Shown here piece after piece: positions 1-64,000 of a stretch of 64,000 bases of DNA. How positions within the stretch are numbered: position 1 is the first letter of the stretch; each line of letters starts with the position of its first letter. This DNA comes from Dolomitihabitans soli. Lineage in GTDB: Bacteria; Actinomycetota; Actinomycetes; Streptosporangiales; Streptosporangiaceae. Made by a program: the position numbers and the translations under genes. The stretch spans positions 1 to 64,000 of the forward strand of contig NZ_JAKNTW010000028.1 of the NCBI RefSeq assembly GCF_022213955.1. Reading direction: 5' to 3'. Below the pieces are notes generated by a model. The model was not told where the DNA came from. It worked only from the letters and a program-made list of their open reading frames with translations, and did not search any database.

Positions 1-72
1 TCCGCTCGACTTGCATGTGTTAAGCACGCCGCCAGCGTTCGTCCTGAGCCAGGATCAAACTCTCCAAAAAAT
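1..72 (-). rRNA. rrs: 16S rRNA, 5' end only
   Basis: Read on the minus strand this is the conserved beginning of 16S rRNA: the GAGTTTGATCCTGGCTCAG primer site is followed by GACGAACGCTGGCGG and the ACACATGCAAGTCGAG block. Only about 70 nt lie inside the window, so the rest of the rRNA operon continues to the left. The exact mature 5' end is estimated from the position of the GAGTTTGATC motif. The gene runs in the same direction as the SARP-type regulator upstream of it. Confidence 0.97.
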
Positions 73-265
73 GCTTGGAAACTTCACCTGGCTGACATAA
101 ATGTCAACCAAAGGAATCCGTCACAATAAACGTGACGGGGTTGTGCATCATGCACTGGCTTTTTGAACACACTGTTGAGTTCTCAAGAAACGGACGCGTA
201 CACCGCCGAACCAGTTCCGGAGAACCAGCCCTCAGGGGCGCTCATTTCCTTGTTTCGATGTCCTT
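73..265 (-). other. 16S rRNA leader with processing and antitermination signals
   Basis: This non-coding stretch lies between the candidate rRNA promoter and the 16S gene. It carries the actinobacterial leader element read on minus as TTGAGAACTCAACAG (172-186). Three small inverted repeats follow: 93-106, 118-138 (7-bp stem) and 143-155 (5-bp stem). Such leaders normally hold boxA-like antitermination and RNase III processing signals. The stems are visible; their roles are inferred. Confidence 0.7.
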
Positions 266-295
266 ATTCTATTTCCACTCGCTGTTTTCAGTCAA
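266..295 (-). promoter_or_regulatory. candidate rRNA operon promoter, proximal
   Basis: On the minus strand there is a -35 TTGACT (290-295) and a -10 TAGAAT (266-271) separated by 18 bp, about 190 bp upstream of the 16S 5' end. The AT-rich surroundings stand out in a very GC-rich region. This is the best sigma-70/HrdB-like match upstream of the rRNA gene. Confidence 0.6.
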
Positions 296-347
296 ATCAG
301 CGGATGTTCTAGAATTCGAACCGCCCCGTCTCCAGGGCAACCCCTCT

Positions 348-376
348 AACTTACTCCGTCATCCGACTCATGTCGA
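348..376 (-). promoter_or_regulatory. candidate rRNA operon promoter, distal
   Basis: A second weaker candidate on the minus strand has TCGACA (371-376), a 17-bp spacer and TAAGTT (348-353), about 80 bp upstream of the first. Tandem promoters are usual for actinomycete rRNA operons. The call rests on pattern only. Confidence 0.4.
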
Positions 377-477
377 ATCGGGTGGCGGTTCGGATCAAGG
401 GGAGGTCCCGTGGAGGCTGAGCGATCAAGCTCGTTTCCCTCGGGCTTGGTGAAGATTACGTGCGGCCACGACCCGCG

Positions 478-3400
478 TCAAATCGACTCCATCGCCGCCC
501 GGATACGGGCCTCCCACCACACCAGCCCGCTCCGCGCGCACCGCTCGGACGCGTCCTTGAAGAAGCCCTCCGCCTCGTCGGGACGCCCGCACAACGCCGC
601 CAGACGGCCGAGATAGTGGCCGACCGGCCCGGCGGGGACCAGGCCATGGCCGGTCGCCAGCCGATCGGCGTGCGGCAGCAGCTCCGTGAAGAACCGTTCC
701 CCCCGGGCGACGTCGCCCGACCGGACGCACGACTCGGCCGCGAAGCAGGTCAGGCTCAGCCAGGCCCACCCCGGCCGGTCCGGATCTGGCCGAACCAGCC
801 GCCCGGGACCACGCGACCCACCGGGCCACGGCTCGCCTCCAGGTAACCCACCGGGCCACGGCTCGGCTCCAGGCAACCCACCGAACCCGGGGTCCGCGAG
901 CTGCCCCTGGTAGTAGGCGGCCAAAGTGCGGTGCATCCCGGCGATGTCGCCGAAGAGCCGCGCCCCGGCCGGGAACCGCAGCTCGTGCGGCCGGCCCGCG
1001 AGGATCGTCCGGGTGGACCGCCAGGCCAGGTGCGCCAGCTCGGTGTCGGGCGCGGGCATCCGGCCCAGCAGCGCCTCGCACTCCGCCGCCGTGCGATCCG
1101 CCCCGCCGAGGTCGAATCGCTCGGCGAGGACGGGGATCAGTGCCATCCGGGCCGCCAGGCCGTACCCGAGGAGCGCCTCGGAGTCGGCCAGTTCGATCAG
1201 TTCGCAGGCCAGCCGTTCGGTCTCCGCCGCGCAGCCGGCTCGGGTCATCGAGCGCAGGCGGTGCTGGAGCACCGACGCCAGCAGGCGCGGGTCGCCGAGG
1301 CGGCGGGCCATCGCCACGGCTTCGGCCGCCAGCGAGTCGCATCTGTCGGCGGGCGCGATGCCGTACAGCTCGCCCGCGAGGTTGGCGAACATCCGGCAGC
1401 GCACCGAAGTGTCCTCGTACGGCAGGGCGGCGAGGGTCGACTCCAGGAGGCCCACCAGGCCGGGTTCCGTCTCCCGCAGAGGTGGAACCGTCCAGGGCAG
1501 GGGGATGTCGAGGCTGGTCAGCAGGCGGGCGGTGAGCACGGGGTCGCCGGTCATGGTCAGGCCGCCGGCTCGCACCAGGCGGGCCCGTTCGCGCTCGCCC
1601 GCGTCCAGGAGGGCACGGATCAGGCCCAGCAGCAGCTCGATCCGCTGGGCGGGTTCGGCGTCGGCCTCGGCGGACGCCTCGGCCGTCAACGCCCACCAGC
1701 GGGCGGCGTCGCCGTGCGCGAGCCGGGCGGCCGCCTCCTTCGCGGCGGCGACTCCCCAGGGGGCGGCCGTCGACGGGTCGGCGGCGAAGGCGTGGCGGGC
1801 CAGCACGGCGGCGGGGGCGGAGCGGGCGGCGAGGGCGTGCAGGGCGCGGTGGTGCAGGCGGGTTCGCTCCCTGACGGCCAGGTCGTCGTACAGGGTCTCG
1901 CGGACCAGGTCGTGGCCGAAGCGGAGCCCCGTGCCCGGCTCGGCGACCAGCACCTCGGTGACCAGGGCGAGGTCGAGGGCTTCCGTCACCTCGCCGATCG
2001 GCCCGCCGCCGACCTCCGCGACCAGTTCGGCGTCGAGGTCGGCGCCGATGAGCGCGGCCGTCTCCAGCGCCGCGCGGACGGGCGCGGGGAATCGGCGCAG
2101 GCTGCGCCGTACGGCTCCGGTGATGCCGTCGGCGAGCGCGGACTCGACGGTCTCCCCGCCGGCCACCGACCGCAGCGCCGCCCTGGCGAAGTAGGGGTTG
2201 CCCTGCGTGCCGGCGCTGATCTCCGTCACGGTGTCCGCGCCGACGGTCAGGCCCATCGCCGTGGCCAGTTCCGCGATCGCGCCGGTGCTCAGCCCGCCGA
2301 GCGGCAGCCGTACGCCGGGCTGCGCGGGGGCGGCGCCCGCCACGGTGAGCAGGATCGGGCCACGCGCGGTCTCGGCGAGATGGCCGAGCAGGTCGAGGCT
2401 GGCCAGGTCGGCCCAGTGCAGGTCGTCGAGGACCACCATGAGCGGGCGCTGGGCGGCGAGCGACTCCAGGCGCTCGGTCACGGCGTCGAACATCACCCTT
2501 CTGGCGTCCTCCGCGAGGGCCGGCCGCGGCGGCGGGACCCCGGAGAGCAGCGGCGCCAGCGGGTCGTCCGGGGCGGGGTCGTCGCCGTGGCCGAGCATCC
2601 GCCGCCACGGGTCGAGCGCCGGTCCGCCCTCGACGCATCCGGCCCACAGCACCGACCAGCCCCGGCGGCCGAGCGTGCCGGCGGCGTGACCGAGCAGGCG
2701 GGTCTTGCCGATGCCCGGCTCGCCGCTGACGACGGCCAGCCTGAGCCTGCCCGACTCGGCGTCGTCGGCGAGCCTGCCCAGCTCCCCCAGCACGGTCTCC
2801 CTGCCGACCAGCGGGTCGTGCGTCTCCGCCGGGCGGGCCGGGGGGACGAGTTCGATCCGCGGCGAGGGCAGGTCGATGGACGCGGTCCGCAGGATGATCT
2901 CCGCCTCCAGGCGGCGCAGATCGTGACCGGGCTCCACCCCCAGCTCATCGATGATCACGTCGCAGGCCAGCCGTACGACGTAGAGGGCGTCTTCGTGTTG
3001 CCCGCACCGGTACAACGCGAGGGCCAGCAGGCACCAGAGGCGCTCCCGGTAGGGCTGCACGGCGGTCAGCGCCCGCAGGTGCGGCACCGTCTCCGCGGCG
3101 GCGCCCTGGGCCAGCAGCATGCTGAACCGCTGCTCCCGCGTCGCCAGGATCAGCTCGGCGAGCCGCCCGGCCTCACCCGCCGCCCAGCTCTCCGCCGCGA
3201 CGTCCGCGTACGGCTCGCCGCGCACCAGCGCGAGCGCCTTGTCGAGATCGGGTACGGCGTGCGCACGGCGGACCAGCGACTCGAACTCCTCCACGTCCAC
3301 GCTCGCGGGACGGAGGGCGTATCCGGGGGCGAGGCTGACCAGCGTCTGGGGCGGCAGGGCGCGGCGCAGCGCGGAGACACAGGACTGCAGCGCGGCGAGC

Positions 3401-3576
3401 GCGGAGCCGGCGGGCTCGCGGTGGAAGACGTCGTCGAGGAGCCGGTTGACGGGGACGACCGTGCCGCGCGCCATCAGCAGACGGGCGAGCACCGCGCGCT
3501 GTCGCCATCCGCCGAGTTCGATCGGTCCGCCAGCGCCTCGCACCTCGATGGATCCGAGGACGCCGAACTCCCACAT
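478..3576 (-). CDS. SARP/AfsR-type transcriptional regulator with BTAD and AAA ATPase domains
   Basis: About 1032 aa if translation starts at the ATG at 3576 (an in-frame TTG at 3612 is the alternative). Residues about 1-90 form an OmpR-type winged helix (opening WEFGVLGSIEVRG) and about 95-235 a bacterial transcriptional activation domain. An ATPase module follows, with Walker A GEPGIGKT near residue 285 and a Walker B-like VVLDDLHWAD about 100 residues later; the rest is a helical repeat-type C-terminus. This is the AfsR/large-SARP architecture, which usually activates secondary-metabolite or developmental genes. No biosynthetic cluster lies next to it, so its target is unknown. Near the C-terminus the DNA has a 30-bp period repeat (815-890) giving the peptide motif EPWPGG twice. 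Confidence 0.88.
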   Translation of the reverse strand: MWEFGVLGSIEVRGAGGPIELGGWRQRAVLARLLMARGTVVPVNRLLDDVFHREPAGSALAALQSCVSALRRALPPQTLVSLAPGYALRPASVDVEEFESLVRRAHAVPDLDKALALVRGEPYADVAAESWAAGEAGRLAELILATREQRFSMLLAQGAAAETVPHLRALTAVQPYRERLWCLLALALYRCGQHEDALYVVRLACDVIIDELGVEPGHDLRRLEAEIILRTASIDLPSPRIELVPPARPAETHDPLVGRETVLGELGRLADDAESGRLRLAVVSGEPGIGKTRLLGHAAGTLGRRGWSVLWAGCVEGGPALDPWRRMLGHGDDPAPDDPLAPLLSGVPPPRPALAEDARRVMFDAVTERLESLAAQRPLMVVLDDLHWADLASLDLLGHLAETARGPILLTVAGAAPAQPGVRLPLGGLSTGAIAELATAMGLTVGADTVTEISAGTQGNPYFARAALRSVAGGETVESALADGITGAVRRSLRRFPAPVRAALETAALIGADLDAELVAEVGGGPIGEVTEALDLALVTEVLVAEPGTGLRFGHDLVRETLYDDLAVRERTRLHHRALHALAARSAPAAVLARHAFAADPSTAAPWGVAAAKEAAARLAHGDAARWWALTAEASAEADAEPAQRIELLLGLIRALLDAGERERARLVRAGGLTMTGDPVLTARLLTSLDIPLPWTVPPLRETEPGLVGLLESTLAALPYEDTSVRCRMFANLAGELYGIAPADRCDSLAAEAVAMARRLGDPRLLASVLQHRLRSMTRAGCAAETERLACELIELADSEALLGYGLAARMALIPVLAERFDLGGADRTAAECEALLGRMPAPDTELAHLAWRSTRTILAGRPHELRFPAGARLFGDIAGMHRTLAAYYQGQLADPGFGGLPGAEPWPGGLPGGEPWPGGSRGPGRLVRPDPDRPGWAWLSLTCFAAESCVRSGDVARGERFFTELLPHADRLATGHGLVPAGPVGHYLGRLAALCGRPDEAEGFFKDASERCARSGLVWWEARIRAAMESI

Positions 3577-3661
3577 AGGTGGGATTTCACTCGCTCCGGC
3601 GGCTCCGCGCAAGCGCCTCGACGAAGTGCGCTAAAGAATCCCTGAAGGGTAGGTATATGGC

Positions 3662-4717
3662 GTGACTGAGCAACGCGTACCGCGCGCCGTAATCGTGCTG
3701 GTCTGCGCGGCGGCGGCCGTAATAACCCTCTCCGGGATCAAGGAGGTCGCCTCCATCGTCGGCCCCGTGATCCTGGCCCTGGTGCTGGTCATCGCGGTCG
3801 CCCCGCTGCGGGACCGGCTCGCCGCCAAAGGGGCTCCCGGGTGGGTGCTGGTGGCCGTGCCGCTCCTCGTGGTGCTGCTCGTCCTGCTCGGCATGATGGC
3901 CGTCCTGACGATCTCGGTGGCCCAGCTCGCGACGCTGGTGCCGACGTACTCCCAGCAGTTCGCCGACCTCGTCACGCGGGCGCGGGAGGTGGGGGCGCGG
4001 TTCGGGGTGGGCAACGATCAGGTGAACCAGGCCATCGCCGCGTTCGATCCCAGTCAGGTGCTGGGGCTGGTGCAGGGGTTGTTCTCCGGGCTGCTCGGCG
4101 TGCTGTCCAGCCTGTTCCTGATCGTGGTGCTGCTGCTGGCCATGTGCCTGGACGCGGCGGGCTTCTCCCGGATGATGTCCACCGGCCCGGGACGGCGGCC
4201 CGATCTGGTGGACGCGCTGGCCACGTTCGCCAGCAGGACCAGGCGCTACCTCATCGTCTCCACCGTCTTCGGCATCCTCACGGCCACCCTCGACGTCATC
4301 GCGCTCTATCTGCTCAGCGTGCCCCTGCCGTTGCTCTGGGGGGTGCTCGCGCTGATCACCATCTACATCCCCAACATCGGCTTCGTCATCGGGCTGGTCC
4401 CGCCGGCGCTGCTCGGCCTGCTCGACGGCGGCCCGCAGACGATGCTCCTGGTGATCTTGGCCTACACGGCGATCAACGTGGTGACGCAGTCGTTCATCCT
4501 GCCGAAGTTCCTCGGCGACGCCGTGGGGCTCACCACCACGATGACGTTCCTGTCGCTGATCCTTTGGACGTTCGTGCTCGGCCCGCTGGGGGCCCTGCTC
4601 GCCATCCCGCTGAGCCTGCTGACGCGGGCGCTGCTGATCGACAGCGATCCCAGCGCGAAGTGGGCGGCGGCGCTCATCTCGGGCGGCCCGCCGCCGACGC
4701 CCGCGAAGACGCCATAG
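3662..4717 (+). CDS. AI-2E family (PerM/YdiK-type) membrane transporter
   Basis: 351 aa beginning with GTG at 3662, about 85 bp from the divergent SARP gene. The sequence is mostly hydrophobic with about eight membrane segments: two N-terminal pairs, a soluble stretch (about 90-150), then a C-terminal block rich in glycine and aliphatics (DVIALYLLSVPLPLLWG, then YIPNIGFVIGL). These match the AI-2E family of permeases. Members have been linked to AI-2 export or to Na+/H+ antiport; the substrate cannot be read from sequence. A second family member lies at 52113-53273. Confidence 0.85.
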   Translation: MTEQRVPRAVIVLVCAAAAVITLSGIKEVASIVGPVILALVLVIAVAPLRDRLAAKGAPGWVLVAVPLLVVLLVLLGMMAVLTISVAQLATLVPTYSQQFADLVTRAREVGARFGVGNDQVNQAIAAFDPSQVLGLVQGLFSGLLGVLSSLFLIVVLLLAMCLDAAGFSRMMSTGPGRRPDLVDALATFASRTRRYLIVSTVFGILTATLDVIALYLLSVPLPLLWGVLALITIYIPNIGFVIGLVPPALLGLLDGGPQTMLLVILAYTAINVVTQSFILPKFLGDAVGLTTTMTFLSLILWTFVLGPLGALLAIPLSLLTRALLIDSDPSAKWAAALISGGPPPTPAKTP

Positions 4718-4726
4718 CCTGAGGAC

Positions 4727-5392
4727 ATGTACCTCGAATGGGCGCCCTCCCCCGCGCTTGCCGGCCGGGTCGCCTGTCTGTGGTCGGAGACGGTGACCGC
4801 CGGCCGGGTGCAGCCCGTCGTGCCCGACGGCTGCGTCGACCTGATCTGGGGGCCCGGCGGCCCGCAGGTGGCCGGGCCCGACACCGGGCCGCATCCGGTC
4901 CGGATGGTGCCGGGTGACCGCTACTTCGGGATCAGGTTCCGGCCCGGCGCGGTGGGCGAGCTGTTCGGCGTGCCCATGGAGGCGATCCGCGACCAGCGGG
5001 TCCCGCTGGCCGACCTGCCCGCCTTCGACCTGCGCGGCCCCACCGACCTGGAACGGGCGACCGCGATACGGCTCGGCGAGAGGCCGGGGCCCGATCCGGC
5101 GGCGGCCGCCATCGCGCGGGCGCTGCGCACCGGCGGCAAGGTCGGCGAGGTGGCCTCGGACCTCGGTCTCAGCGAGCGGCAGTTGTTGCGGCGGTGCCTG
5201 ACCGCGTTCGGTTACGGGCCCAAGACGGTGCAGCGGGTGACCAGGTTCCAGCGGGCGCTGCGGCTGGCCGGGGCGGGGGACTCCCTCGCCCAGGTGGCCG
5301 TCGCGTGCGGCTACGCGGACCAGGCGCACATGTCGAACGAGGTGCGGCGGCTGGCCGGGATGCCGCTCGGTCAGCTGCTCAGCCGGCCGTAG
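4727..5392 (+). CDS. AraC-family transcriptional regulator
   Basis: 221 aa. Translation starts at the ATG at 4727, with GAGGA just upstream and only 9 bp after the AI-2E permease stop, so the two are probably co-transcribed. The N-terminal half resembles the small ligand-sensing domain of the DUF6597-type AraC subgroup (VPDGCVDLIW motif). The C-terminal half holds the two helix-turn-helix units, at about residues 130-165 (VASDLGLSERQLLRRC) and 185-215 (AQVAVACGYADQAHMSNE). Its 3' end overlaps the convergent gene at 5371-6240 by 22 bp. The regulated gene is not evident. Confidence 0.87.
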   Translation: MYLEWAPSPALAGRVACLWSETVTAGRVQPVVPDGCVDLIWGPGGPQVAGPDTGPHPVRMVPGDRYFGIRFRPGAVGELFGVPMEAIRDQRVPLADLPAFDLRGPTDLERATAIRLGERPGPDPAAAAIARALRTGGKVGEVASDLGLSERQLLRRCLTAFGYGPKTVQRVTRFQRALRLAGAGDSLAQVAVACGYADQAHMSNEVRRLAGMPLGQLLSRP

Positions 5393-6240
5393 GCGCGCAG
5401 GACGTTCAGGTTGCCGACCGTGAGGTAGCCGTTCCACTCGGCCGTCACCACCGGGGCGAACGGCTCGAAGTTGATCGCCCAGCCGCCCTCGTCCGACTGG
5501 GCGTCGATCATCGCGTCGAGATGGCGATCGATCACGTCGTCGTCGAACAGGCCGAGCCGGCTCGGGCGGGGCGCGAAGTCGAGCGGGAAGTGGACGTGGC
5601 CCTCCGCGTCGGGGTCGAGAGCCACGGTCGCCAGGAGCGAGTCGCGCAACCGGGCGAGCTCCCGGTCCGCCCGATCCCGGTCGGCGGCCCGCTCCAGGAA
5701 CTGCACGATGGCGCGGGCCTCGTACTGGCTGGTCTCCTCCACCTGGGCGATGCGGTTCCAGCAGAACTCCGTGGCCGGGCCGAGCCAGGGGTGGTCGACG
5801 CCGTGGGCCTGCAGGATCCCGGCGAGCGCGGCGGTGGGGACCAGCGAGCCGGGCGGCTCGTCGTCGGTCTGCCACCAGGGCGCGCGCGGCGTCTCCCGCA
5901 CGCTGGGCAGCACGAACGGCACGCCCCCCTCGCCGGTGCTGACGGAGGCCAGGTAGTCGCAGGCCGGGGCGACCATCGGATCGTCGAGCGCGGCGAACTC
6001 GTCGAGGATCCAGAAGGCGATCTCGACCGGCTCCGGCTGGCTGCCGGCGCCGCGCAGGTCGGGTTCGAGGGCGTTGCCGAAGCCGCCGTCGGGGTTCTGG
6101 TAGAGGCGCAGGGCCGCGAGGACCCGCTCCGCCGTACCGTCGGCGAAGAGCGCGGCGAACCTCAGCCGGTCGATCAGGCGGGCATTGAGCAGGATGAAGC
6201 GCTCCGCACGGGCGAGCGCTTCCTTGGTCAGAACCTTCAT
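5371..6240 (-). CDS. prenyltransferase/squalene-cyclase-like alpha-toroid protein, function unknown
   Basis: 289 aa. The N-terminal region contains QNPDGGFGNALEPD, a QW-type motif of the kind found in squalene-hopene cyclases and prenyltransferase beta subunits. A related DEGGWAINFEP motif occurs near residue 255. The protein is less than half the length of a true squalene-hopene cyclase and shows no DxDD catalytic motif, so it is more likely a stand-alone alpha/alpha-toroid protein of unknown role. Homologues of this type are common hypothetical proteins in actinomycetes. It overlaps the convergent AraC gene by 22 bp. Confidence 0.7.
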   Translation of the reverse strand: MKVLTKEALARAERFILLNARLIDRLRFAALFADGTAERVLAALRLYQNPDGGFGNALEPDLRGAGSQPEPVEIAFWILDEFAALDDPMVAPACDYLASVSTGEGGVPFVLPSVRETPRAPWWQTDDEPPGSLVPTAALAGILQAHGVDHPWLGPATEFCWNRIAQVEETSQYEARAIVQFLERAADRDRADRELARLRDSLLATVALDPDAEGHVHFPLDFAPRPSRLGLFDDDVIDRHLDAMIDAQSDEGGWAINFEPFAPVVTAEWNGYLTVGNLNVLRAYGRLSS

Positions 6241-6316
6241 GGCCCCGACGCTAGCGCGGGCGCGGGAGCCCGTTCTTGTAAGAATCAGACGCGGCGCGGG
6301 CTCGGTGGCCGGTGGG

Positions 6317-7693
6317 TCAGGGTTGTCGCGCGTCCTCCGCTGGTCCCAGGGTCTGCGGGGCCGTCAGGTCCTCGGCGGGCCGCACGTCCGCGGGGCGGGG
6401 CAGGCGGCGGCCCCAGGGCATGGCGGCGGCCAGGATGGGGAGCAGCACGATGGAGCTCATCGCCCACGGTGAGTGGCGGACCCACCAGTCCTGCGCGGTC
6501 CACTGGGTCAGGTAGATGTAGCCGGTCGCCGCCCAGAGGGAACTGCCGAGGATGGCCGGCCAGGCGAAGAAGGTGGGGCGGGCGATCAGGAATGGCATGA
6601 ACCACAGGAGGTACTGCGCGCCGAGCCTGGGCGTCATGACCATGAAGACGAGCAGCACCGCGGTGGTCATGTCGATGGGGTCGGCCCTGCGCCACAGCAG
6701 CGCGACGACCACCACCGACACGTAGATCATGTAGGTGCCGATCCTGGCCAGGCCCGAGTCGAGGGTCCACTCGCCGCCGACCGCGATGGCGGTCCAGCCC
6801 CACTCGCCGATGATCGGGCGGATGTCGCCGATCACCCTGATCACCTCGGGGATCTGGTTCAGCGAGGTGCCCGCGAAGATCGGCAGGGTGACCAGGAAGA
6901 AGAGCGGCGGTACGGCGATCGCCAGCACCGCGACCACCCTGGCCCGCACGCCGGGCAGGAGCAGCAGCATCCCCGGGATCAGCCAGATCGGCCAGCTCTT
7001 GGCGCACAGGGCCAGGCCCATCAGCAGGCCGGCGTAGACGGCTCGGCGGGTGGCGTCCGGTTTGACGGCGAACGCGAGGGCGAGGGAACCGCGCGGACCC
7101 AGGGTCCGCAGGTTCGTCATGGCCTGGTGGTACAGCTCCCTGAAGGTGCCGCTGAGGCCCTGCCGGTAGGGGTCTCCGGGGCCGCGGGCGACGACGAAGG
7201 CCGCCACGCCGAAGACGAGCGCGACCGGCTCGACCTGGCCGTGCACGGAGGCGACCAGGATGCCCAGCGGGTTGCAGGCGTACTGGAAGGCGCGCAGCCG
7301 TGCCGTGCCGCCGCCGGCGAGCTTGCCCACCAGCGGGATCAGCACGATGTCGGAGACGACGGTGACCAGGCGTCCGGCGATCTCCCACGGGATGCCGAGC
7401 CACAGCAGCAGGCCGTAGACGTAGGGGATCGTGGGCAGGAAGTGCCAGCCCCCGTTGCTGCCGAGGACCGGGTCCTGGCGGTTCAGGACGGCCTCGCCCG
7501 CCGGTTTGAAGCTGTTGACGAAGTCGACGGGCTGCCAGCTGTCCATGGCGGAGGTCGTCATGATCAGTACGCGGAAGCCGATGCCGACGGCGAGCGCGAC
7601 GAGAAGGGTCGGCCGCCACCCCCGCCACTGAGCGACGATCGCGAGCACGACACCGGTGACGAGGACGAACCCCGTGAGGATTGCATAGTCCAT
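6317..7693 (-). CDS. polytopic membrane protein, GT-C glycosyltransferase-like
   Basis: 458 aa with about ten predicted hydrophobic segments. An early extracytoplasmic loop carries acidic residues (VDFVNSFKPAGEAVLNRQDPV), and a YACNPLGILVASVHGQVEP motif lies near residue 145. This layout resembles DUF2029/GT87 and ArnT-type polyprenol-phosphate-dependent mannosyltransferases. The acceptor is unknown. It lies 54 bp downstream of narK on the same strand and may be read through from it, although no functional link to nitrate is expected. Confidence 0.65.
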   Translation of the reverse strand: MDYAILTGFVLVTGVVLAIVAQWRGWRPTLLVALAVGIGFRVLIMTTSAMDSWQPVDFVNSFKPAGEAVLNRQDPVLGSNGGWHFLPTIPYVYGLLLWLGIPWEIAGRLVTVVSDIVLIPLVGKLAGGGTARLRAFQYACNPLGILVASVHGQVEPVALVFGVAAFVVARGPGDPYRQGLSGTFRELYHQAMTNLRTLGPRGSLALAFAVKPDATRRAVYAGLLMGLALCAKSWPIWLIPGMLLLLPGVRARVVAVLAIAVPPLFFLVTLPIFAGTSLNQIPEVIRVIGDIRPIIGEWGWTAIAVGGEWTLDSGLARIGTYMIYVSVVVVALLWRRADPIDMTTAVLLVFMVMTPRLGAQYLLWFMPFLIARPTFFAWPAILGSSLWAATGYIYLTQWTAQDWWVRHSPWAMSSIVLLPILAAAMPWGRRLPRPADVRPAEDLTAPQTLGPAEDARQP

Positions 7694-7747
7694 GACGCTC
7701 CATAGCCTGCCGGATCTGGAGGGTGACTACCTACTCGGGCTGGAAAT

Positions 7748-8926
7748 TCACCTGCGATCGGTGGTTCTGAACGCCGTCCAGGTGTAGGCCAGCGCGATGA
7801 ACGCGGTGACGGCGAGCAGCAGGTAGCCGATCGTGTAGGTGCCGGTGAGGGCGAGCACCGCGCCCATGACCAGCGGCGGGAAGTAGCCGCCCAGCCCGCC
7901 CGAGGCGCCGACGAGGCCGGTGACGGTGCCCACCCGGGTGGGTTCGACCAGTTGGGCGACCAGGGCGAAGACGCCGCCGGTGCCGAGGCCGAGGAAGACG
8001 GCCATGAGCACGTACTCGGCTCCGGCCGGCAGTTCGGCGGGTGGGTTCAGCGACAGGAGCAGGGCCATCACCACGACGCCGGCGAATGAGACGGTCAGCA
8101 CCCGCACCGGGCCGACCCGGTCGGACAGCACCCCGCCGAGCGGCCTGGCGAGCACGGCGGCGATGGAGAATCCCGCTGTGCGCAGGCCCGCGCCGGTCTG
8201 GGTGAAGTGGTAGGTGGTCTCCAGCAGGGTGGGCAGGTAGGTGGAGAACGCCACGAAGCCGCCGAACGCCACCGCGTACAGGAAGGCGCACTGCCAGGTC
8301 GCCTTGATCTTCGTCGCGGCGCGCATCCGGGGCAGCGCGGGCTCGGTCATCGGCTGCCAGCCGGGCGCGTTCCGGCTGAACAGCAGCATGATCACCCCCA
8401 TCGCGGCGAGCGTGACCGCCATCGCCACGTGGGTGGCGCCGCGGCCGAGCCACTCGACCAGGCGGGGCGTGAGGAAGGCGGACAGGGCGGTGCCGCCCAT
8501 CCCGGCGCCGAACACGCCGGTGGCCATGCCGCGTCGGGCCGGTTCGTACCAGGCGCTGACGAAGGGGATGCCGACGGCGAAGGAGGTGCCGGCGACGCCG
8601 AGCACGAAGCCCCACAGCAGCAGGGCGCCGAAGGAGCCGGCCCAGCCGACGAGCAGCACGGGCACGATCGACACGAAGCAGATGACCGCGAACATCAGGC
8701 GGCCGCCGACCTTGTCGGTGAGCGCGCCGACGGGGATCCGGCCCAGGGAGCCGACCAGGACGGGGACGGCGACGAGCGCCGAGGTCTGCGTCGGCGACAG
8801 GCCGAGTTGTTTGCTGTAACTGCTGGACAGGGGGCCGATGAGGTTCCAGGCCCAGAAGGTGAGCGCGAAGGCCGCCGTCGCCAGCGCCAGGTTGGCCGTC
8901 TGACCGGCGGGCCGTTCCTCGCTCAT
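7748..8926 (-). CDS. narK: NarK-type nitrate/nitrite MFS transporter
   Basis: 392 aa from the ATG at 8926, preceded by a GAGGGCGAG ribosome site. It is a 12-segment major facilitator. Nitrate-nitrite-porter features include the WNLIGPLSS start of TM1, the glycine-rich GVFGAGMGGTALSAF stretch in TM5 and a second glycine-rich GLVGASGGLGGYFPP near the C-terminus. It faces narG across a 97-bp divergent spacer, so it most likely imports nitrate for, or exports nitrite from, the nitrate reductase encoded next to it. Confidence 0.92.
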   Translation of the reverse strand: MSEERPAGQTANLALATAAFALTFWAWNLIGPLSSSYSKQLGLSPTQTSALVAVPVLVGSLGRIPVGALTDKVGGRLMFAVICFVSIVPVLLVGWAGSFGALLLWGFVLGVAGTSFAVGIPFVSAWYEPARRGMATGVFGAGMGGTALSAFLTPRLVEWLGRGATHVAMAVTLAAMGVIMLLFSRNAPGWQPMTEPALPRMRAATKIKATWQCAFLYAVAFGGFVAFSTYLPTLLETTYHFTQTGAGLRTAGFSIAAVLARPLGGVLSDRVGPVRVLTVSFAGVVVMALLLSLNPPAELPAGAEYVLMAVFLGLGTGGVFALVAQLVEPTRVGTVTGLVGASGGLGGYFPPLVMGAVLALTGTYTIGYLLLAVTAFIALAYTWTAFRTTDRR

Positions 8927-9023
8927 GATCTCGCCCTCGACTTTCACGACATGCCGTAACCCCTCGCAGCAGATCGTAACTCTGTGTGATGAACTAGGCG
9001 CTCGCGGGGTACGTGGGGCGGAG
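8927..9023. promoter_or_regulatory. divergent narK-narG control region
   Basis: This 97-bp spacer must contain both promoters. Two CGTAAC hexamers lie exactly 20 bp apart (8955-8960 and 8975-8980). The first is inside ATGCCGTAACCCC (8951-8963), a 13-mer that recurs exactly at 26136-26148. No convincing FNR/CRP palindrome or full GlnR box was found. A GGGGCGGAG ribosome site precedes the narG ATG at 9024. Confidence 0.45.
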
Positions 9024-12568
<3,545 letters not shown>

Positions 12569-12569
<1 letters not shown>

Positions 12570-14209
12570 TGCGGATTATGGCCCAGCTCGCCATGGTGAT
12601 GAACCTGGACAAGTGCATCGGATGCCACACCTGCTCGGTGACCTGCAAACAGACCTGGACCAACCGGCCCGGGGTCGAATACGTCTGGTTCAACAACGTG
12701 GAGACCCGACCGGGCCAGGGCTACCCCCGCCGCTACGAGGACCAGCGTCGGTGGCGCGGCGGCTGGGTGCTGGACCGCAAGGGACGGCTGCGACCGAGGA
12801 CCGGCGGGCGGCTGCGCAGGATGCTGACCATCTTCGCCAACCCGGTGATGCCCTCGATCCACGACTACTACGAGCCGTGGACCTACGACTACGAGAAGCT
12901 GACGACCGCCCCGCTGTCCGACGAGCCGCCGGTGGCCACCCCCCGGTCGCTGCTCAGCGGTGAGCCGATCACCGTCGGCTGGAGTGCCAACTGGGACGAC
13001 AGCCTCGGCGGCAGCCCCGAGACGCTGGTCCGCGACCCGATCGCGGAGAAGCTGGGCGAGCAGGTCAAGCTGGACTTCGAGCGGGCGTTCATGTTCTACC
13101 TGCCGCGCATCTGCGAGCACTGCCTGAACCCCTCGTGCGTCGCCTCCTGCCCGTCCGGCGCGATGTACAAGCGATCGGAGGACGGCATCGTCCTGGTCGA
13201 CCAGGACCGCTGCCGGGGCTGGCGGATGTGCGTCACCGGCTGCCCGTACAAGAAGGTCTACTTCAACCACAAGACCGGCAAGGCCGAGAAGTGCACGTTC
13301 TGCTATCCGCGGGTCGAGGTGGGGCTGCCCACCGTGTGCTCGGAGACGTGCGTCGGGCGGCTGCGCTATCTGGGCCTCATGCTCTACGACGCCGACCGGG
13401 TCGCGGAGGCGGCGTCGGTCACCGCCGACGAGGACCTGTACGAGGCGCAGCTCTCCGTCTTCCTCGACCCCGACGACCCCGCCGTCGCCCGCGCGGCGCT
13501 GGAGGCCGGGATCCCCGAAGAGTGGCTGGCGGCGGCGCGCCGGTCGCCGGTGCGCGACCTGATCGTCCGCTACCGGCTCGCGCTGCCGCTGCATCCGGAG
13601 TTCCGCACCCTGCCGATGGTCTGGTACGTGCCGCCGCTGTCGCCCGTGGTGGACGCGCTCGCCACGACCGGGCACGACGGCGAGGACGCGGGCAACCTGT
13701 TCGGTGCGATCGACGCGCTGCGCATCCCCGTCTCCTACCTGGCCGAGCTGTTCACCGCCGGTGACCCCGGGCCGGTGACGCTGGCGCTGCGCCGCCTGGC
13801 CGCGATGCGCTCGCACATGCGCGCGGTCAACCTCGGCGACGAGCCCGACCCGTCGATCGCCGCCGAGTGCGGCCTCACCGCCGCCGACATCGACGCGATG
13901 TACCGGCTGCTCGCCCTGGCCCGCTACGACGAGCGCTACGTGATCCCCACCGCCTACGAGGGGACCACGCCCGGCCGGATCGAAGAGACGGGATGCAGCC
14001 TCGACTACGACGGCGGCCCCGGCATGAACGGCCCCTTCGGCGAGACCTCCGGCCGTCCGGTGCCCGTCTCCATCGAGAGCTTCCACGGCCTCAAACAACG
14101 CCAGACCAGCGAGGAGGTCACCCGCGACCGGGTGAACCTGCTCAACTGGGACGGCCGGGGCGCCCCCAAGGGCCTGTTCCCGCAACGCGACACCACGGAG
14201 GAGCCGTGA
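12569..14209 (+). CDS. narH: respiratory nitrate reductase beta subunit
   Basis: 546 aa. This electron-transfer subunit carries iron-sulfur clusters between NarI and NarG. The first cluster motif is Cys16, Cys19, Cys22 and Cys26 (CIGCHTCSVTCKQTW). Further groups are CEHCLNPSCVASCPSG, CRGWRMCVTGCPYKK and CTFCYPRVEVG with CSETC. The CRGWRMC group has the Trp replacing a Cys that is typical of the NarH [3Fe-4S] cluster. It starts at the ATG overlapping the narG stop and ends in a GTGA overlap with narJ. Confidence 0.97.
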
Positions 14210-14748
14210 CGACCGCCACCCTGATCCGGCAGGCGGCCTCCGAGCTGCTCTGCTACCCCGACGCCGCGCTCCGCGCCCGGTTGCCCGGCCTCGACTGCCC
14301 GGAACTGGCGCGATTCGTCGAGTACGCCAGGGGGTGCGCGCCCGGCGCGCTGGAGGCGCACTACGTGGAGACGTTCGACCTGCGCCGCCGCTGCTGCCTC
14401 TACCTGACCTACTACACCGACGGCGACACCCGGCGCCGGGGCGCGTCGCTGGCCAGGCTGAAGGTGCTCTACCGGGCCCGCGGCTGGGAGCTGACCGGCG
14501 GCGAGCTGCCCGACTTCCTGCCGGTGATACTGGAGTTCGCCGCCCTGGACGAGGCGGGCGAGCAGGTCCTGCGCAGGCACCGGGCCGGGCTGGAGCTGTT
14601 GCGCACGGCTCTGCGCGACTGCGGCTCGCCGTACGAGTGGGTGGTGGGGGCGGTGTGCGCGACGCTGCCGGAGATCACTCCGCGGGAGCTGGCGAAGGCG
14701 GCGCGTCTCGCGGAGGCCGGGCCGCCCGCCGAGGAGGTCGGGATCTGA
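14206..14748 (+). CDS. narJ: nitrate reductase molybdenum cofactor assembly chaperone
   Basis: 180 aa from a GTG whose last bases overlap the narH stop (GTGA). It is a TorD/NarJ-family cytoplasmic chaperone that holds apo-NarGH until cofactor insertion. The family pattern is visible in the helix with ETFDLRRRCCLYLTYY (about residues 55-70) and the LPDFLPVILEF stretch near residue 105. The GTG start is chosen because it gives the 4-bp overlap and the usual NarJ length. The stop overlaps the narI ATG by one base. Confidence 0.94.
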   Translation: MTTATLIRQAASELLCYPDAALRARLPGLDCPELARFVEYARGCAPGALEAHYVETFDLRRRCCLYLTYYTDGDTRRRGASLARLKVLYRARGWELTGGELPDFLPVILEFAALDEAGEQVLRRHRAGLELLRTALRDCGSPYEWVVGAVCATLPEITPRELAKAARLAEAGPPAEEVGI

Positions 14749-15431
14749 TGAGCTGGATCGAGACCGCGTTGTGGGTGGTCGCGCCTTATCTGACGCTGCT
14801 GGTGCTGGTGCTCGGGCTGGTCTGGCGGTACCGCTACGACCGGTTCGGGTGGACCACGCGTTCCTCGCAGTTGTACGAGCACCGGCTGCTGCGGATCGGC
14901 AGCCCGTTGTTCCACTTCGGGCTGCTGTTCGTGATCGCCGGCCATGTCGTGGGGCTGCTGATCCCGGAGAGCTGGACCGCCGCGGCGGGAGTCCCCGAGT
15001 GGGTCTACCGGTTCTTCTCGGTGACCGTCGGCGTGGTGGCGGGGGTGTGCACGCTGGCCGGGATCACGCTGCTGATCTACCGCCGCCGGACGACGGGCCC
15101 GGTCTTCCTCGCCACGACCAGGAACGACAAGGCCATGTACGTGGTGCTGGTCGCCGCGATCGTGGCCGGGCTGCTGGCCACGATGCTCAGCAGCGGGCTG
15201 GGACATCACGACTACCGGCTGACCGTCTCGCCGTGGTTCCGCGGCATCTGGGTGCTGCGGCCCGACGCCGAGGCGATGACCGCCGCCCCGTGGCCGTTCA
15301 AGCTGCACGCGGCGATCGGCATGCTGCTGTTCGCCGCCTTCCCCTTCACCCGGCTGGTGCACGCCTTCGCGGCCCCCATCGGCTACCCCTTCAGGCCCTA
15401 CATCGTCTACCGCTCCCGGACGCCCCGCTGA
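14748..15431 (+). CDS. narI: respiratory nitrate reductase gamma subunit, cytochrome b
   Basis: 227 aa membrane subunit that oxidises menaquinol and passes electrons to NarH through two b hemes. Five membrane segments are evident. The four axial heme histidines are likely His56 (PLFHFGLLF), His66 (AGHVVG), His187 (KLHAAIG) and His205 (LVHAF). It closes the narGHJI operon and is followed at once by a strong hairpin terminator. Confidence 0.96.
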   Translation: MSWIETALWVVAPYLTLLVLVLGLVWRYRYDRFGWTTRSSQLYEHRLLRIGSPLFHFGLLFVIAGHVVGLLIPESWTAAAGVPEWVYRFFSVTVGVVAGVCTLAGITLLIYRRRTTGPVFLATTRNDKAMYVVLVAAIVAGLLATMLSSGLGHHDYRLTVSPWFRGIWVLRPDAEAMTAAPWPFKLHAAIGMLLFAAFPFTRLVHAFAAPIGYPFRPYIVYRSRTPR

Positions 15432-15462
15432 CCCCGCGCCGGGAAGGGAGTCGGCGCGGGGT
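15431..15462. terminator. hairpin terminator between narI and convergent chitinase
   Basis: A perfect 10-bp stem (15431-15440 with 15453-15462, core CCCCGCGCC) with a 12-nt loop sits at the narI stop codon and 14 bp from the stop of the convergent chitinase. It can serve both directions. It has no T tract, as is common in actinomycetes. Confidence 0.75.
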
Positions 15463-15476
15463 CGGATCGGCGGGAC

Positions 15477-17282
15477 CTACGGGAGTGCGTCGAGGTAGGC
15501 GCGGTGGCTGCGGGAGAACTCCTGGGAGTTGTACTTGTCCCAGTTGATGGACCAGGTCATCAGGCCCCGGAGGTTCGGATAGACGCCTCTGGGCTTGTAC
15601 GGCCCGCAGTTGGCTCCCTTGGCGAGGCAGTCGAACGCCTTCTGCACCTCGCCCACGGTGGTGAAGCCGTTGCCGGCCCAGGGCGCGGCGGGCAGGCCGA
15701 TCGCCACCTGGTCCTGGCGGAGTGCGGGGAAGGTCGTGCCGCCCGCGACGGGGAAGCCCGCGAGCAGCATGTCGGTCATGGCCACGTGGAAGTCGTGGGT
15801 GCCCATGGTGTGGTAGGCGTCGTCGAGCCCCATGATCGGGCCGGAGTTGTAGTCCTGCACGTGGAGCAGGGTCAGGTCGTCGCGCATGGCGTGGATGACG
15901 GGCAGGTAGGAGGCGGCGCGGCGGTCGGCGGAGCCGTTGGCGCCCGGCCCGTAGAACTGGTAGCCGAGCTGCACGAAGAAGGTCTCGGGAGCCATGGTCA
16001 GCACGAACTTCGCGCCGTAGCGGGCCTTGAGGGTGCGCAGGGCCGAGATCAGGTTGACGATCACCGGGGTGGTCGGTGCCCGGAAGTCGGTGTCGCCCTG
16101 GTTGAGATAGAGCGAGTGGCCCTCGAAGTCGATGTCGAGCCCGTCGAGGCCGTACCGGTCGATGATCGCGCCCACCGACTGGACGAAGGCGTCCCGGGCG
16201 GCCGTGGTGGTGAGCTGGACCTGGCCGTTCTGGCCGCCGATGGAGATGAGCACCTTCTTGCCCGCCGCCTGCTTGTCGCGGATCGCGGCGATGAAGTCGG
16301 CCTCGCTCTCGACCCCCGGGCACTCGGCGACCGGGCAGAGCCGGAACCGGATGTCGCCCGAGGTCACCGAGGTGGGCTCGCCGAAGGCCAGGTTGATCAC
16401 GTTCCACTCGTTCGGCACATCACGCATCCGGATATATCCGGATCCGTTGGCGAACGACGCGTGCAGATAGCCGACCAGCACCCGCTTGGGCAACTGCCCG
16501 CCGCCCCCGCCCCCCGCGGAGGTGGTGCCGCTCACCTCGGCGGTGTACGGCGAGCAGTTGCCGGCCTGGTCGCAGGCCCGCACCCGGAACCGGTAGGTGG
16601 TCGCGGCGGCCAGCCCGCTCGCGGTCCAGGCGGTCACGTTCCCGACGTTCGCCGCCGTCCCGCCGTCCCGCGACACCTCGTAGCGAGCGATGGTTCCCGA
16701 GTCGTCGGTGGCGGCCGACCAGCCGAGCCGCAGCGAGCCGGCCGTGGCGCCGCCCACCGTCAGGTTGCCCGGGATCGACGGCGGCGTGGTGTCGCCGCCG
16801 CCGTTCCCGGGCGGGCCGTCGAGCACCACGTCGTCGGCCTGGTAGGCGCCCTGGCCGTACCAGCCGTTGACGTAGACGGTCACCGAGGTGGTGGACGCGC
16901 CGGTGGTGAAGGACGTGGAGAGCTGGGCGTAGGACGACGGCGAGGAGGTCCAGACGCTCTTGTCGGTGGTGCCCGTGCCCGCCGCGCCGAGGAAGACGTA
17001 GCCGCCGCGCACCCACGCGGAGAGCGTGTAGGAGGAGTTCGGCTTGACCGCGACCGCCTGCTGGCAACGGGCGAAGTCGCTGCCGGCGGGGGTGGCCTGG
17101 AGCGCCTTGGACCCGCTGTGGACCGGTGCGGAGATCTCCTGACCACCTGCGCAGGTCCAGCCGGCGAGCCCGTTCTCGAACCCCGGATTGGTCACGATGT
17201 TTGCCGCCGAAGCGCCGGTCGCCGGCAGTACGGCTCCGGCCAGGGCCAGCACGGCCACGGCTGCCACGCGTGCGAACCTCAT
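15477..17282 (-). CDS. secreted GH18 chitinase with CBM and fibronectin type III domain
   Basis: 601 aa. An N-terminal signal peptide (about 1-26, ending ATGASA) precedes a CBM4/9-like carbohydrate-binding module (about 28-155, opening NIVTNPGFENGLAGW). Next come a TPPS linker, one fibronectin type III domain (about 165-250), a glycine linker and a GH18 catalytic domain (about 262-600). The catalytic DxxDxDxE signature is complete as DGLDIDFE, with Glu as the acid. It hydrolyses beta-1,4 GlcNAc linkages in chitin outside the cell. It is separated from the upstream chitinase by a hairpin and five 12-bp repeats, so it probably has its own promoter. Confidence 0.94.
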   Translation of the reverse strand: MRFARVAAVAVLALAGAVLPATGASAANIVTNPGFENGLAGWTCAGGQEISAPVHSGSKALQATPAGSDFARCQQAVAVKPNSSYTLSAWVRGGYVFLGAAGTGTTDKSVWTSSPSSYAQLSTSFTTGASTTSVTVYVNGWYGQGAYQADDVVLDGPPGNGGGDTTPPSIPGNLTVGGATAGSLRLGWSAATDDSGTIARYEVSRDGGTAANVGNVTAWTASGLAAATTYRFRVRACDQAGNCSPYTAEVSGTTSAGGGGGGQLPKRVLVGYLHASFANGSGYIRMRDVPNEWNVINLAFGEPTSVTSGDIRFRLCPVAECPGVESEADFIAAIRDKQAAGKKVLISIGGQNGQVQLTTTAARDAFVQSVGAIIDRYGLDGLDIDFEGHSLYLNQGDTDFRAPTTPVIVNLISALRTLKARYGAKFVLTMAPETFFVQLGYQFYGPGANGSADRRAASYLPVIHAMRDDLTLLHVQDYNSGPIMGLDDAYHTMGTHDFHVAMTDMLLAGFPVAGGTTFPALRQDQVAIGLPAAPWAGNGFTTVGEVQKAFDCLAKGANCGPYKPRGVYPNLRGLMTWSINWDKYNSQEFSRSHRAYLDALP

Positions 17283-17302
17283 TGCGTCTCTTTCACGGTC
17301 GC

Positions 17303-17362
17303 GGATCTCGGAGGGGATCTCGGAGGGGATCTCGGCTGGGATCTCGGCTGGGATCTCGGCTG
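17303..17362 (-). repeat. five tandem 12-bp repeats in the chitinase 5' region
   Basis: Five perfectly contiguous 12-mers occupy 17303-17362: two copies of GGATCTCGGAGG followed by three of GGATCTCGGCTG (plus-strand reading). They begin 20 bp upstream of the chitinase ATG at 17282 and abut the hairpin of the previous gene. Some Streptomyces chitinase promoters carry 12-bp direct repeats with regulatory roles, but this sequence is not that consensus. Promoter, operator or neutral expansion are all possible. Confidence 0.85.
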
Positions 17363-17365
17363 GAA

Positions 17366-17410
17366 GGTACGGCTCGCGCCCGTTGGGGGGGACCAGGCGC
17401 GAGCCGTACC
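17366..17410 (-). terminator. strong hairpin terminator after the second chitinase
   Basis: A perfect 15-bp inverted repeat (17366-17380 with 17396-17410, arm GGTACGGCTCGCGCC) and a 15-nt loop lie 13 bp beyond the stop of the chitinase at 17424-18983. It is the longest perfect stem noticed in the window. No T tract follows. Confidence 0.8.
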
Positions 17411-17423
17411 GGCTTGGCGGGGG

Positions 17424-18983
17424 TCAGAAGCCCGCGGTGATGCGGGTGAACTCCCACTCGGTCTGGGCGATGCCGCTGCAGTTGGAGGTCACGCCGCCGC
17501 CCGGGCAGGGACGGTCGCGGTTGACCGCCCAGTAGGCCAGGCGGGTCAGGCCCTTGGACTTGGCCCAGTCGCGGATCTGGGTCCACGTCTGCGGGCTGGT
17601 CAGCTCCTGCTGGTCGGACAGGCCGTTCATGCCGGAGATGCCCATCCGGGAGTAGGCCACCGCGTCGGTCCACCCGTTGGCCGACTTCAGCGCGTTCTTC
17701 AGCCCTTCCGAGGCGTTGACCGTGTCGGTGTACATGTTGGAGCCGCCGAAGTCGAACGGCATGATCGTGTAGTTGTCGATCGGCACCGCGAGGGCCTTGG
17801 CCTGGTTGATCAGCCGGATGCCGTGCGCGTTGGGGCCGGTCCTGGTGGTGCCGAAGGTCACGACGACCTTGACGTTCGGGTTGTTCTGCTTGACGATCTT
17901 CAGCCCGTTGAGGATGCGGTCCTGCACCGTGTAGTTCTCGAACTCGTCGGTGTTCTCGATGTCGAAGTCGACCACGGCGGGGCCGACCGCGTTGATGACC
18001 TGCTGCACCGCGCCCGCGAAGGCGGCCGGGGTGGAGCAGTTCGGGCCGAGCTTGTTGCCCGACCAGCCGCCGAAGGAGATCTGCACGTTGCCGCCGGCGG
18101 CCTTGATCTGCGAGATCGCCTGGGCGTCGGCGCCGCCGGTCAGCGGCCGGTTGCCGTCCCAGGCCGGGGTGCAACCGCCGCTGGCGAGGATGAACGCCAT
18201 GGTGAAGGACTTGACGCCGGTGGCGCTCATCACGGTGGCGGGCGCGGGCGGGTTCCCCCAGCCCATGTAGAGGTACGGCGCGCCGGCCATCTTGCCGCCC
18301 GGGCCGGGGTTGGTGCAGCCCGTGGTGGTGCCGGTGACCGGCGAACTGGCCCCCGACTCACCCTGCGCGTTGTACGCCTTGACAGTGTAGGTGTGCGTGG
18401 TGCAGGTGGTGAGCCCGGTGATCGTGGTGCTGGTGCCGGTCACCTGGGCCCGCTGCGTGGCGCCCTCGTAGACCCGGTAGCCGGTGACGGTGCCGGTGGA
18501 CGCACCCCAGCTCAGCGAGATGCCGGTGTTCGTGGCCCCGGTCACGGCAGGCGCCCCGGGAGTGCCGGGAGTGCCGGGGTTCGTCCCGCCCGCGCAGGAG
18601 GCGCCGTTGAACGTGCAGTTCGACGGCACCGCGGAGCCGGGGCTGGCGATGAAGCCGAAGCTCACGCTCGCACCGGCGGCCAGCGAGCCGTTCCAGCCCA
18701 CGTTGGTGAAGGTGAACCGCTGACCGTTGCGGGACATGGTGGCGTCCCAGGCGGAGCTGACGTTGCCTCCCGCCGGCAGGTCGATGGCCACCTGCCAGCC
18801 GTTGATCGTGCCGGCGGTGCCGTTGGTGATCGTGTACTTGCCCTCGAACCCGGACCCCCATTCGGAGGTCTTGACGAAGGTCGCGGTGGCCGCTGCCGCA
18901 TGGGCGGGGGCGGCCGCCGCCAGTCCGGCGCCGGTCAGGGCGAGGGCGGTGAGTACGGCGAGAGCCGTACGGCGGAGTCGCAT
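17424..18983 (-). CDS. secreted GH18 chitinase with CBM2 and fibronectin type III domain
   Basis: 519 aa. Signal peptide about 1-30 (ending PAHAAA). A CBM2-type module follows (about 31-130: SEWGSGFEGKYTITNG, FTFTNVGWNGSL, cysteine in SNCTFNGASC). Then come one fibronectin III domain (about 145-220) and a GH18 domain (about 232-519). The catalytic segment reads AVVDFDIEN: the two central Asp residues and catalytic Glu are present, but the first Asp of DxxDxDxE is replaced. It starts 17 bp downstream of the next chitinase's stop and is probably co-transcribed with it. Its CBM2 is nearly identical to that of the neighbour. Confidence 0.92.
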   Translation of the reverse strand: MRLRRTALAVLTALALTGAGLAAAAPAHAAAATATFVKTSEWGSGFEGKYTITNGTAGTINGWQVAIDLPAGGNVSSAWDATMSRNGQRFTFTNVGWNGSLAAGASVSFGFIASPGSAVPSNCTFNGASCAGGTNPGTPGTPGAPAVTGATNTGISLSWGASTGTVTGYRVYEGATQRAQVTGTSTTITGLTTCTTHTYTVKAYNAQGESGASSPVTGTTTGCTNPGPGGKMAGAPYLYMGWGNPPAPATVMSATGVKSFTMAFILASGGCTPAWDGNRPLTGGADAQAISQIKAAGGNVQISFGGWSGNKLGPNCSTPAAFAGAVQQVINAVGPAVVDFDIENTDEFENYTVQDRILNGLKIVKQNNPNVKVVVTFGTTRTGPNAHGIRLINQAKALAVPIDNYTIMPFDFGGSNMYTDTVNASEGLKNALKSANGWTDAVAYSRMGISGMNGLSDQQELTSPQTWTQIRDWAKSKGLTRLAYWAVNRDRPCPGGGVTSNCSGIAQTEWEFTRITAGF

Positions 18984-19000
18984 CGGGGGGTGCTCCTCGG

Positions 19001-20833
19001 CTAGGGAAGGGTGGCGAGGTGGGGCTTGACGGTCTTGGAGAAGTTCCAGTTGGCGGCGGCGTCCCAGTTGATCGACCAGGTCATCGCGCCGCGGATGCCC
19101 GGGTAGGCGCGCGGCGGCACGAAGCTGCCGCAGTTGGTCCTGGTGGCCAGGCAGGTCAGGGCCTGGTTCACCGCCGAGGGGGAGACGACCCCGCCGCCGG
19201 CGGCGCCGGGTCCCGCGGGGAGGCCGAGCGACACCTGGTCGGGACGCAGGCCGTTCTCCAGCTGGATGCAGGCCAGCGCGGTCATGAAGTTGACCGTCCC
19301 CTGGGAGTACGCCTGCGACTGGTCGCAGCCGAGCATCGAGCCCGAGTTGTAGTACTGCATGTGGACGACGGTGAGGATGTCCTTGATGGCGAGGGCGAGC
19401 TGGAAGTAGCCCATGCCGGTCGACTGCATGTCGATGGTCTGCGGGGCCATCGTGATGATCAGATCGGCCCCGGCCTTGGCCCTGAGCTGCCGCAGCGCGT
19501 CGGCCATGTAGGTCGGGTTGAGCCCGTTCTCCAGGTCGATGTCCACGCCGTCGAAGCCGTAGCTCTGCATCAGCGCGTAGGCGCTGTTCGCGAACTGGGT
19601 GGCCGCCTGCGCGCTCGCCACCTGGACCCTGCCGAGTTCGCCGCCGACCGAGAGGATCACCTTCTTGCCCCGGGCGTGCAGGGCCTGGATGTCGGCCTTG
19701 AACTGGGCGTCGGTGTAGCCGCCGACGGCGGTGGCGAGTGCGGGGTCAAGGGTGAAGACGAGCTGGCCGGGTGTGGAGGTCGCCTCGGCGAAGGCCACCG
19801 CCACCAGGTCGTACTCGTTCGGCACCGCGCCGAGCTTCAGTTCGACGGCCGGGTTGACGAAGTTGTGCCAGTAGCCGGTGAGGAAGTGCTTGGGCAGCGG
19901 CCCCGAGGTGCAGCCGGAGGTCGTCACCGTCACCGGGTCGCCGGCCGGGCCCTCGCCGCCCGCGTTGTAGGCCGTGACGGTGTAGGTGTACGCGGTGCAG
20001 GCGGTCAGCCCGGTGATCGTGGCGGAGGTGCCGGTGACCGTGGTGACCAGCGTGGTCCCGCGGCGGATCCGGTAGCCCGTCACGGTGCCCGAGGCGGCCG
20101 TCCAGCTCAGCGCGACGCTGGTGTTCGTGATGGCGCCGACCGTCACCGGACCGGTCTTGCCCGGCACGCCGCCGGTGCAGCCGGTGGTCGTCCCGGTCAC
20201 CGGGTCACTGGCGGGAGACTCGCCCGCGGAGTTGTACGCCTTGACGGTGTAGGTGTGCGCCTCACAGGTTCCCAGCGAGCCGATCGTGGCGCTGGTGGCC
20301 GTGACAGTGGCCTTGACAACGGTCCCTTCGTAGACCCGGTATCCGGTCACCGTGCCGCTCGACGCGGACCAGTTCAGCGAGATCGACGAGGCCGTCGAGG
20401 TCGCGGCGGGCGTGCCCGGCTTGCCCGGGACCGCCGGGTTGCCGTCGCCGCCGCAGGAGGCGCCGTTGAGCGTGCAGTTCGAGGGCACCGCGGAACCGGG
20501 GCTCGCGATGAAGCCGAAGCTCACGCTCGCCCCCGGCGGCAGCGAGCCGTTCCAGCCCACGTTGGCGAAGGTGAACCGCTGCCCGTTGCGGGACATGGTG
20601 GCGTCCCAGGACGAGCTGACCGCGCCCCCCGCGGGCAGGTCGAACGCCACCTGCCAGCCGTTGATCGCGGTGCCGGTGCCATTGGTGATCGTGTACTTGC
20701 CCTCGAACGCCGATCCCCAGCTCGACGTCTTGACGAAGGTGGCCGTCGCGGAGGCGGCCTGCGCGGGTCCGGTCATGACGAGTGCGGACATCGCAGCGAG
20801 CAACGCCACGACGAGAATACGGAGAATTCGCAT
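19001..20833 (-). CDS. secreted GH18 chitinase with CBM2 and two fibronectin type III domains
   Basis: 610 aa from the ATG at 20833, preceded by GAGGG. Signal peptide about 1-27 (ending GPAQAA). CBM2 (about 28-130), fibronectin III (about 145-225), a second fibronectin III (about 230-310) and a GH18 domain (about 318-610) follow. The signature DGVDIDLE is complete. The enzyme is extracellular and degrades chitin. This is the first gene of a likely two-gene chitinase operon. Its promoter (20947-20975) is followed at once by a 25-bp palindrome overlapping the predicted transcription start, which suggests repression lifted by a chitin-derived sugar. Confidence 0.94.
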   Translation of the reverse strand: MRILRILVVALLAAMSALVMTGPAQAASATATFVKTSSWGSAFEGKYTITNGTGTAINGWQVAFDLPAGGAVSSSWDATMSRNGQRFTFANVGWNGSLPPGASVSFGFIASPGSAVPSNCTLNGASCGGDGNPAVPGKPGTPAATSTASSISLNWSASSGTVTGYRVYEGTVVKATVTATSATIGSLGTCEAHTYTVKAYNSAGESPASDPVTGTTTGCTGGVPGKTGPVTVGAITNTSVALSWTAASGTVTGYRIRRGTTLVTTVTGTSATITGLTACTAYTYTVTAYNAGGEGPAGDPVTVTTSGCTSGPLPKHFLTGYWHNFVNPAVELKLGAVPNEYDLVAVAFAEATSTPGQLVFTLDPALATAVGGYTDAQFKADIQALHARGKKVILSVGGELGRVQVASAQAATQFANSAYALMQSYGFDGVDIDLENGLNPTYMADALRQLRAKAGADLIITMAPQTIDMQSTGMGYFQLALAIKDILTVVHMQYYNSGSMLGCDQSQAYSQGTVNFMTALACIQLENGLRPDQVSLGLPAGPGAAGGGVVSPSAVNQALTCLATRTNCGSFVPPRAYPGIRGAMTWSINWDAAANWNFSKTVKPHLATLP

Positions 20834-20914
20834 ACAGCCCTCGGCCTGTTGTGATGGGGGGTGGAGGATCAAGCGGGAGGGAAACGTCGAACGGCTCTGT
20901 TCGTGTTCACAATT

Positions 20915-20939
20915 ACTTTTAGGAAAGTTTCCTAAAAGT
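20915..20939 (-). promoter_or_regulatory. 25-bp operator palindrome at the chitinase promoter
   Basis: A perfect inverted repeat with 12-nt arms (ACTTTTAGGAAA) around one central base occupies 20915-20939. It begins about 8 bp downstream of the -10 box, so it covers the predicted start site. The core AGGAAAGTTTCCT resembles operators bound by ROK- or LacI-type sugar repressors upstream of actinobacterial polysaccharide-hydrolase genes. The binding protein is not encoded in this window. Confidence 0.75.
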
Positions 20940-20946
20940 TGCTTGG

Positions 20947-20975
20947 ATCGTAGCCCTGACTACCGCGTCTTACAA
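20947..20975 (-). promoter_or_regulatory. promoter of the chitinase operon
   Basis: On the minus strand TTGTAA (20970-20975), a 17-bp spacer and TACGAT (20947-20952) form a good sigma-70-type promoter, about 115 bp upstream of the chitinase ATG at 20833. The operator palindrome lies directly downstream. Confidence 0.65.
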
Positions 20976-20987
20976 GGCCCAAAACAA

Positions 20988-21021
20988 ACGCCGGGGACCA
21001 CCTCTCGGTGATCCCCGGCGT
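20988..21021 (-). terminator. intrinsic terminator on the minus strand
   Basis: A perfect 10-bp stem (20988-20997 with 21012-21021) is followed on the minus strand by TTTGTTTT, a classical rho-independent terminator. It stands 17 bp after the TAG at 21038-21040 that ends a short open frame, and downstream of the MFS gene. Confidence 0.8.
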
Positions 21022-21037
21022 GGGTCGCGCCCGGCCC

Positions 21038-21130
21038 CTACTCCGCCCGCAGGCGCTCGCCGTACGCCATGGCTCCGATCTCCTCCCACGACGCGCCCCT
21101 GACCTGTGCTCGCAGCCCGTGCCCAGCACG
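21038..21130 (-). pseudogene. possible C-terminal remnant of a lost gene
   Basis: Directly before the intrinsic terminator, the minus strand reads an open frame ending GASWEEIGAMAYGERLRAE and a TAG stop at 21038-21040. The GASWEEIG segment resembles the helix-turn-helix of small actinobacterial regulators (usual form GASWxEIGxALGVSRQ), but the recognition helix is not intact. No start or full domain is present, so this looks like the tail of a deleted gene that kept its terminator. Spurious reading is possible. Confidence 0.3.
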
Positions 21131-21149
21131 CGGCCCTGCCTCGCGCTCG

Positions 21150-22742
21150 TCAATGCTTTTCCCCAAGTGGGTGCGATCCGTGCGCTTCGGTGTGGCGGAC
21201 GACGCCAGTCGGTGCCGGATGCGGGCCGGTTGGGGCGTCGATCCGGTTGGGGATCACGCGCCAGGCCACGACGGCGGCGAGTGCCAGGACGGCGGCCATC
21301 ACGCCGGTGGTGACCTGCATGGCCTCGACGAACGCCGTCCTGGCGATGGCGAGGGTCTGCTGCGCCTGAGCCGGAGGGAGTGACCCGGCTGTGTCGACGG
21401 CAGCGGCGAGCGATGACCGTACGGCGTCGGCAACTCTGTGGGGTTCCAGGGCTGGCGAGGCCAGTTCCGTGCGGTAGAGCAGTGCGTGGAGAGAGCCGAG
21501 GATCGCGATGCCCAGGGCGACGCCGAGTTCGTATGCGGTCTCGGAGACGGCCGACGCGGAGCCTGCCCGGTCCGACGGGACTGCGGAGACCACTGCGTCG
21601 GTGGTGAGGGCCAGGGCTAATCCGATCCCGAGTCCGATTGTGGCGAAGGCGACTGCGAACCACCAGTAGGCCGTTTCCCCCTTGGCGGGCACAAGGAGGG
21701 CCAGGCCGCCGGCGCCGGCGAGCATTGCCAGGCCGATTAGCCGGCCACGCTCGACCCGGGCGGCCAGCACGCCGACAAGTCCGGCGGCGGCGATGCCGGC
21801 CGCGATGATCGGCATCTGCCGTACGCCGGCCTCCAGGGGGCCGTAACCGCGGACGAGTTGCAGGTACTGGGAGACGAAGAACAGCAGTCCGCTCAGTGCG
21901 AAGATCGCCAGCAGGTTCGCCCCGACCGCGCCGGCGAACGCGGGCCGCCGGAACAGCCGTACGTCGATCAGCGGGTTGTGCAGCCGTCGCTGGCGGCGCA
22001 CGAACAACGCTAGGGCGACGACGCCCGTCAGCGCCGCCGTGCCCGCTGCCACGAGATTGGCCGCGGCACCGGCGACTTCCTTGATCGCGTAGACGATCGG
22101 CACGATGCCTGCCATGGACAGCAGCGCGCTGAGCGGGTCGAACGGTCCTGGACGGGGGTCGCGGGATTCGGGGATGAGCCTGGCGCCGAGTACCACCAGC
22201 ACGAGTGCTGCGGGAACGTTGATCACGAACACCGAGCCCCACCAGAAGTGCTCCAGCAGCAGGCCGCCGATCAGCGGCCCGGCAGCGGCGCCGGCTGTTG
22301 CCACCGCGCCCCATACCGCGATCGCCGTGGTGCGTTGCCGTGCCTGGACGAACAGGACACGGATGATCGACAACGTCGACGGCATCAGCGTCGCGCCGGC
22401 CACGCCGAGCAGCACGCGTGCCCAGATCAGCAGGCCGGCCGATGGGGCGAAGGCCGCCAGCACCGAGGCCAGCCCGAAGCCGGTCGTGCCGATCAGCAGC
22501 AGCCGTTTACGGCCGATGCGGTCTCCCAGAGCTCCCATGGTGATCAGCAGGCCGGCGAGCGCGAACGAGTAGGCGTCGGCGATCCACAACAGTTCGACTG
22601 CCGAGGGGCGCAGCGCTTCGCTGAGCGCCGGGATGGCCAGTGACAGCACGGTGCCGTCCACGGCCAGCAGGAACACCGCCAGGGACAGTACTGCCAGCGC
22701 CGTCCACTCCTGCCGCCCGGCTGGCGCTGACTGCGAACGCAT
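21150..22742 (-). CDS. DHA2-family (14-TMS) multidrug efflux MFS transporter
   Basis: 530 aa from the ATG at 22742, chosen because the very strong ribosome site AGGAGGAGAG precedes it. About 14 membrane segments. MFS motif A is present as GALGDRIGRKRLLL (about residue 72) and the antiporter motif C is recognisable in GVAGATLMPSTLSIIR; WGAVATAGAAAGPLIGG is typical of QacA/SmvA-type drug:H+ antiporters. It is divergent from the tetR gene, with twin operators in the 100-bp spacer, so it is probably the main target of that regulator and exports the inducing compound. Confidence 0.9.
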   Translation of the reverse strand: MRSQSAPAGRQEWTALAVLSLAVFLLAVDGTVLSLAIPALSEALRPSAVELLWIADAYSFALAGLLITMGALGDRIGRKRLLLIGTTGFGLASVLAAFAPSAGLLIWARVLLGVAGATLMPSTLSIIRVLFVQARQRTTAIAVWGAVATAGAAAGPLIGGLLLEHFWWGSVFVINVPAALVLVVLGARLIPESRDPRPGPFDPLSALLSMAGIVPIVYAIKEVAGAAANLVAAGTAALTGVVALALFVRRQRRLHNPLIDVRLFRRPAFAGAVGANLLAIFALSGLLFFVSQYLQLVRGYGPLEAGVRQMPIIAAGIAAAGLVGVLAARVERGRLIGLAMLAGAGGLALLVPAKGETAYWWFAVAFATIGLGIGLALALTTDAVVSAVPSDRAGSASAVSETAYELGVALGIAILGSLHALLYRTELASPALEPHRVADAVRSSLAAAVDTAGSLPPAQAQQTLAIARTAFVEAMQVTTGVMAAVLALAAVVAWRVIPNRIDAPTGPHPAPTGVVRHTEAHGSHPLGEKH

Positions 22743-22772
22743 CTCTCCTCCTGCGATATTCCACGATAGCCG

Positions 22773-22809
22773 ACCGTCCAGACGGTTTTTAACCGACCGT
22801 CTGGACGGT
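22773..22809. promoter_or_regulatory. twin 14-bp operators between the MFS and tetR genes
   Basis: Two 14-mers, ACCGTCCAGACGGT (22773-22786) and ACCGTCTGGACGGT (22796-22809), are exact reverse complements of one another. Each is itself a palindrome with 6-bp arms ACCGTC/GACGGT. Their centres are 23 bp apart, about two helical turns, which suits two TetR dimers. They overlap the likely promoter elements in both directions (for example TATCTT at 22809-22814 for tetR). Confidence 0.8.
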
Positions 22810-22842
22810 ATCTTGGATTCGTAGGCGAGGAAAGGAGCTGAC

Positions 22843-23445
22843 ATGGGCGCTGTTCTCCAGCGTGATGCGGACCGCACCCGTCGGGCGCTGCTCGACGCGG
22901 CGGCAGCGGCGATCAGGGCACACGGGCCCGGGGTGAGCCTGGATGCTGTCGCACGCGAGGCAGGCGTGTCGAAGGGGGGTCTTCTCCATCATTTCCGCAC
23001 CAAGGACACGCTGCTGGTCGGCATGGTCGAGGAGTGGACGGCCCGGTTCGACGCGGCTGTGCAACGTCACGTCGACCCCGATGACGACAGGCCCGGCCGG
23101 TTGTGCCGGGCACACATCCGCGCCGCGTTCGACGACCTCGGGGTGGACGACCAACTGTGGGGCCATCCCTCGGTGCTCACCGCGCTGCTGGCCGTACCAG
23201 AGGTGCTCCACCGCGCCCGGGCGTCCGAAGATCGCTGGCGAAGCGACCTCGGTGCAGATGGGCTGCACCCGCAGCGGTCGCTGCTGATCGCCCGCACACT
23301 CGACGGGGTGTGGATGAGCGAATTGCTCGAAGGCCGTGTCGATCACAGCGAGCGACAGCAGACCCGCGACCTGCTGCTCGGACTGACCGAGCAGACCGGA
23401 CCGCTCCTCCCCGGCACCACCGATGCGAGGAGGGACCGTTCGTGA
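22843..23445 (+). CDS. TetR-family transcriptional repressor
   Basis: 200 aa, ATG at 22843 after an excellent ribosome site (AGGAAAGGAG). The N-terminal helix-turn-helix is canonical: ALLDAAAAAIRAHG, then VSLDAVAREAGVSKGGLLHHF with the KxxLxHHF recognition segment at about residues 35-58. The C-terminal ligand domain is variable. It should bind the twin palindromes just upstream, repress itself and the divergent efflux gene, and be released by a small molecule. Its stop overlaps the P450 GTG by 4 bp, so tetR and the P450 are co-expressed. Confidence 0.93.
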   Translation: MGAVLQRDADRTRRALLDAAAAAIRAHGPGVSLDAVAREAGVSKGGLLHHFRTKDTLLVGMVEEWTARFDAAVQRHVDPDDDRPGRLCRAHIRAAFDDLGVDDQLWGHPSVLTALLAVPEVLHRARASEDRWRSDLGADGLHPQRSLLIARTLDGVWMSELLEGRVDHSERQQTRDLLLGLTEQTGPLLPGTTDARRDRS

Positions 23446-24803
23446 CGCCCGAGGCCTACCGCGCCATACCGGCGATGCCGGGCGCTCTGCCCGGGCTCGG
23501 TCACCTGCACCGTTTCGCTCGCGACCCGCTGGGATTCTTCACCCAGATGCGCGAGCAGGGTGATGTCGTGCGCTGGCGGCTCGGCCCGCAGCGCAAAGTC
23601 TTCATCAGCAACCCAGCCGACATCGCCGCCACCCTCCTCAACGTGGAGAAGACGTTCTCCATGGGCGACGACCACGGCTACGCCTTTGAGCTGTTCGCGG
23701 GCAACGGAATCATCGTCACCCACGGCGATTTCTGGCGCCGGCAACGCAAGATGATGCAACCCGCCATGAGACCTCAGCGGGTCGCCGGCTACGCCGACAC
23801 CATGGTCGCGTTGACCGACCAGATGCTGGACGGCTGGCGAGACGGCCAGCGGCGCGACATCCGCGCCGACATGCTGGGCCTGACCCAGAAGATCGCCGCC
23901 AGAACGCTGTTCGGGGCCGACGTCACCGGCGACGCCGCGGCGGTCGGCCAAGCCCTCGACGTCGCCTCCCGCGAAATCGGAGCGGAGTTCCGCGGCATCA
24001 CGATGTTCCTGCCGCCCTGGCTCGCCACCCCCGGCCGCCGTCGTCTCAAGGCGGCGATCCCTGAAATCGAGTCGGTCCTGTACCGCATCATCGACGAGCG
24101 TCACACCACGCACCCCGACGGACGACCCGACGACCTGCTCGCGCTGCTCATGGACGCCCGCGACGACGAGGGCCGCCCGATGTCCGACACTCAGTTGCGC
24201 GACGAGACCATGAGCCTCTACATCGCCGGACATGAGACCACGGGAAACACGCTCGTCTGGGCCTATCTCCTGCTCTCCCGCCATTCCGAGGCCCGCGAAC
24301 GCATGGCGGCCGAGATCACCGAGGTCGTCGGCGACCGACTGCCGACAATGAACGACTATCGATCACTGCCCTACACCGAGGCCGTGGTGAAGGAGACCCT
24401 GCGCCTCTACCCGCCGGCCTGGCTGCTGCCAGTCCGCGCCACCGTCGACGTCGAGATCGCCAGCCACCGGATCCACGCAGGCACCGACGTGTGGATGAGC
24501 CAATGGGCCACCCACCGCGACCCACGCTGGTTCACCCACCCCGAGGAGTTCCGCCCCGAACGGTTCCTGGGAGAGACCGCCCGCACCATCCCGAATTTCG
24601 CGTGGTTCCCGTTCGGCGGCGGCCCCCACGTCTGCCTCGGCAGCCGCTTCGCCCTAGTCGAGGCCGTACTCATCCTCGCCACCATTGCCCAGCGCTTCCA
24701 CCTGCACATCGATCCCGCGCTGGACCTGCCCCCACGCCCCCTGCTCACCCTTCAGCCCGGCCGAGACGTCCCCGCCCGCGTGGTCCATACCCCGCCCGCC
24801 TGA
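23442..24803 (+). CDS. cytochrome P450 monooxygenase
   Basis: 453 aa from the GTG at 23442 (GTGA overlap with tetR, ribosome site CGAGGAGGGA). Soluble class I-type bacterial P450 with all landmarks: the I-helix oxygen-activating AGHETTGN near residue 263, the K-helix ETLR, and the heme-binding loop FGGGPHVCLGSRFA with the thiolate Cys at about residue 398. Being encoded with a TetR regulator and an efflux pump suggests it modifies the same xenobiotic or antibiotic that the pump exports. Its likely redox partner, a ferredoxin gene directly downstream, is broken (see 24823). Confidence 0.93.
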   Translation: MTPEAYRAIPAMPGALPGLGHLHRFARDPLGFFTQMREQGDVVRWRLGPQRKVFISNPADIAATLLNVEKTFSMGDDHGYAFELFAGNGIIVTHGDFWRRQRKMMQPAMRPQRVAGYADTMVALTDQMLDGWRDGQRRDIRADMLGLTQKIAARTLFGADVTGDAAAVGQALDVASREIGAEFRGITMFLPPWLATPGRRRLKAAIPEIESVLYRIIDERHTTHPDGRPDDLLALLMDARDDEGRPMSDTQLRDETMSLYIAGHETTGNTLVWAYLLLSRHSEARERMAAEITEVVGDRLPTMNDYRSLPYTEAVVKETLRLYPPAWLLPVRATVDVEIASHRIHAGTDVWMSQWATHRDPRWFTHPEEFRPERFLGETARTIPNFAWFPFGGGPHVCLGSRFALVEAVLILATIAQRFHLHIDPALDLPPRPLLTLQPGRDVPARVVHTPPA

Positions 24804-24822
24804 CACCCACCGGAGCAAGCCG

Positions 24823-24977
24823 ATGAGGATGACCGACGACCCGGACACCTGCGAGCGCCACGGACACTACTGCTTCGAGCTCCCCCACCATCTTTGAACT
24901 CGACGACGACGGCGAACTGCACTACATCCCCCACGCCGACGCGCTGCGCCCGCAGATGGAAGCCGCCGCCCGGGTGG
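24823..24977 (+). pseudogene. frameshifted and truncated P450-type ferredoxin
   Basis: An ATG at 24823, 19 bp after the P450 stop, opens MRMTDDPDTCERHGHYCFELP, which looks like the start of a small P450 ferredoxin. That frame stops at TGA 24895-24897. The next frame continues with FELDDDGELHYIPHADALRPQMEAAARV, the expected middle of the same family. One extra base around 24889-24894 (CCCACCATC) explains the shift. The first motif is C-x6-C rather than C-x5-C, and the final CP cysteine is missing because the homology ends near 24977. A real decay is likelier than a sequencing error, since three features are damaged. Confidence 0.7.
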
Positions 24978-25207
24978 CGCTTCCGCGCTGCGGTGGAGCC
25001 GCCCTCACACCGGTGCCGGAGGCGACGGTCACCTTGCTCCCCGCGCTGTTGGTGGAGCGCGAGGTCACCGACGCCCTGGTTGACTTGCTGATCGCCACAA
25101 TGCATCGGGTGGGTGCGCCTGCCGAGCGCAAGGTCACCGAGGAACCCATCAACGCCTTCAAGCGGGTGTGGGGCAAGGAGAACCTCCTGTTCACCCCCTC
25201 TGACTAG
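24978..25207 (+). pseudogene. Tn3-family transposase (TnpA) remnant
   Basis: In frame after the broken ferredoxin, the segment from about 25041 reads LLVEREVTDALVDLLIATMHRVGAPA, then ERKVTEEPINAFKRVWGKENLLF, and stops at TAG 25205. The pattern LI-x-T-x-HRI-x-A-x-AE-x-KV followed by AFKRVxGKENILF is characteristic of the N-terminal region of Tn3-type transposases. Only about 55 of roughly 1000 residues survive and no catalytic DDE part is present. It marks a past transposon insertion or excision that probably removed the ferredoxin C-terminus. Confidence 0.7.
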
Positions 25208-25371
25208 CAGTTCAGCAGCCCACTGTCCCTTTCTCCCGTACTTGGTCTGCCCCCCGCTTCACTACACAATGCGAATCTGTGGAGTTGTTCAGATCGGCGG
25301 ATACTCCCTCCAACCTGCCCGCTTAACGGGCATATTCTTGGGCGAATCGTGCCAAACTCCCTGGAGTCGCC

Positions 25372-26028
25372 ATGTTCTTCGGCATCACCGATATCTGGAC
25401 CTACGTCGTCGGCGCGTTCTTCATCATCCTGCTGCCGGGGCCGAACTCGTTGTTCGTGCTCTCGACGGCCGCGCAGCGCGGCGTCAGGGCCGGATACCGC
25501 GCCGCGATGGGCGTCTTCCTCGGCGACACGGTGCTGATGGTGCTCGCGGCGGCGGGCGTGGCCTCGTTGCTGCGGTCGAACCCGCTGCTGTTCACGATCG
25601 TGAAGTACGCCGGGGCCGGCTATCTGGCGTGGATCGGCTTCCAGATGCTCCGCTCGGCCTGGCGGTCCTGGCGGGACGCCGGGGAGACCGGCTCGGTCTC
25701 GGGCGAGGGAGCGACCCGGCCCGCGGCGCGTCCGTTCAGGAAGGCGCTCACGGTCAGCCTGCTCAACCCGAAGGCGATCCTGTTCTTCGTCTCGTTCTTC
25801 ATCCAGTTCGTCGACACCACGTACGGCGCGCCGGCGCTGTCCTTCCTCATCCTGGGCGCGATCTGCCAGATCTTCAGCGTGCTCTATCTCTCCGCGCTGA
25901 TCTTCGCCGGCACCTTCCTCGCCTCGCAGTTCCAGCGGCGGCGCAGGCTGTCGGCCGGGCTGACCTCCGGGGTGGGCGCGGTGTTCCTCGGGTTCGGCGC
26001 GAAGCTCGCCACCACCAGCCTCGGGTGA
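25372..26028 (+). CDS. leuE: LysE-family leucine efflux protein LeuE
   Basis: 218 aa with six membrane segments. The N-terminus WTYVVGAFFIILLPGPNSLFVLS holds the LysE/RhtB family PGPN motif, and RGVRAGYRAAMGVFLGDTVLM and LLNPKAILFFVSFFIQF are typical of the LeuE branch, which exports leucine and related residues. ATG at 25372 follows CTGGAG. The 164 bp upstream carry a short inverted repeat (TGCCCG..CGGGCA around 25317-25333) and a TATTCT that may be a -10 box. The neighbouring Tn3 remnant is unrelated. Confidence 0.85.
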   Translation: MFFGITDIWTYVVGAFFIILLPGPNSLFVLSTAAQRGVRAGYRAAMGVFLGDTVLMVLAAAGVASLLRSNPLLFTIVKYAGAGYLAWIGFQMLRSAWRSWRDAGETGSVSGEGATRPAARPFRKALTVSLLNPKAILFFVSFFIQFVDTTYGAPALSFLILGAICQIFSVLYLSALIFAGTFLASQFQRRRRLSAGLTSGVGAVFLGFGAKLATTSLG

Positions 26029-26129
26029 GGCGTCCTTCGACGTGGACGACTGCTTATTCCGTTGGATGGACCGTGACACCCCGAGTCGTGGGGTACCGTT
26101 GGCCAGCGACACGCCTCGCGCCTTGAAAC

Positions 26130-26145
26130 GTTACTATGCCGTAAC
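26130..26145. promoter_or_regulatory. GlnR-like box candidate
   Basis: GTTAC-TATGCC-GTAAC at 26130-26145 fits the GTnAC-n6-GnAAC spacing of one actinobacterial GlnR a/b site pair. It lies about 90 bp upstream of the membrane protein at 26238. Only one pair is present, whereas strong GlnR sites usually have two, so this is tentative. Confidence 0.35.
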
Positions 26146-26237
26146 CCCGACGAGACCATCCCCGGACGCCTGAGCCACGTATTCCCGGGTAGCCGCCGGA
26201 ACCCGGCCCCGGTCGTCGGCCGACCTACGGAGCGATC

Positions 26238-26888
26238 TTGACTCATCCCCCGGTCACCCTCCCCCGCCTCACCGCCCTCGCCAGACAGGCGGTGCCGCGG
26301 TTGCTCGAGGGCGTGGTCGCGCCCCTCGTCGTCTTCTACGCCGCGCTGGCGCTGCTCGGGTTCACGGGGGCGCTCGTCGCGACGGTGGCCTGGGTCTACG
26401 GAGGAGTGGCCTGGCGGCTGGTCCGGCGGCAGCGGGTGCCGGGCACGATGGTCGTCGCCGCGCTGGCGATCACCTTCAGGACCGTGGTCAGCCTGTGGCT
26501 CGACGACTCCATGGTCTACTTCCTCCCGCCGGAGCTCGGCACGATCTGCATCGGCGTCGTCTTCCTCGCCTCGGTCGGGGTGCGCAGGCCCCTGGTGCAG
26601 AAGCTCACCCTCGACTACATCCACCTGCCCTCGGCGGTGCTCAGGCACGAGAGGGTGCGCCAGTTCTTCCTCAGGATCACCCTGTTGTGGGCGTTCGTGC
26701 TGCTGACGAACTCCGCGGTGAGCATCTGGCTGCTGCTCCACCAGTCCGTCGGCACCTATCTGCTGGTGCGCACCGCCGCGGTCGCCGTGATCAGCGGGCT
26801 GGCCGTCAGCGTCTCGATCTACGCCTTCCGCCGCGTGCTGCGCAAGCTCCACCACGACACCCCGGCCAAGGCCATCTCTCCCGCATAA
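26238..26888 (+). CDS. VC0807-like integral membrane protein, function unknown
   Basis: 216 aa starting with TTG at 26238 (ACGGAGCG upstream). Five or six hydrophobic segments: about 25-60, 72-92, 100-115, 145-170 and 178-198. The arrangement and the conserved FRTVVSLWLDDSMVYFLPPE region match the VC0807/DUF3159-like group of bacterial membrane proteins, which have no assigned activity. A GlnR-like box lies upstream. The last codons and stop are echoed in degenerate form in the repeats just downstream. Confidence 0.7.
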   Translation: MTHPPVTLPRLTALARQAVPRLLEGVVAPLVVFYAALALLGFTGALVATVAWVYGGVAWRLVRRQRVPGTMVVAALAITFRTVVSLWLDDSMVYFLPPELGTICIGVVFLASVGVRRPLVQKLTLDYIHLPSAVLRHERVRQFFLRITLLWAFVLLTNSAVSIWLLLHQSVGTYLLVRTAAVAVISGLAVSVSIYAFRRVLRKLHHDTPAKAISPA

Positions 26889-26975
26889 CGCCCCGCCACA
26901 GCACAGCGCCCCGGCCAGGACCGTCTCCCCCGCACAGCGCTCCCGCCAGGACCCGTCCTCTCCCGCATGACGGCT
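26860..26975 (+). repeat. degenerate tandem copies of the upstream gene's 3' end
   Basis: The end of the membrane-protein gene (26860-26908, GGCCAAGGCCATCTCTCCCG then the TAA) is followed by two imperfect copies. One starts near 26909 (GGCCAGGACCGTCTCCCCCG) and one near 26942 (GCCAGGACCCGTCCTCTCCC). Each copy is about 33 bp. The array is degenerate, so it is not a recent assembly duplication. Confidence 0.6.
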
Positions 26976-27343
26976 CCGCCACTCCCGGGCCAACAACGCC
27001 CTCGGCCAGGTGATGGCCAGAGCACACCGGCAGGAACTCTCCCCCACCCCCGCGCTCGTGGCCGGACGAGACGTCAGGTGGCGATCCGCCCTTCCCCCGG
27101 CGGCGCAGCGGTGTACCTGAGGGGGTGGTCACCCCCGACGAAAGTGGGGGGTTACGGACGACCTTCGGGTCTGTGGCGGGCAGGTCGTCCCTTCGTAGCG
27201 TCGTGAGGGTGGGGCTTGGGCCCCTGAGAGACCTACGGGAAGGGCCACCTGACTTTCGGGGGCATCCCGGATGTTCCCTCGGCATCTATCCCGAAATGGT
27301 TCATAGGTGCCGTCCCCCTCGGACTCCCGGAGAGCTGCGAACA
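26976..27343 (+). other. intergenic leader of the DedA gene with short palindromes
   Basis: No gene was found here. A 16-bp palindrome GGGGGTGGTCACCCCC (27121-27136) is followed by GACGAAAGTGGGGGG, and further down are GACTTTCGGGGGCATCCCGGA and similar G/C-rich blocks. The palindrome may be a regulator site for dedA (start 27344). Promoter boxes are not clear. Confidence 0.4.
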
Positions 27344-27988
27344 ATGACCGACGCCATTATCGATCTTCTGCACCAGGTGATGACCTCACCGTGGGTGTAC
27401 CTCGCGCTGTTCACGGTGGCACTGATCGACGGCTTCTTCCCCGTGGTGCCGAGCGAGACCTCCGTGATCACCGCGGGCGTGTTCGCCGCGACCGGTGATC
27501 CGAACGTCTTCGCGGTCATCGCCGTCGCCGCGCTCGGCGCCTTCGCGGGCGACCACGTGTCCTACCTGATCGGGCGGACCGGCGGGGCGCGGGTGCGGGC
27601 CCGGCTGAAGCCCGGCACGGCACGTCACAAGGCGTTCTCGTGGGCCGAGCGGGCGCTGGCCGAGCGGGGCGGACTCGTCCTGGTGGTGGCCCGCTACATC
27701 CCGGGCGGCCGGACGGCCACCACGATCACCATGGGCGCGGTCGGCTACCCGCTGCGTTCCTTCTCCATCTTCGACAGTCTCGCGGCCGGCTCCTGGGCGA
27801 TCTACTCGGTCATGATCGGCTACCTGGGCGGCCTGGCCTTCGAGCAGGACCCGATCAAGGGACTGCTGCTCGGCCTCGGCATCGCCTTCACCATCACCGC
27901 ACTGGTGGAAGCGGTCCGCTACGTCCGCAAGCGCCGCGCTCCCGTCAGGGAGGAGGAGCCGAGAGTCCTGGTCTCCCCTGAGGGGTGA
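27344..27988 (+). CDS. DedA/SNARE-associated family membrane protein
   Basis: 214 aa from the ATG at 27344. Typical DedA layout: an N-terminal membrane segment, the conserved FPVVPSETSVITAGVFA region (residues about 29-45), GAFAGDHVSYLIGR, and the family signature RYIPGGRTATTITMGAVG at about 125-142 with its essential Arg and Gly residues. DedA proteins act in lipid carrier (undecaprenyl phosphate or phospholipid) flipping and membrane homeostasis. It lies just upstream of a block of membrane and lipid genes (28118-32642), which may be coincidence. Confidence 0.9.
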   Translation: MTDAIIDLLHQVMTSPWVYLALFTVALIDGFFPVVPSETSVITAGVFAATGDPNVFAVIAVAALGAFAGDHVSYLIGRTGGARVRARLKPGTARHKAFSWAERALAERGGLVLVVARYIPGGRTATTITMGAVGYPLRSFSIFDSLAAGSWAIYSVMIGYLGGLAFEQDPIKGLLLGLGIAFTITALVEAVRYVRKRRAPVREEEPRVLVSPEG

Positions 27989-28117
27989 TCAGGGGAGGTT
28001 CCCAGGGACATCCCCGATTGTCCCGGCGCTGACCCACTGAATGTCCATCCTCGGGTCGCCCATATGAGGCGTCTCGGTCATCTCGCCATGTCTTCATCCT
28101 GTTGAAAGGAGTCCCGC

Positions 28118-28933
28118 ATGACTGTGCTGGCGGCCTGCGTAGCCCTGCTGGGCTCGCTTTTCTTCGCCCTCGGCGCCGCGGTGCAGCAGTTCGAGGCCGC
28201 CCGCAGCGCGGAGCAGGGGTTGCTGCGCCTGGCCAGGCGGCCCCGGTGGCTGCTCGGCGGCGTCTCGATCCTGACCGGCGGCGCGCTGCACATCGTGGCG
28301 CTCAGCCTGGGCCCCCTCACGGTGGTCCAGCCGATGGGCGTGGCGAGCCTGCTGTTCGCGCTGCCGATCGCCGCCGCCCTGCACGGCCGCAAACCGCAAC
28401 GGACCGAACTCGTCGCGGCGGCCACGGTCGCCGCGGGGCTGATCGGCCTGGTGCTGATCGTGCCCGAGCCCTCGGGGCCGACCAGCCTCTCCAGTTCCGG
28501 CGCGCTCACCCTCCTCGCGATCGCCGCCGTCGTGGCGGTGCTGCTGTGGCTGGCCGCCCGGCCCGCCACGCCGTCCGTCCGCGCGGGACTGCTGGCCATG
28601 GCGTCGGGAGTCCTGTACGGCGCGACGGCCACGCTGACCCGGGTGATCGTGGACGGCACCTGGGAACCGTGGTTCTTCCTCGCCGTCCCGTTGCCCGCCC
28701 TGATCGCCCTGGCCCTGCTCCAGCGGGCGTACGCCGTCGGCCACTTCGGCGTCGCCTTCTCGGTCCTTCAGGTGGCCGACCCGCTCACCGCCGTCGCCTT
28801 CGGCGCCATTCTGCTCGGCGAACCCCTGCCCACCGGCACCGCCAGCCTGCTGACCGCGTTCGCGGCGATGCTGCTGGCCGGCGCGGGCACCGTCGCTCTC
28901 GCTCGTACCACCCCCCTTCACCACACACACTGA
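28118..28933 (+). CDS. DMT/EamA-superfamily transporter
   Basis: 271 aa, ATG at 28118 after GAAAGGAG. Nine to ten hydrophobic segments make two EamA-like halves; the first helix contains GSLFFALGAAVQQFEA, typical of the DMT group annotated as NIPA/EamA-like in actinomycetes. ALSLGPLTVVQPMGVASLLFALPIA and YAVGHFGVAFSVLQVADPLTA are the matching loops of each half. The substrate is unknown. It is the first of three closely packed genes with the glycosyltransferase (14 bp gap) and a DUF998 protein. Confidence 0.82.
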   Translation: MTVLAACVALLGSLFFALGAAVQQFEAARSAEQGLLRLARRPRWLLGGVSILTGGALHIVALSLGPLTVVQPMGVASLLFALPIAAALHGRKPQRTELVAAATVAAGLIGLVLIVPEPSGPTSLSSSGALTLLAIAAVVAVLLWLAARPATPSVRAGLLAMASGVLYGATATLTRVIVDGTWEPWFFLAVPLPALIALALLQRAYAVGHFGVAFSVLQVADPLTAVAFGAILLGEPLPTGTASLLTAFAAMLLAGAGTVALARTTPLHHTH

Positions 28934-28947
28934 ACCGGAGCACCACC

Positions 28948-30165
28948 ATGGCCTTGACCGCCACCGTCGATTCCGCCGCACCGGCCCCCCACCGGCTCGC
29001 CGTACGGCCGCGCCGAATCCTGATCGCGACCGACACCTACCTCCCGGACGTGAACGGCGCCGCCTACTTCACCCACCGTCTCGCCACCGGTCTGGCCGCC
29101 CGCGGGAACGACGTGCACGTCGTCTGCGCCTCCGACGAGGGGCCCGCGCGGACCGACGTGATCGACGACGTCAACGTGCACCGGCTGCGCTCGGCACGGG
29201 TGCTGGTCCACCCGACCATGCGCATCTCCGTGCCCGCCCGGCTGGACCGGCTGGTCTCCTATCTCTCGCCCGACGTGGTCCACACGCAGGGCCACTTCGT
29301 GGTCGGCCGGGCGGCGGTCGCCGCGGCCCGGCGCGCGGGGGTGCCCGTCGTGGCGACCAACCACTTCATGCCGGACAACCTCTTCCAGTTCGTCCGCATC
29401 CCCGAGCGGTTGCGGGCGAGGGCCGGACAGCTCGCCTGGCGCGACTTCAACCGGGTCTTCTCCCGCGCCGACCACATCACCACGCCGACCAGGATCGCCG
29501 CCGGCCTGCTCTCCGACAAGGGGTTCACCCGCGACGTCGAGCCGGTCTCCTGCGGGATCGACCTGTCGCGTTTCCACCCTCATCTGGAGCCCAAGGCGTG
29601 GGCCAGGAAGCGCTTCGACCTCCCCGACCGCGAGACGATCCTGTTCGTCGGGCGGCTGGACGAGGAGAAGCGGATCGACGAACTGATCCGCGCCCTGCCG
29701 CACGTGCTCAACCACCGTGACGCGCAGGTGGCGCTGGTGGGAAACGGGAGCCGTCAGGCCGAACTGCGGCACCTCGCCGACCGCATCGGGGTCGGCGAGC
29801 GCGTGCACTTCCTCGGGTTCGTGCCCGACGAGGCGATGCCGCAGGCGTACGCGGCGGCCGACGTGTTCGCCATGCCGGGGGTCGCCGAGTTGCAGAGCAT
29901 CGCGACGCTGGAGGCCATGGCGTCCGGCCTGCCCGTCGTCGCCGCCGACGCGATGGCGCTGCCGCACCTGGTCCGTTCCGGCGAGAACGGCTTCCTCTAC
30001 CGGCCGCGCGACGTGCTCTCCCTGGGCAGGCACCTCACGACGCTGCTCACCTCCGACGGCCTCCGTACCACGATGGGCCGTGCCAGCCGCGAGATCGCGC
30101 TCGGCCACGACGACCAGTCCTCCCTCGCCCGTTTCGAGGAGATCTACGAGAGGCTCTCCGCATGA
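28948..30165 (+). CDS. GT4 family glycosyltransferase, diacylglycerol/PIM-type
   Basis: 405 aa from the ATG at 28948 (CCGGAG upstream). It has the GT-B fold. The N-terminal acceptor domain begins ILIATDTYLPDVNGAAYFTHRLA; the C-terminal donor domain has FVGRLDEEKRIDELI (about residue 235) and the E-x7-E type segment AELQSIATLEAMASGLPVV near residue 315. These fit PimB/PimC-like mannosyltransferases and glucosyl-diacylglycerol synthases, which act at the inner membrane face. The acceptor is inferred only. Its stop overlaps the next start by 4 bp (ATGA), so it is coupled to the DUF998 membrane protein. Confidence 0.85.
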   Translation: MALTATVDSAAPAPHRLAVRPRRILIATDTYLPDVNGAAYFTHRLATGLAARGNDVHVVCASDEGPARTDVIDDVNVHRLRSARVLVHPTMRISVPARLDRLVSYLSPDVVHTQGHFVVGRAAVAAARRAGVPVVATNHFMPDNLFQFVRIPERLRARAGQLAWRDFNRVFSRADHITTPTRIAAGLLSDKGFTRDVEPVSCGIDLSRFHPHLEPKAWARKRFDLPDRETILFVGRLDEEKRIDELIRALPHVLNHRDAQVALVGNGSRQAELRHLADRIGVGERVHFLGFVPDEAMPQAYAAADVFAMPGVAELQSIATLEAMASGLPVVAADAMALPHLVRSGENGFLYRPRDVLSLGRHLTTLLTSDGLRTTMGRASREIALGHDDQSSLARFEEIYERLSA

Positions 30166-30911
30166 CCTCGCTCACCGGACCGGGTCACGGCCTCGCGGGG
30201 AGCCCGGAGCTCAGGGCCGCGACGCGAATCACCGCGGGGCCCGCGGAACCTCCGGCGCTCGTCCGGGTGCAGGCGTGGGCGGCGGCCGCCGGGCCGGTCG
30301 TCGCGCTCGCCGCGATGCTCTACGCGCATCTGCTGCCCGGCATCGGGATCAGCCCGCTCACCGGCCTGGTCAGCGATTACGCGCTCAGCGACGGCGGGCA
30401 CGCGGCGATCCTCGTGGCCACCCTGGCACTGGCGTGGAGCTGCCTGTGGAGCGCCTACGGCATGGCGCAGGCCGACCCGGCGCGGACCGCCGCCACCCGG
30501 GTGCTGCTGATCGCCGCCGCGCTCGGCCTGGTGCTGACCGCGATCTTCCCCACCGACCCGACCGCCGGGGTGAGCACGATGGGCGGTGAACTGCACCGCT
30601 GGTCGTCGGCCCTGGTGTTCACCGGCCTGCCGTGCGCCGCCTGGATGCTCGCCCGCAACCGTCCCGAGCACCCCCGCTGGGGTTTACTCAAGGGCATGGC
30701 GCTGGTCTCCGGCCTCCTGCTGGCGGGCTTCCTCGCCGCCCACCCGGCCGCCCTGACCTCCGACCTCATCGCCGGCGGCTCCTACCACGGTCTGCTGCAG
30801 CGCCTGCTGCTGTTCAGCGACATGGCCCTGCTGCTGGCCGTCGCCACCGCCCTTCCGTTCACCGGAGCGAGACATCAGGGGAGAAATGTCCCAGTTACGT
30901 CGTCGGGGTGA
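30162..30911 (+). CDS. DUF998 membrane protein
   Basis: 249 aa, ATG overlapping the glycosyltransferase stop. About six membrane segments follow a 35-residue cytoplasmic N-terminus. The extracytoplasmic stretch SDYALSDGGHAAI and the later FPTDPTAGVSTMGGELHRWSS are typical of the DUF998 family, whose biochemical role is unknown. Coupling to a GT4 enzyme suggests a part in lipid or carrier glycoconjugate handling, but this is inference from position alone. Confidence 0.75.
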   Translation: MTSLTGPGHGLAGSPELRAATRITAGPAEPPALVRVQAWAAAAGPVVALAAMLYAHLLPGIGISPLTGLVSDYALSDGGHAAILVATLALAWSCLWSAYGMAQADPARTAATRVLLIAAALGLVLTAIFPTDPTAGVSTMGGELHRWSSALVFTGLPCAAWMLARNRPEHPRWGLLKGMALVSGLLLAGFLAAHPAALTSDLIAGGSYHGLLQRLLLFSDMALLLAVATALPFTGARHQGRNVPVTSSG

Positions 30912-30912
30912 A

Positions 30913-30950
30913 CCTACGGTAACGTAACTTACGGTCTCGTAGATCGTAAG
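30913..30950 (+). promoter_or_regulatory. inverted-repeat cluster upstream of the desaturase
   Basis: The 38 bp before the desaturase ribosome site hold overlapping symmetric elements: CTTACG..CGTAAG (30928-30933 with 30945-30950), CTACG..CGTAG (30913-30917 with 30938-30942) and TACGGTAACGTA (30914-30925). Such a dense palindrome cluster suggests a TetR-type operator controlling fatty-acid desaturation, but no regulator gene lies beside it. Confidence 0.45.
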
Positions 30951-30960
30951 GGAGAGCACT

Positions 30961-31890
30961 ATGCGTGAGTGGACTCAGACCGAGTTGCTGCACGAGCTCG
31001 AGCCGGTGGTGGCCGGGGAGCTGGACCGCCACCTCGCGGTGGCCAAGGAATGGTTTCCGCACGAGTACATCCCCTGGTCGGAGGGACGCACCTTCGATGG
31101 GGTGCTCGACGGCGAGCCGTGGCTGGAGAGCGACTCGAAGCTGCCGGAAGCGGCCAGGACGTCACTGATCGTCAACCTCCTCACGGAGGACAACCTGCCC
31201 AGTTATCACCACGAGATCGCCACGACCTTCGGGCGTGACGGGGCGTGGGGCACCTGGGTGCACCGCTGGACGGCCGAGGAGGGCAGGCACGGCGTCGCGC
31301 TGCGCGACTACCTGACGGTCACCCGCGCGGTCGATCCGGTCGAGCTGGAGCGGGCCCGCATGGTGCACATGGGCGTCGGCTTCACCACCGAGTACGGCAC
31401 GATGCTCCAGCAGCTCGCCTACGTCTCCTTCCAGGAGCTGGCGACCCGCATCTCCCACCGCAACACCGGCAGGGCCTCGGGCGAGCCGAACTGCGAGCGC
31501 CTGCTCGCCAGGATCGCCGCCGACGAGAACCTGCACATGCTCTTCTACCGCAACCTGCTCGGCGCGGCCTTCGAACTGGACCCGAACCAGACGATGCGCG
31601 CGGTGACCGACGTCGTCACCACCTTCCAGATGCCGGGCACCACCATCGAGGGGTTCACCCGCAAGGCCCTGATGATCGCCAACGAAGGCATCTACGACCT
31701 GCGCCTGCACATCGACGACGTGCTGATGCCGGTGCTCCGCCAGTGGGCGGTGTTCGACAAGGCCGACCTGAACGGCGAGGGCGAGAAGGCCCGTGAGGAG
31801 CTCGCCGCCTTCCTGGCCAAGCTGGAGACCTCCGCCACGCGGTTCGTGGACCGCCGCGCGGCCCGCCGGGCGGCGGCGGCCTCCGCGTGA
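30961..31890 (+). CDS. acyl-ACP (stearoyl-type) Delta-9 desaturase
   Basis: 309 aa, ATG at 30961 after GGGAGAG. Soluble diiron desaturase of the DesA/plant stearoyl-ACP type, introducing a cis double bond into ACP-bound acyl chains. Both ExxH iron-binding motifs are visible: EEGRH (about residue 103) and DENLH (about residue 190), with the preceding EDNLPSYH helix. Its stop overlaps the next gene (GTGA), an SDR reductase, so fatty acid modification enzymes are coupled. Expression is probably tuned by the palindrome cluster upstream. Confidence 0.9.
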   Translation: MREWTQTELLHELEPVVAGELDRHLAVAKEWFPHEYIPWSEGRTFDGVLDGEPWLESDSKLPEAARTSLIVNLLTEDNLPSYHHEIATTFGRDGAWGTWVHRWTAEEGRHGVALRDYLTVTRAVDPVELERARMVHMGVGFTTEYGTMLQQLAYVSFQELATRISHRNTGRASGEPNCERLLARIAADENLHMLFYRNLLGAAFELDPNQTMRAVTDVVTTFQMPGTTIEGFTRKALMIANEGIYDLRLHIDDVLMPVLRQWAVFDKADLNGEGEKAREELAAFLAKLETSATRFVDRRAARRAAAASA

Positions 31891-32642
31891 CCACCACCAC
31901 GTCCAGGCGGACCGCCCTGGTGACCGGGGCCTCACGCGGCCTGGGCGCCGCCATCGCCGAGCGTCTCGGGGCCGACGGGTGGCACGTGGCCGTCAACTAC
32001 GCGCACGACACCGCCGGGGCCACCGCGGTCGCCGAACGGGTCTCGGCCGCGGGCGGCAGCGCCCACCCGGTCCGCTTCGACGTGACCGACGAGCAGTCCA
32101 TACGGCAGGGCATCGCCGCGATCGCCGGGCGGTCGGGGCCGATCCACGTCGTGGTGAACAACGCGACCGGCCCGCAGCCCCTCATCCCGGCCGAGCGGCA
32201 GTCGTGGGACGACCATCTCGCCCAGCTCCGCTTCTTCGTCAAGGCGCCGCTGCTGCTCATGCAGGCCGTGCTGCCCACGATGCGGGAGGCCGGGTCGGGG
32301 CGGATCATCAACATCGGCAGCGAGGTCACCGACCTGGGCAACCCGGAGATGGGCCACTATGTCGCGGCCAAGGCGGCGATGCACGGCCTGACCCGTTCCT
32401 GGGCCCGCGAGCTGGGCCCGCTCGGGATCACCGTCAACACGGTCGAGCCCGGCTGGATCCCGGTCGAGCGGCACGGCGATGTCACCCCCGACGACACCGC
32501 CCCCTACCTGCGCGGCGTGGCGCTCGGGCAGATGGGCGTCCCCGCCGACGTGGCCGACACGGTGGCGTTCCTCGCCTCCACCGGTTCCCGGTTCATCACC
32601 GGTCAGCGCCTCGCCGTCAACGGCGGTAAGACCATGGCCTGA
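31887..32642 (+). CDS. FabG-like SDR, 3-oxoacyl-ACP reductase family
   Basis: 251 aa from a GTG that overlaps the desaturase stop by 4 bp. Classical short-chain dehydrogenase: NADP-binding TGASRGLG (residues about 13-20), NNAT (about 91), catalytic Ser in INIGSEVTD (about 139) and Tyr/Lys in HYVAAKAA (about 153-157). The C-terminal SRFITGQRLAVNGG is typical of FabG. A role in acyl-chain metabolism is supported by coupling to the desaturase; a specific substrate cannot be assigned. Confidence 0.85.
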   Translation: MTTTTSRRTALVTGASRGLGAAIAERLGADGWHVAVNYAHDTAGATAVAERVSAAGGSAHPVRFDVTDEQSIRQGIAAIAGRSGPIHVVVNNATGPQPLIPAERQSWDDHLAQLRFFVKAPLLLMQAVLPTMREAGSGRIINIGSEVTDLGNPEMGHYVAAKAAMHGLTRSWARELGPLGITVNTVEPGWIPVERHGDVTPDDTAPYLRGVALGQMGVPADVADTVAFLASTGSRFITGQRLAVNGGKTMA

Positions 32643-32654
32643 TTTCATCACTTG

Positions 32655-32683
32655 TTGACTTCCTGGGTGGGCAGGATTAGCGT
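32655..32683 (+). promoter_or_regulatory. promoter upstream of the PEP-synthase-like gene
   Basis: TTGACT (32655-32660), a 17-bp spacer and TAGCGT (32678-32683) lie 40 bp before the ATG at 32723. The rifampin-associated element known upstream of some rifampin phosphotransferase genes is not present. Confidence 0.55.
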
Positions 32684-32722
32684 CGGCTTCATCACCTCGC
32701 CACGAGGCTCTGAGGAGCGCGC

Positions 32723-35332
32723 ATGGACATCACCGACCCGCCCCTCGTCATCGACCTGGCCGAGGTGACGGCCGGGATGCTGCCGCTGGTGGGCGGCAAG
32801 GCGGCCAACCTGGGGGTGCTGATCGGCGCCGGGCTGCCCGTGCCCGGCGGATTCTGCGTCACCGCCGAGGCCTACCGCCGGGTGGCGGCGGAGGCCGGGC
32901 TCGACGAGGTCGCGACCGAGTCGGTGGCCGACGCCGGGCGGGCCAGGGAGCTGCTGCTGGGCGTGCGGGTGCCCGACGAGATCGTCCGCGCCCTGCGCGA
33001 GCGGGTGCGCGGGCCGGTGGCCGTCAGGTCGTCGGCCACCGCCGAGGACCTCCCGTACGCCAGCTTCGCCGGGCAGCAGGACACCTTCCTCAACGTGGTC
33101 GGCCCCGACGCCGTGGCCGACGCGGTGCGCAGGTGCTGGGCCTCGCTGTGGAACGACAGAGCGGTCGCCTACCGGCAGGCGGCCGGCGTCGACCACCGCG
33201 GGGTCAGGCTCGCCGTGGTGGTCCAGGAGATGGTCCAGTCGGAGGTCGCGGGGGTGATGTTCACCGCCGACCCGGTCACCGGACGGCGTCGCAGGGCGGT
33301 GATCGACGCGGCTCCCGGCCTCGGCGAGTCCGTGGTCTCCGGCGCGGTCAACCCCGATCACTTCGTCGTCGACATCCCCTCCGGCCGGATCGTGCAGCGC
33401 CGTCCGGGCGACAAGCTGCTCGCCGTACGATCGTTGCCGGGCGGCGGGGTGCAGCGGGTGGCGAACGGCGCGGAGGAGCGGTCCTGCCTCACCGACGGGC
33501 AGATCGGCGCGCTGGCCAGGCTGGGCGCCGAGGTGGAGGACCACTACGGCGCGCCACAGGACATCGAGTGGGCCGTCGACGGCGACGGCACGTTGTGGCT
33601 GACCCAGTCGCGTCCCATCACCACGCTGTATCCGGTGCCGGAAGGGCCTGACGGGCTGCGGGTCTACTTCTGCGCGAGCGTCGCCCAGGGGCTCTACCGG
33701 CCGATCACGCCGATGGGCATGTCCGCCTTCCGGCTGCTCGCCTCCTCGATGGCCGCGGAGTTCGGCTTCCCCGTCGCCGACCGGCACGCGGGACCGCCCA
33801 TCTTCGCCGAAGCGGGCCAGCGGCTCTTCCTGGACGCCACCGGGGCCATGCGCAGCCGCGTGGGGCGCGCCCTGATCCCCCGGGTCCTCGACTTCATGGA
33901 GGCGAGGTCGGCCGTGGTGATGCGCGGCCTGTTCGACGACCCCCGCCTCACCGTCACCCAGCGCTCGCGGCTGCCCGCCCTGCGCAGGGTGGCCAGGCTC
34001 GCGCTGCGCCACCGGATTCCGCCCCGGGTGCTCAAGTACCTGCTGCGCCCGCACACCGCGGCGGCCGACCTCGCCCGGCTGGAGGCCCGGCTGACGGCCC
34101 GCCTCAAGGCGCCGCCGCGTCCCACGTCCACCGCCAGGCTCGACTACGCGGACCGGGCGCTCAGCTCGGCGATGATCACCGTGCTGCCCGCGGTGTTCCC
34201 CGCGATGGCGGCCGGGTTCGCCTCGTTCGGGCTCGCCTACCGGCTGCTCGGCGAGCGGGCCACCAGCGCGGAGTTGCAGACCGTCCTGCGCGGCCTGCCC
34301 GGCAACGTGACCACCGAGATGGACCTGGCCCTGTGGGCGCTGGCGAACCGGCTGCGCGAGGACGAGCCGGCCACCCGCCTGCTGCTCGACTCCTCCCCCG
34401 CCGACCTGTCCGCCCGCTACCGGACCGGCGGGCTGCCGCCCGTGGTGCGCGAGGAGCTCGCGGCCTTCCTCGCCAGGTACGGCATGCGGGCCGTCGCCGA
34501 GATCGACCTGGGCCTGCCCCGCTGGTCGGACGATCCGGCGCACATCCTCGGCGTGGTGGCCAACTATCTGCGGCTGGAGGACCAGTCGATGGCGCCCGAC
34601 GCGCTGTTCGCGAACGGGGCGGACGAGGCCGTCCGCATGATCGCCGAACTCGGCCGCCGGGCGGGCGGGGCGCGCGGCCGGCTCGTCCGGGCGGCCCTGC
34701 GCCGGGCCCGCACCCTGATGGGGGCGCGGGAACTGCCGAAGTTCCTCATCATCACCACCCTGGCGGCGGTCCGCGAACAGCTCGCCGAGGTCGGCGCCGA
34801 GCTCGCCGGGCAGGGCAGGCTGGAGACGCCCGGCGACGTCTTCTTCGTGACGTTGTCCGAGGCGAGGGCCGGGCTCGGCGGGGCCGACCTGCGTACGGTC
34901 GTGGCCGAGCGGCGCGAGACCTACGGGCGGGAGCTGTCACGGCGCAGGGTCCCGCGCATCCTGCTGTCCGACGGCACCGAGCCCGAGGCGGTCGCCGCGG
35001 CGGCCGCCCCGCCCGGCGGCGCGATCACCGGCACGCCCGCCTCGGCGGGCTCGGTGACGGGCGTCGCCAGGGTCGTCCTCGATCCGGAGGGGGCGAGGCT
35101 GGAGCCCGGCGAGATCCTCGTCTGCCCCTCGACCGACCCCGGCTGGACCCCGCTGTTCCTCACGGCGGGCGGCCTGGTGATGGAGATGGGCGGCGCCAAC
35201 TCGCACGGCGCGGTGGTCGCCAGGGAGTACGGCATCCCGGCGGTGGTCGGCGTCGCCCACGTCACCGAGCGGGTGGAGACCGGCCAGAAGATCACCGTGG
35301 ACGGCACGTCCGGCACCGTCGTCCCCGCCTGA
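32723..35332 (+). CDS. PEP synthase/rifampin phosphotransferase-like dikinase
   Basis: 869 aa, ATG at 32723 after GAGGAGCG. Three-part dikinase. An ATP-grasp domain covers about 1-310 (GGKAANLG, AVRSSATAEDLPYASFAGQQ, ending in QSRPITTLYP). A central helical domain follows (about 315-740). The C-terminal phosphohistidine domain has GGANSHGAVVAREYGIP with the swivelling His near residue 827. Length and domain order match rifampin phosphotransferases, which move the beta-phosphate of ATP onto rifamycins, more closely than true PEP synthase, which has a further PEP/pyruvate-binding barrel. No such barrel is present. Antibiotic inactivation is therefore possible but unproven; many uncharacterised actinobacterial paralogues look alike. 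Confidence 0.8.
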   Translation: MDITDPPLVIDLAEVTAGMLPLVGGKAANLGVLIGAGLPVPGGFCVTAEAYRRVAAEAGLDEVATESVADAGRARELLLGVRVPDEIVRALRERVRGPVAVRSSATAEDLPYASFAGQQDTFLNVVGPDAVADAVRRCWASLWNDRAVAYRQAAGVDHRGVRLAVVVQEMVQSEVAGVMFTADPVTGRRRRAVIDAAPGLGESVVSGAVNPDHFVVDIPSGRIVQRRPGDKLLAVRSLPGGGVQRVANGAEERSCLTDGQIGALARLGAEVEDHYGAPQDIEWAVDGDGTLWLTQSRPITTLYPVPEGPDGLRVYFCASVAQGLYRPITPMGMSAFRLLASSMAAEFGFPVADRHAGPPIFAEAGQRLFLDATGAMRSRVGRALIPRVLDFMEARSAVVMRGLFDDPRLTVTQRSRLPALRRVARLALRHRIPPRVLKYLLRPHTAAADLARLEARLTARLKAPPRPTSTARLDYADRALSSAMITVLPAVFPAMAAGFASFGLAYRLLGERATSAELQTVLRGLPGNVTTEMDLALWALANRLREDEPATRLLLDSSPADLSARYRTGGLPPVVREELAAFLARYGMRAVAEIDLGLPRWSDDPAHILGVVANYLRLEDQSMAPDALFANGADEAVRMIAELGRRAGGARGRLVRAALRRARTLMGARELPKFLIITTLAAVREQLAEVGAELAGQGRLETPGDVFFVTLSEARAGLGGADLRTVVAERRETYGRELSRRRVPRILLSDGTEPEAVAAAAAPPGGAITGTPASAGSVTGVARVVLDPEGARLEPGEILVCPSTDPGWTPLFLTAGGLVMEMGGANSHGAVVAREYGIPAVVGVAHVTERVETGQKITVDGTSGTVVPA

Positions 35333-35361
35333 GAGGGTTCACTCCCGGGCGGCGAGGGGGA

Positions 35362-37266
35362 ATGATGCTGAACATGACGCCGGACAAGGTCTACGCCGAG
35401 GCGCACGCCCGCAGCATCGCCGACCCGGAGGGCTTCTGGGCCGAGGCCGCCGAGGCGGTCGCCTGGACCCGAGCCCCCCGGCGCGTCCTCGACTCCGGCG
35501 ACCCGCCGTTCTACCGGTGGTTCCCCGACGGGGAGCTGAACACCTGCCACAACGCGCTCGACCGGCACGTCGAGGCCGGGCACGGCGACCGCCTGGCGCT
35601 GATCTACGACAGCCCGGTCTCGGGTTCCCGCGCGTCCTACACCTACGAGCGGCTCCGCGACGAGGTCGCCCGATTCGCCGGGGTCCTCCGCTCGCTGGGG
35701 GTCGGGCGCGGCGACCGGGTCGTGATCTACATGCCGATGGTCCCCGAGGCGGTCATGGCCATGCTGGCGTGCGCCCGGCTGGGCGCGGTCCACTCGGTGG
35801 TGTTCGGCGGGTTCGCCCCCAAGGAGTTGGCGGCCCGGATCGACGACGCCCGGCCGAAGGTCGTCGTCGCCGCGTCCTGCGGCATCGAGCCCACCCGGGT
35901 CGTGCCGTACAAGCCGATGCTGGACGCCGCGCTGGAGCTGGCCGGGCACGCGCCCGAGCGGTGCGTGATCCTGCGGCGCGAGCAGGCGCCCGCCGAGCTG
36001 GGCCCGCGCGACCTCGACTGGCACGAGGCGATGAGCGCCGCCGAGCCCGCCGGCTGCGTGCCGGTCGCGGCCACCGACCCGCTCTACATCCTCTACACCA
36101 GCGGCACCACCGGACGCCCGAAGGGCGTGGTCCGCGACAACGGCGGGCACGCGGTGGCACTGCTGTGGAGCATGACGGCGGTGTACGGCATGCGGCCGGG
36201 CGAGGTGTTCTGGACCGCCTCCGACGTGGGCTGGGTCGTCGGCCACTCCTACATCGTCTACGGTCCGCTGCTGCTCGGCGCGACCACCGTGCTGTACGAG
36301 GGCAAGCCCGTGGGCACGCCGGACGCGGGGGCGTTCTGGCGGGTCATCGAGGAGTACGGCGTGCGGGCGCTGTTCACCGCGCCGACCGCGTTCCGGGCGA
36401 TCAAACGCGACGATCCGTCGGCGGCCCTGCTCGGCGAGTACGACATCTCATCGCTCCGGGCCCTCTTCCTGGCCGGCGAACGCCTCGACCCCGACACCTA
36501 CCACTGGGCGACGGACCGGCTCGGCGTGCCCGTCATCGACCACTGGTGGCAGACGGAGACCGGCTGGCCGATCGCCGCCAACCTGCGCGGCCTCGCGCCG
36601 ATGCCCATCAAACCGGGCTCCCCGACCGTGCCCGTCCCCGGCTACGACGTGCGCGTCCTCGACCCGGACGGCCACGACTGCGCGCCCGGCGAGGAGGGCG
36701 CGATCTGCCTGCGGCTGCCGCTGCCGCCCGGCACCCTGCCCACCCTCTGGCACGACGACGAACGCTACGCCGAGTCCTACCTGACCGCCTTCCCCGGCCA
36801 CTACCTCACCGGCGACGGCGGCTACCTCGACGAGGACGGCTACCTGTTCGTGATGGGCCGCACCGACGATGTGATCAACGTCGCCGGGCACCGGCTGTCG
36901 ACCGGCTCGATGGAGGCGGTACTCGCCGCGCATCCCGCCGTGGCCGAGTGCGCCGTGATCGGAGTGGCGGACGAGCTGAAGGGGCAACTCCCCCGGGGGT
37001 TCGTGGTGCTCAAGAGCGGCGCGCAGGTCGATCCGGGGGCGCTGCGCGCGGAACTCGTCCAGGCGGTGCGCGACCAGGTGGGCGCGGTCGCCGCCTTCAA
37101 GCAGGTGGACGTCGTGACGGCGTTGCCGAAGACCCGCTCGGGCAAGATCCTGCGCAAGACCATGCGCGGCATCGTGGAGGGTACGGCGGAGCCGGTGCCC
37201 TCGACCATCGAGGACCCCGCGGTCCTCGACAGCCTCCGCGCGGCCATCGCCCGCGCGGACGGGTAA
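35362..37266 (+). CDS. prpE: propionyl-CoA synthetase
   Basis: 634 aa from the first of three clustered ATGs (35362, 35365, 35374), preceded by GGCGAGGGGG. ANL-superfamily ligase making propionyl-CoA from propionate, ATP and CoA. Close to PrpE throughout: FYRWFPDGELNTCHNALDRH (about residue 50), the AMP-binding P-loop YTSGTTGRPKG (about 243), and the C-terminal PKTRSGKILRKTMR containing the regulatory acetylatable Lys near residue 595. It starts 29 bp after the dikinase-like gene and is probably co-transcribed with it, a pairing without an obvious metabolic reason. Confidence 0.9.
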   Translation: MMLNMTPDKVYAEAHARSIADPEGFWAEAAEAVAWTRAPRRVLDSGDPPFYRWFPDGELNTCHNALDRHVEAGHGDRLALIYDSPVSGSRASYTYERLRDEVARFAGVLRSLGVGRGDRVVIYMPMVPEAVMAMLACARLGAVHSVVFGGFAPKELAARIDDARPKVVVAASCGIEPTRVVPYKPMLDAALELAGHAPERCVILRREQAPAELGPRDLDWHEAMSAAEPAGCVPVAATDPLYILYTSGTTGRPKGVVRDNGGHAVALLWSMTAVYGMRPGEVFWTASDVGWVVGHSYIVYGPLLLGATTVLYEGKPVGTPDAGAFWRVIEEYGVRALFTAPTAFRAIKRDDPSAALLGEYDISSLRALFLAGERLDPDTYHWATDRLGVPVIDHWWQTETGWPIAANLRGLAPMPIKPGSPTVPVPGYDVRVLDPDGHDCAPGEEGAICLRLPLPPGTLPTLWHDDERYAESYLTAFPGHYLTGDGGYLDEDGYLFVMGRTDDVINVAGHRLSTGSMEAVLAAHPAVAECAVIGVADELKGQLPRGFVVLKSGAQVDPGALRAELVQAVRDQVGAVAAFKQVDVVTALPKTRSGKILRKTMRGIVEGTAEPVPSTIEDPAVLDSLRAAIARADG

Positions 37267-37636
37267 GAGATCACGGCAGGCGCACCGGGAACCGCCGGTA
37301 GCGGGCGGCCGGGGTCCCACGGGCCTGGAATCGGGTCCTGCGGGCCTGGAGCCGGGTCCCGCAGGTTTGGAGCCGGTCCCGCAAGGTCTGGAACCGAGGT
37401 TCCGCGCCTGGAATCGGGTCCTGCGGGTCTGGAGCCGGTCCTGCGGGTCTGGAACCGGCGGAGACGGTCGTCCGGTGCCGTGATGGCGGCCGCCACGCGC
37501 CGGCGTTCTGCGCGTCCAGATGGGCCCGCGGACGCCGGGCGCCCGCGGCCGGGGGCGCCAATGAGGCTCGCCGTACATCGGGCGTGACCTCCCGTTCGGC
37601 TCCTGTTGGGGCAGTGCGCCCGGACTTTCCGGCAAG
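37267..37636. other. intergenic region after prpE containing a repeat array
   Basis: No gene is supported here. The first half is occupied by a 21-bp repeat array (listed separately). The second half is GC-rich unique sequence leading to a promoter at 37637-37666. Long open frames on the minus strand across it consist of repeat-derived Pro/Arg/Gly peptides and were rejected. Confidence 0.6.
37312..37456. repeat. seven tandem 20-21 bp degenerate repeats
   Basis: Seven head-to-tail units start at 37312, 37333, 37354, 37375, 37396, 37416 and 37437. The unit consensus is about GGGTCCYGCGGGYCTGGARYC (R and Y mark variable purines and pyrimidines). Units differ at one to five positions. The array is too short-period and has no spacers, so it is not a CRISPR. 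Function unknown. Confidence 0.85.
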
Positions 37637-37666
37637 TTGCACGGACGCAGACCGTACGGATAACGT
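37637..37666 (+). promoter_or_regulatory. promoter of the DUF6879-regulator locus
   Basis: TTGCAC (37637-37642), an 18-bp spacer and TAACGT (37661-37666) lie 76 bp upstream of the ATG at 37743. It is the best match in the area, which is less GC-rich than its surroundings. Confidence 0.5.
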
Positions 37667-37742
37667 AACCCACCGTAGCCGCCTTCCCTGGTAACCGGCG
37701 AAGACGCAGACCTCGGGCAACCCGCTATCTGGGGAGAAGAGT

Positions 37743-38168
37743 ATGAGACTGGACTTTGTGGGCGTTGATCCGGCCAATCCGAATGACGACTGTCCCGCGG
37801 TGTTCGTGGACCCTGAGACGGGAGATTTCTTCTTCCAGGGCGACACGGTTACCGATCCGGACGTATTAGCGTGGATCAACTCCGACAGCCGAATCAAGGA
37901 CACAGAGTCAGTTGTGCGACTCCCGGTCCACATGGCGGAGATCATCATGGAGGCGGCCAGTGGTGGTTACGAGCGCGGTCGGCGGCGTTTCTCGCGTGAG
38001 ACGCATCCCCGGCCCACTGAAGACCTACGGTCCAGGCGAGAGCAAGCCGTCGTTCGCTGCGCTGCTGGCCGGGTGCACCACATCGGCGGTGCACCTGGAG
38101 ATGCACGACCAGCACATGACCACGGATCAGGGCTACCTGGCGTGGAAGGCGGGCCTCCCCCAGCCTGA
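37743..38168 (+). CDS. small conserved hypothetical protein of a DUF6879 locus
   Basis: 141 aa as an open frame, ATG at 37743 after GGGGAGAAG. The N-terminal 75 residues (MRLDFVGVDPANPNDDCPAV, later VVRLPVHMAEIIMEAA) resemble small proteins commonly encoded just before DUF6879 genes in Streptosporangiales. The last 65 residues are Arg/Gly/Ala-rich and overlap the DUF6879 frame by about 200 bp, which is unusual. Homologues would be expected to end near 37960, so the native stop may have been lost by a small mutation. Function unknown. Confidence 0.6.
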   Translation: MRLDFVGVDPANPNDDCPAVFVDPETGDFFFQGDTVTDPDVLAWINSDSRIKDTESVVRLPVHMAEIIMEAASGGYERGRRRFSRETHPRPTEDLRSRREQAVVRCAAGRVHHIGGAPGDARPAHDHGSGLPGVEGGPPPA

Positions 38169-38553
38169 CACCGAGAGCATGAAGGCGTTCCGGGCGATGA
38201 TCAGGGGAGCGGTCATTCGCGGCGTGCGGGTGCGGCGGGCCCGGATCGTCTCCGAACCGGCGAGCGACTACGTGCGTTGGGAGCACAGCCTCACCTCCGG
38301 CCACAACATCGCCGCCGGTGAGCTCGTCCGCTGGCTGCCGCGCCCGGTCGCCTCCACCCTGGCGATTCCGGGAAACCCGTTCTGGATCTTCGATGGGCGG
38401 CTTGTGCGCTTTACCCTGTTCAGCGGCAATGGCGAGGTCACCGGACACCAGTTCACCGACGACCCCGCCGTCATCGACGGCTGCCTGACGGCTTTCGAGA
38501 CGGTGTGGGAGATCGCAATCGACCACAAGGAGTACCGTCTCCATGGCAACTGA
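37960..38553 (+). CDS. DUF6879 family protein
   Basis: 197 aa from GTG 37960, chosen because a GGAGG (37949-37953) precedes it at the right distance; GTG 37963 is equally possible. The family core runs from KPSFAALLAGCTTSAVHLEMHD (about residue 30) through MIRGAVIRGVRVRRARIVSEPASDYVRWE to FWIFDGRLVRFTLFSGNGEV and a C-terminal helix. DUF6879 proteins are small soluble partners found next to XRE/DUF5753 regulators of the WhiJ/BldB-like networks in actinomycetes. The XRE regulator follows 8 bp later. Biochemical role unknown. Confidence 0.78.
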   Translation: MVVTSAVGGVSRVRRIPGPLKTYGPGESKPSFAALLAGCTTSAVHLEMHDQHMTTDQGYLAWKAGLPQPDTESMKAFRAMIRGAVIRGVRVRRARIVSEPASDYVRWEHSLTSGHNIAAGELVRWLPRPVASTLAIPGNPFWIFDGRLVRFTLFSGNGEVTGHQFTDDPAVIDGCLTAFETVWEIAIDHKEYRLHGN

Positions 38554-38561
38554 CCATCAAC

Positions 38562-39422
38562 GTGCCTTCCTCATCCTCCTCCAGCGTCCAGCAGGCTAGG
38601 CAGGCCCTTGCCGACCAGCTTCGAGAGATCCGCCTCAGCGCCGGGCTCTCCGCGAAGGAGCTGGCGGCGCGGGCCGGCTGGCACGGCAACTCGAAGGTGA
38701 GCAAGATCGAACACGCCATCCGGCCGGCATCGGCCGAAGACGTCCGCGACTGGTGCCGCGCGTGTGGCGTCTCCCCGCAACGGACCGTCGAACTGCTCGC
38801 CGAGCAACGGGCGATGGCCGGCATGTGGGTCTCCTACCAGCGGCTGAACCGGGCCGGCCTGCGCCAGGCGCAACTGTCGGTGCGCCCGGTCTACGAACGC
38901 GCCCGCCTGATTCGCGCCTATCAGTCGCGAACCTTTCCCGGGCTGATTCAGACCGCCGCGTTCACCACGACGACCCTGGAGCAGGTCCGCATTCGCCAGG
39001 GCGTGCAGATGGACGATGTCGCCGCCGCCGTCGCGGAGCGGATGGATCGCCAGCGGGTGCTCCGGGAGGGCCGGCGCAAGTTCGTGTTCGTCCTGGAGGA
39101 GGCCGTTCTCCGGTATCGGCTCACCGAGCCCGCCGCGCACGCCGAGCAACTCGCGCACCTGCTCGAGGTGATGAAGCTCCCCTCCGTTTCGCTGGGCCTG
39201 ATTCCGCTGGCCGCCGACCGGGTGTGCAATCGCCCCGTCGAGGGGTTCGTCCTCTTCGGCGATGAACAGGTGTCGGTCGAGTTGGTGTCCGGCTACTTGA
39301 CGATCACCCAGCCGGGTGAGATCGAAATGTACGCCAGAGAATTCAACGCGCTTTCGTCCATCGCGGTGTACGGCAATGCCGCCCGGGAGTTGATCGCCGC
39401 TGCGCAGGAGGCGCTTAACTGA
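38562..39422 (+). CDS. XRE-family regulator with DUF5753 domain
   Basis: 286 aa from GTG 38562 (no strong ribosome site, so coupling to the DUF6879 gene is likely). The helix-turn-helix is at about residues 12-70 (LREIRLSAGLSAKELAARAG, then SKVSKIE). The DUF5753 domain occupies about 95-280 with its typical SRTFPGLIQTAAF, VAERMDRQRVL and SVSLGLIPLAAD segments. This is the architecture of WhiJ-like developmental and secondary-metabolism regulators. It probably works with the DUF6879 protein and the small upstream protein. Confidence 0.88.
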   Translation: MPSSSSSSVQQARQALADQLREIRLSAGLSAKELAARAGWHGNSKVSKIEHAIRPASAEDVRDWCRACGVSPQRTVELLAEQRAMAGMWVSYQRLNRAGLRQAQLSVRPVYERARLIRAYQSRTFPGLIQTAAFTTTTLEQVRIRQGVQMDDVAAAVAERMDRQRVLREGRRKFVFVLEEAVLRYRLTEPAAHAEQLAHLLEVMKLPSVSLGLIPLAADRVCNRPVEGFVLFGDEQVSVELVSGYLTITQPGEIEMYAREFNALSSIAVYGNAARELIAAAQEALN

Positions 39423-39482
39423 AGGGGGCAATTTTGGGCAACATCATTGAGCGCCGCGTCGGCGGGCTCCTACCGTCACAGC

Positions 39483-39932
39483 ATGACCCCCGGACAGAAA
39501 ACTCATGGCAACGACGCGCTCACCGGCCGATCCGTTCCCGAACTGACGGGTGAACAAACAGACATCGCCGTCCCCGAACTCACGGTGGAGCAACATGACA
39601 TCGCTCTGGGGGTCGTGCGGAGACTGCTGGCCGCACGGGGCCTTCATACCCACCACGTGAACCACGTCGGGCTCACCCTTCTCGCGGGACGCCCGCCATG
39701 GGGCTCCGGCGCGCTCCGCCATTACGCCCCCGAACTGCTGGTGTTCGCCCCGCTGGGATGGCGGGTCGCGACGGTCAGCGTCGGCGCGAGTTCCGGATCC
39801 TATTTCGTGTCCGTACCGGCCGCCGGCCCAGAGCCGTATATCGTCCCTGCCGACCTGCCCGAACAGGTGGCAGAACTGATTCCCGGCTACCAGGAAGGCA
39901 CGGCGGACCATTTAGGGACGCCCCATTATTGA
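39483..39932 (+). CDS. hypothetical protein with an internal duplication
   Basis: 149 aa from ATG 39483 (a longer version from 39447 is possible; neither has a clear ribosome site). I recognise no domain. Near the N-terminus a 13-residue unit is duplicated: VPELTGEQTDIA then VPELTVEQHDIA (residues about 17-41). The rest is a compact alpha/beta-type sequence (VSVGASSGSYFVSV, ADLPEQVAELIPGYQ) without signal or membrane segments. It lies 60 bp after the XRE regulator and may belong to the same locus. Confidence 0.55.
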   Translation: MTPGQKTHGNDALTGRSVPELTGEQTDIAVPELTVEQHDIALGVVRRLLAARGLHTHHVNHVGLTLLAGRPPWGSGALRHYAPELLVFAPLGWRVATVSVGASSGSYFVSVPAAGPEPYIVPADLPEQVAELIPGYQEGTADHLGTPHY

Positions 39933-40077
39933 CGCCGAAAAGAAAAGGCGAACCATTTCTCAGGTGTGCGGATCAGAGCCGGGCGAACGAAGAAGAACGG
40001 CCCGGCGCCACCCGGATCAAGTCGAGAAGCAACCAAGTTGAAAGCAGATCTTCAGCGACGCATTTTACCTTTCCAGT

Positions 40078-40794
40078 ATGCGGATCAGATGGATTGTCTC
40101 GGGGGTGCTGGCGCTGATGACGGCCGGCGGCGGTGCCATGGCGTGGGCGATCATGCAGGGCGGGCCCTCGGCTCCGCCGGACGGACCGTGGCCGACCGAC
40201 GGCTGGGTGTGGGTCGCGATGTGCGGCGAGGACGACCCGCAACCGCGCTGCTCCGGCCGGGGCCCGGCGACCGGCCCGGAGGAGAGGTCGGTCATCGCGA
40301 CCCTGAGCGGGCTCCCCGGCATCTCCGGGGTGGAACCCTCGGGTGCGAGCGCGATCGTCAAGGCCGCCATGCGTGACCGGGAGCGCTTCCCGCAGGTGAA
40401 GGCCGCGCTGGAGGGGAAACCAGGCGTGGCCGGCGTGACGGGCGTCCCGAAGGGTTTCTGGCAGGGGAAGTCCGACGTCGGCGTACTGCTCTGCACGGCG
40501 CACGGGTGTGACGGCCGGGGCGCCGCGACGGAGCCCGAGAAGGACGCGATCTACGAGTGGCTGCGGGCCCAGCCCGAGGTGGCGGAGGTCTACTTCGCCG
40601 ACCGTGCGCACGCGGTGCGGACGGCCGAACACGACGTCCGGGGCGGACTGCTGAACGGGAAGCCGGACCCGGACCCGGCCGAGTCCTTCCACGTCAAACT
40701 TCTCCGGCCCGACCGGTCCGCAGCCATCGAGCGAATCCGCCTGGCGGTCAAGAACCTGCCGGGGGTGCATTGGGCGGGCTACGGCCAGCCTTGA
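40078..40794 (+). CDS. membrane-anchored protein with two FtsX extracellular-type domains
   Basis: 238 aa, ATG at 40078. One N-terminal membrane segment (about 5-26), then an extracytoplasmic part with two related modules: about 40-128 (VWVAMCGEDDPQPRCSGRG, TGPEERSVIATLSGLPGISGV) and about 135-236 (VGVLLCTAHGCDGRGA, TEPEKDAIYEWLRAQPEVAEV, ESFHVKLLRPDRS). The pattern of a cysteine strand, a [T]-x-x-E helix and then PEVAxV matches FtsX extracellular domains, which activate peptidoglycan hydrolases. The four-helix FtsX permease is absent, so this is an orphan. A cell-wall sensing or hydrolase-tethering role is inferred. Its 3' end seeds the repeats that follow. Confidence 0.65.
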   Translation: MRIRWIVSGVLALMTAGGGAMAWAIMQGGPSAPPDGPWPTDGWVWVAMCGEDDPQPRCSGRGPATGPEERSVIATLSGLPGISGVEPSGASAIVKAAMRDRERFPQVKAALEGKPGVAGVTGVPKGFWQGKSDVGVLLCTAHGCDGRGAATEPEKDAIYEWLRAQPEVAEVYFADRAHAVRTAEHDVRGGLLNGKPDPDPAESFHVKLLRPDRSAAIERIRLAVKNLPGVHWAGYGQP

Positions 40795-40979
40795 TCCAGA
40801 TGAATCCGGCCTACGGACGGCAGGGTGCAGTGGGTGAGCTTCGGCCAACCTTGATCCGAATGAATCCGGCCAGCGCGCGCGGCAGGTGCAGTGGGCCGGC
40901 ATCGTCCAACCCCTGATCCGGATGAATCCGGCCGCCCCGTGGCAGAACGCAGTGGGCCCGCTTCGGCCGGCCCTGATCC
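40735..40979 (+). repeat. three degenerate ~60-bp copies of the preceding gene's 3' end
   Basis: Units end at 40797, 40857, 40919 and 40979, each with TGATCC; the first is the true gene end (40735-40797). Shared blocks are GAATCCG near the unit start, GGTGCA(T/G)TGGG in the middle and CGGCCA.CCTTGATCC at the end. Divergence between copies is considerable, so the expansion is old. Confidence 0.7.
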
Positions 40980-41126
40980 GGTGCTCACGGATCACCGCCG
41001 AACCATCCGGACGGGTGCGGACGAGACGCGTTTCGTCGTCTTCCATTGACACGCGAGCGATCGTGGGATCTGCTCCGGATCATCACGTGCACACCGATGC
41101 CGGTGTGCGGTCCGAGGAGGAGACCT
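40980..41126 (+). other. upstream region of the secreted esterase gene
   Basis: No gene was found in this stretch. A TTGACA (about 41046-41051) lies 17 bp before the weak -10 TCTGCT. A small hairpin GCACACC/GGTGTGC (41089-41108) and a strong GAGGAGGAG ribosome site (41114-41122) precede the GTG at 41127. Confidence 0.4.
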
Positions 41127-43124
41127 GTGCGTCTGCGCATCGCGTTGACGAGCCTCACGCTGGCGGCGGCGTCGATCACGACGCCGCCGGCCCTGGCCGA
41201 GCCCGTAGCCCCGACCGGCGTCCAGCGCGGATGCGATCCGCTGACGGGCGGCGACTGCCTGCTGCCGTTCCCCAACGACTGGTTCACCACCGAGGCCCGC
41301 ACGCCGACCGGGCGGCGCGTGGATCTCTCCGTGGAGAGCATGCCGAAGAACACGGCGGGCACCCCCGTCGATCCCGCCCTGTGGAATCTGGCCGACGGCT
41401 TCTCCCCCGGGTCGATGCTGCTCGCGCACGTCCCCGGCCTCGACCTCGTGAAGACGGGCGCGGCACCGGTCACCGACGTGGGCCGTTCGCTGCGCAGGGA
41501 CGCGCCGATCGTGATCGTCGACACCGTGACGGGTGAGCGCCATCCGTACTGGGCCGAGCTGGACGCGAACGCGACCGACCCCGCGCGGCGGGCGCTGATC
41601 GTGCGCCCCGCCAGAAACCTCCGGGAAGGCCGCCGTTACGCCGTCGCGCTGCGCGGGTTGAAGGACGCGGCGGGCGAGATCCTGCCCGCTCCTGAGACCT
41701 TCGCCCGGCTGGTCGCAGGCAGGCTCGGTTCCGGGGACCCGCTCGCGGAGCGGCAGCGGGCGCTGCGCCGTACGTTGGTGGATCTGGGGCGGGCCGGGGT
41801 CGGGGTCGACGGCCTCCAGCTGGCCTGGGAGTTCACCGTGGCGAGCGAGCGCGGGATCGCCGGGCCGGTGCTGCGGATGCGCGACGAGTCGCTGCGTGCG
41901 CTGCGGGGACGGTCGCCGGAGTTCACCGTGGCGTCGGTCACCGACTTCACCCCGGCGCAGGACGCGCACATCGCCCGCGAGGTCACCGGCGAGGTGCTGG
42001 TGCCCAACTATCTGGACCGGCCGGGCGGCCCGCCGGGGGCGAACCTGAACAGGGGCGCGGACGGGCTGCCCCGGCCGCTGGGCGACCTGGCGCGGGCGTC
42101 GTTCCAGTGCGAGATCCCACGCTCGGCGTTCGATCGTCCGGCCCGGCCGGCCCTCTACGGGCACGGCCTGCTCGGCAGGGCGACCGAGGTGCGTGCCGGT
42201 AACGTGCGCGCGATGGCGGGCGAGCACAATCTCCTGTTCTGCGCCACCAAGTGGATCGGCATGGCGGAGGAGGACGTGCCGAACGTGGCCGGTGTCTTCT
42301 CTGACTTCTCCCGGTTCGGCACGGTCGCCGACCGGTTGCAGCAGAGCCTGCTCAACTTCGTCCTGCTCGGCCGGGCCATGCTCACCAAGGACGGGCTGGC
42401 CGGGCACGAGGCGTTCCAGGACGAACGGGGGCGCTCGCTGATCGACCGGCGGGCCACGCTCGCCTACGACGGCAACAGCCAGGGCGGTATCGCGGGCGGC
42501 GCGCTGGTGGCGGTCTCCCCCGACATCAGGAACGCCGTGCTGGGCGTGCCGGGGATGAACTACAGCACCCTGCTCAACCGCAGCGTGGCCTTCGCGCCGT
42601 TCCAGCAGCTCATGAACGGCCACTATCCGGACAAGCTCACCCAGCAGCTCTGCTTCGCGCTGATCCAGATGCTCTGGGACCGGGCGGAGACCAACGGCTA
42701 CGCCCAGCACCTCTCCGGCGATCCGCTGCCCGGCTCGCCCCGGCACCGGGTGCTCCTGCACGTGGCCTTCGGCGACCATCAGGTGTCCACGGTCACCGCC
42801 GAGGTCATGGCCCGCACGATCGGCGCCGGGATCCACCGTCCCGCGATCGCCGCCGGCCGCAACCCGGATGTCGTGCCGTACTGGGGGATCAGGAGCCTGC
42901 CGCGCCGGCCGTACGCCGGGTCGGCCATGGTCGTCTGGGACAGCGGGACGCCCGCGCCGCCCCTCACCAACACCGCCCCGCACGGCCCGCAGTACGGCCG
43001 GGACGCACACGAAGACCCGCGCCACGACAGCGTGGCGCGGGTCCAGAAGGCCTACTTCTTGGCGTACGGCCTGTTCTCCGACGTCTGCGAGGGTGCGCCC
43101 TGTACGGCGGAGCCGGTGACCTGA
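41127..43124 (+). CDS. secreted alpha/beta-hydrolase (esterase/lipase-like)
   Basis: 665 aa from GTG 41127, selected by the strong GAGGAGGAG site and because it begins a clear signal peptide (RLRIALTSLTLAAASITTPP, cleavage after ALA). The mature protein starts with a cysteine-containing segment (GCDPLTGGDCLLPFPNDWF) found in large secreted hydrolases of actinobacteria. The nucleophile elbow is GNSQGG near residue 453 and a LYGHGLLG oxyanion-type loop lies near residue 345. Substrate unknown. The 3' end overlaps the convergent DUF418 gene by 73 bp, a rather long convergent overlap. Confidence 0.78.
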   Translation: MRLRIALTSLTLAAASITTPPALAEPVAPTGVQRGCDPLTGGDCLLPFPNDWFTTEARTPTGRRVDLSVESMPKNTAGTPVDPALWNLADGFSPGSMLLAHVPGLDLVKTGAAPVTDVGRSLRRDAPIVIVDTVTGERHPYWAELDANATDPARRALIVRPARNLREGRRYAVALRGLKDAAGEILPAPETFARLVAGRLGSGDPLAERQRALRRTLVDLGRAGVGVDGLQLAWEFTVASERGIAGPVLRMRDESLRALRGRSPEFTVASVTDFTPAQDAHIAREVTGEVLVPNYLDRPGGPPGANLNRGADGLPRPLGDLARASFQCEIPRSAFDRPARPALYGHGLLGRATEVRAGNVRAMAGEHNLLFCATKWIGMAEEDVPNVAGVFSDFSRFGTVADRLQQSLLNFVLLGRAMLTKDGLAGHEAFQDERGRSLIDRRATLAYDGNSQGGIAGGALVAVSPDIRNAVLGVPGMNYSTLLNRSVAFAPFQQLMNGHYPDKLTQQLCFALIQMLWDRAETNGYAQHLSGDPLPGSPRHRVLLHVAFGDHQVSTVTAEVMARTIGAGIHRPAIAAGRNPDVVPYWGIRSLPRRPYAGSAMVVWDSGTPAPPLTNTAPHGPQYGRDAHEDPRHDSVARVQKAYFLAYGLFSDVCEGAPCTAEPVT

Positions 43125-44284
43125 GCGCGGCCCCGCTGGGGCAGCTGGTAGGCCCACTGCCAGACGAGCTCCAGCGGGCCACGGTCGAAGCGGCGCAGCC
43201 ACAGCGAGGTCAGCACCATGAACATCAGGCAGATCCCGGCCCAGGCGCCGATCACCCACCAGGGGCGGAAGTCGGCGAAGCGGGCGGCGAGGCCGAATCC
43301 CCAGCCGTAGCAGAGGACGGCAGCCGCCAGGTTCTGGAAGACGTAGCTGGTCAGGGCGCTCCGGCCGACGTTGGTGACGCTCCGGCGCACCAGGCCGGGG
43401 GTTTCGCGCATCTTCGCGACGACGGTGGTGATCAGGCCGAGGAGGCCGAGCGCGACCATCGGCGGCAGCAGGTAGCGGTCGACCAGGAACCAGCCCGGGT
43501 CGGCGTAGGCGGTGACCAGGTTCAGCGGCAGCGCCACGCCGAGCCCGCCGATCATCAGCTTGGTCCGCAGCTTGGCGCCGCGCTCGCTGGTCTCGAACAC
43601 ACCGGCCCGCATCAGCCGCGAGCCGAGCAGGAACAGCACGGTGCCCATCGGGATGATGAAGACCGCTTCCATCCGGTAGACCGCCAGCAGGTCGAACCGT
43701 GATATGACCTGGTCAAGCCAGGTCCCATGGGTGAAGAGGTCGGTCGACTCGCCGTTCAGGCTGGTGGTCTCGGTGAGCATCCCGAGTGTGCCCAGCAGGA
43801 CCACGGTCACGTGCAGCGAGCCCATGCCGATCATCCAGCGGCGGACCGACCCGGCGCTGCGCCCGATCAGGTAGGCGACGATCAAGGAGGTGATGGCGTA
43901 GCCCATCAGCACGTCGAACTCGAAGATCAGGAAGTAGTGCAGCAGTCCTTCGATGAACAACAGGCCGGCCCGCCAGAGATACCAGCCGGGCCACGGGGTG
44001 CCCCGGCGTTTCGACGACTGGTACTGCAGTTCCAGGCCCACGCCGAACAGCAGGGTGAGCAGCCCGAGGAACTTACCGTTAGCGAGGAAGCGCAGGAAGG
44101 TCTCCACCGCCCCCGAGCTCGTTCCGAGCAGGTCCGCGGGTCCGTTCGGGCTGGTGAAGATCCAGATGTTGGTGCCGAGGGTGCCCATGATGGCCACTCC
44201 CCGGAGCACGTCCAGCACTTCGATTCGCTTCATGTCTTTACGATCTCGCGCGAATCGGCCCAGGGCATCGTCGATGCGGCCCAT
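43052..44284 (-). CDS. DUF418 (YeiB-like) membrane protein
   Basis: About 410 aa from ATG 44284 (preceded by GGGGGACCACGGGA; ATGs at 44311 and 44230 are alternatives). The N-terminal RIEVLDVLRGVAIMGTLGTNI and the C-terminal GRSALTSYVFQNLAAAVLCYG followed by GPLELVWQWAY are hallmarks of the DUF418/YeiB family of acyltransferase-3-like membrane proteins with about ten segments. Role unknown; transport or acylation have been suggested for relatives. It converges on the esterase gene. Confidence 0.85.
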   Translation of the reverse strand: MGRIDDALGRFARDRKDMKRIEVLDVLRGVAIMGTLGTNIWIFTSPNGPADLLGTSSGAVETFLRFLANGKFLGLLTLLFGVGLELQYQSSKRRGTPWPGWYLWRAGLLFIEGLLHYFLIFEFDVLMGYAITSLIVAYLIGRSAGSVRRWMIGMGSLHVTVVLLGTLGMLTETTSLNGESTDLFTHGTWLDQVISRFDLLAVYRMEAVFIIPMGTVLFLLGSRLMRAGVFETSERGAKLRTKLMIGGLGVALPLNLVTAYADPGWFLVDRYLLPPMVALGLLGLITTVVAKMRETPGLVRRSVTNVGRSALTSYVFQNLAAAVLCYGWGFGLAARFADFRPWWVIGAWAGICLMFMVLTSLWLRRFDRGPLELVWQWAYQLPQRGRAQVTGSAVQGAPSQTSENRPYAKK

Positions 44285-44378
44285 TCCCGTGGTCCCCCGA
44301 ACGATGTACATCGTGGAACTAAGGGTTGAGCTCGTTCAGCCGGGAGTAGCGCCGCCCGCCGGTGCGCGGAGCCGGGGG

Positions 44379-45785
44379 TCACGAGTCGAAGCCGAGGCCC
44401 AGCCGGTCGAGGGTGCGCAGCCAGAGGTTGCGCCGTCCCCGGTGGGCGTCCGCGCGGGCCAGCGACCACCGGGTCAGCTGGATCACCCCCGAGCGTAGCG
44501 GCTCCGGCGGGAAGGGGACCGGTTTCTCGCGGACCATCCGCAGCCGGGTGCGTTCCGTCTCCTCTCCGGCGAGCAGGTCGAGCAGCACGTTCGCGCCGAA
44601 CCGGGTCGCCCCCACGCCCATGCCGGTGTAGCCGGCCGCGTAGGCGAGACGGCCTCCGTGCGAGCGCCCGTAGAAGGCGCTGAACCTGCTGCACGTGTCG
44701 ATGACACCACCCCATCTGTGGGTGAACCGGACGTCGGCGAGCTGGGGAAACGTCTGGTAGAAGTGCTCGGCGAGCCTGACGAAGGTGGCGTCGCGCTGGT
44801 CTCGTTCCGGCCTGATCAGCCCGCCGTTGTGGTAGACGGCGTCGTAGCCGCCCCACAGGATCCGGTTGTCGCCGGTCAGCCGGTAGTAGTGGAACCGGTT
44901 CGCCGAGTCGCCGACCCCCTGCCGGTTGCGCCAGCCCACGGCGGCGAGTTGCCCGGCGCTGAGCGGCTCCGTCATCAGCGCGTAGTCGTAGACGGGCACC
45001 AGGAAGTGGCCGAGCCGGCGCAGCAGCGGCGGGAAGACGCCGGTGCCGAGGGCTGCCTTGTCGGCCGTGACGGTCCCGCCGGCGGTGACCAGCCGGAGGC
45101 CGCGTCCCGTGGGGTGCCCGCCGGAGGTGATCGCGCGTACCCGCGTGCGCTCGTGGATCCGCACGCCGGCGGCCAGGCACGCCTCCCGCAGTCCCCACGC
45201 CAGGCGGGCCGGGTCGAGCATCGCGCACCCGTCGCGCTCCCACTGCCCGCCGACGTAGGTGGGCGAGTCCACCTCGGCCCTGACCTGGTCGCGGCCGAGC
45301 ACGTCGAGCCGGATGCCCAGTTCGCGGGCCAGGGCGGCGGCGCCCGCCAGTTCCCTGAGCTGCCACGGCTCGGTCGCCACGTGCAGTTCCCCGGTGCGTT
45401 CGAAGGCGCAGTCGATGCCGTGCCGCAGCACCGTCCGCTCGATCTCGTCGAGGTTGGCCAGGCCCAGCCGTTCCAGCGTGCCGATCTCCTCCGGCCAGCG
45501 CGCCAGCCCGTTGGCCGGTCCATGGGTCAGCGTCGCCATGCAGAACCCGCCGTTGCGTCCCGAGGCCGCCCAGCCGATCCTGCCGCCTTCCAGCAGCACG
45601 ACGTCCCGCGCCGGGTCCCGTTCCTTGGCCAGCAGCGCCGTCCACAACCCGGAGAACCCGCCGCCGACCACCGCCAGCTCCGCGCGGACATCCCCCGCGA
45701 GCGCGGCGCACGGCTCCGGTCTCGCCGTGCTGTCCAGCCAGTACGGCCTGCGCTCCGCGTCTCTCAGCGCCGTGCGGGGATCCAT
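44379..45785 (-). CDS. FAD-dependent amine oxidase, PuuB-like
   Basis: 468 aa from ATG 45785. DAO-type flavoenzyme: dinucleotide-binding AVVGGGFSGLWTALLAKE (about residue 37), a GRNGGF loop (about 77) and the C-terminal YTGMGVGATRFGANVL flavin motif (about 400). This form is typical of gamma-glutamylputrescine oxidase and related polyamine oxidases. It is the last gene of the six-gene run with aldehyde dehydrogenase and PotADBC, 20 bp after potC, so it most likely oxidises imported polyamine (or its glutamyl derivative) to the aldehyde used by the dehydrogenase. Confidence 0.82.
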   Translation of the reverse strand: MDPRTALRDAERRPYWLDSTARPEPCAALAGDVRAELAVVGGGFSGLWTALLAKERDPARDVVLLEGGRIGWAASGRNGGFCMATLTHGPANGLARWPEEIGTLERLGLANLDEIERTVLRHGIDCAFERTGELHVATEPWQLRELAGAAALARELGIRLDVLGRDQVRAEVDSPTYVGGQWERDGCAMLDPARLAWGLREACLAAGVRIHERTRVRAITSGGHPTGRGLRLVTAGGTVTADKAALGTGVFPPLLRRLGHFLVPVYDYALMTEPLSAGQLAAVGWRNRQGVGDSANRFHYYRLTGDNRILWGGYDAVYHNGGLIRPERDQRDATFVRLAEHFYQTFPQLADVRFTHRWGGVIDTCSRFSAFYGRSHGGRLAYAAGYTGMGVGATRFGANVLLDLLAGEETERTRLRMVREKPVPFPPEPLRSGVIQLTRWSLARADAHRGRRNLWLRTLDRLGLGFDS

Positions 45786-45805
45786 CCACGTCCTCACTTG
45801 CCTGA

Positions 45806-46582
45806 TCAGGTACGGCGGCGCGCGTTGATCGAGTTCACCACGGCGATGGCCGCCCCGGCCGCGAAGATGAGCGTGCCCAGAATGTTGACCTGCGGCGGCA
45901 CCCCGATCCGCACCGCGCCGTAGATCCACAGTGGGAAGGTCGTGGTGGACCCGCTGGTGAACTGGGTGATCACGAAGTCGTCGATGGACAGCGCGAAGGC
46001 CAGCAACGCCCCCGCGACCACGCCGGGCAGGATCATCGGCAGTGTCACCCGCCAGAACGTGACCCACGGCGTGGCCCCGAGATCGCGAGCCGCCTCCTCC
46101 ACCGACCGGTCGAGCCCGACGACCCTGGCCCGCACGGTCACCGCCACGAACGACACCGCGAACAGCACGTGCGCCACCACGATGGTCCAGTACCCGGTCT
46201 CGACGCCCATGCTGACGAACAGCGAGAGCAGCGAGGCGCCCATGACCAGCTCCGGCGAGGAGATCGCCGCGAACATCACCAGGTTGGTCGCCGCCTGTCC
46301 CCGGAAGCGGTGGCGGCCGAGGGCGATCCCCATCAGGGTGCCGAGGACCGTGGCGATCACCGTGACGAGCAGCGCGATCGTGATCGAGTCGAGCACGGCG
46401 GCGGTCAGCAGGGGGAACTCGTCGAGCCGTCCCCACCAGGCGAGCGTGAAGCCCTGCCAGGAGACGTTCGACTTGCTCCGCGTGTCGTTGAAGCCGAACA
46501 CGATCATCACGATGATCGGCGCGAACAGCCAGGCGAGGACGAGCCAGACGTAGATCCGCAGCAGCCGGTCGCCGGTTCTCAT
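45806..46582 (-). CDS. potC: polyamine ABC transporter permease PotC
   Basis: 258 aa. Six membrane segments; the EAA-loop motif of binding-protein-dependent permeases is EEAARDLGATPWVTFWRVTLP at about residues 160-180. The start RLLRIYVWLVLAWLFAPIIVMIVFGFN resembles PotC of spermidine/putrescine importers. The ATG overlaps the potB stop by 4 bp. Confidence 0.9.
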   Translation of the reverse strand: MRTGDRLLRIYVWLVLAWLFAPIIVMIVFGFNDTRSKSNVSWQGFTLAWWGRLDEFPLLTAAVLDSITIALLVTVIATVLGTLMGIALGRHRFRGQAATNLVMFAAISSPELVMGASLLSLFVSMGVETGYWTIVVAHVLFAVSFVAVTVRARVVGLDRSVEEAARDLGATPWVTFWRVTLPMILPGVVAGALLAFALSIDDFVITQFTSGSTTTFPLWIYGAVRIGVPPQVNILGTLIFAAGAAIAVVNSINARRRT

Positions 46583-47430
46583 CGGGCAGCCGCCTCCAGC
46601 ACGTTCTCGGTGCCGAGCACCCGCGCGTAGGCGAAGATGCCGGCCAGCATCACCGCCATCAGCGTGAACGACAGCGCCGCCCCCACCGGATAGTCGTTGT
46701 TGACCAGATACTCCGTCTGGATGATGTTTCCGATCATGGTGTTCGCCGGCCCGCCGAGGATCGCCGCGTTGACGTAGTCGGAGGTCATCGGCACGAAGGT
46801 CATCAGCACCCCGGCGAAGATCCCGGGCAGCGAGAGCGGCAGCACCACCCGGGTGAACGCCCCGGCGCGCGAGGCGTACAGGTCCCTGGCCGCCTCCACC
46901 ACCGAGGGATCGACCCGTTCCAGCGACACGTAGATCGGCAGGATCATGAACGGCAGGTAGTTGTAGACCAGCCCGCCGATCACCGCCGTCGTCGTCTGCA
47001 GCACGTGGAAGTCCGCCGCCAGCAGGCCCGCCGACTTCAGCGGGCCGAGCAGCATCCCGTCGTCGGCCAGCAGGAACTTCCACGAGACGGTGCGCAGCAC
47101 GAAGGAGACGAAGAACGGCAGCAGCACCAGCAGCAGGTACGTCGACTTGCGCGCGCCGCCCCGGAACGCGATCCAGTACGCCACGGGGTAGGCGAGCAGC
47201 ACGGCCAGAACCGTGCCGGCCAGGCCGTACCCGGCGGAGCGCAGGAACTGGGTCTGGTATCTGGCCAGCGCGTCGGTGTAGTTGGAGAAGGCGAACGTCT
47301 GGGCGAAGCCGTTCACCACGTCGCCCTCCTGGGTCGAGACCGAGGCCATGAAGACCATCGGCACCACCAGGAACACCGCCAGCCAGAGCCCGCCCGGCAG
47401 GATCAGGAGGTAGGGGGTGAGCCGCCGCAC
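46579..47430 (-). CDS. potB: polyamine ABC transporter permease PotB
   Basis: 283 aa with six membrane segments, the partner of PotC in the channel. EAA loop: VEAARDLYASRAGAFTRVVLP near residue 188. The FFVSFVLRTVSWKFLL region and the late NTMIGNIIQTEYL segment are typical of PotB. It begins 3 bp after the potD stop and ends in an ATGA overlap with potC. Confidence 0.9.
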   Translation of the reverse strand: MRRLTPYLLILPGGLWLAVFLVVPMVFMASVSTQEGDVVNGFAQTFAFSNYTDALARYQTQFLRSAGYGLAGTVLAVLLAYPVAYWIAFRGGARKSTYLLLVLLPFFVSFVLRTVSWKFLLADDGMLLGPLKSAGLLAADFHVLQTTTAVIGGLVYNYLPFMILPIYVSLERVDPSVVEAARDLYASRAGAFTRVVLPLSLPGIFAGVLMTFVPMTSDYVNAAILGGPANTMIGNIIQTEYLVNNDYPVGAALSFTLMAVMLAGIFAYARVLGTENVLEAAAR

Positions 47431-47433
47431 GGC

Positions 47434-48669
47434 TCAGCCCTGGGTGATCGGCTGGAAGAGGTCCTCGAAGAACTTCTCCTCCGCGCTCGACAACGTCTTG
47501 TAGGACCGGAGCCTGGCCTGGTCGGCCTCCGACGGGTAGATCAGGGGGCTCTCGGCGACGCCTTCGAGGAACTTCCGGTCCTCGGCCTTCTTCGCCTTCG
47601 CGGCGTGGGCCACGACCAGGTCCCTGGTGGCGGGCACCGGGGTGATGTAGTTGATGTACTCCACCAGCATGCTGGCGATCTCCGGCCGGTAGACGTAGTC
47701 CATCAGGGTGAGCGCGTCGACCGGGTTCCGCGCGCCCTTGGGGATGCACATGTTGTCGGTCCAGATCGTGCCGCCCTCGTCGGGCACCACGAACTTCAGG
47801 TTCTTGCCCTCCGCGACCTGCTGGAAGATGTCGCCCGACCAGGCCATGGTGATCCACACGTCGCCGCGGACCAGCGCGTCCACGTAGTCGTTCTCGTAGT
47901 ACTTGCGCACCAGGCCCGCGTCGCGCTGCTCCCTGAGCTTCGCCGCCGCCTTCTCCCAGTCGGATCTGCCCGACCTGTCGGGGTCGATGCCCAGCAGGAA
48001 CATCGCGAAGTTGGCGACCTCCTGGGTGTCGAGCATCATGCCGATCTTGCCCTTGTACTTCGGGTTCCACAGCTCCTGGAGGCTGGTGATGTCGCCGTCG
48101 ACGTACTCGGGGTTGTAGGCGACGCCGGTGACGCCGACCGTCCACGGGATCGTGTGGGCGTTGTTCGCGTCCCACACCGGGTTCTTCACCTTCTCGGCGG
48201 CGTTGGCGGCGAAGTTCGGCAGTTTGGCGTGGTCGAGCGGCACCAGGTAGCCCAGCGCCAGCGCCCGGCTGAGCTGGATGCCGTTGGTCATGACCATGAG
48301 GTCGTGGCCGATGTCCTGGTTCGCGGCGAGCAACGGCTGGATCTTGCCGAACCAGGTGGAGTTGTCCTGGATCGGCTCCTGGTAGGTCACCGCGATCCCG
48401 GTGTCCTTGGTGAACCGCTCCAGCGAGGGGTAGTCCTTGCCGTCCTTGTCGATGTAGAGGGGCCAGTTGGCGAACCGGAGCGCGCCGTTCTGCTTCTTGC
48501 TCGCCCAGTAATCGGCCACGGCGTCCTTCTCGGGCGGCGCGGCCTTCTTGCCCTGCACGCCGCACGCGCCGAGGGTGAGACCGGCGGCGGCCAGACCGGC
48601 GAGCCGGAGGGCGTCACGGCGGCTGTGCGTCATGCCACGGAGGAAGGCGGGGTCGTTACGAAGATCCAT
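47434..48669 (-). CDS. potD: polyamine-binding lipoprotein PotD
   Basis: About 411 aa from ATG 48669. The N-terminus has a twin-arginine-like SRRDALRLAG followed by the lipobox LGACG, so it is probably a Tat-exported lipoprotein anchored outside. The mature part is a PotD/PotF-type periplasmic-binding fold: LRFANWPLYIDKDG, TWFGKIQPLLAANQDIGHD and WSGDIFQQV line the binding cleft, with aromatic and acidic residues suited to a cationic polyamine. It delivers substrate to PotBC. It starts 8 bp after potA ends. Confidence 0.9.
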   Translation of the reverse strand: MDLRNDPAFLRGMTHSRRDALRLAGLAAAGLTLGACGVQGKKAAPPEKDAVADYWASKKQNGALRFANWPLYIDKDGKDYPSLERFTKDTGIAVTYQEPIQDNSTWFGKIQPLLAANQDIGHDLMVMTNGIQLSRALALGYLVPLDHAKLPNFAANAAEKVKNPVWDANNAHTIPWTVGVTGVAYNPEYVDGDITSLQELWNPKYKGKIGMMLDTQEVANFAMFLLGIDPDRSGRSDWEKAAAKLREQRDAGLVRKYYENDYVDALVRGDVWITMAWSGDIFQQVAEGKNLKFVVPDEGGTIWTDNMCIPKGARNPVDALTLMDYVYRPEIASMLVEYINYITPVPATRDLVVAHAAKAKKAEDRKFLEGVAESPLIYPSEADQARLRSYKTLSSAEEKFFEDLFQPITQG

Positions 48670-48677
48670 TGGGGGGT

Positions 48678-49823
48678 TCAACTTCCTATCGCGTACGAGT
48701 ACTGCTGCTGCCACGACAGCCAGACCGAGTCCCCCCTTTCCGCGGTGGTGATGCCGTCGTGCGCGTTCTGCTGGAAGACCGTGACCTCCTCGCCCCCTGC
48801 GAGGCCCACGGCATAGCTGGTGGAGGTGCCCAGGTAGACCACCTCGGACACGGTGCCCCGCACCGCGCTGAGATTCCCCTCCGGCTCGCCCGCGGAAATC
48901 GTGATCTTCTCCGGCCGTACGGTCACCACGACCGCGTCACCCGCCTGGCGGCCGCCCCGCTCGACGAGCACCCGGCCGCCGGCCCCGAGCGGCAGTACGG
49001 CGGTGCTCCCGTCGATCCGCTCGACCGTGCCCGTCAGCAGGTTGGAGGTGCCGATGAAACCGGCCACGAACGGCGTCGCCGGACGTTCGTAGACCTCGCG
49101 CGGCGTGGCGAGCTGCTCGACCAGACCGTCGTTCATGACGGCGATCCGCTCGCTCATGGTGAGCGCCTCGTTCTGGTCGTGCGTCACGTAGACGAAGGTG
49201 ACGCCGACCTCGCGCTGGATCCGCTTGAGCTCGACCTGCATGGCCTGGCGCAGCTTGAGGTCCAGCGCGCCGAGCGGCTCGTCGAGCAGCAGCGCACGCG
49301 GCTTGTTGACCAGGGCCCTGGCCAGCGCGACCCGCTGCTGCTGCCCGCCCGACAGCTCCCTGGGGCGGCGCTTCTCCCGCCCCGTCAGATCGACGATCTC
49401 CAGCATCTCGCCGACCCGGCGCCGGATCTCCGCCTCCGCCACCTTCCTGCGGCGCAGGCCGAAGGCGACGTTCTCCCGCACGTCCATGTGCGGGAACAGC
49501 GCGTAGGACTGGAACACCATGTTGACGTCGCGTTTGTCGGGCGGCACGTCGGTGACGTCGTGCCCGTGCAGGCGGACCGCGCCGCGCGAGGGCTCCTCGA
49601 ACCCGGCGATCATCCGCATCGTGGTGGTCTTGCCGCACCCGGAAGGCCCCAGCAGGGAGAAGAACTCCCCCGCCGCGATGCCGAGCGTGACGCCCCGCAC
49701 CGCCTGGACGACCTCACCGCGCGCGACGTACTCCTTGACGACCCCGTCGAGCTCGATGGCGGGGACCGGGGAGAGTCCGGGGGCGGCGGCCGCCGCCCCC
49801 GTGCCCGCCTGGGTATCGCTCAT
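48678..49823 (-). CDS. potA: polyamine ABC transporter ATPase PotA
   Basis: 381 aa from ATG 49823. Walker A GPSGCGKTTT (about residue 60), Q-loop VFQSYALFPHM, signature LSGGQQQRVALARAL (about 155), Walker B ALLLDEPLGALD and the H-loop THDQ. A C-terminal TOBE domain (about 275-381) is typical of PotA/CUT1 ATPases. It energises PotBC and sits 29 bp downstream of the aldehyde dehydrogenase. Confidence 0.93.
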   Translation of the reverse strand: MSDTQAGTGAAAAAPGLSPVPAIELDGVVKEYVARGEVVQAVRGVTLGIAAGEFFSLLGPSGCGKTTTMRMIAGFEEPSRGAVRLHGHDVTDVPPDKRDVNMVFQSYALFPHMDVRENVAFGLRRRKVAEAEIRRRVGEMLEIVDLTGREKRRPRELSGGQQQRVALARALVNKPRALLLDEPLGALDLKLRQAMQVELKRIQREVGVTFVYVTHDQNEALTMSERIAVMNDGLVEQLATPREVYERPATPFVAGFIGTSNLLTGTVERIDGSTAVLPLGAGGRVLVERGGRQAGDAVVVTVRPEKITISAGEPEGNLSAVRGTVSEVVYLGTSTSYAVGLAGGEEVTVFQQNAHDGITTAERGDSVWLSWQQQYSYAIGS

Positions 49824-49852
49824 ATCCAGGCCGTCCTCTTCGTCGCCGTGAC

Positions 49853-51286
49853 CTATTCGCCGATGTAGTGCATGACGTGCTTCACCCGCGTGTAGTCGTG
49901 CAGGCCGAAGACCGACAGGTCCTTGCCGTACCCGGAGTGCTTGAAGCCGCCGTGCGGCATCTCCGAGACGAACGGGATGTGCGTGTTCACCCACACCACG
50001 CCGAAGTCCAGCCGGTTCGACATCCGCATGGCGCGGCCGTGGTCGGCGGTCCACACCGAGCTGGCCAGGCCGTACTTCACACCGTTGGCCTTGGTCAGGG
50101 CGTCGGCCTCGTCGCTGAAGGTCTGGACGGTGATGACCGGGCCGAAGACCTCGGTCTGGACCATCTCGTCGTCCTGCTCCAGGCCGTCGACGACGGTGGG
50201 GGCGAAGAAGTAGCCCTTCTCGCCGATCCGGGCGCCGCCGGTGACGACCTTGGCGTGGGCGGGGACCCGCTCGAAGAAGCCCTCGACCCGGGCGAGCTGG
50301 GCGGCGTTGTTCAGCGGGCCGTACAGGGCGTCCTCATCGGACAGGTCGCCGGTCCTGGTGGCCGCGGCGGCCTGGGCGAGCGCCTCGACGAACTCGGCGT
50401 GCACGCTGTCCTGGACCAGCACCCGGCAGGCCGCGGTGCAGTCCTGGCCGGCGTTGTAGAGTCCGGCCTCGGCGATGGCCGCCGCGGTCGCCTTGAGGTC
50501 CTTGACGTCGTCGAAGACGACGACCGGGGCCTTGCCGCCGAGCTCCAGGTGGACCCGCTTGAGGTCGTCGGCCGCGGTCTTGGCGACCTGCATGCCCGCG
50601 CCCACCGAACCGGTGATCGCCACCATCTGCGCCGTCGGGTGCCCCACGACCAGCGCGCCCGTCTCCCGGTCGCCCGCGATGACGTTGAACACGCCGGGCG
50701 GCAGGACGGAACCGAGGATCTCGGCCATCTTGAGCGTGGCCACCGGGGTCGTGTCCGAGGGCTTGAGGACGATCGTGTTGCCGGCGGCGAGCGCCGGGGC
50801 GATCTTCCAGACCGCCATCATCACCGGGTAGTTCCACGGCGTGACCTGGCCGACGACGCCGATGGGCTCGTGCCTGATCACCGAGGTGTGCTCGGGCAGG
50901 AACTCGCCGGAGGTCGGGCCCTCAAGGGTGCGGGCGGCGCCGGCGAAGAACCGGAAGTGATCGGCCGCGGGCGGGATCTCGTCCTCGCTCATCCGGGCGC
51001 GGGGCTTGCCGGTGTTCCGGCACTCGGCCTCGACCAGTTCGTCGGCCCTGGCCTCGATCGCGTCGGCGATCTTCAGCAGGAGGGTCGAGCGCTCGCCCGG
51101 CGTGGTCCTGCCCCAGGACTCGAACGCCGTGGCCGCGGCGGCGTACGCCGCGTCGACGTCGGCCTGCCCGGAGATCGGCGCCTGAAGGTAGCCCTCCCCC
51201 GTGCAGGGATCGATGACTTCGGAGAATCGGCCGCTCTGAGCGTCGACGAACCCCCCGTTGACGAAGTTCTGCAGACGGGTGGTCAA
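49853..51286 (-). CDS. gamma-aminobutyraldehyde dehydrogenase family ALDH
   Basis: 477 aa from TTG 51286, chosen for the AGGAGGTC ribosome site 5 bp upstream. NAD(P)-dependent aldehyde dehydrogenase with the general-base Glu in HLELGGKAP (about residue 245) and catalytic Cys in GQDCTAACR (about 283); the Rossmann region includes TPWNYPVMMAVWKIAPALAAG. Sequence and context point to 4-aminobutanal oxidation to GABA in putrescine breakdown. It heads the operon with potADBC and the FAD oxidase and is divergent from an Lrp regulator across about 200 bp. Confidence 0.88.
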   Translation of the reverse strand: MTTRLQNFVNGGFVDAQSGRFSEVIDPCTGEGYLQAPISGQADVDAAYAAAATAFESWGRTTPGERSTLLLKIADAIEARADELVEAECRNTGKPRARMSEDEIPPAADHFRFFAGAARTLEGPTSGEFLPEHTSVIRHEPIGVVGQVTPWNYPVMMAVWKIAPALAAGNTIVLKPSDTTPVATLKMAEILGSVLPPGVFNVIAGDRETGALVVGHPTAQMVAITGSVGAGMQVAKTAADDLKRVHLELGGKAPVVVFDDVKDLKATAAAIAEAGLYNAGQDCTAACRVLVQDSVHAEFVEALAQAAAATRTGDLSDEDALYGPLNNAAQLARVEGFFERVPAHAKVVTGGARIGEKGYFFAPTVVDGLEQDDEMVQTEVFGPVITVQTFSDEADALTKANGVKYGLASSVWTADHGRAMRMSNRLDFGVVWVNTHIPFVSEMPHGGFKHSGYGKDLSVFGLHDYTRVKHVMHYIGE

Positions 51287-51485
51287 CGTTGACCTCCTCC
51301 TAGGGTGGCTGATTTGCCGTGACTGTGTCAGAACACATGGTATGCGACAAGGGATTTCGTGGCGAAGATACCAAATTGCTACGGAATCGCTTGACAGAAG
51401 GCCCGAAACTGACAACATGTCGCACCAGGGCCGCAACATGGCGGCACCCCTCCCGCAACAGCGGCCCGTCAGAGAGGATGCCCGC
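51287..51485. promoter_or_regulatory. divergent control region of the putrescine operon and lrp-type gene
   Basis: This AT-richer 199-bp spacer must hold both promoters. Towards the regulator, TTGACA (51392-51397) is a perfect -35; the matching -10 is unclear (CAACAT). Several A/T-rich pieces (GATTTGCC, GATACCAAATTG) are typical of Lrp binding regions but no defined palindrome was found. Confidence 0.45.
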
Positions 51486-51980
51486 ATGTCCACGCCGCCG
51501 AAGATCCGCCAGGGTAACGAGTCCCGGCAGGGTGCCGTCGTTCTCGACGACCTCTCCAAGCGGATCATCGAGCAGCTGCAGCAGGACGGGCGCAAGCCGT
51601 ACGCCGCCATCGGCAAGGCCGTGGGCCTCTCCGAGGCCGCCGTCCGCCAGCGCGTCCAGCGGCTCCTCGACGCGGGCGTCATGCAGGTCGTCGCGGTCAC
51701 CGACCCGCTCACCCTCGGTTTCCCCCGCCAGGCCATGATCGGCATCAAGTGCGAGGGCGACCTGGAGACCGTGGCCGACGAACTCGCCGCCATCGACGAG
51801 ATCGACTACGTGGTGCTGACGGCCGGGTCGCTCGACATCATGGTGGAGGTCGTCTGCGAGGGCGACCAGCATCTCCTGGAGATCCTCGGCAAGATCCGCG
51901 CCATCCCGACGGTCCGCGCCACCGAGACCTTCGTCTACCTCAAACTGCGCAAACAGACCTACTCCTGGGGCACCCGCTAA
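51486..51980 (+). CDS. Lrp/AsnC-family regulator of the putrescine operon
   Basis: 164 aa from ATG 51486 (GAGAGGA upstream; longer starts are possible). The N-terminal helix-turn-helix LDDLSKRIIEQLQQDGRKPY, then IGKAVGLSEAAVRQRVQRL spans residues about 20-65. The C-terminal RAM/AsnC effector domain covers about 75-155 (AMIGIKCEGD, IDEIDYVVLTAGSLDIMVEV). The divergent position makes it the probable local regulator of the aldehyde dehydrogenase-pot-oxidase operon, with a polyamine or GABA as possible effector. Confidence 0.9.
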   Translation: MSTPPKIRQGNESRQGAVVLDDLSKRIIEQLQQDGRKPYAAIGKAVGLSEAAVRQRVQRLLDAGVMQVVAVTDPLTLGFPRQAMIGIKCEGDLETVADELAAIDEIDYVVLTAGSLDIMVEVVCEGDQHLLEILGKIRAIPTVRATETFVYLKLRKQTYSWGTR

Positions 51981-52000
51981 CCGACTCCCCACACGGCCGG

Positions 52001-52104
52001 TGCGCAGGGGGAAGCCTCGCCGGAGCCGGTCGCGGCGGCGCGGCACCGGGGAAAGCCTCGCTGGACCCGGACCCGCCGATTGCGGCGGCGCGCACGGGGA
52101 AGGG
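52001..52104. repeat. imperfect ~45-bp tandem repeats
   Basis: Two and a half units, starting near 52001, 52041 and 52091, share GGGGAAGCCTCGC(C/T)GGA and end in GCGGCGGCG. They fill the gap between the Lrp-type gene and the second AI-2E permease. No function is evident. Confidence 0.55.
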
Positions 52105-52112
52105 TGCGTGTC

Positions 52113-53273
52113 ATGGAGGAGGATCCGAGCGCGCGAGGGGAGCCGCGAGACCGGGGCGTCCCCGATGAGCCGCGACCGCCCTCCGGCGCCCGGCAGGCCG
52201 GCGCCGCGGAGCTGCGGGCGGCGCGGGCGAAGAACGACCAGCGGACCGGCGGGCTGCGGCGGGCCGGTGAAGGCGCCTGGTGGCTGCTCGGGATCATCGC
52301 CCTCGCCGGGGTGATCCTCTACGTGCTCGTGCTGATCCAGACCGTCGTCATCTCGGTCATCCTCGCGGTGTTCATCACGGCCATGCTGCACCCGCTCGAC
52401 AAGCGGTTCAGAAGGCACGGGATGAACCGGGCGCTGTCCACCACGCTCGCCTGGGGCGGCGGCCTGCTGCTGTTCGCCGGGCTCGTCGCGCTGCTCGTCC
52501 CGCCCACCGTGGCCGGGCTGGCCGAGCTGCAGTCGAGCTTCGGCAAGGCCACCACCGACCTGCACACCGTGGCCGTCTCCTTCGGCCTCGACGACCAACG
52601 CCTCGCCGACCTGTTCAACCAGGCCAGCAAGTACATCAGCGAGCGCGGCTCACAGATCGCCAGCGGCGCCCTCGCCGGGGCCAAGACGCTGGGCGAGATC
52701 CTGATCGGCCTGATCGTGGCGATGGTCCTGTCCATCTACTTCCTGCACAGCGGCGACCACCTCTTCCGCTGGCTGACCGACCTCTTTCCGGCAGCGGCCC
52801 GCGACCGCCTCCAGGACGCCGGCTCGGTCACCTTCGACGTCATCGGCCGCTACGTCAGGGGGATCGCCCTCGTCGGCTTCGTGGACGGCTTCTTCATCGG
52901 CATCGCCCTGTGGATCCTCGGCGTGCCCATCGCGCTCCCGCTCGCCGTACTGACTTTCGTGGGCGCGTTCCTGCCGGTGGTGGGGGCGTTCCTGGCCGGC
53001 CTGCTCGCCGCCGTCGTGGCCTTCGTCGCCAAGGGGTGGCTGGTCGCGCTGATCGTGGTGGCGGTCACCGTCCTGGTCCAGCAGATCGAGGGACACGTCC
53101 TCGCCCCGCAGATCTACGGCCGCGCCCTGGAGCTCCCCGGCGCCCTCATCCTGCTCGCCATCACGATCGGCAGCGTCCTCGCCGGCATCATCGGCGCCTT
53201 CCTCGCCGCCCCGGTCGCCGCCGTCCTGGTCGCCCTCGTCAAACGCAGCCGCCCCGCCCCCGCCGAGACCTGA
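52113..53273 (+). CDS. AI-2E family membrane transporter
   Basis: 386 aa, ATG at 52113. A charged cytoplasmic N-terminus of about 55 residues precedes about eight membrane segments. Family marks include the AVFITAMLHPLDKRFRRHG pair, a soluble stretch (about 135-185) and the conserved C-terminal PVVGAFLAGLLAAVVAF with LEGH-like QIEGHVLAPQIYGRALELP, characteristic of the AI-2E/PerM group. Substrate unknown. It is a distant paralogue of the protein at 3662-4717. A hairpin follows directly. Confidence 0.87.
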   Translation: MEEDPSARGEPRDRGVPDEPRPPSGARQAGAAELRAARAKNDQRTGGLRRAGEGAWWLLGIIALAGVILYVLVLIQTVVISVILAVFITAMLHPLDKRFRRHGMNRALSTTLAWGGGLLLFAGLVALLVPPTVAGLAELQSSFGKATTDLHTVAVSFGLDDQRLADLFNQASKYISERGSQIASGALAGAKTLGEILIGLIVAMVLSIYFLHSGDHLFRWLTDLFPAAARDRLQDAGSVTFDVIGRYVRGIALVGFVDGFFIGIALWILGVPIALPLAVLTFVGAFLPVVGAFLAGLLAAVVAFVAKGWLVALIVVAVTVLVQQIEGHVLAPQIYGRALELPGALILLAITIGSVLAGIIGAFLAAPVAAVLVALVKRSRPAPAET

Positions 53274-53279
53274 ACCGGC

Positions 53280-53301
53280 CCCGGTGGCGCGGGCCACCGG
53301 G
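53280..53301 (+). terminator. hairpin terminator after the AI-2E gene
   Basis: A 9-bp stem (53280-53288 with 53293-53301, arm CCCGGTGGC) closes a 4-nt loop, 6 bp after the stop. It lacks a T tract. Confidence 0.65.
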
Positions 53302-53329
53302 ACCGGCTTCAGGCTCGGCGGGCGAGCGG

Positions 53330-53443
53330 GTCGCAGTGCCTGTGCTCCGGTGGGCATCAGATGCACCGGCACCTCGCTCGATGCCGAACTTGTCATACAG
53401 GTCGCGGTCGCAGTGCCTGTGCTCCGGTGGGCATCAGGTGCAC
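53330..53443. CRISPR. two 37-bp direct repeats around a 40-bp spacer, possible CRISPR remnant
   Basis: Copies at 53330-53366 and 53407-53443 are identical except one base (A/G near the 3' end). Each begins GTCGCAGTGCCTGTGCTCCG and ends CATCAGRTGCAC. The 40-nt intervening sequence (53367-53406) is unrelated, less GC-rich, and read on minus is fully open (RDLYDKFGIERGA). Repeat and spacer sizes are those of a CRISPR, but with only two repeats and no cas genes in view it could also be a chance direct duplication. Confidence 0.4.
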
Positions 53444-53458
53444 GACCCTGCCGGGAGC

Positions 53459-53482
53459 CGGCGCACGGGCATGGGTGCGCCG
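53459..53482. terminator. small hairpin downstream of metQ
   Basis: A perfect 8-bp stem CGGCGCAC/GTGCGCCG (53459-53466 with 53475-53482) with an 8-nt loop lies about 85 bp beyond the metQ stop on its strand. It may end the metNIQ transcript. The rest of this gap (53483-53565) shows nothing recognisable. Confidence 0.4.
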
Positions 53483-53565
53483 ACCGGGGGTTCACCGCCC
53501 GCGAGGTCGAGCGCGTTCGCCGCGCCGACTCCCATGGCGGCTCCACGACTGCCTGCCTCCCAGGG

Positions 53566-54396
53566 TCACGACTGGGCGGGGATCACCGCGCCGTCGCCGT
53601 AGGTGTCCTCGATGTACTTCTTGACCTCGGGGCCGGCCAGGAGTCCGGCGAGCTTCTTGAGGTTGGCGTCGCCTGCCTGGTCGGCGCGGACCACGAGGCC
53701 GTTGGCGTAGGGGTTGCCCGCCGCCTTCTCCACGGCCAGGCCGTCGGTGGCGGGCTTGAGGCCGACCTCCAGCGCGTAGTTGCCGTTGATCACGGCGGCG
53801 TCGACGTCCTGGAGGGAACGTGGGAGCTGGGCGGCCTCAAGGGGCTTGAGCTCCAGGTTCTTCGGGTTGGCGGTGACGTCGCGCTCGGTGGCGGCGGTGC
53901 CGGACCCTTCCTTCAACGTCAGCAGGCCGTTGTCCGCAAGCAGCTTCAGCGCGCGGCCGAGGTTGGTCGCGTCGTTGGGCAGCCCGACGCTCGCGCCGTT
54001 GGCCAGCTCGCCGACGGCCTTGATCTTCTGGGAGTAGAGGCCCAGCGGCTCCAGGTGCACCGGCTGCAGGAAGGTCAGCTCCTCGCCGCCCTTGGATTTC
54101 ACGAAGTCCGCCAGGTAGGGCCTGTGCTGGAAGTAGTTCGCGCCCAGCTCGCCCTCCTGCAGTTGCACGTTGGGCTGGACGTAGTCGTTGAACTCGACGA
54201 TCTCCAGTTTGAGCCCGGCCCCGGCCGCCAGGTTGTCCTGGACGTACTTGAGGATCTGCGCGTGCGGCGTCGGGCTGGCCCCGATCTTGATGGTGGACCC
54301 CTGCGACGCGGGCTGCGCCGAGGTGCCACCTCCCCCGCACGCGGTGAGCGCCAGTGACAGCACGGCGATCGCCACGCCCCCGATGATTTTACGCAC
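53566..54396 (-). CDS. metQ: methionine-binding lipoprotein MetQ
   Basis: 276 aa from GTG 54396, preferred over GTG 54405 because AGGAAG then sits at the normal distance. Signal peptide with lipobox LTACG (cysteine near residue 20). The NlpA/MetQ family is recognised from IKIGASPTPHAQIL, LGANYFQHRPYLADF and VGLPNDATNLGRALKLL. It captures D/L-methionine (or a derivative) outside the membrane for MetNI. Last gene of the metNIQ run, 12 bp after metI. Confidence 0.92.
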   Translation of the reverse strand: MRKIIGGVAIAVLSLALTACGGGGTSAQPASQGSTIKIGASPTPHAQILKYVQDNLAAGAGLKLEIVEFNDYVQPNVQLQEGELGANYFQHRPYLADFVKSKGGEELTFLQPVHLEPLGLYSQKIKAVGELANGASVGLPNDATNLGRALKLLADNGLLTLKEGSGTAATERDVTANPKNLELKPLEAAQLPRSLQDVDAAVINGNYALEVGLKPATDGLAVEKAAGNPYANGLVVRADQAGDANLKKLAGLLAGPEVKKYIEDTYGDGAVIPAQS

Positions 54397-54408
54397 CCCG
54401 AACACTTC

Positions 54409-55065
54409 CTATCTGTGCGAAAGCCTGCGCGCGACCAGGTCGCCGAGGCTCTGGATAACTTGCACGATCACGATGAGCACCACGACCGTGATGATCATTA
54501 CTGCGGTGTCGAAACGCTGGTAGCCGTAGCGGACGGCCAGGTCGCCGAGACCGCCGCCGCCGATCGCCCCCGCCATGGCGGAGTAGCCGATCAGCGCGAC
54601 GATCGTCACGGTCAGCCCCGCGACCAGGCCGGGCACCGACTCGGGCAGCAATACCCGCGCCACGATCCGCGTACGGCCGGCGCCGATCGCCTGCGCCGCC
54701 TCGACGACTCCGCGATCCACCCCGCGCAGCGCCGTCTCCACCAGTCGCGCGAAGAACGGCACGGCCCCCAGCGTCAACGGCACCACCGCCGCGACCGTGC
54801 CGATGGTCGTACCGGTGACCAGACGGGTGAACGGCAGGATCGCCACCATCAACACGATGAACGGCAACGACCGTCCCACGTTGACGACCGCCCCCAGCAC
54901 CGCCTTCACCGGCGGAGCCGACGTCAGGCCACCCCGTTCGGTGGTGACCAGCAACACCCCGAGCGGCAACCCGAACAGCACGGTGAGCAACGTCGACCAG
55001 ACGACCATCTGAGCCGTCTCCCCGGTGGCCTCCAGCAATGCGGAAACCAGCTCTTCCCCGCTCAC
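54409..55065 (-). CDS. metI: methionine ABC transporter permease MetI
   Basis: 218 aa from GTG 55065 (GGGGGAG upstream). Five or six membrane segments and the permease EAA loop VVEAAQAIGAGRTRIVARVLLPES at about residues 122-145. GLPLGVLLVTTERGGL and GYSAMAGAIGGGGLGDLAVRYGY are typical of MetI. It forms the channel with MetN. Confidence 0.92.
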   Translation of the reverse strand: MSGEELVSALLEATGETAQMVVWSTLLTVLFGLPLGVLLVTTERGGLTSAPPVKAVLGAVVNVGRSLPFIVLMVAILPFTRLVTGTTIGTVAAVVPLTLGAVPFFARLVETALRGVDRGVVEAAQAIGAGRTRIVARVLLPESVPGLVAGLTVTIVALIGYSAMAGAIGGGGLGDLAVRYGYQRFDTAVMIITVVVLIVIVQVIQSLGDLVARRLSHR

Positions 55066-55225
55066 ACCATCACTCCCCCGGCACCCCTCGTCGATCCACC
55101 CGAACTCACGCCACCCCGGAACACCCCGCACCCGTTGACGCCACGCCGCCCCGCACCATCACGAGACGACCCGCCAACGCTCGCACCACGACGCTCCGCA
55201 CCGCCCCGAGACACCCCGTGCGCGC

Positions 55226-56182
55226 TCACGCCGCCACCTCCACCAGCAGGCCGCGTTCGCGCACGTACGCCAGGGCGTCCGCCGCGCCCTTGCCGTCGAG
55301 ACGTATCCTCAGGCGGCCCACCGGAGCGCCCTGGAGCTCCTCCAGAGATCCGCCGAGGATGTTCACGTCGACGTCGAACTTGCGTACCAGCGCCGACATC
55401 ACCGGCTCGTCCGCCTGCCCGGCGAAGGTCACGGTGACGGTGCCCGCGGGGGCGGGCTCGGGCAGCGGGAAGATCTCGCGAGTGAGCCGGGCGCCGGGGG
55501 TGGCGATCAGATCCGAGATCCGGCCCGCCTCCTCGATCCGCCCCTCGCTCATGATCGCGACCGAGTCGCAGATGCTCTTGACCACGTGCATCTCGTGGGT
55601 GATCAGCAGGATCGTCAGCCCCAGCTCCCGGTTGAGCCGTTTGAGCAGGGCGAGGATCGACTGCGTGGTGGCCGGGTCGAGCGCGCTGGTCGCCTCGTCG
55701 GACAGCAGCACGCTCGGCCGTCCCGCGAGCGCCCTGGCGATGCCGACCCGCTGCTTCTGCCCGCCCGAGAGCTGCGCCGGATGCACCCCCGCCTTGTCCG
55801 CCAGCCCGACGAGCTCCAGCAGTTCCGCCACCCGCGCCGCCCGTTCCGCACGCGGCACCCCCGCGGCTTCCAGCGGGAAGGCCACGTTCCCGGCGACGGT
55901 ACGCGACGACAACAGCGCGAAATGCTGGTGAATCATGCCGATCCGCTGCCGTGCCCTGCGCAAGTCCGCCCGGCCGAGCCCCGACAGCTCCTGCCCGTCC
56001 ACCTGCACCGTGCCGCTCGTCGGCCGCTCCAGCAGGTTCACGCACCGCAGCAGCGTGCTCTTCCCGGCGCCGCTCTGCCCCAGCACCCCGAAGATCTCGC
56101 CTTCGGCCACGCCGAGGTCGACGCCGTCGATCGCGACGACGCCGTTCTCGTACACCTTGCGGAGATCAGTTAGCTTAATCAC
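55226..56182 (-). CDS. metN: methionine ABC transporter ATPase MetN
   Basis: 318 aa, ATG at 56182. Walker A GQSGAGKSTL (about residue 37), Q-loop MIHQHFALL, signature LSGGQKQRVGIARAL (about 138), Walker B VLLSDEATSALD and the switch His in THEM. The C-terminal NIL domain (about 235-315) senses methionine and inhibits transport when it is plentiful. First gene of metNIQ; 160 bp of low-complexity GC-rich sequence separate it from metI. I found no SAM riboswitch in the 250 bp upstream. Confidence 0.93.
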   Translation of the reverse strand: MIKLTDLRKVYENGVVAIDGVDLGVAEGEIFGVLGQSGAGKSTLLRCVNLLERPTSGTVQVDGQELSGLGRADLRRARQRIGMIHQHFALLSSRTVAGNVAFPLEAAGVPRAERAARVAELLELVGLADKAGVHPAQLSGGQKQRVGIARALAGRPSVLLSDEATSALDPATTQSILALLKRLNRELGLTILLITHEMHVVKSICDSVAIMSEGRIEEAGRISDLIATPGARLTREIFPLPEPAPAGTVTVTFAGQADEPVMSALVRKFDVDVNILGGSLEELQGAPVGRLRIRLDGKGAADALAYVRERGLLVEVAA

Positions 56183-56433
56183 AGGTAGGTTTTATCTGAA
56201 ATAGGCACGGACTCATGCACTCTCTTTCACGCGGGGATCGGGCCTCAGCCCAGCCGGCGACGACACAGACCATCGTGGCCTGCGAACTCGCCCCGTCCCG
56301 ACACGCGAACCTCGCTCACCACGCACTCAACCACCGGCCCCGCCCGCACAATTCCCTTGACCCGCTGTGATGTGGCCCACCTCACACGCACGGTCTCCGC
56401 CGTACGGCAAGCCGGGCCCCGCAGGTCACGGGG

Positions 56434-57096
56434 TCAGACGGAGATGCGGGCGACGGCACGGATGGGCGCGCCGTCGGCCGAGGCGAGGCGGATGGGCAGC
56501 AGGGAGACCTCGAGGGGACGGCCGGCCGACTGGGCGTCGATCAGGGGAGCCAGACCGGTCAGATTCTCGGCGATCACGGCGTGCGCGCCGCACAGGATGC
56601 GATGAGCGGCAAGCGGATCCGTGGGCGACGCGGACGCCGGAGAGGTCGGGTCGACACTCAGCGCGTCGACGGCGACGGTGCGGACGCCGGCGTCGACGAT
56701 CAAGGTGGCCGCCTCCGGGGTGAGCCAAGGGTGCGCGAGGTACTCGTCCTGACCCCAGTGGGCCGACCAGCCGGTGGCGATCAGAAGGATCACTCCCGGG
56801 CGGAGCAGGGGGGCGACGAGGGAGGCATCGATCGGAGAACCGGCCGGCAGGCCCCGGGCGTCGGCAACGACGGCCGGGCCGAGGAAACGGTCGAGCGGGA
56901 GCTCGTCGAGCGTGGGGAGGGAGTCGTCGATGTGAAAGGGCGCGTCGACGTGGGTACCGGACTGGGAGCCCAGGTGAAGGCCGAGGACGTTGACGCCTTC
57001 CGCCGCGACGGTGAGCGCCGGGCGGATCGACACCTCCGGGTCGCCCGGATAGACGGGCATGCCGGAGACGATGGGCACCGAGAGATCGACGAGCAT
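56434..57096 (-). CDS. cyclase-family hydrolase, kynurenine formamidase-like
   Basis: 220 aa, ATG at 57096. The family metal-binding motif HxGTHxDxPxH appears as GSQSGTHVDAPFHID at about residues 42-56, and the N-terminus VDLSVPIVSGMPVYPGDPEV is typical. Family members hydrolyse amides such as N-formylkynurenine or act on cyclic substrates. No tryptophan catabolic gene is near, so the substrate is open; it lies between metNIQ and agmatinase. Confidence 0.83.
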   Translation of the reverse strand: MLVDLSVPIVSGMPVYPGDPEVSIRPALTVAAEGVNVLGLHLGSQSGTHVDAPFHIDDSLPTLDELPLDRFLGPAVVADARGLPAGSPIDASLVAPLLRPGVILLIATGWSAHWGQDEYLAHPWLTPEAATLIVDAGVRTVAVDALSVDPTSPASASPTDPLAAHRILCGAHAVIAENLTGLAPLIDAQSAGRPLEVSLLPIRLASADGAPIRAVARISV

Positions 57097-57328
57097 GCTC
57101 AATCCTCGCATCCACTGACCAGGTGCCGGCGGGCCGACCGGACGCGTGACCGGCGCGCCCGCCGCGGATGTGCGGGTTCGGCAGCGAAGGACCACTCCGA
57201 CGACCCGTTGTAACGGCGCTCGGCCACCCGGGGCGAGTGCCATGTGCCCACGACCTGCCACTGGCGGCGGCGAAGGGCGCCGGGGTGGCCTGCCGTACTT
57301 GATCTGGAACCGCGGCGACGACTCCGAC

Positions 57329-57383
57329 GCGCAACGGTCAGCGGTTCGGCGGTTCGGCGCTTCGGTCGGCGCAACGGTCAGCG
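57329..57383 (-). repeat. direct repeat of the agmatinase gene end
   Basis: The 15-mer GCGCAACGGTCAGCG at 57369-57383 contains the agmatinase stop codon and recurs exactly at 57329-57343, followed in both cases by TTCG-rich sequence. It is a partial duplication of the gene's last bases. The remaining gap (57097-57328) shows nothing recognisable. Confidence 0.55.
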
Positions 57384-58313
57384 CTTCGCCGACGCGAGCA
57401 GGCTGATCAGGTCGTAGGCCAGGTGGGAGGCCGCGATCGAGGTGATCTCGGCGTGGTCGTAGGCCGGGGCGACCTCGACCACGTCCGCGCCCACCAGGTC
57501 GCAGCCGGCCAGGCCGCGCAGGATCTCCAGGAGTTCCCTGCTGGTCAAGCCGCCCGCCTCCGGGGTGCCCGTGCCGGGGGCGTGCGCCGGGTCGAGCACG
57601 TCGATGTCGATGGAGATGTAGAGCGGGCGCTCGCCGATGCGCTGCCGGAGCGCGTCCACCACCTCGTCCACGCCCCGGCGCAGCACGTCGGCACTGGTCA
57701 CGACGCCGAACCCGAGCCGGCGGTCCTCGTCCAGGTCGCGGCGGTCGTACAGCGGGCCCCTGGTGCCGACGTGGCTGAGCGCCTCGGTGTCCAGGATGCC
57801 CTCCTCGACCGCGCGGCGGAACGGGGTGCCGTGGGTGTATTCGGCGCCGAAGTAGGTGTCCCAGGTGTCCAGATGCGCGTCGAAGTGCAGCAGGGCGACC
57901 GGGCCGTGCTTCCTGGCGGCGGAGCGGAGCAGCGGCAGCGCGATCGTGTGGTCGCCGCCGATGGTGACGAGCTTGGCGTCCATGGCGCCGGCCATGTGCT
58001 CGATGGCCTCGACGGCCTCGTTGATGTCGTAGGGATTGCACGCGATGTCGCCGGCGTCGGCTACCTGCTGGGCGGCGAACGGGAAGACGTCCAGGCCGGG
58101 GTGGTACGGGCGGAGCAGCCGGCTCGCCTCGCGCACGGCCGAAGGGCCGAACCTGGCTCCCGGACGGTACGAAACGCCGCTGTCGAACGGCACGCCCACG
58201 ACGGCCACGTCGCAATGGTCCACCTCGTCCAGACGCGGCAGCCTGGCGAAGGTGGCAGGCCCCGCGAAACGGGGTACACGAGAGGAGTCGACGGGCCCGC
58301 GGGGCTCGTTCAT
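57378..58313 (-). CDS. speB: agmatinase / guanidino-acid ureohydrolase
   Basis: 311 aa, ATG at 58313. Binuclear manganese ureohydrolase: GGDHT (about residue 118), [10 protein letters not shown] (about 140) and [19 protein letters not shown] (about 222) supply the metal ligands. Agmatine to putrescine plus urea is the usual activity; guanidinobutyrase or guanidinopropionase cannot be excluded from sequence. It is divergent from a PucR regulator, 106 bp apart. Its product putrescine would feed the oxidation operon at 44379-51286. Confidence 0.88.
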
Positions 58314-58419
58314 CGAGACGGTGTTCCTTTCGATCAGGTGGGATGGTCTCCCACGCCTTCCTGCCAGTCTCGGCAGAGCGACGGGGCGGGGACAAGTGGT
58401 GTGGCCATGAAGCGTTACG

Positions 58420-59892
58420 GTGTGTCTTGTGGTTGGCGACAAACTCACGGTGGAAGATCTGGTCCGCTTCCCCGCCCTCCAGCTCCGGGTGCTCGCGGGC
58501 GAGGCCGGGCTGTCCCGATCGGTGTCCTGGGCACACCCCAGCGAACTCGACGATCCGACCCCGTGGCTGCTGGGAGCCGAGGTCATCATGACGACCGGGA
58601 TGGCGATCCCGCGTACCGCCGCCCGTCAGCGCGCCTACCTCGAACGGCTGGACGACGCCGGGGTCTCCGCGCTGGCGCTGTCGGCCCAGCTGCACATGCC
58701 GCCGCTGCACGACGCCTTCTTCGCCGCGGCCGAGGAGCGCGGGATCCCGGTGCTGGAGGTGCCGCTGGCGGTGCCGTTCATCGCGGTCGCGCAGGAGGTG
58801 GCCGCGGCCGTGCAGGAGGACGCGCGGCAGCGGCTCGGCGCCCAGCTCCAGGTGTTCGGTGCGCTGCGCTGGCTCGCCGCCGAGGATCTCGACACGAGCA
58901 CGCTGTTCAAGAGGCTGGAGCGGCTGTCGGGGTATGAGGTGTTCCTGTGCACGCCGCAGGGCCTGCCCTTGCTGCCCGGCGTGCCCGTGCCCGACCCGGC
59001 GATACTGCCCGACTCCCCCGACGCGCCGCCCACGATCCCCGGCGGATTCGTGTTGCCGGTTCCCGCGCCCGGCGGGCCCGCGGGGTTCCTGGTGGCGTTC
59101 GAGCGGGAGGGCGCCCGCCCCGCCGGGCTCGCGGTGGTGCAGCACATCGCGACCGTCGCGGCCCTGCAGGTGGTGATGGCCCGCCACGAACACGAGGCGC
59201 TCCGCCGCGAGGGAGCGGAGGTCCTGGCCGAGATGCTGCAGGACGTGCTCGACCCGCCCCTGATCCGGCGGCGGCTCTTCCGGCTCGGCCTCGCCGCCAA
59301 CGGCGACCTGGTGCTCTTCGTGGTGCGAGGGGTCACCGACGACGCCCTCCCGCACCTTTTCACCGGCCATCCCCATCTGGTGCTGCGCCGCCGCGACGAC
59401 CTCTACGTGCTGACCGCCGACTCACCCCGGATCCGGGACCTGCTGGCGGGGGTGCCCGGGGTCACGGCGGGAGCGAGCCGCCCCTTCCCGGCCGGCTCGT
59501 CGCTCAGGGTGCCGCAGCGCGAGGCGGTCTGGGCGGCGGCGCGGGCGGGCGAGGCCGGCCACGCCCTGGTCCTGTACGGCGACGACACCACGGGACGCTG
59601 GTTGCCCGACGATCCGGCGGTGCTGTCCGGGCTGGTGGATCACGTGCTGGGCGAGGTGCTCCGCTACGACGCGGACCACGGCTCCAACCTGCTCGGCTCG
59701 GTCCGGACCTGGATGGAACGGGACCGGCGGGTCGAGGACGCCGCCAGGGCCCTGCACGTCCACCCCAACACGCTGGCCTACCGGCTGCGCAGGTTCGGCG
59801 AGCTGACGGGCCGGAACCTGACCTCCACCGGCGACTTCGCCGAGGTGTGGCTGGCCGTCCACGCGGCCGGCCAGATCGGTCTCATCGAGTGA
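58420..59892 (+). CDS. PucR-family transcriptional regulator
   Basis: 490 aa from GTG 58420 (a GTG at 58429 is equally plausible; no ribosome site, so it may be leaderless). The N-terminal PucR sensory domain covers about 10-130 ([33 protein letters not shown]). A middle region is GGDEF-like in fold, and the C-terminal PucR helix-turn-helix is [25 protein letters not shown] (about 440-465). PucR proteins often control purine, amine and polyamine catabolism. Its position suggests it regulates the divergent agmatinase. It overlaps the convergent DivIVA-repeat gene by 11 bp. Confidence 0.88.
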
Positions 59893-60409
59893 CCCGCTGT
59901 TCCAGCACGCCGGCGACCCCGGTGAGGAACGCGTCGACGTCGCCGACCGCGTAACCGGCCCGCAGCATGACGGTGCTGAACGTGGCCGACCGCACGTCGT
60001 CGGCCGAGACCCGCTGGTCGGTGGTGCCGCGCAGGGTCGCCACGATCCGGTCGAGGAAGGCGTCGACCTCGTCCTCGTCGTAGCCCATGCCCAGCCGTCC
60101 CGGCCGGAACGCCGCCCGCTCGACCTTCACGGCCTCCGCCTCCAACGACGTCTCGGCGGCCGGCGCGGGCTCTTCCGGGGCGCGGGTCTCGATCGCCACG
60201 ATGAAGGCTTCGAGCGCGTAGTCGACGGCCTTCTCGTGGTAGCCGCCTCGCCTGGTGCGGAACCTGGTGAGGCGGATCTCGTCGGCGGTGACCTCGTCGC
60301 CGTCCAGCGTGCCTCTGCCCAGCGTGCCCTCGATCCGGCGGACCAAGGCGTCGACCTGCGCGGGGTCATATCCGGCGCGTACGCCCAGCACACGTGGAAA
60401 GCGATTCAC
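59882..60409 (-). CDS. small protein built of four DivIVA-type repeats
   Basis: 175 aa from GTG 60409 (CGGAGGGCGG upstream). Four copies of the DivIVA N-terminal motif F-x5-R-x-GYD-x3-VD-x-F/L are visible: FPRVLGVRAGYDPAQVDALV (about 4-23), FRTRRGGYHEKAVDYAL, FRPGRLGMGYDEDEVDAFL and FSTVMLRAGYAVGDVDAFL. Alternating copies are preceded by V-x-A-D-D/E-I/V. There is no long coiled coil, unlike Wag31/DivIVA, so it probably cannot form the polar scaffold and may bind membranes or DivIVA partners. Function unknown. Confidence 0.75.
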   Translation of the reverse strand: MNRFPRVLGVRAGYDPAQVDALVRRIEGTLGRGTLDGDEVTADEIRLTRFRTRRGGYHEKAVDYALEAFIVAIETRAPEEPAPAAETSLEAEAVKVERAAFRPGRLGMGYDEDEVDAFLDRIVATLRGTTDQRVSADDVRSATFSTVMLRAGYAVGDVDAFLTGVAGVLEQRVTR

Positions 60410-60493
60410 GACCGCCGCCCTCCGTCGGGAATGTGACGCACTACATTCTGGAACGGGAAGGCCGGTAAAGCGAGCAGATACGATCTTAGATCT

Positions 60494-61192
60494 ATGCGCC
60501 TGTCCAACATGTCCTTCCGCTACTCCCGCCGGGGACCATGGGTCCTCGACGAGGTCGAGCTGGAGTTGGGTCCGGGGGAGGTCGTGGAGGTCACCGGGCG
60601 CAACGGAGCCGGCAAGTCGACCTTGTTGCGGTTGCTGGCCGGGGCCCTGCGGCCCACGAAGGGCTCGGTGACCGGCCGGCCGCGCGTCGTCGGCTACGCC
60701 CCCGAGGTGTTCCCGACCGAGCAGCCCTTCACGGTCGCCGCCTACCTCGCGGCCATGGCACGCGTCCGCCGGGCCGCCGGCGTGGGTGACTGGCCCGAAC
60801 GGCTCGGCATGACGCACCTGCTCGACCGGCCGCTCGGCGACCTGTCCAAGGGCAGCGCGCACAAGGTCGGCCTCGCCCAAGCGCTGCTCGCCTCCCCGGG
60901 GCTGATCATCCTCGACGAGCCGTTCGCCGGGCTGGACACGCAGACCAGGACCGAGCTGCCGCTGATCATCGGCGAGGTCGCCGACGCCGGCGGCATCGTG
61001 GTGGTCAGCGACCACCAGGGCGGTCTGGGGGAGTTCACCGGCCGCCGCCCGATCTCCGTCGTCGAACAGCGGATCGTCGAGGAGGCCCACGCGGGCACCT
61101 CGACCCTGCGGATCGTGGTCGACTCCGCGCAGGCCGCCGAGGTGGCCGCCAAGCTCCGCGCCGACGGATACGAGGTGCACGTCAGCTCATGA
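60494..61192 (+). CDS. ABC transporter ATP-binding protein
   Basis: 232 aa, ATG at 60494. Walker A TGRNGAGKST (about residue 34), an atypical signature LSKGSAHKVGLAQAL (about 116), Walker B GLIILDEPFAGLD and the switch His in VSDHQ. A TACGAT at 60479-60484 lies only about 10 bp before the ATG, suggesting a nearly leaderless transcript. The gene ends in an ATGA overlap with the membrane partner, so this is a two-component ABC-2-like exporter of unknown substrate. Confidence 0.87.
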   Translation: MRLSNMSFRYSRRGPWVLDEVELELGPGEVVEVTGRNGAGKSTLLRLLAGALRPTKGSVTGRPRVVGYAPEVFPTEQPFTVAAYLAAMARVRRAAGVGDWPERLGMTHLLDRPLGDLSKGSAHKVGLAQALLASPGLIILDEPFAGLDTQTRTELPLIIGEVADAGGIVVVSDHQGGLGEFTGRRPISVVEQRIVEEAHAGTSTLRIVVDSAQAAEVAAKLRADGYEVHVSS

Positions 61193-61863
61193 TCTTCGCA
61201 CTGGTCCGCTTCAAGCTGGCCGCCTACGCCCGCTCGCACCGCCTGTTCCAGCCGGCGATCGGGCTGCTCGTCATGCTGGGGATCTTCTACGCGGGGCGCG
61301 TGCCGCCGGGCCAGGAACTGTCGGCGTACGCCGACTCGGCGGGGCTGCTCATCGTGGTGTTCGCCTGGGCCGCGCGCAGCCTGCTCGACACCGAGCCGCC
61401 GGCCCAGCGGCTGATCTCGCTGACCGCCGCCGGCGGGCCGGGCCGCGAACTGACCGCCGGGCTGCTCGCCTGCCTCGCCGTCAACGCGGGACTGGCCGGG
61501 CTGGCCGTCCTCGCCCCGCTGGCGCTCGGGTTCGCGGTCGTGCCGGGCGGCGAAGTGATCGGCCAGGGCATCGTGCTGCACCTCCTCGGCATCGCGGCGG
61601 GCACCGCTCTCGGGGCGCTGACCAGCAAGCCGGTCTTCCCCTCCCCCGCCGGGTCGATGCTCGCCCTGTTCGGCGGTTACGTCGGCCTGCTGCTGGTGAG
61701 CGTCACGCCGGCCGGGCCGCTGCTGGTGCCGGTCATCGGATGGATGCGGGCCGCCGGTGACGGCACACTCGGCGGCGCCCTGCCCTCCCTCGCGGTTCCC
61801 ACCGTCGTGTGGTCAGGCGTGGCGATCGCCGTTTACGTGCGGCTGCGCCGTACGAGTCCCTAG
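61189..61863 (+). CDS. ABC transporter membrane protein
   Basis: 224 aa with about six hydrophobic segments, coupled to the ATPase gene (ATGA). It is too divergent for a family name, but [20 protein letters not shown] and similar stretches fit ABC-2-type permeases. Its stop overlaps that of the convergent rlmN by 3-4 bp. Confidence 0.78.
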
Positions 61864-62990
61864 GAGCCGGGGGCGGCGGCGAGCTGGCCGCAGGCGCCGT
61901 CGATCTCGCGGCCCCTGGTGTCGCGCACCGTGACCGGCACGCCGTGGAACTCCAGGCGGCGGACGAAGGCGCGCTCGTCCTCGGGGCGGGAGGCGGTCCA
62001 CTTGGAGCCGGGGGTGGGGTTCAGGGGGATCAGGTTGACGTGCACCAGCTTGTTCTTGATCAGCTTGCCGAGCAGGTCGGCCCGCCACTCCTGGTCGTTG
62101 ATGTCCTTGATCAGGGCGTACTCGATGGAGACGCGGCGCTTGGTCCGCGCCGCGTAGGACCAGGCCGCGTCGAGGACCTCGGCGACCTTCCAGCGGGTGT
62201 TGATCGGCACGAGCGTGTCGCGCAGCTCGTCGTCGGGGGCGTGCAGCGACACCGCGAGGGTGACGGGGAGTCCTTCGTCGGCGAGCTTGCCGATGGCCGG
62301 GACCAGGCCGACGGTGGAGACCGTGACACCGCGGGCGGAGATGCCCAGGCCCTGCGGCGACGGGTCGACCATCCGGCGCACCGCTCCGATCACGGCCTTG
62401 TAGTTGGCCAGCGGCTCGCCCATGCCCATGAAGACCACGTTGTTGACCCGGCCGGGACCGCCGGGGACCTCACCCGCCGCCAGCGCCCTGGCCCCGGCGA
62501 CGACCTGCTCGATGATCTCGGCGGTCGACATGTTGCGGGTCAGCCCGGCCTGGCCGGTGGCGCAGAACGGGCAGTTCATACCGCAGCCGGCCTGGGAGGA
62601 GACGCACATCGTGGCACGGTCGGGATAACGCATCAGCACCGACTCCACGAGCGCGCCGTCGAAGAGCTTCCACAACGTCTTGCGGGTCGTGCCGCCGTCG
62701 CAGGTGATCTCCTTGACGGAGGTCAGGAGTGGCGGCAGCAGGGCCGTGACGAGCTGCTCCCTGGTGGCCGCCGGCAGGTCGGTCATGGCCGCCGCGTCGG
62801 GGTTGAGACGCTCGAAATAGTGCCGGGAGAGCTGGTCGGCCCGGAACGGCTTCTCGCCCAGTTCGGCCACCGCCGTACGCCGCTCGTCCATGGACAGGTC
62901 CGCCAGGTGACGGGCGGGCTTCGCGCGGCGCGGCGCGGCGAAGGTCAGCTCGCCGGCGGCGCGGGGACGCACGCTGCTTTCGGGGGCCAT
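61860..62990 (-). CDS. rlmN: 23S rRNA (adenine-C2)-methyltransferase RlmN
   Basis: 376 aa, ATG at 62990 after GTAGGAG. Radical-SAM dual-specificity methylase of A2503 in 23S rRNA (and A37 of some tRNAs). The cluster-binding CxxxCxxC is CGMNCPFC near residue 136; GMGEPLANY (about 190) is the SAM-binding GGE-like motif; the second catalytic Cys is in the C-terminal [10 protein letters not shown] (about 368). Length and N-terminal accessory domain are normal. Convergent with the ABC permease. Confidence 0.96.
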
Positions 62991-63019
62991 TCTCCTACAC
63001 GCTCTCTTTCGACACGATT

Positions 63020-63049
63020 TTGTCCCGGCAATCTCCGGACTCGTAATCT
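63020..63049 (+). promoter_or_regulatory. promoter of the SUFU-like gene
   Basis: TTGTCC (63020-63025), an 18-bp spacer and TAATCT (63044-63049) predict transcription from about 63057, only a few bases before the ATG at 63063. The mRNA would be essentially leaderless, in agreement with the lack of a ribosome site. Confidence 0.6.
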
Positions 63050-63062
63050 AAAGTCCAGATGT

Positions 63063-64000
63063 ATGGCGATATCCCGCCCGGCCGGCTTCTCGGACGACCA
63101 CGGCGACGGCCGGCGCTGGACCCCGGACGGTGCCGAGGTCGTGCTCACCGACGCCAGCCCCTACGGCAGCCGGACCCTGGTGGTCGAGCGCGATGAGATC
63201 TCCTCGGTAGCTTACCTGTGCGCTCCCACCGGAGAGGTACACGGAGCCGTCTGGCTGGCCAACCACCAGGCCGCGCCGCCCGCCGTCGACCTCGCCCGCG
63301 TCAACGCCGGACTGCCGCCGATCATGCCGCGATACAACACCCGCCACCCCGAGGGCCGCCCACCGCTCGGCGAGCTGAGCGTGCTCTGGTTCGAGGAGGG
63401 TGACGGCGTGGTGCTCTACGAGGACGGCGAACTGCTGGCCGTCATCCCCGGCTGGGCCGACCTGACGCGCAACATGCCCGGCTATGCCCGCGACGCGATC
63501 GGCGAGACGGTGTTCGCCTGGGCGATGGAGGAGGCGCTCGAAGGACTTGCCCCCCGGCTCGCCAAGGCCGCGTCGTACTGGGAGTGGCGGCGGGCCGACG
63601 GCGCGTGGACGTCGTTCCAGCAGTTCGTGATGGGCCACCTCGACAGCAGGGTCGGCACGGCGGGCCGGTACTGGGACGCGGGCGGCGGCCGGCTACCCGC
63701 CGTGGGCATCACCGAGCGCCCGCCCGAACGCGGCAGAGATCACACCATCCTGTCCACCGTGGGCATGAGCTGCCAGCGCATGCCCACCGTCGAGCAGTAC
63801 ATCGACCGCCCGGAGGCCTACGCGCGGATCGAGCTCGCCGTCGCCACCCGGGGTGACGCGAGGGAGGTCGCCCGCCTGTTCCTGTGGCTGGCACAGTATC
63901 CCTGGCACTCGGTCACCTGGCTGGGCCACGGCCACACCGCCAAGTGGTACCACGAACCCGAGACGTTCCCGCTGGGCTCCGGCTACCACGGAGTGATCAT
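63063..64000 (+). CDS. SUFU-domain-like hypothetical protein, 3' end beyond the window
   Basis: The frame is open from ATG 63063 to the window end (312 codons seen). The first half (AVWLANHQAAPPAVDLARVN, LSVLWFEEGDGVVLYEDGEL) is a domain I cannot name. The second half (about 215 onward: STVGMSCQRMP, PTVEQYIDRPEAYARIELAV, VTWLGHGHT) resembles bacterial suppressor-of-fused domains, which often act as immunity proteins or regulators. Function is unknown and the C-terminus is not visible. Confidence 0.65.
   Translation, partial: MAISRPAGFSDDHGDGRRWTPDGAEVVLTDASPYGSRTLVVERDEISSVAYLCAPTGEVHGAVWLANHQAAPPAVDLARVNAGLPPIMPRYNTRHPEGRPPLGELSVLWFEEGDGVVLYEDGELLAVIPGWADLTRNMPGYARDAIGETVFAWAMEEALEGLAPRLAKAASYWEWRRADGAWTSFQQFVMGHLDSRVGTAGRYWDAGGGRLPAVGITERPPERGRDHTILSTVGMSCQRMPTVEQYIDRPEAYARIELAVATRGDAREVARLFLWLAQYPWHSVTWLGHGHTAKWYHEPETFPLGSGYHGVI

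Follow-up and report, generated by a model that had tools for sequence, protein, structure and literature searches.

A permease-less protein with two FtsX extracellular-type domains in Dolomitihabitans soli and its relatives in the Streptosporangiaceae

The locus and its product

The window, by which we mean the whole stretch of 64,000 nucleotides of Dolomitihabitans soli DNA that was analysed, carries the open reading frame (ORF) under study together with the features collected in Table 1. The frame of the ORF is open for just 12 codons before its first start codon, at which the ORF begins, and the GC fractions of the ORF at the three codon positions (0.72/0.56/0.90) are typical of the coding frames of the genome. 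No Shine-Dalgarno sequence was seen by eye at the ORF, and a search there for a sigma-70-like promoter found none, a result of little weight in actinomycetes. The plus strand past the ORF showed no terminator-like site. No second copy of the tandem repeat of comparable length was found in the genome, and the RNA structure of the repeat is not unusual (z 0.86).

Table 1. Features of the ORF and its 3′ end, in window positions
Feature	Position	Strand	Description	Basis
ORF	40078..40794	+	238 aa; hydrophobic segment and two domains of FtsX extracellular domain (ECD) descent; no permease helices	
Hydrophobic segment	40093..40149	+	single segment, residues 6-24; signal anchor or signal peptide	hydropathy scan; model helix 13-26
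Domain 1 (D1)	40195..40449	+	residues 40-124; upper lobe of the FtsX ECD, beta-alpha-beta-beta-alpha-beta, without the lower lobe	
Domain 2 (D2)	40456..40782	+	residues 127-235; FtsX ECD that carries the canonical FW..K junction motif	
Tandem repeat	40764..40981	+	60-bp unit, 3.6 copies, from the last ORF codons past the stop	

Neither ftsE nor a gene for an FtsX-type permease adjoins the ORF. The nearest recognised ABC genes, at 45806-49823 on the minus strand, encode a binding-protein-dependent importer (two permeases, a binding protein and an ATPase) that is unrelated to FtsEX. The genuine ftsE-ftsX pair of this genome is intact elsewhere, on contig C13, where the canonical FtsX of 301 aa adjoins ftsE. 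Upstream of the ORF, at 38089-39422, a DUF6879 gene is followed by an HTH_31/DUF5753 regulator of the XRE type, and the genome holds 19 DUF5753 genes. A link of the ORF with XRE/DUF5753 and DUF6879/DUF397 genes is not supported, such genes being found within 3.5 kb at only two of 14 loci (the window and L040), several of which have shorter flanks; the record of locus L129 names an XRE regulator gene that this search missed. The gene downstream of the ORF encodes a protein without a Pfam match that looks secreted by eye. Farther off, at 9024-15431, lie a gene for a large molybdopterin oxidoreductase (Pfam) and then three genes that by eye resemble the remainder of a respiratory nitrate reductase operon.

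By hydropathy, the window protein has a single hydrophobic segment and the genome's own canonical FtsX has four; the two proteins share the ECD and the FW..K junction but not the permease. A PPDGPWP linker separates the segment from the two domains. The AlphaFold2 model, built on 24 sequences, has a mean pLDDT of 88.1 and a pTM of 0.79. In the model, D1 (residues 42-124) has the order of strands and helices given in Table 1, and D2 (134-235) reads beta-alpha-beta-alpha-beta-alpha-beta. The first 30 residues are modelled poorly, and the helix of the hydrophobic region (13-26) has a pLDDT of about 50-67. A sequence-only reading of this DNA had placed both domains on one membrane anchor; the single segment stands, whereas in the window copy it may be a cleaved signal peptide. 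An anchor is favoured by those relatives that carry a conserved tail ahead of the hydrophobic helix. This presumably cytoplasmic N-terminal tail, of the type EELSFG...RE(P/S)R, is seen in several cluster-type relatives, at loci L056, L057, L059, L061-L065 and L070, and is absent from the window copy.

The genome encodes three two-domain proteins, on contigs C19 (the window), C81 and C3, in addition to the ftsE-ftsX pair. The C81 paralog is 47% identical to the window protein over residues 5-236 of the latter, and its D1 also has no middle part of the ECD. Over 237 codons, the first, second and third positions of the two genes differ by 39, 35 and 51%, and the NG86 estimates are 0.51 for dN and 1.00 for dS, which is near saturation. 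With that limit on dS, the divergence is compatible with purifying selection at a moderately low dN/dS.

Kinship of the two domains with the FtsX ectodomain

D2 is the more readily recognised of the two domains. Residues 136-230 match Pfam FtsX_ECD (PF18075) at 33.5 bits, against a gathering score of 23.5 (E 6.6e-8); the Pfam scan up to E 10 listed nothing else, so that D1 was not detected. The NCBIfam model of actinobacterial FtsX, NF038346 (FtsX_actino), scores 29.7 bits, below its cut-off of 250, and its match is limited to the ECD part (profile positions 47-159 of 308). FtsX_ECD is also present in all 26 members of alignment A1; the weak other Pfam matches there (AsnC_trans_reg in 3/26 and four families in 1/26 each) were set aside as chance or shared fold. 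In the structure comparison (VIA-align), the top match of D2 (residues 129-235) is the ECD of Mycobacterium tuberculosis FtsX, 4n8n_A, with Z 10.3 and an rmsd of 3.6 over 95 aligned residues. The reference structures of M. tuberculosis FtsX comprise this ECD, the full FtsX 8idb and four further PDB entries. When the window protein was compared by sequence directly with the PDB, no FtsX was among the matches; these were mostly polyubiquitin over single stretches, at 1-2 bits where printed, and were rejected as chance. Full-length Foldseek rows (acetohydroxyacid synthase, AcrB-type pumps) were discarded, with an rmsd of about 16 Å or more.

The fold of D2 is thus that of the FtsX ECD, while the window D1 alone gives generic ferredoxin-like domains in the structure comparison, at Z of about 8-9. 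These ACT-, HMA- and Lrp-type rows are not read as kinship because sequence, tree and relatives all indicate FtsX; they are taken as common folds to which the predicted domain would be reduced after loss of a lobe. A profile of 18 canonical FtsX ECDs scores the window D1 at 31.1 bits, versus 2.6 for the best of 2000 shuffles, in two pieces (model positions 12-54 and 91-113) that skip positions 55-90. The genome's own FtsX, used as a single query, did not find it (i-E 0.72); the claim of kinship for D1 therefore rests on profiles and on the family. Of the two FtsX-type ECDs proposed from the sequence alone, then, D2 passes Pfam, and D1, which Pfam misses, is recognised by the 18-ECD profile.

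A D1 profile built without the window sequence matches every one of the 18 canonical ECDs (62-92 bits), and a profile-profile comparison of D1s with canonical ECDs gives 99.8%. Searched against the PDB up to E 1, the family profile A3 returns FtsX only (six sequences), its D1 part (85-176) matching 6hfx at E 7.8e-8 and its D2 part (216-292) matching 4n8n at E 1.4e-5. The model of a relative with a complete D1, from Streptosporangium subroseum (L058), has a pLDDT of 83.6; the ten best structure rows of this D1 are all FtsX ECDs, with 4n8n at Z 12.9 over residues 73-181, almost all rows of the search covering D1 and hardly sampling D2. On this evidence, the window D1 is regarded as an FtsX ECD by descent, and the kinship of the tandem-ECD protein with FtsX, taken alone, is very likely.

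A tree of 66 ECDs, in which all 66 rows were retained, places the D1s (24), the D2s (24) and the canonical ECDs (18) each on one side of a branch, with supports of 100/96, 99/95 and 97/90, respectively, from few columns. The two halves of the window protein fall into the D1 and D2 clades, D1 with a very long branch (1.83). The separate clades suggest that one old internal duplication probably gave rise to the pair. The genome's own FtsX finds 35 distinct relatives at E <= 1e-10, and in 30 of them it matches both halves at i-E <= 0.01; the window protein is among the five in which it does not. In 16 of the 35, the N-terminal half is matched by the TM1-ECD part of this canonical FtsX, with the first transmembrane segment (TM1) included. 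Most simply, the permease part was lost once and the ECD was duplicated internally once, and the result has been inherited since, an order of events that we infer. Nearly all D1s and D2s have retained a pair of cysteines (of the C49/C57 and C139/C144 type, respectively), and PMC10694151 describes a disulfide in the ECD of M. tuberculosis FtsX. In alignment A3, the D2 signature consists of the invariant Tyr172, Trp128, Gly130 and Asp133 and the nearly invariant Lys131.

Distribution of the family and its gene clusters

The two-domain model, applied at E <= 1e-29 to 250 genomes in 68 genera of the window's family, finds matches in 59 genomes and 16 genera, up to five in a single genome; the total of 110 matches includes partial or split rows (e.g. 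G565 and G132). The arrangement proposed from the sequence alone, two FtsX extracellular-type domains with neither permease nor ATPase, is hence borne out and recurs as a family, and since it does so one may reasonably think of a new type of cell-wall regulator, as had been suggested. Relatives at 17 named loci come from genera that include Streptosporangium, Microbispora, Planomonospora, Planobispora, Sphaerisporangium, Nonomuraea and Spongiactinospora, which we take to be Streptosporangiaceae. Planotetraspora and Microtetraspora are also represented, and the NCBI taxonomy assigns both to that family. The starts of the relatives were set mechanically, and the rows of the second copy of L060 and of L066, L067, L068 and L072 are incomplete. 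At L066 (Nonomuraea sp. SBT364; 1-708 and 8456-10069), the contig end truncates an ECD gene, with an apparent canonical ftsE-ftsX pair about 8 kb away.

A search of 394 genomes of the class gave no long two-domain match outside the window's family among the matches listed, from the best downwards; those listed from elsewhere cover one ECD, some with the preceding helix. In the phylum, PF18075 matched at least 364 of 396 genomes at E <= 1e-5, and at least 10 genomes, including that of the window, had two or more matches. Literature searches of partial coverage, without preprints, found nothing on permease-less tandem FtsX ECDs or on the FtsX extracellular domain in Streptosporangi-; the FtsX ECD itself is already known, and a family with the tandem permease-less architecture did not turn up in the literature searched.

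At 14 of the 17 named loci, an ECD gene or gene pair sits between a gene for a membrane protein of 646-837 aa and a GT2 glycosyltransferase gene. The GT2 gene is present in all 59 genomes with two-domain matches, and in 41 of these one or more ECD matches lie no farther than 6 kb upstream of it, on the same strand. Counted by match, 57 of the 110 lie in that position and 53 are dispersed; 18 of the 59 genomes have none in the cluster. The protein families of the cluster were scanned on the pooled proteins of three genomes (L046/L057, L048 and L050). Besides the GT2 protein, they include an LCP transferase (PF03816, E 1e-49), a mannose-1-phosphate guanylyltransferase (501 bits versus a cut-off of 440), a PMT-like protein (E 1.1e-4, just under the cut-off), a GT4 protein, two LPG_synthase_TM proteins and a methyltransferase. 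The membrane protein of L057 (Microtetraspora glauca) has no Pfam match and a weak NCBIfam match to putative glycosyltransferases (26.2 bits, cut-off 200). From these genes, the product of the cluster would be a mannose-containing envelope glycopolymer or glycan. In the gene calls of this analysis, the membrane gene is separated from the ECD gene by 7-21 bp at L057, L062 and L070, which suggests cotranscription there.

This setting raises the possibility, rather unlikely in our estimate, that the family serves as an accessory to envelope-glycan assembly, in an extracytoplasmic glycosyltransferase or LCP step, with the dispersed copies serving paralogous enzymes. The recurrent slot next to a putative glycosyltransferase and the short gaps speak for such a role, but co-location differs from function, and by eye the dispersed loci listed have no such neighbours. 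The window copy itself is dispersed and lies outside the cluster. Its genome nevertheless keeps the cluster, in which other genes fill the slot flanked by the membrane protein and GT2; no ECD gene was found in the frames of that cluster, and the link with the cluster may therefore not apply to the window copy. The slot in question (L074, 2543-9703, on contig C13) holds unrelated genes, one of them PIN-like by eye. At L070 (8905-9497) and L071 (9074-9768), small pairs that resemble toxin-antitoxin genes by eye share the slot with ECD genes. Since the slot also accepts unrelated genes, including such pairs, the co-location could partly reflect a hot spot.

Binding surfaces and proposed role

PMC10694151 names F61, F110, F113 and F122 as residues of the M. 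tuberculosis FtsX ECD, carried by its lower lobe, that bind the hydrolase, and describes RipC as gripped between two ECDs of FtsEX. For pneumococcal FtsX, PMC6355983 reports that the helical lobe of the ECD is involved in hydrolase binding and that the isolated ECD binds the coiled coil of the hydrolase. Both descriptions would suit a decoy or tether of the kind proposed from the sequence alone, in which one chain, its two ECDs mimicking the pair in the FtsX dimer, would keep a RipC-like hydrolase off FtsEX or parallel to it. For the stretch that forms the lower lobe, the 18 canonical ECDs have 26-27 residues, and the 23 other D1s of the family, which keep most of it, have 17-35; the window D1 has 5, and shows the upper lobe without a helical lower lobe. 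The window D2 retains one helix, 176-187, and a loop, with 25 residues in this stretch.

The contact residues were counted over the rows with a letter at the position concerned. An aromatic residue stands at the F61 position in 15/18 canonical ECDs versus 7/24 D1s and 1/23 D2s, and at the F110 equivalent (115 in the genome's FtsX) in 14/18 canonical ECDs, 10/17 D1s and 6/19 D2s. The F122 equivalent (130 in the genome's FtsX) is hydrophobic in all 18 canonical ECDs and all 23 D1s, which agrees with a retained grip, and in 15/24 D2s. At positions 61, 111, 115, 121 and 130 of the genome's FtsX, among which the counterpart of M. tuberculosis F113 is approximate, the window D2 reads L, A, gap, L, P; the aromatic/hydrophobic cluster that binds the hydrolase is not found in it. 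Because FtsX grips hydrolases through the lower lobe and this cluster, the competition with FtsX for RipC-type hydrolases that had been proposed for the window protein is weak, its D1 lobe being missing and the aromatic contacts of D2 lost. Such competition would fit the cluster-type relatives better, where the D1 lobe is kept. Taken over the family as a whole, we consider the decoy or tether unlikely.

That the window copy is merely a dispersed duplicate being lost is very improbable: the lost D1 lobe, the long D1 branch, the lack of a promoter-like site and the repeat across the stop codon would agree with decay, and the branch and the moderately low dN/dS leave it some room, but the frame is open and intact with codon-position GC as in other coding frames, a 47%-identical paralog has the same deletion, third codon positions vary most, the cysteine pairs and the D2 motif are preserved, and the model is confident (pLDDT 88).

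The reading that we prefer, tentatively and at a probability of roughly 0.45, is that the window protein belongs to a lineage-specific family derived from FtsX, of which it is a diverged and dispersed representative, and works as a passive extracytoplasmic binding module without ATP-driven movement. The family would have arisen from FtsX by loss of the permease after the TM1-ECD part and gain of a second ECD, presumably in that order. Its products would be held at the membrane or exported across it and would act outside the cell, as adaptors or tethers that bind protein independently of ATP. With neither ATPase nor permease, they could not pull as FtsEX does, though a partner could be held, hidden or positioned. 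For the family at large, this partner would most likely belong to the envelope glycopolymer machinery encoded by the adjoining genes, and a peptidoglycan hydrolase might be held as well, by the D1 lobe; the cluster-type relatives that keep the lobe could still grip a coiled coil. The window copy has lost it, and a different binding surface or partner is therefore more likely than a role as an FtsX-style hydrolase activator; binding would probably proceed via the upper lobe or surfaces specific to D2.

A bolder extension of the binding-module reading, which we regard as improbable, takes the tandem ECDs as covalent stand-ins for the ectodomains of the FtsX dimer and as ATP-independent adaptors between glycopolymer and peptidoglycan. 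Assembly of a mannose-type wall glycopolymer, by the extracytoplasmic glycosyltransferase and the LCP ligase, would then be tied to local opening of the peptidoglycan. Expansion in this lineage, up to five copies in one genome, would have given each copy its own partner, and lobe-less copies such as that of the window would have switched to partners other than hydrolases.

The link with the glycopolymer-type cluster points to a possible coupling of wall polymer attachment and wall remodelling in the Streptosporangiaceae. The FtsX ectodomain is usually seen as part of an ATP-driven machine, and a family of tandem ECDs would separate binding from activation in the control of hydrolases; its variants with and without the hydrolase-binding lobe offer a natural set for assigning surfaces to roles.

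Compared with M. tuberculosis FtsX, the tandem-ECD protein shares the fold of the ECD (4n8n), both in the window D2 and in the intact D1 of the relative, and the cysteine pair of its disulfide, kept in each domain. Unlike that FtsX, it comes without permease or FtsE and has two ECDs per chain, and the window copy, without the lower lobe in D1, has not kept the aromatic hydrolase contacts.

FtsX ECDs without a permease also occur in proteins encoded on Embleya plasmids (L128, 3764-4954; L129, 3782-4954; L130, 1647-2939). These differ in having one ECD, a start that resembles a lipoprotein by eye, and an unassigned C-terminal part of about 200 aa, and they show a second way in which the ECD has been detached from FtsX. 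Two of the three are recorded as ‘permease-like cell division protein FtsX’ despite a single hydrophobic segment. Similar permease-less ECD proteins may therefore be hidden under that name, and the two cases serve as a warning that the automatic name lands on proteins without a permease.
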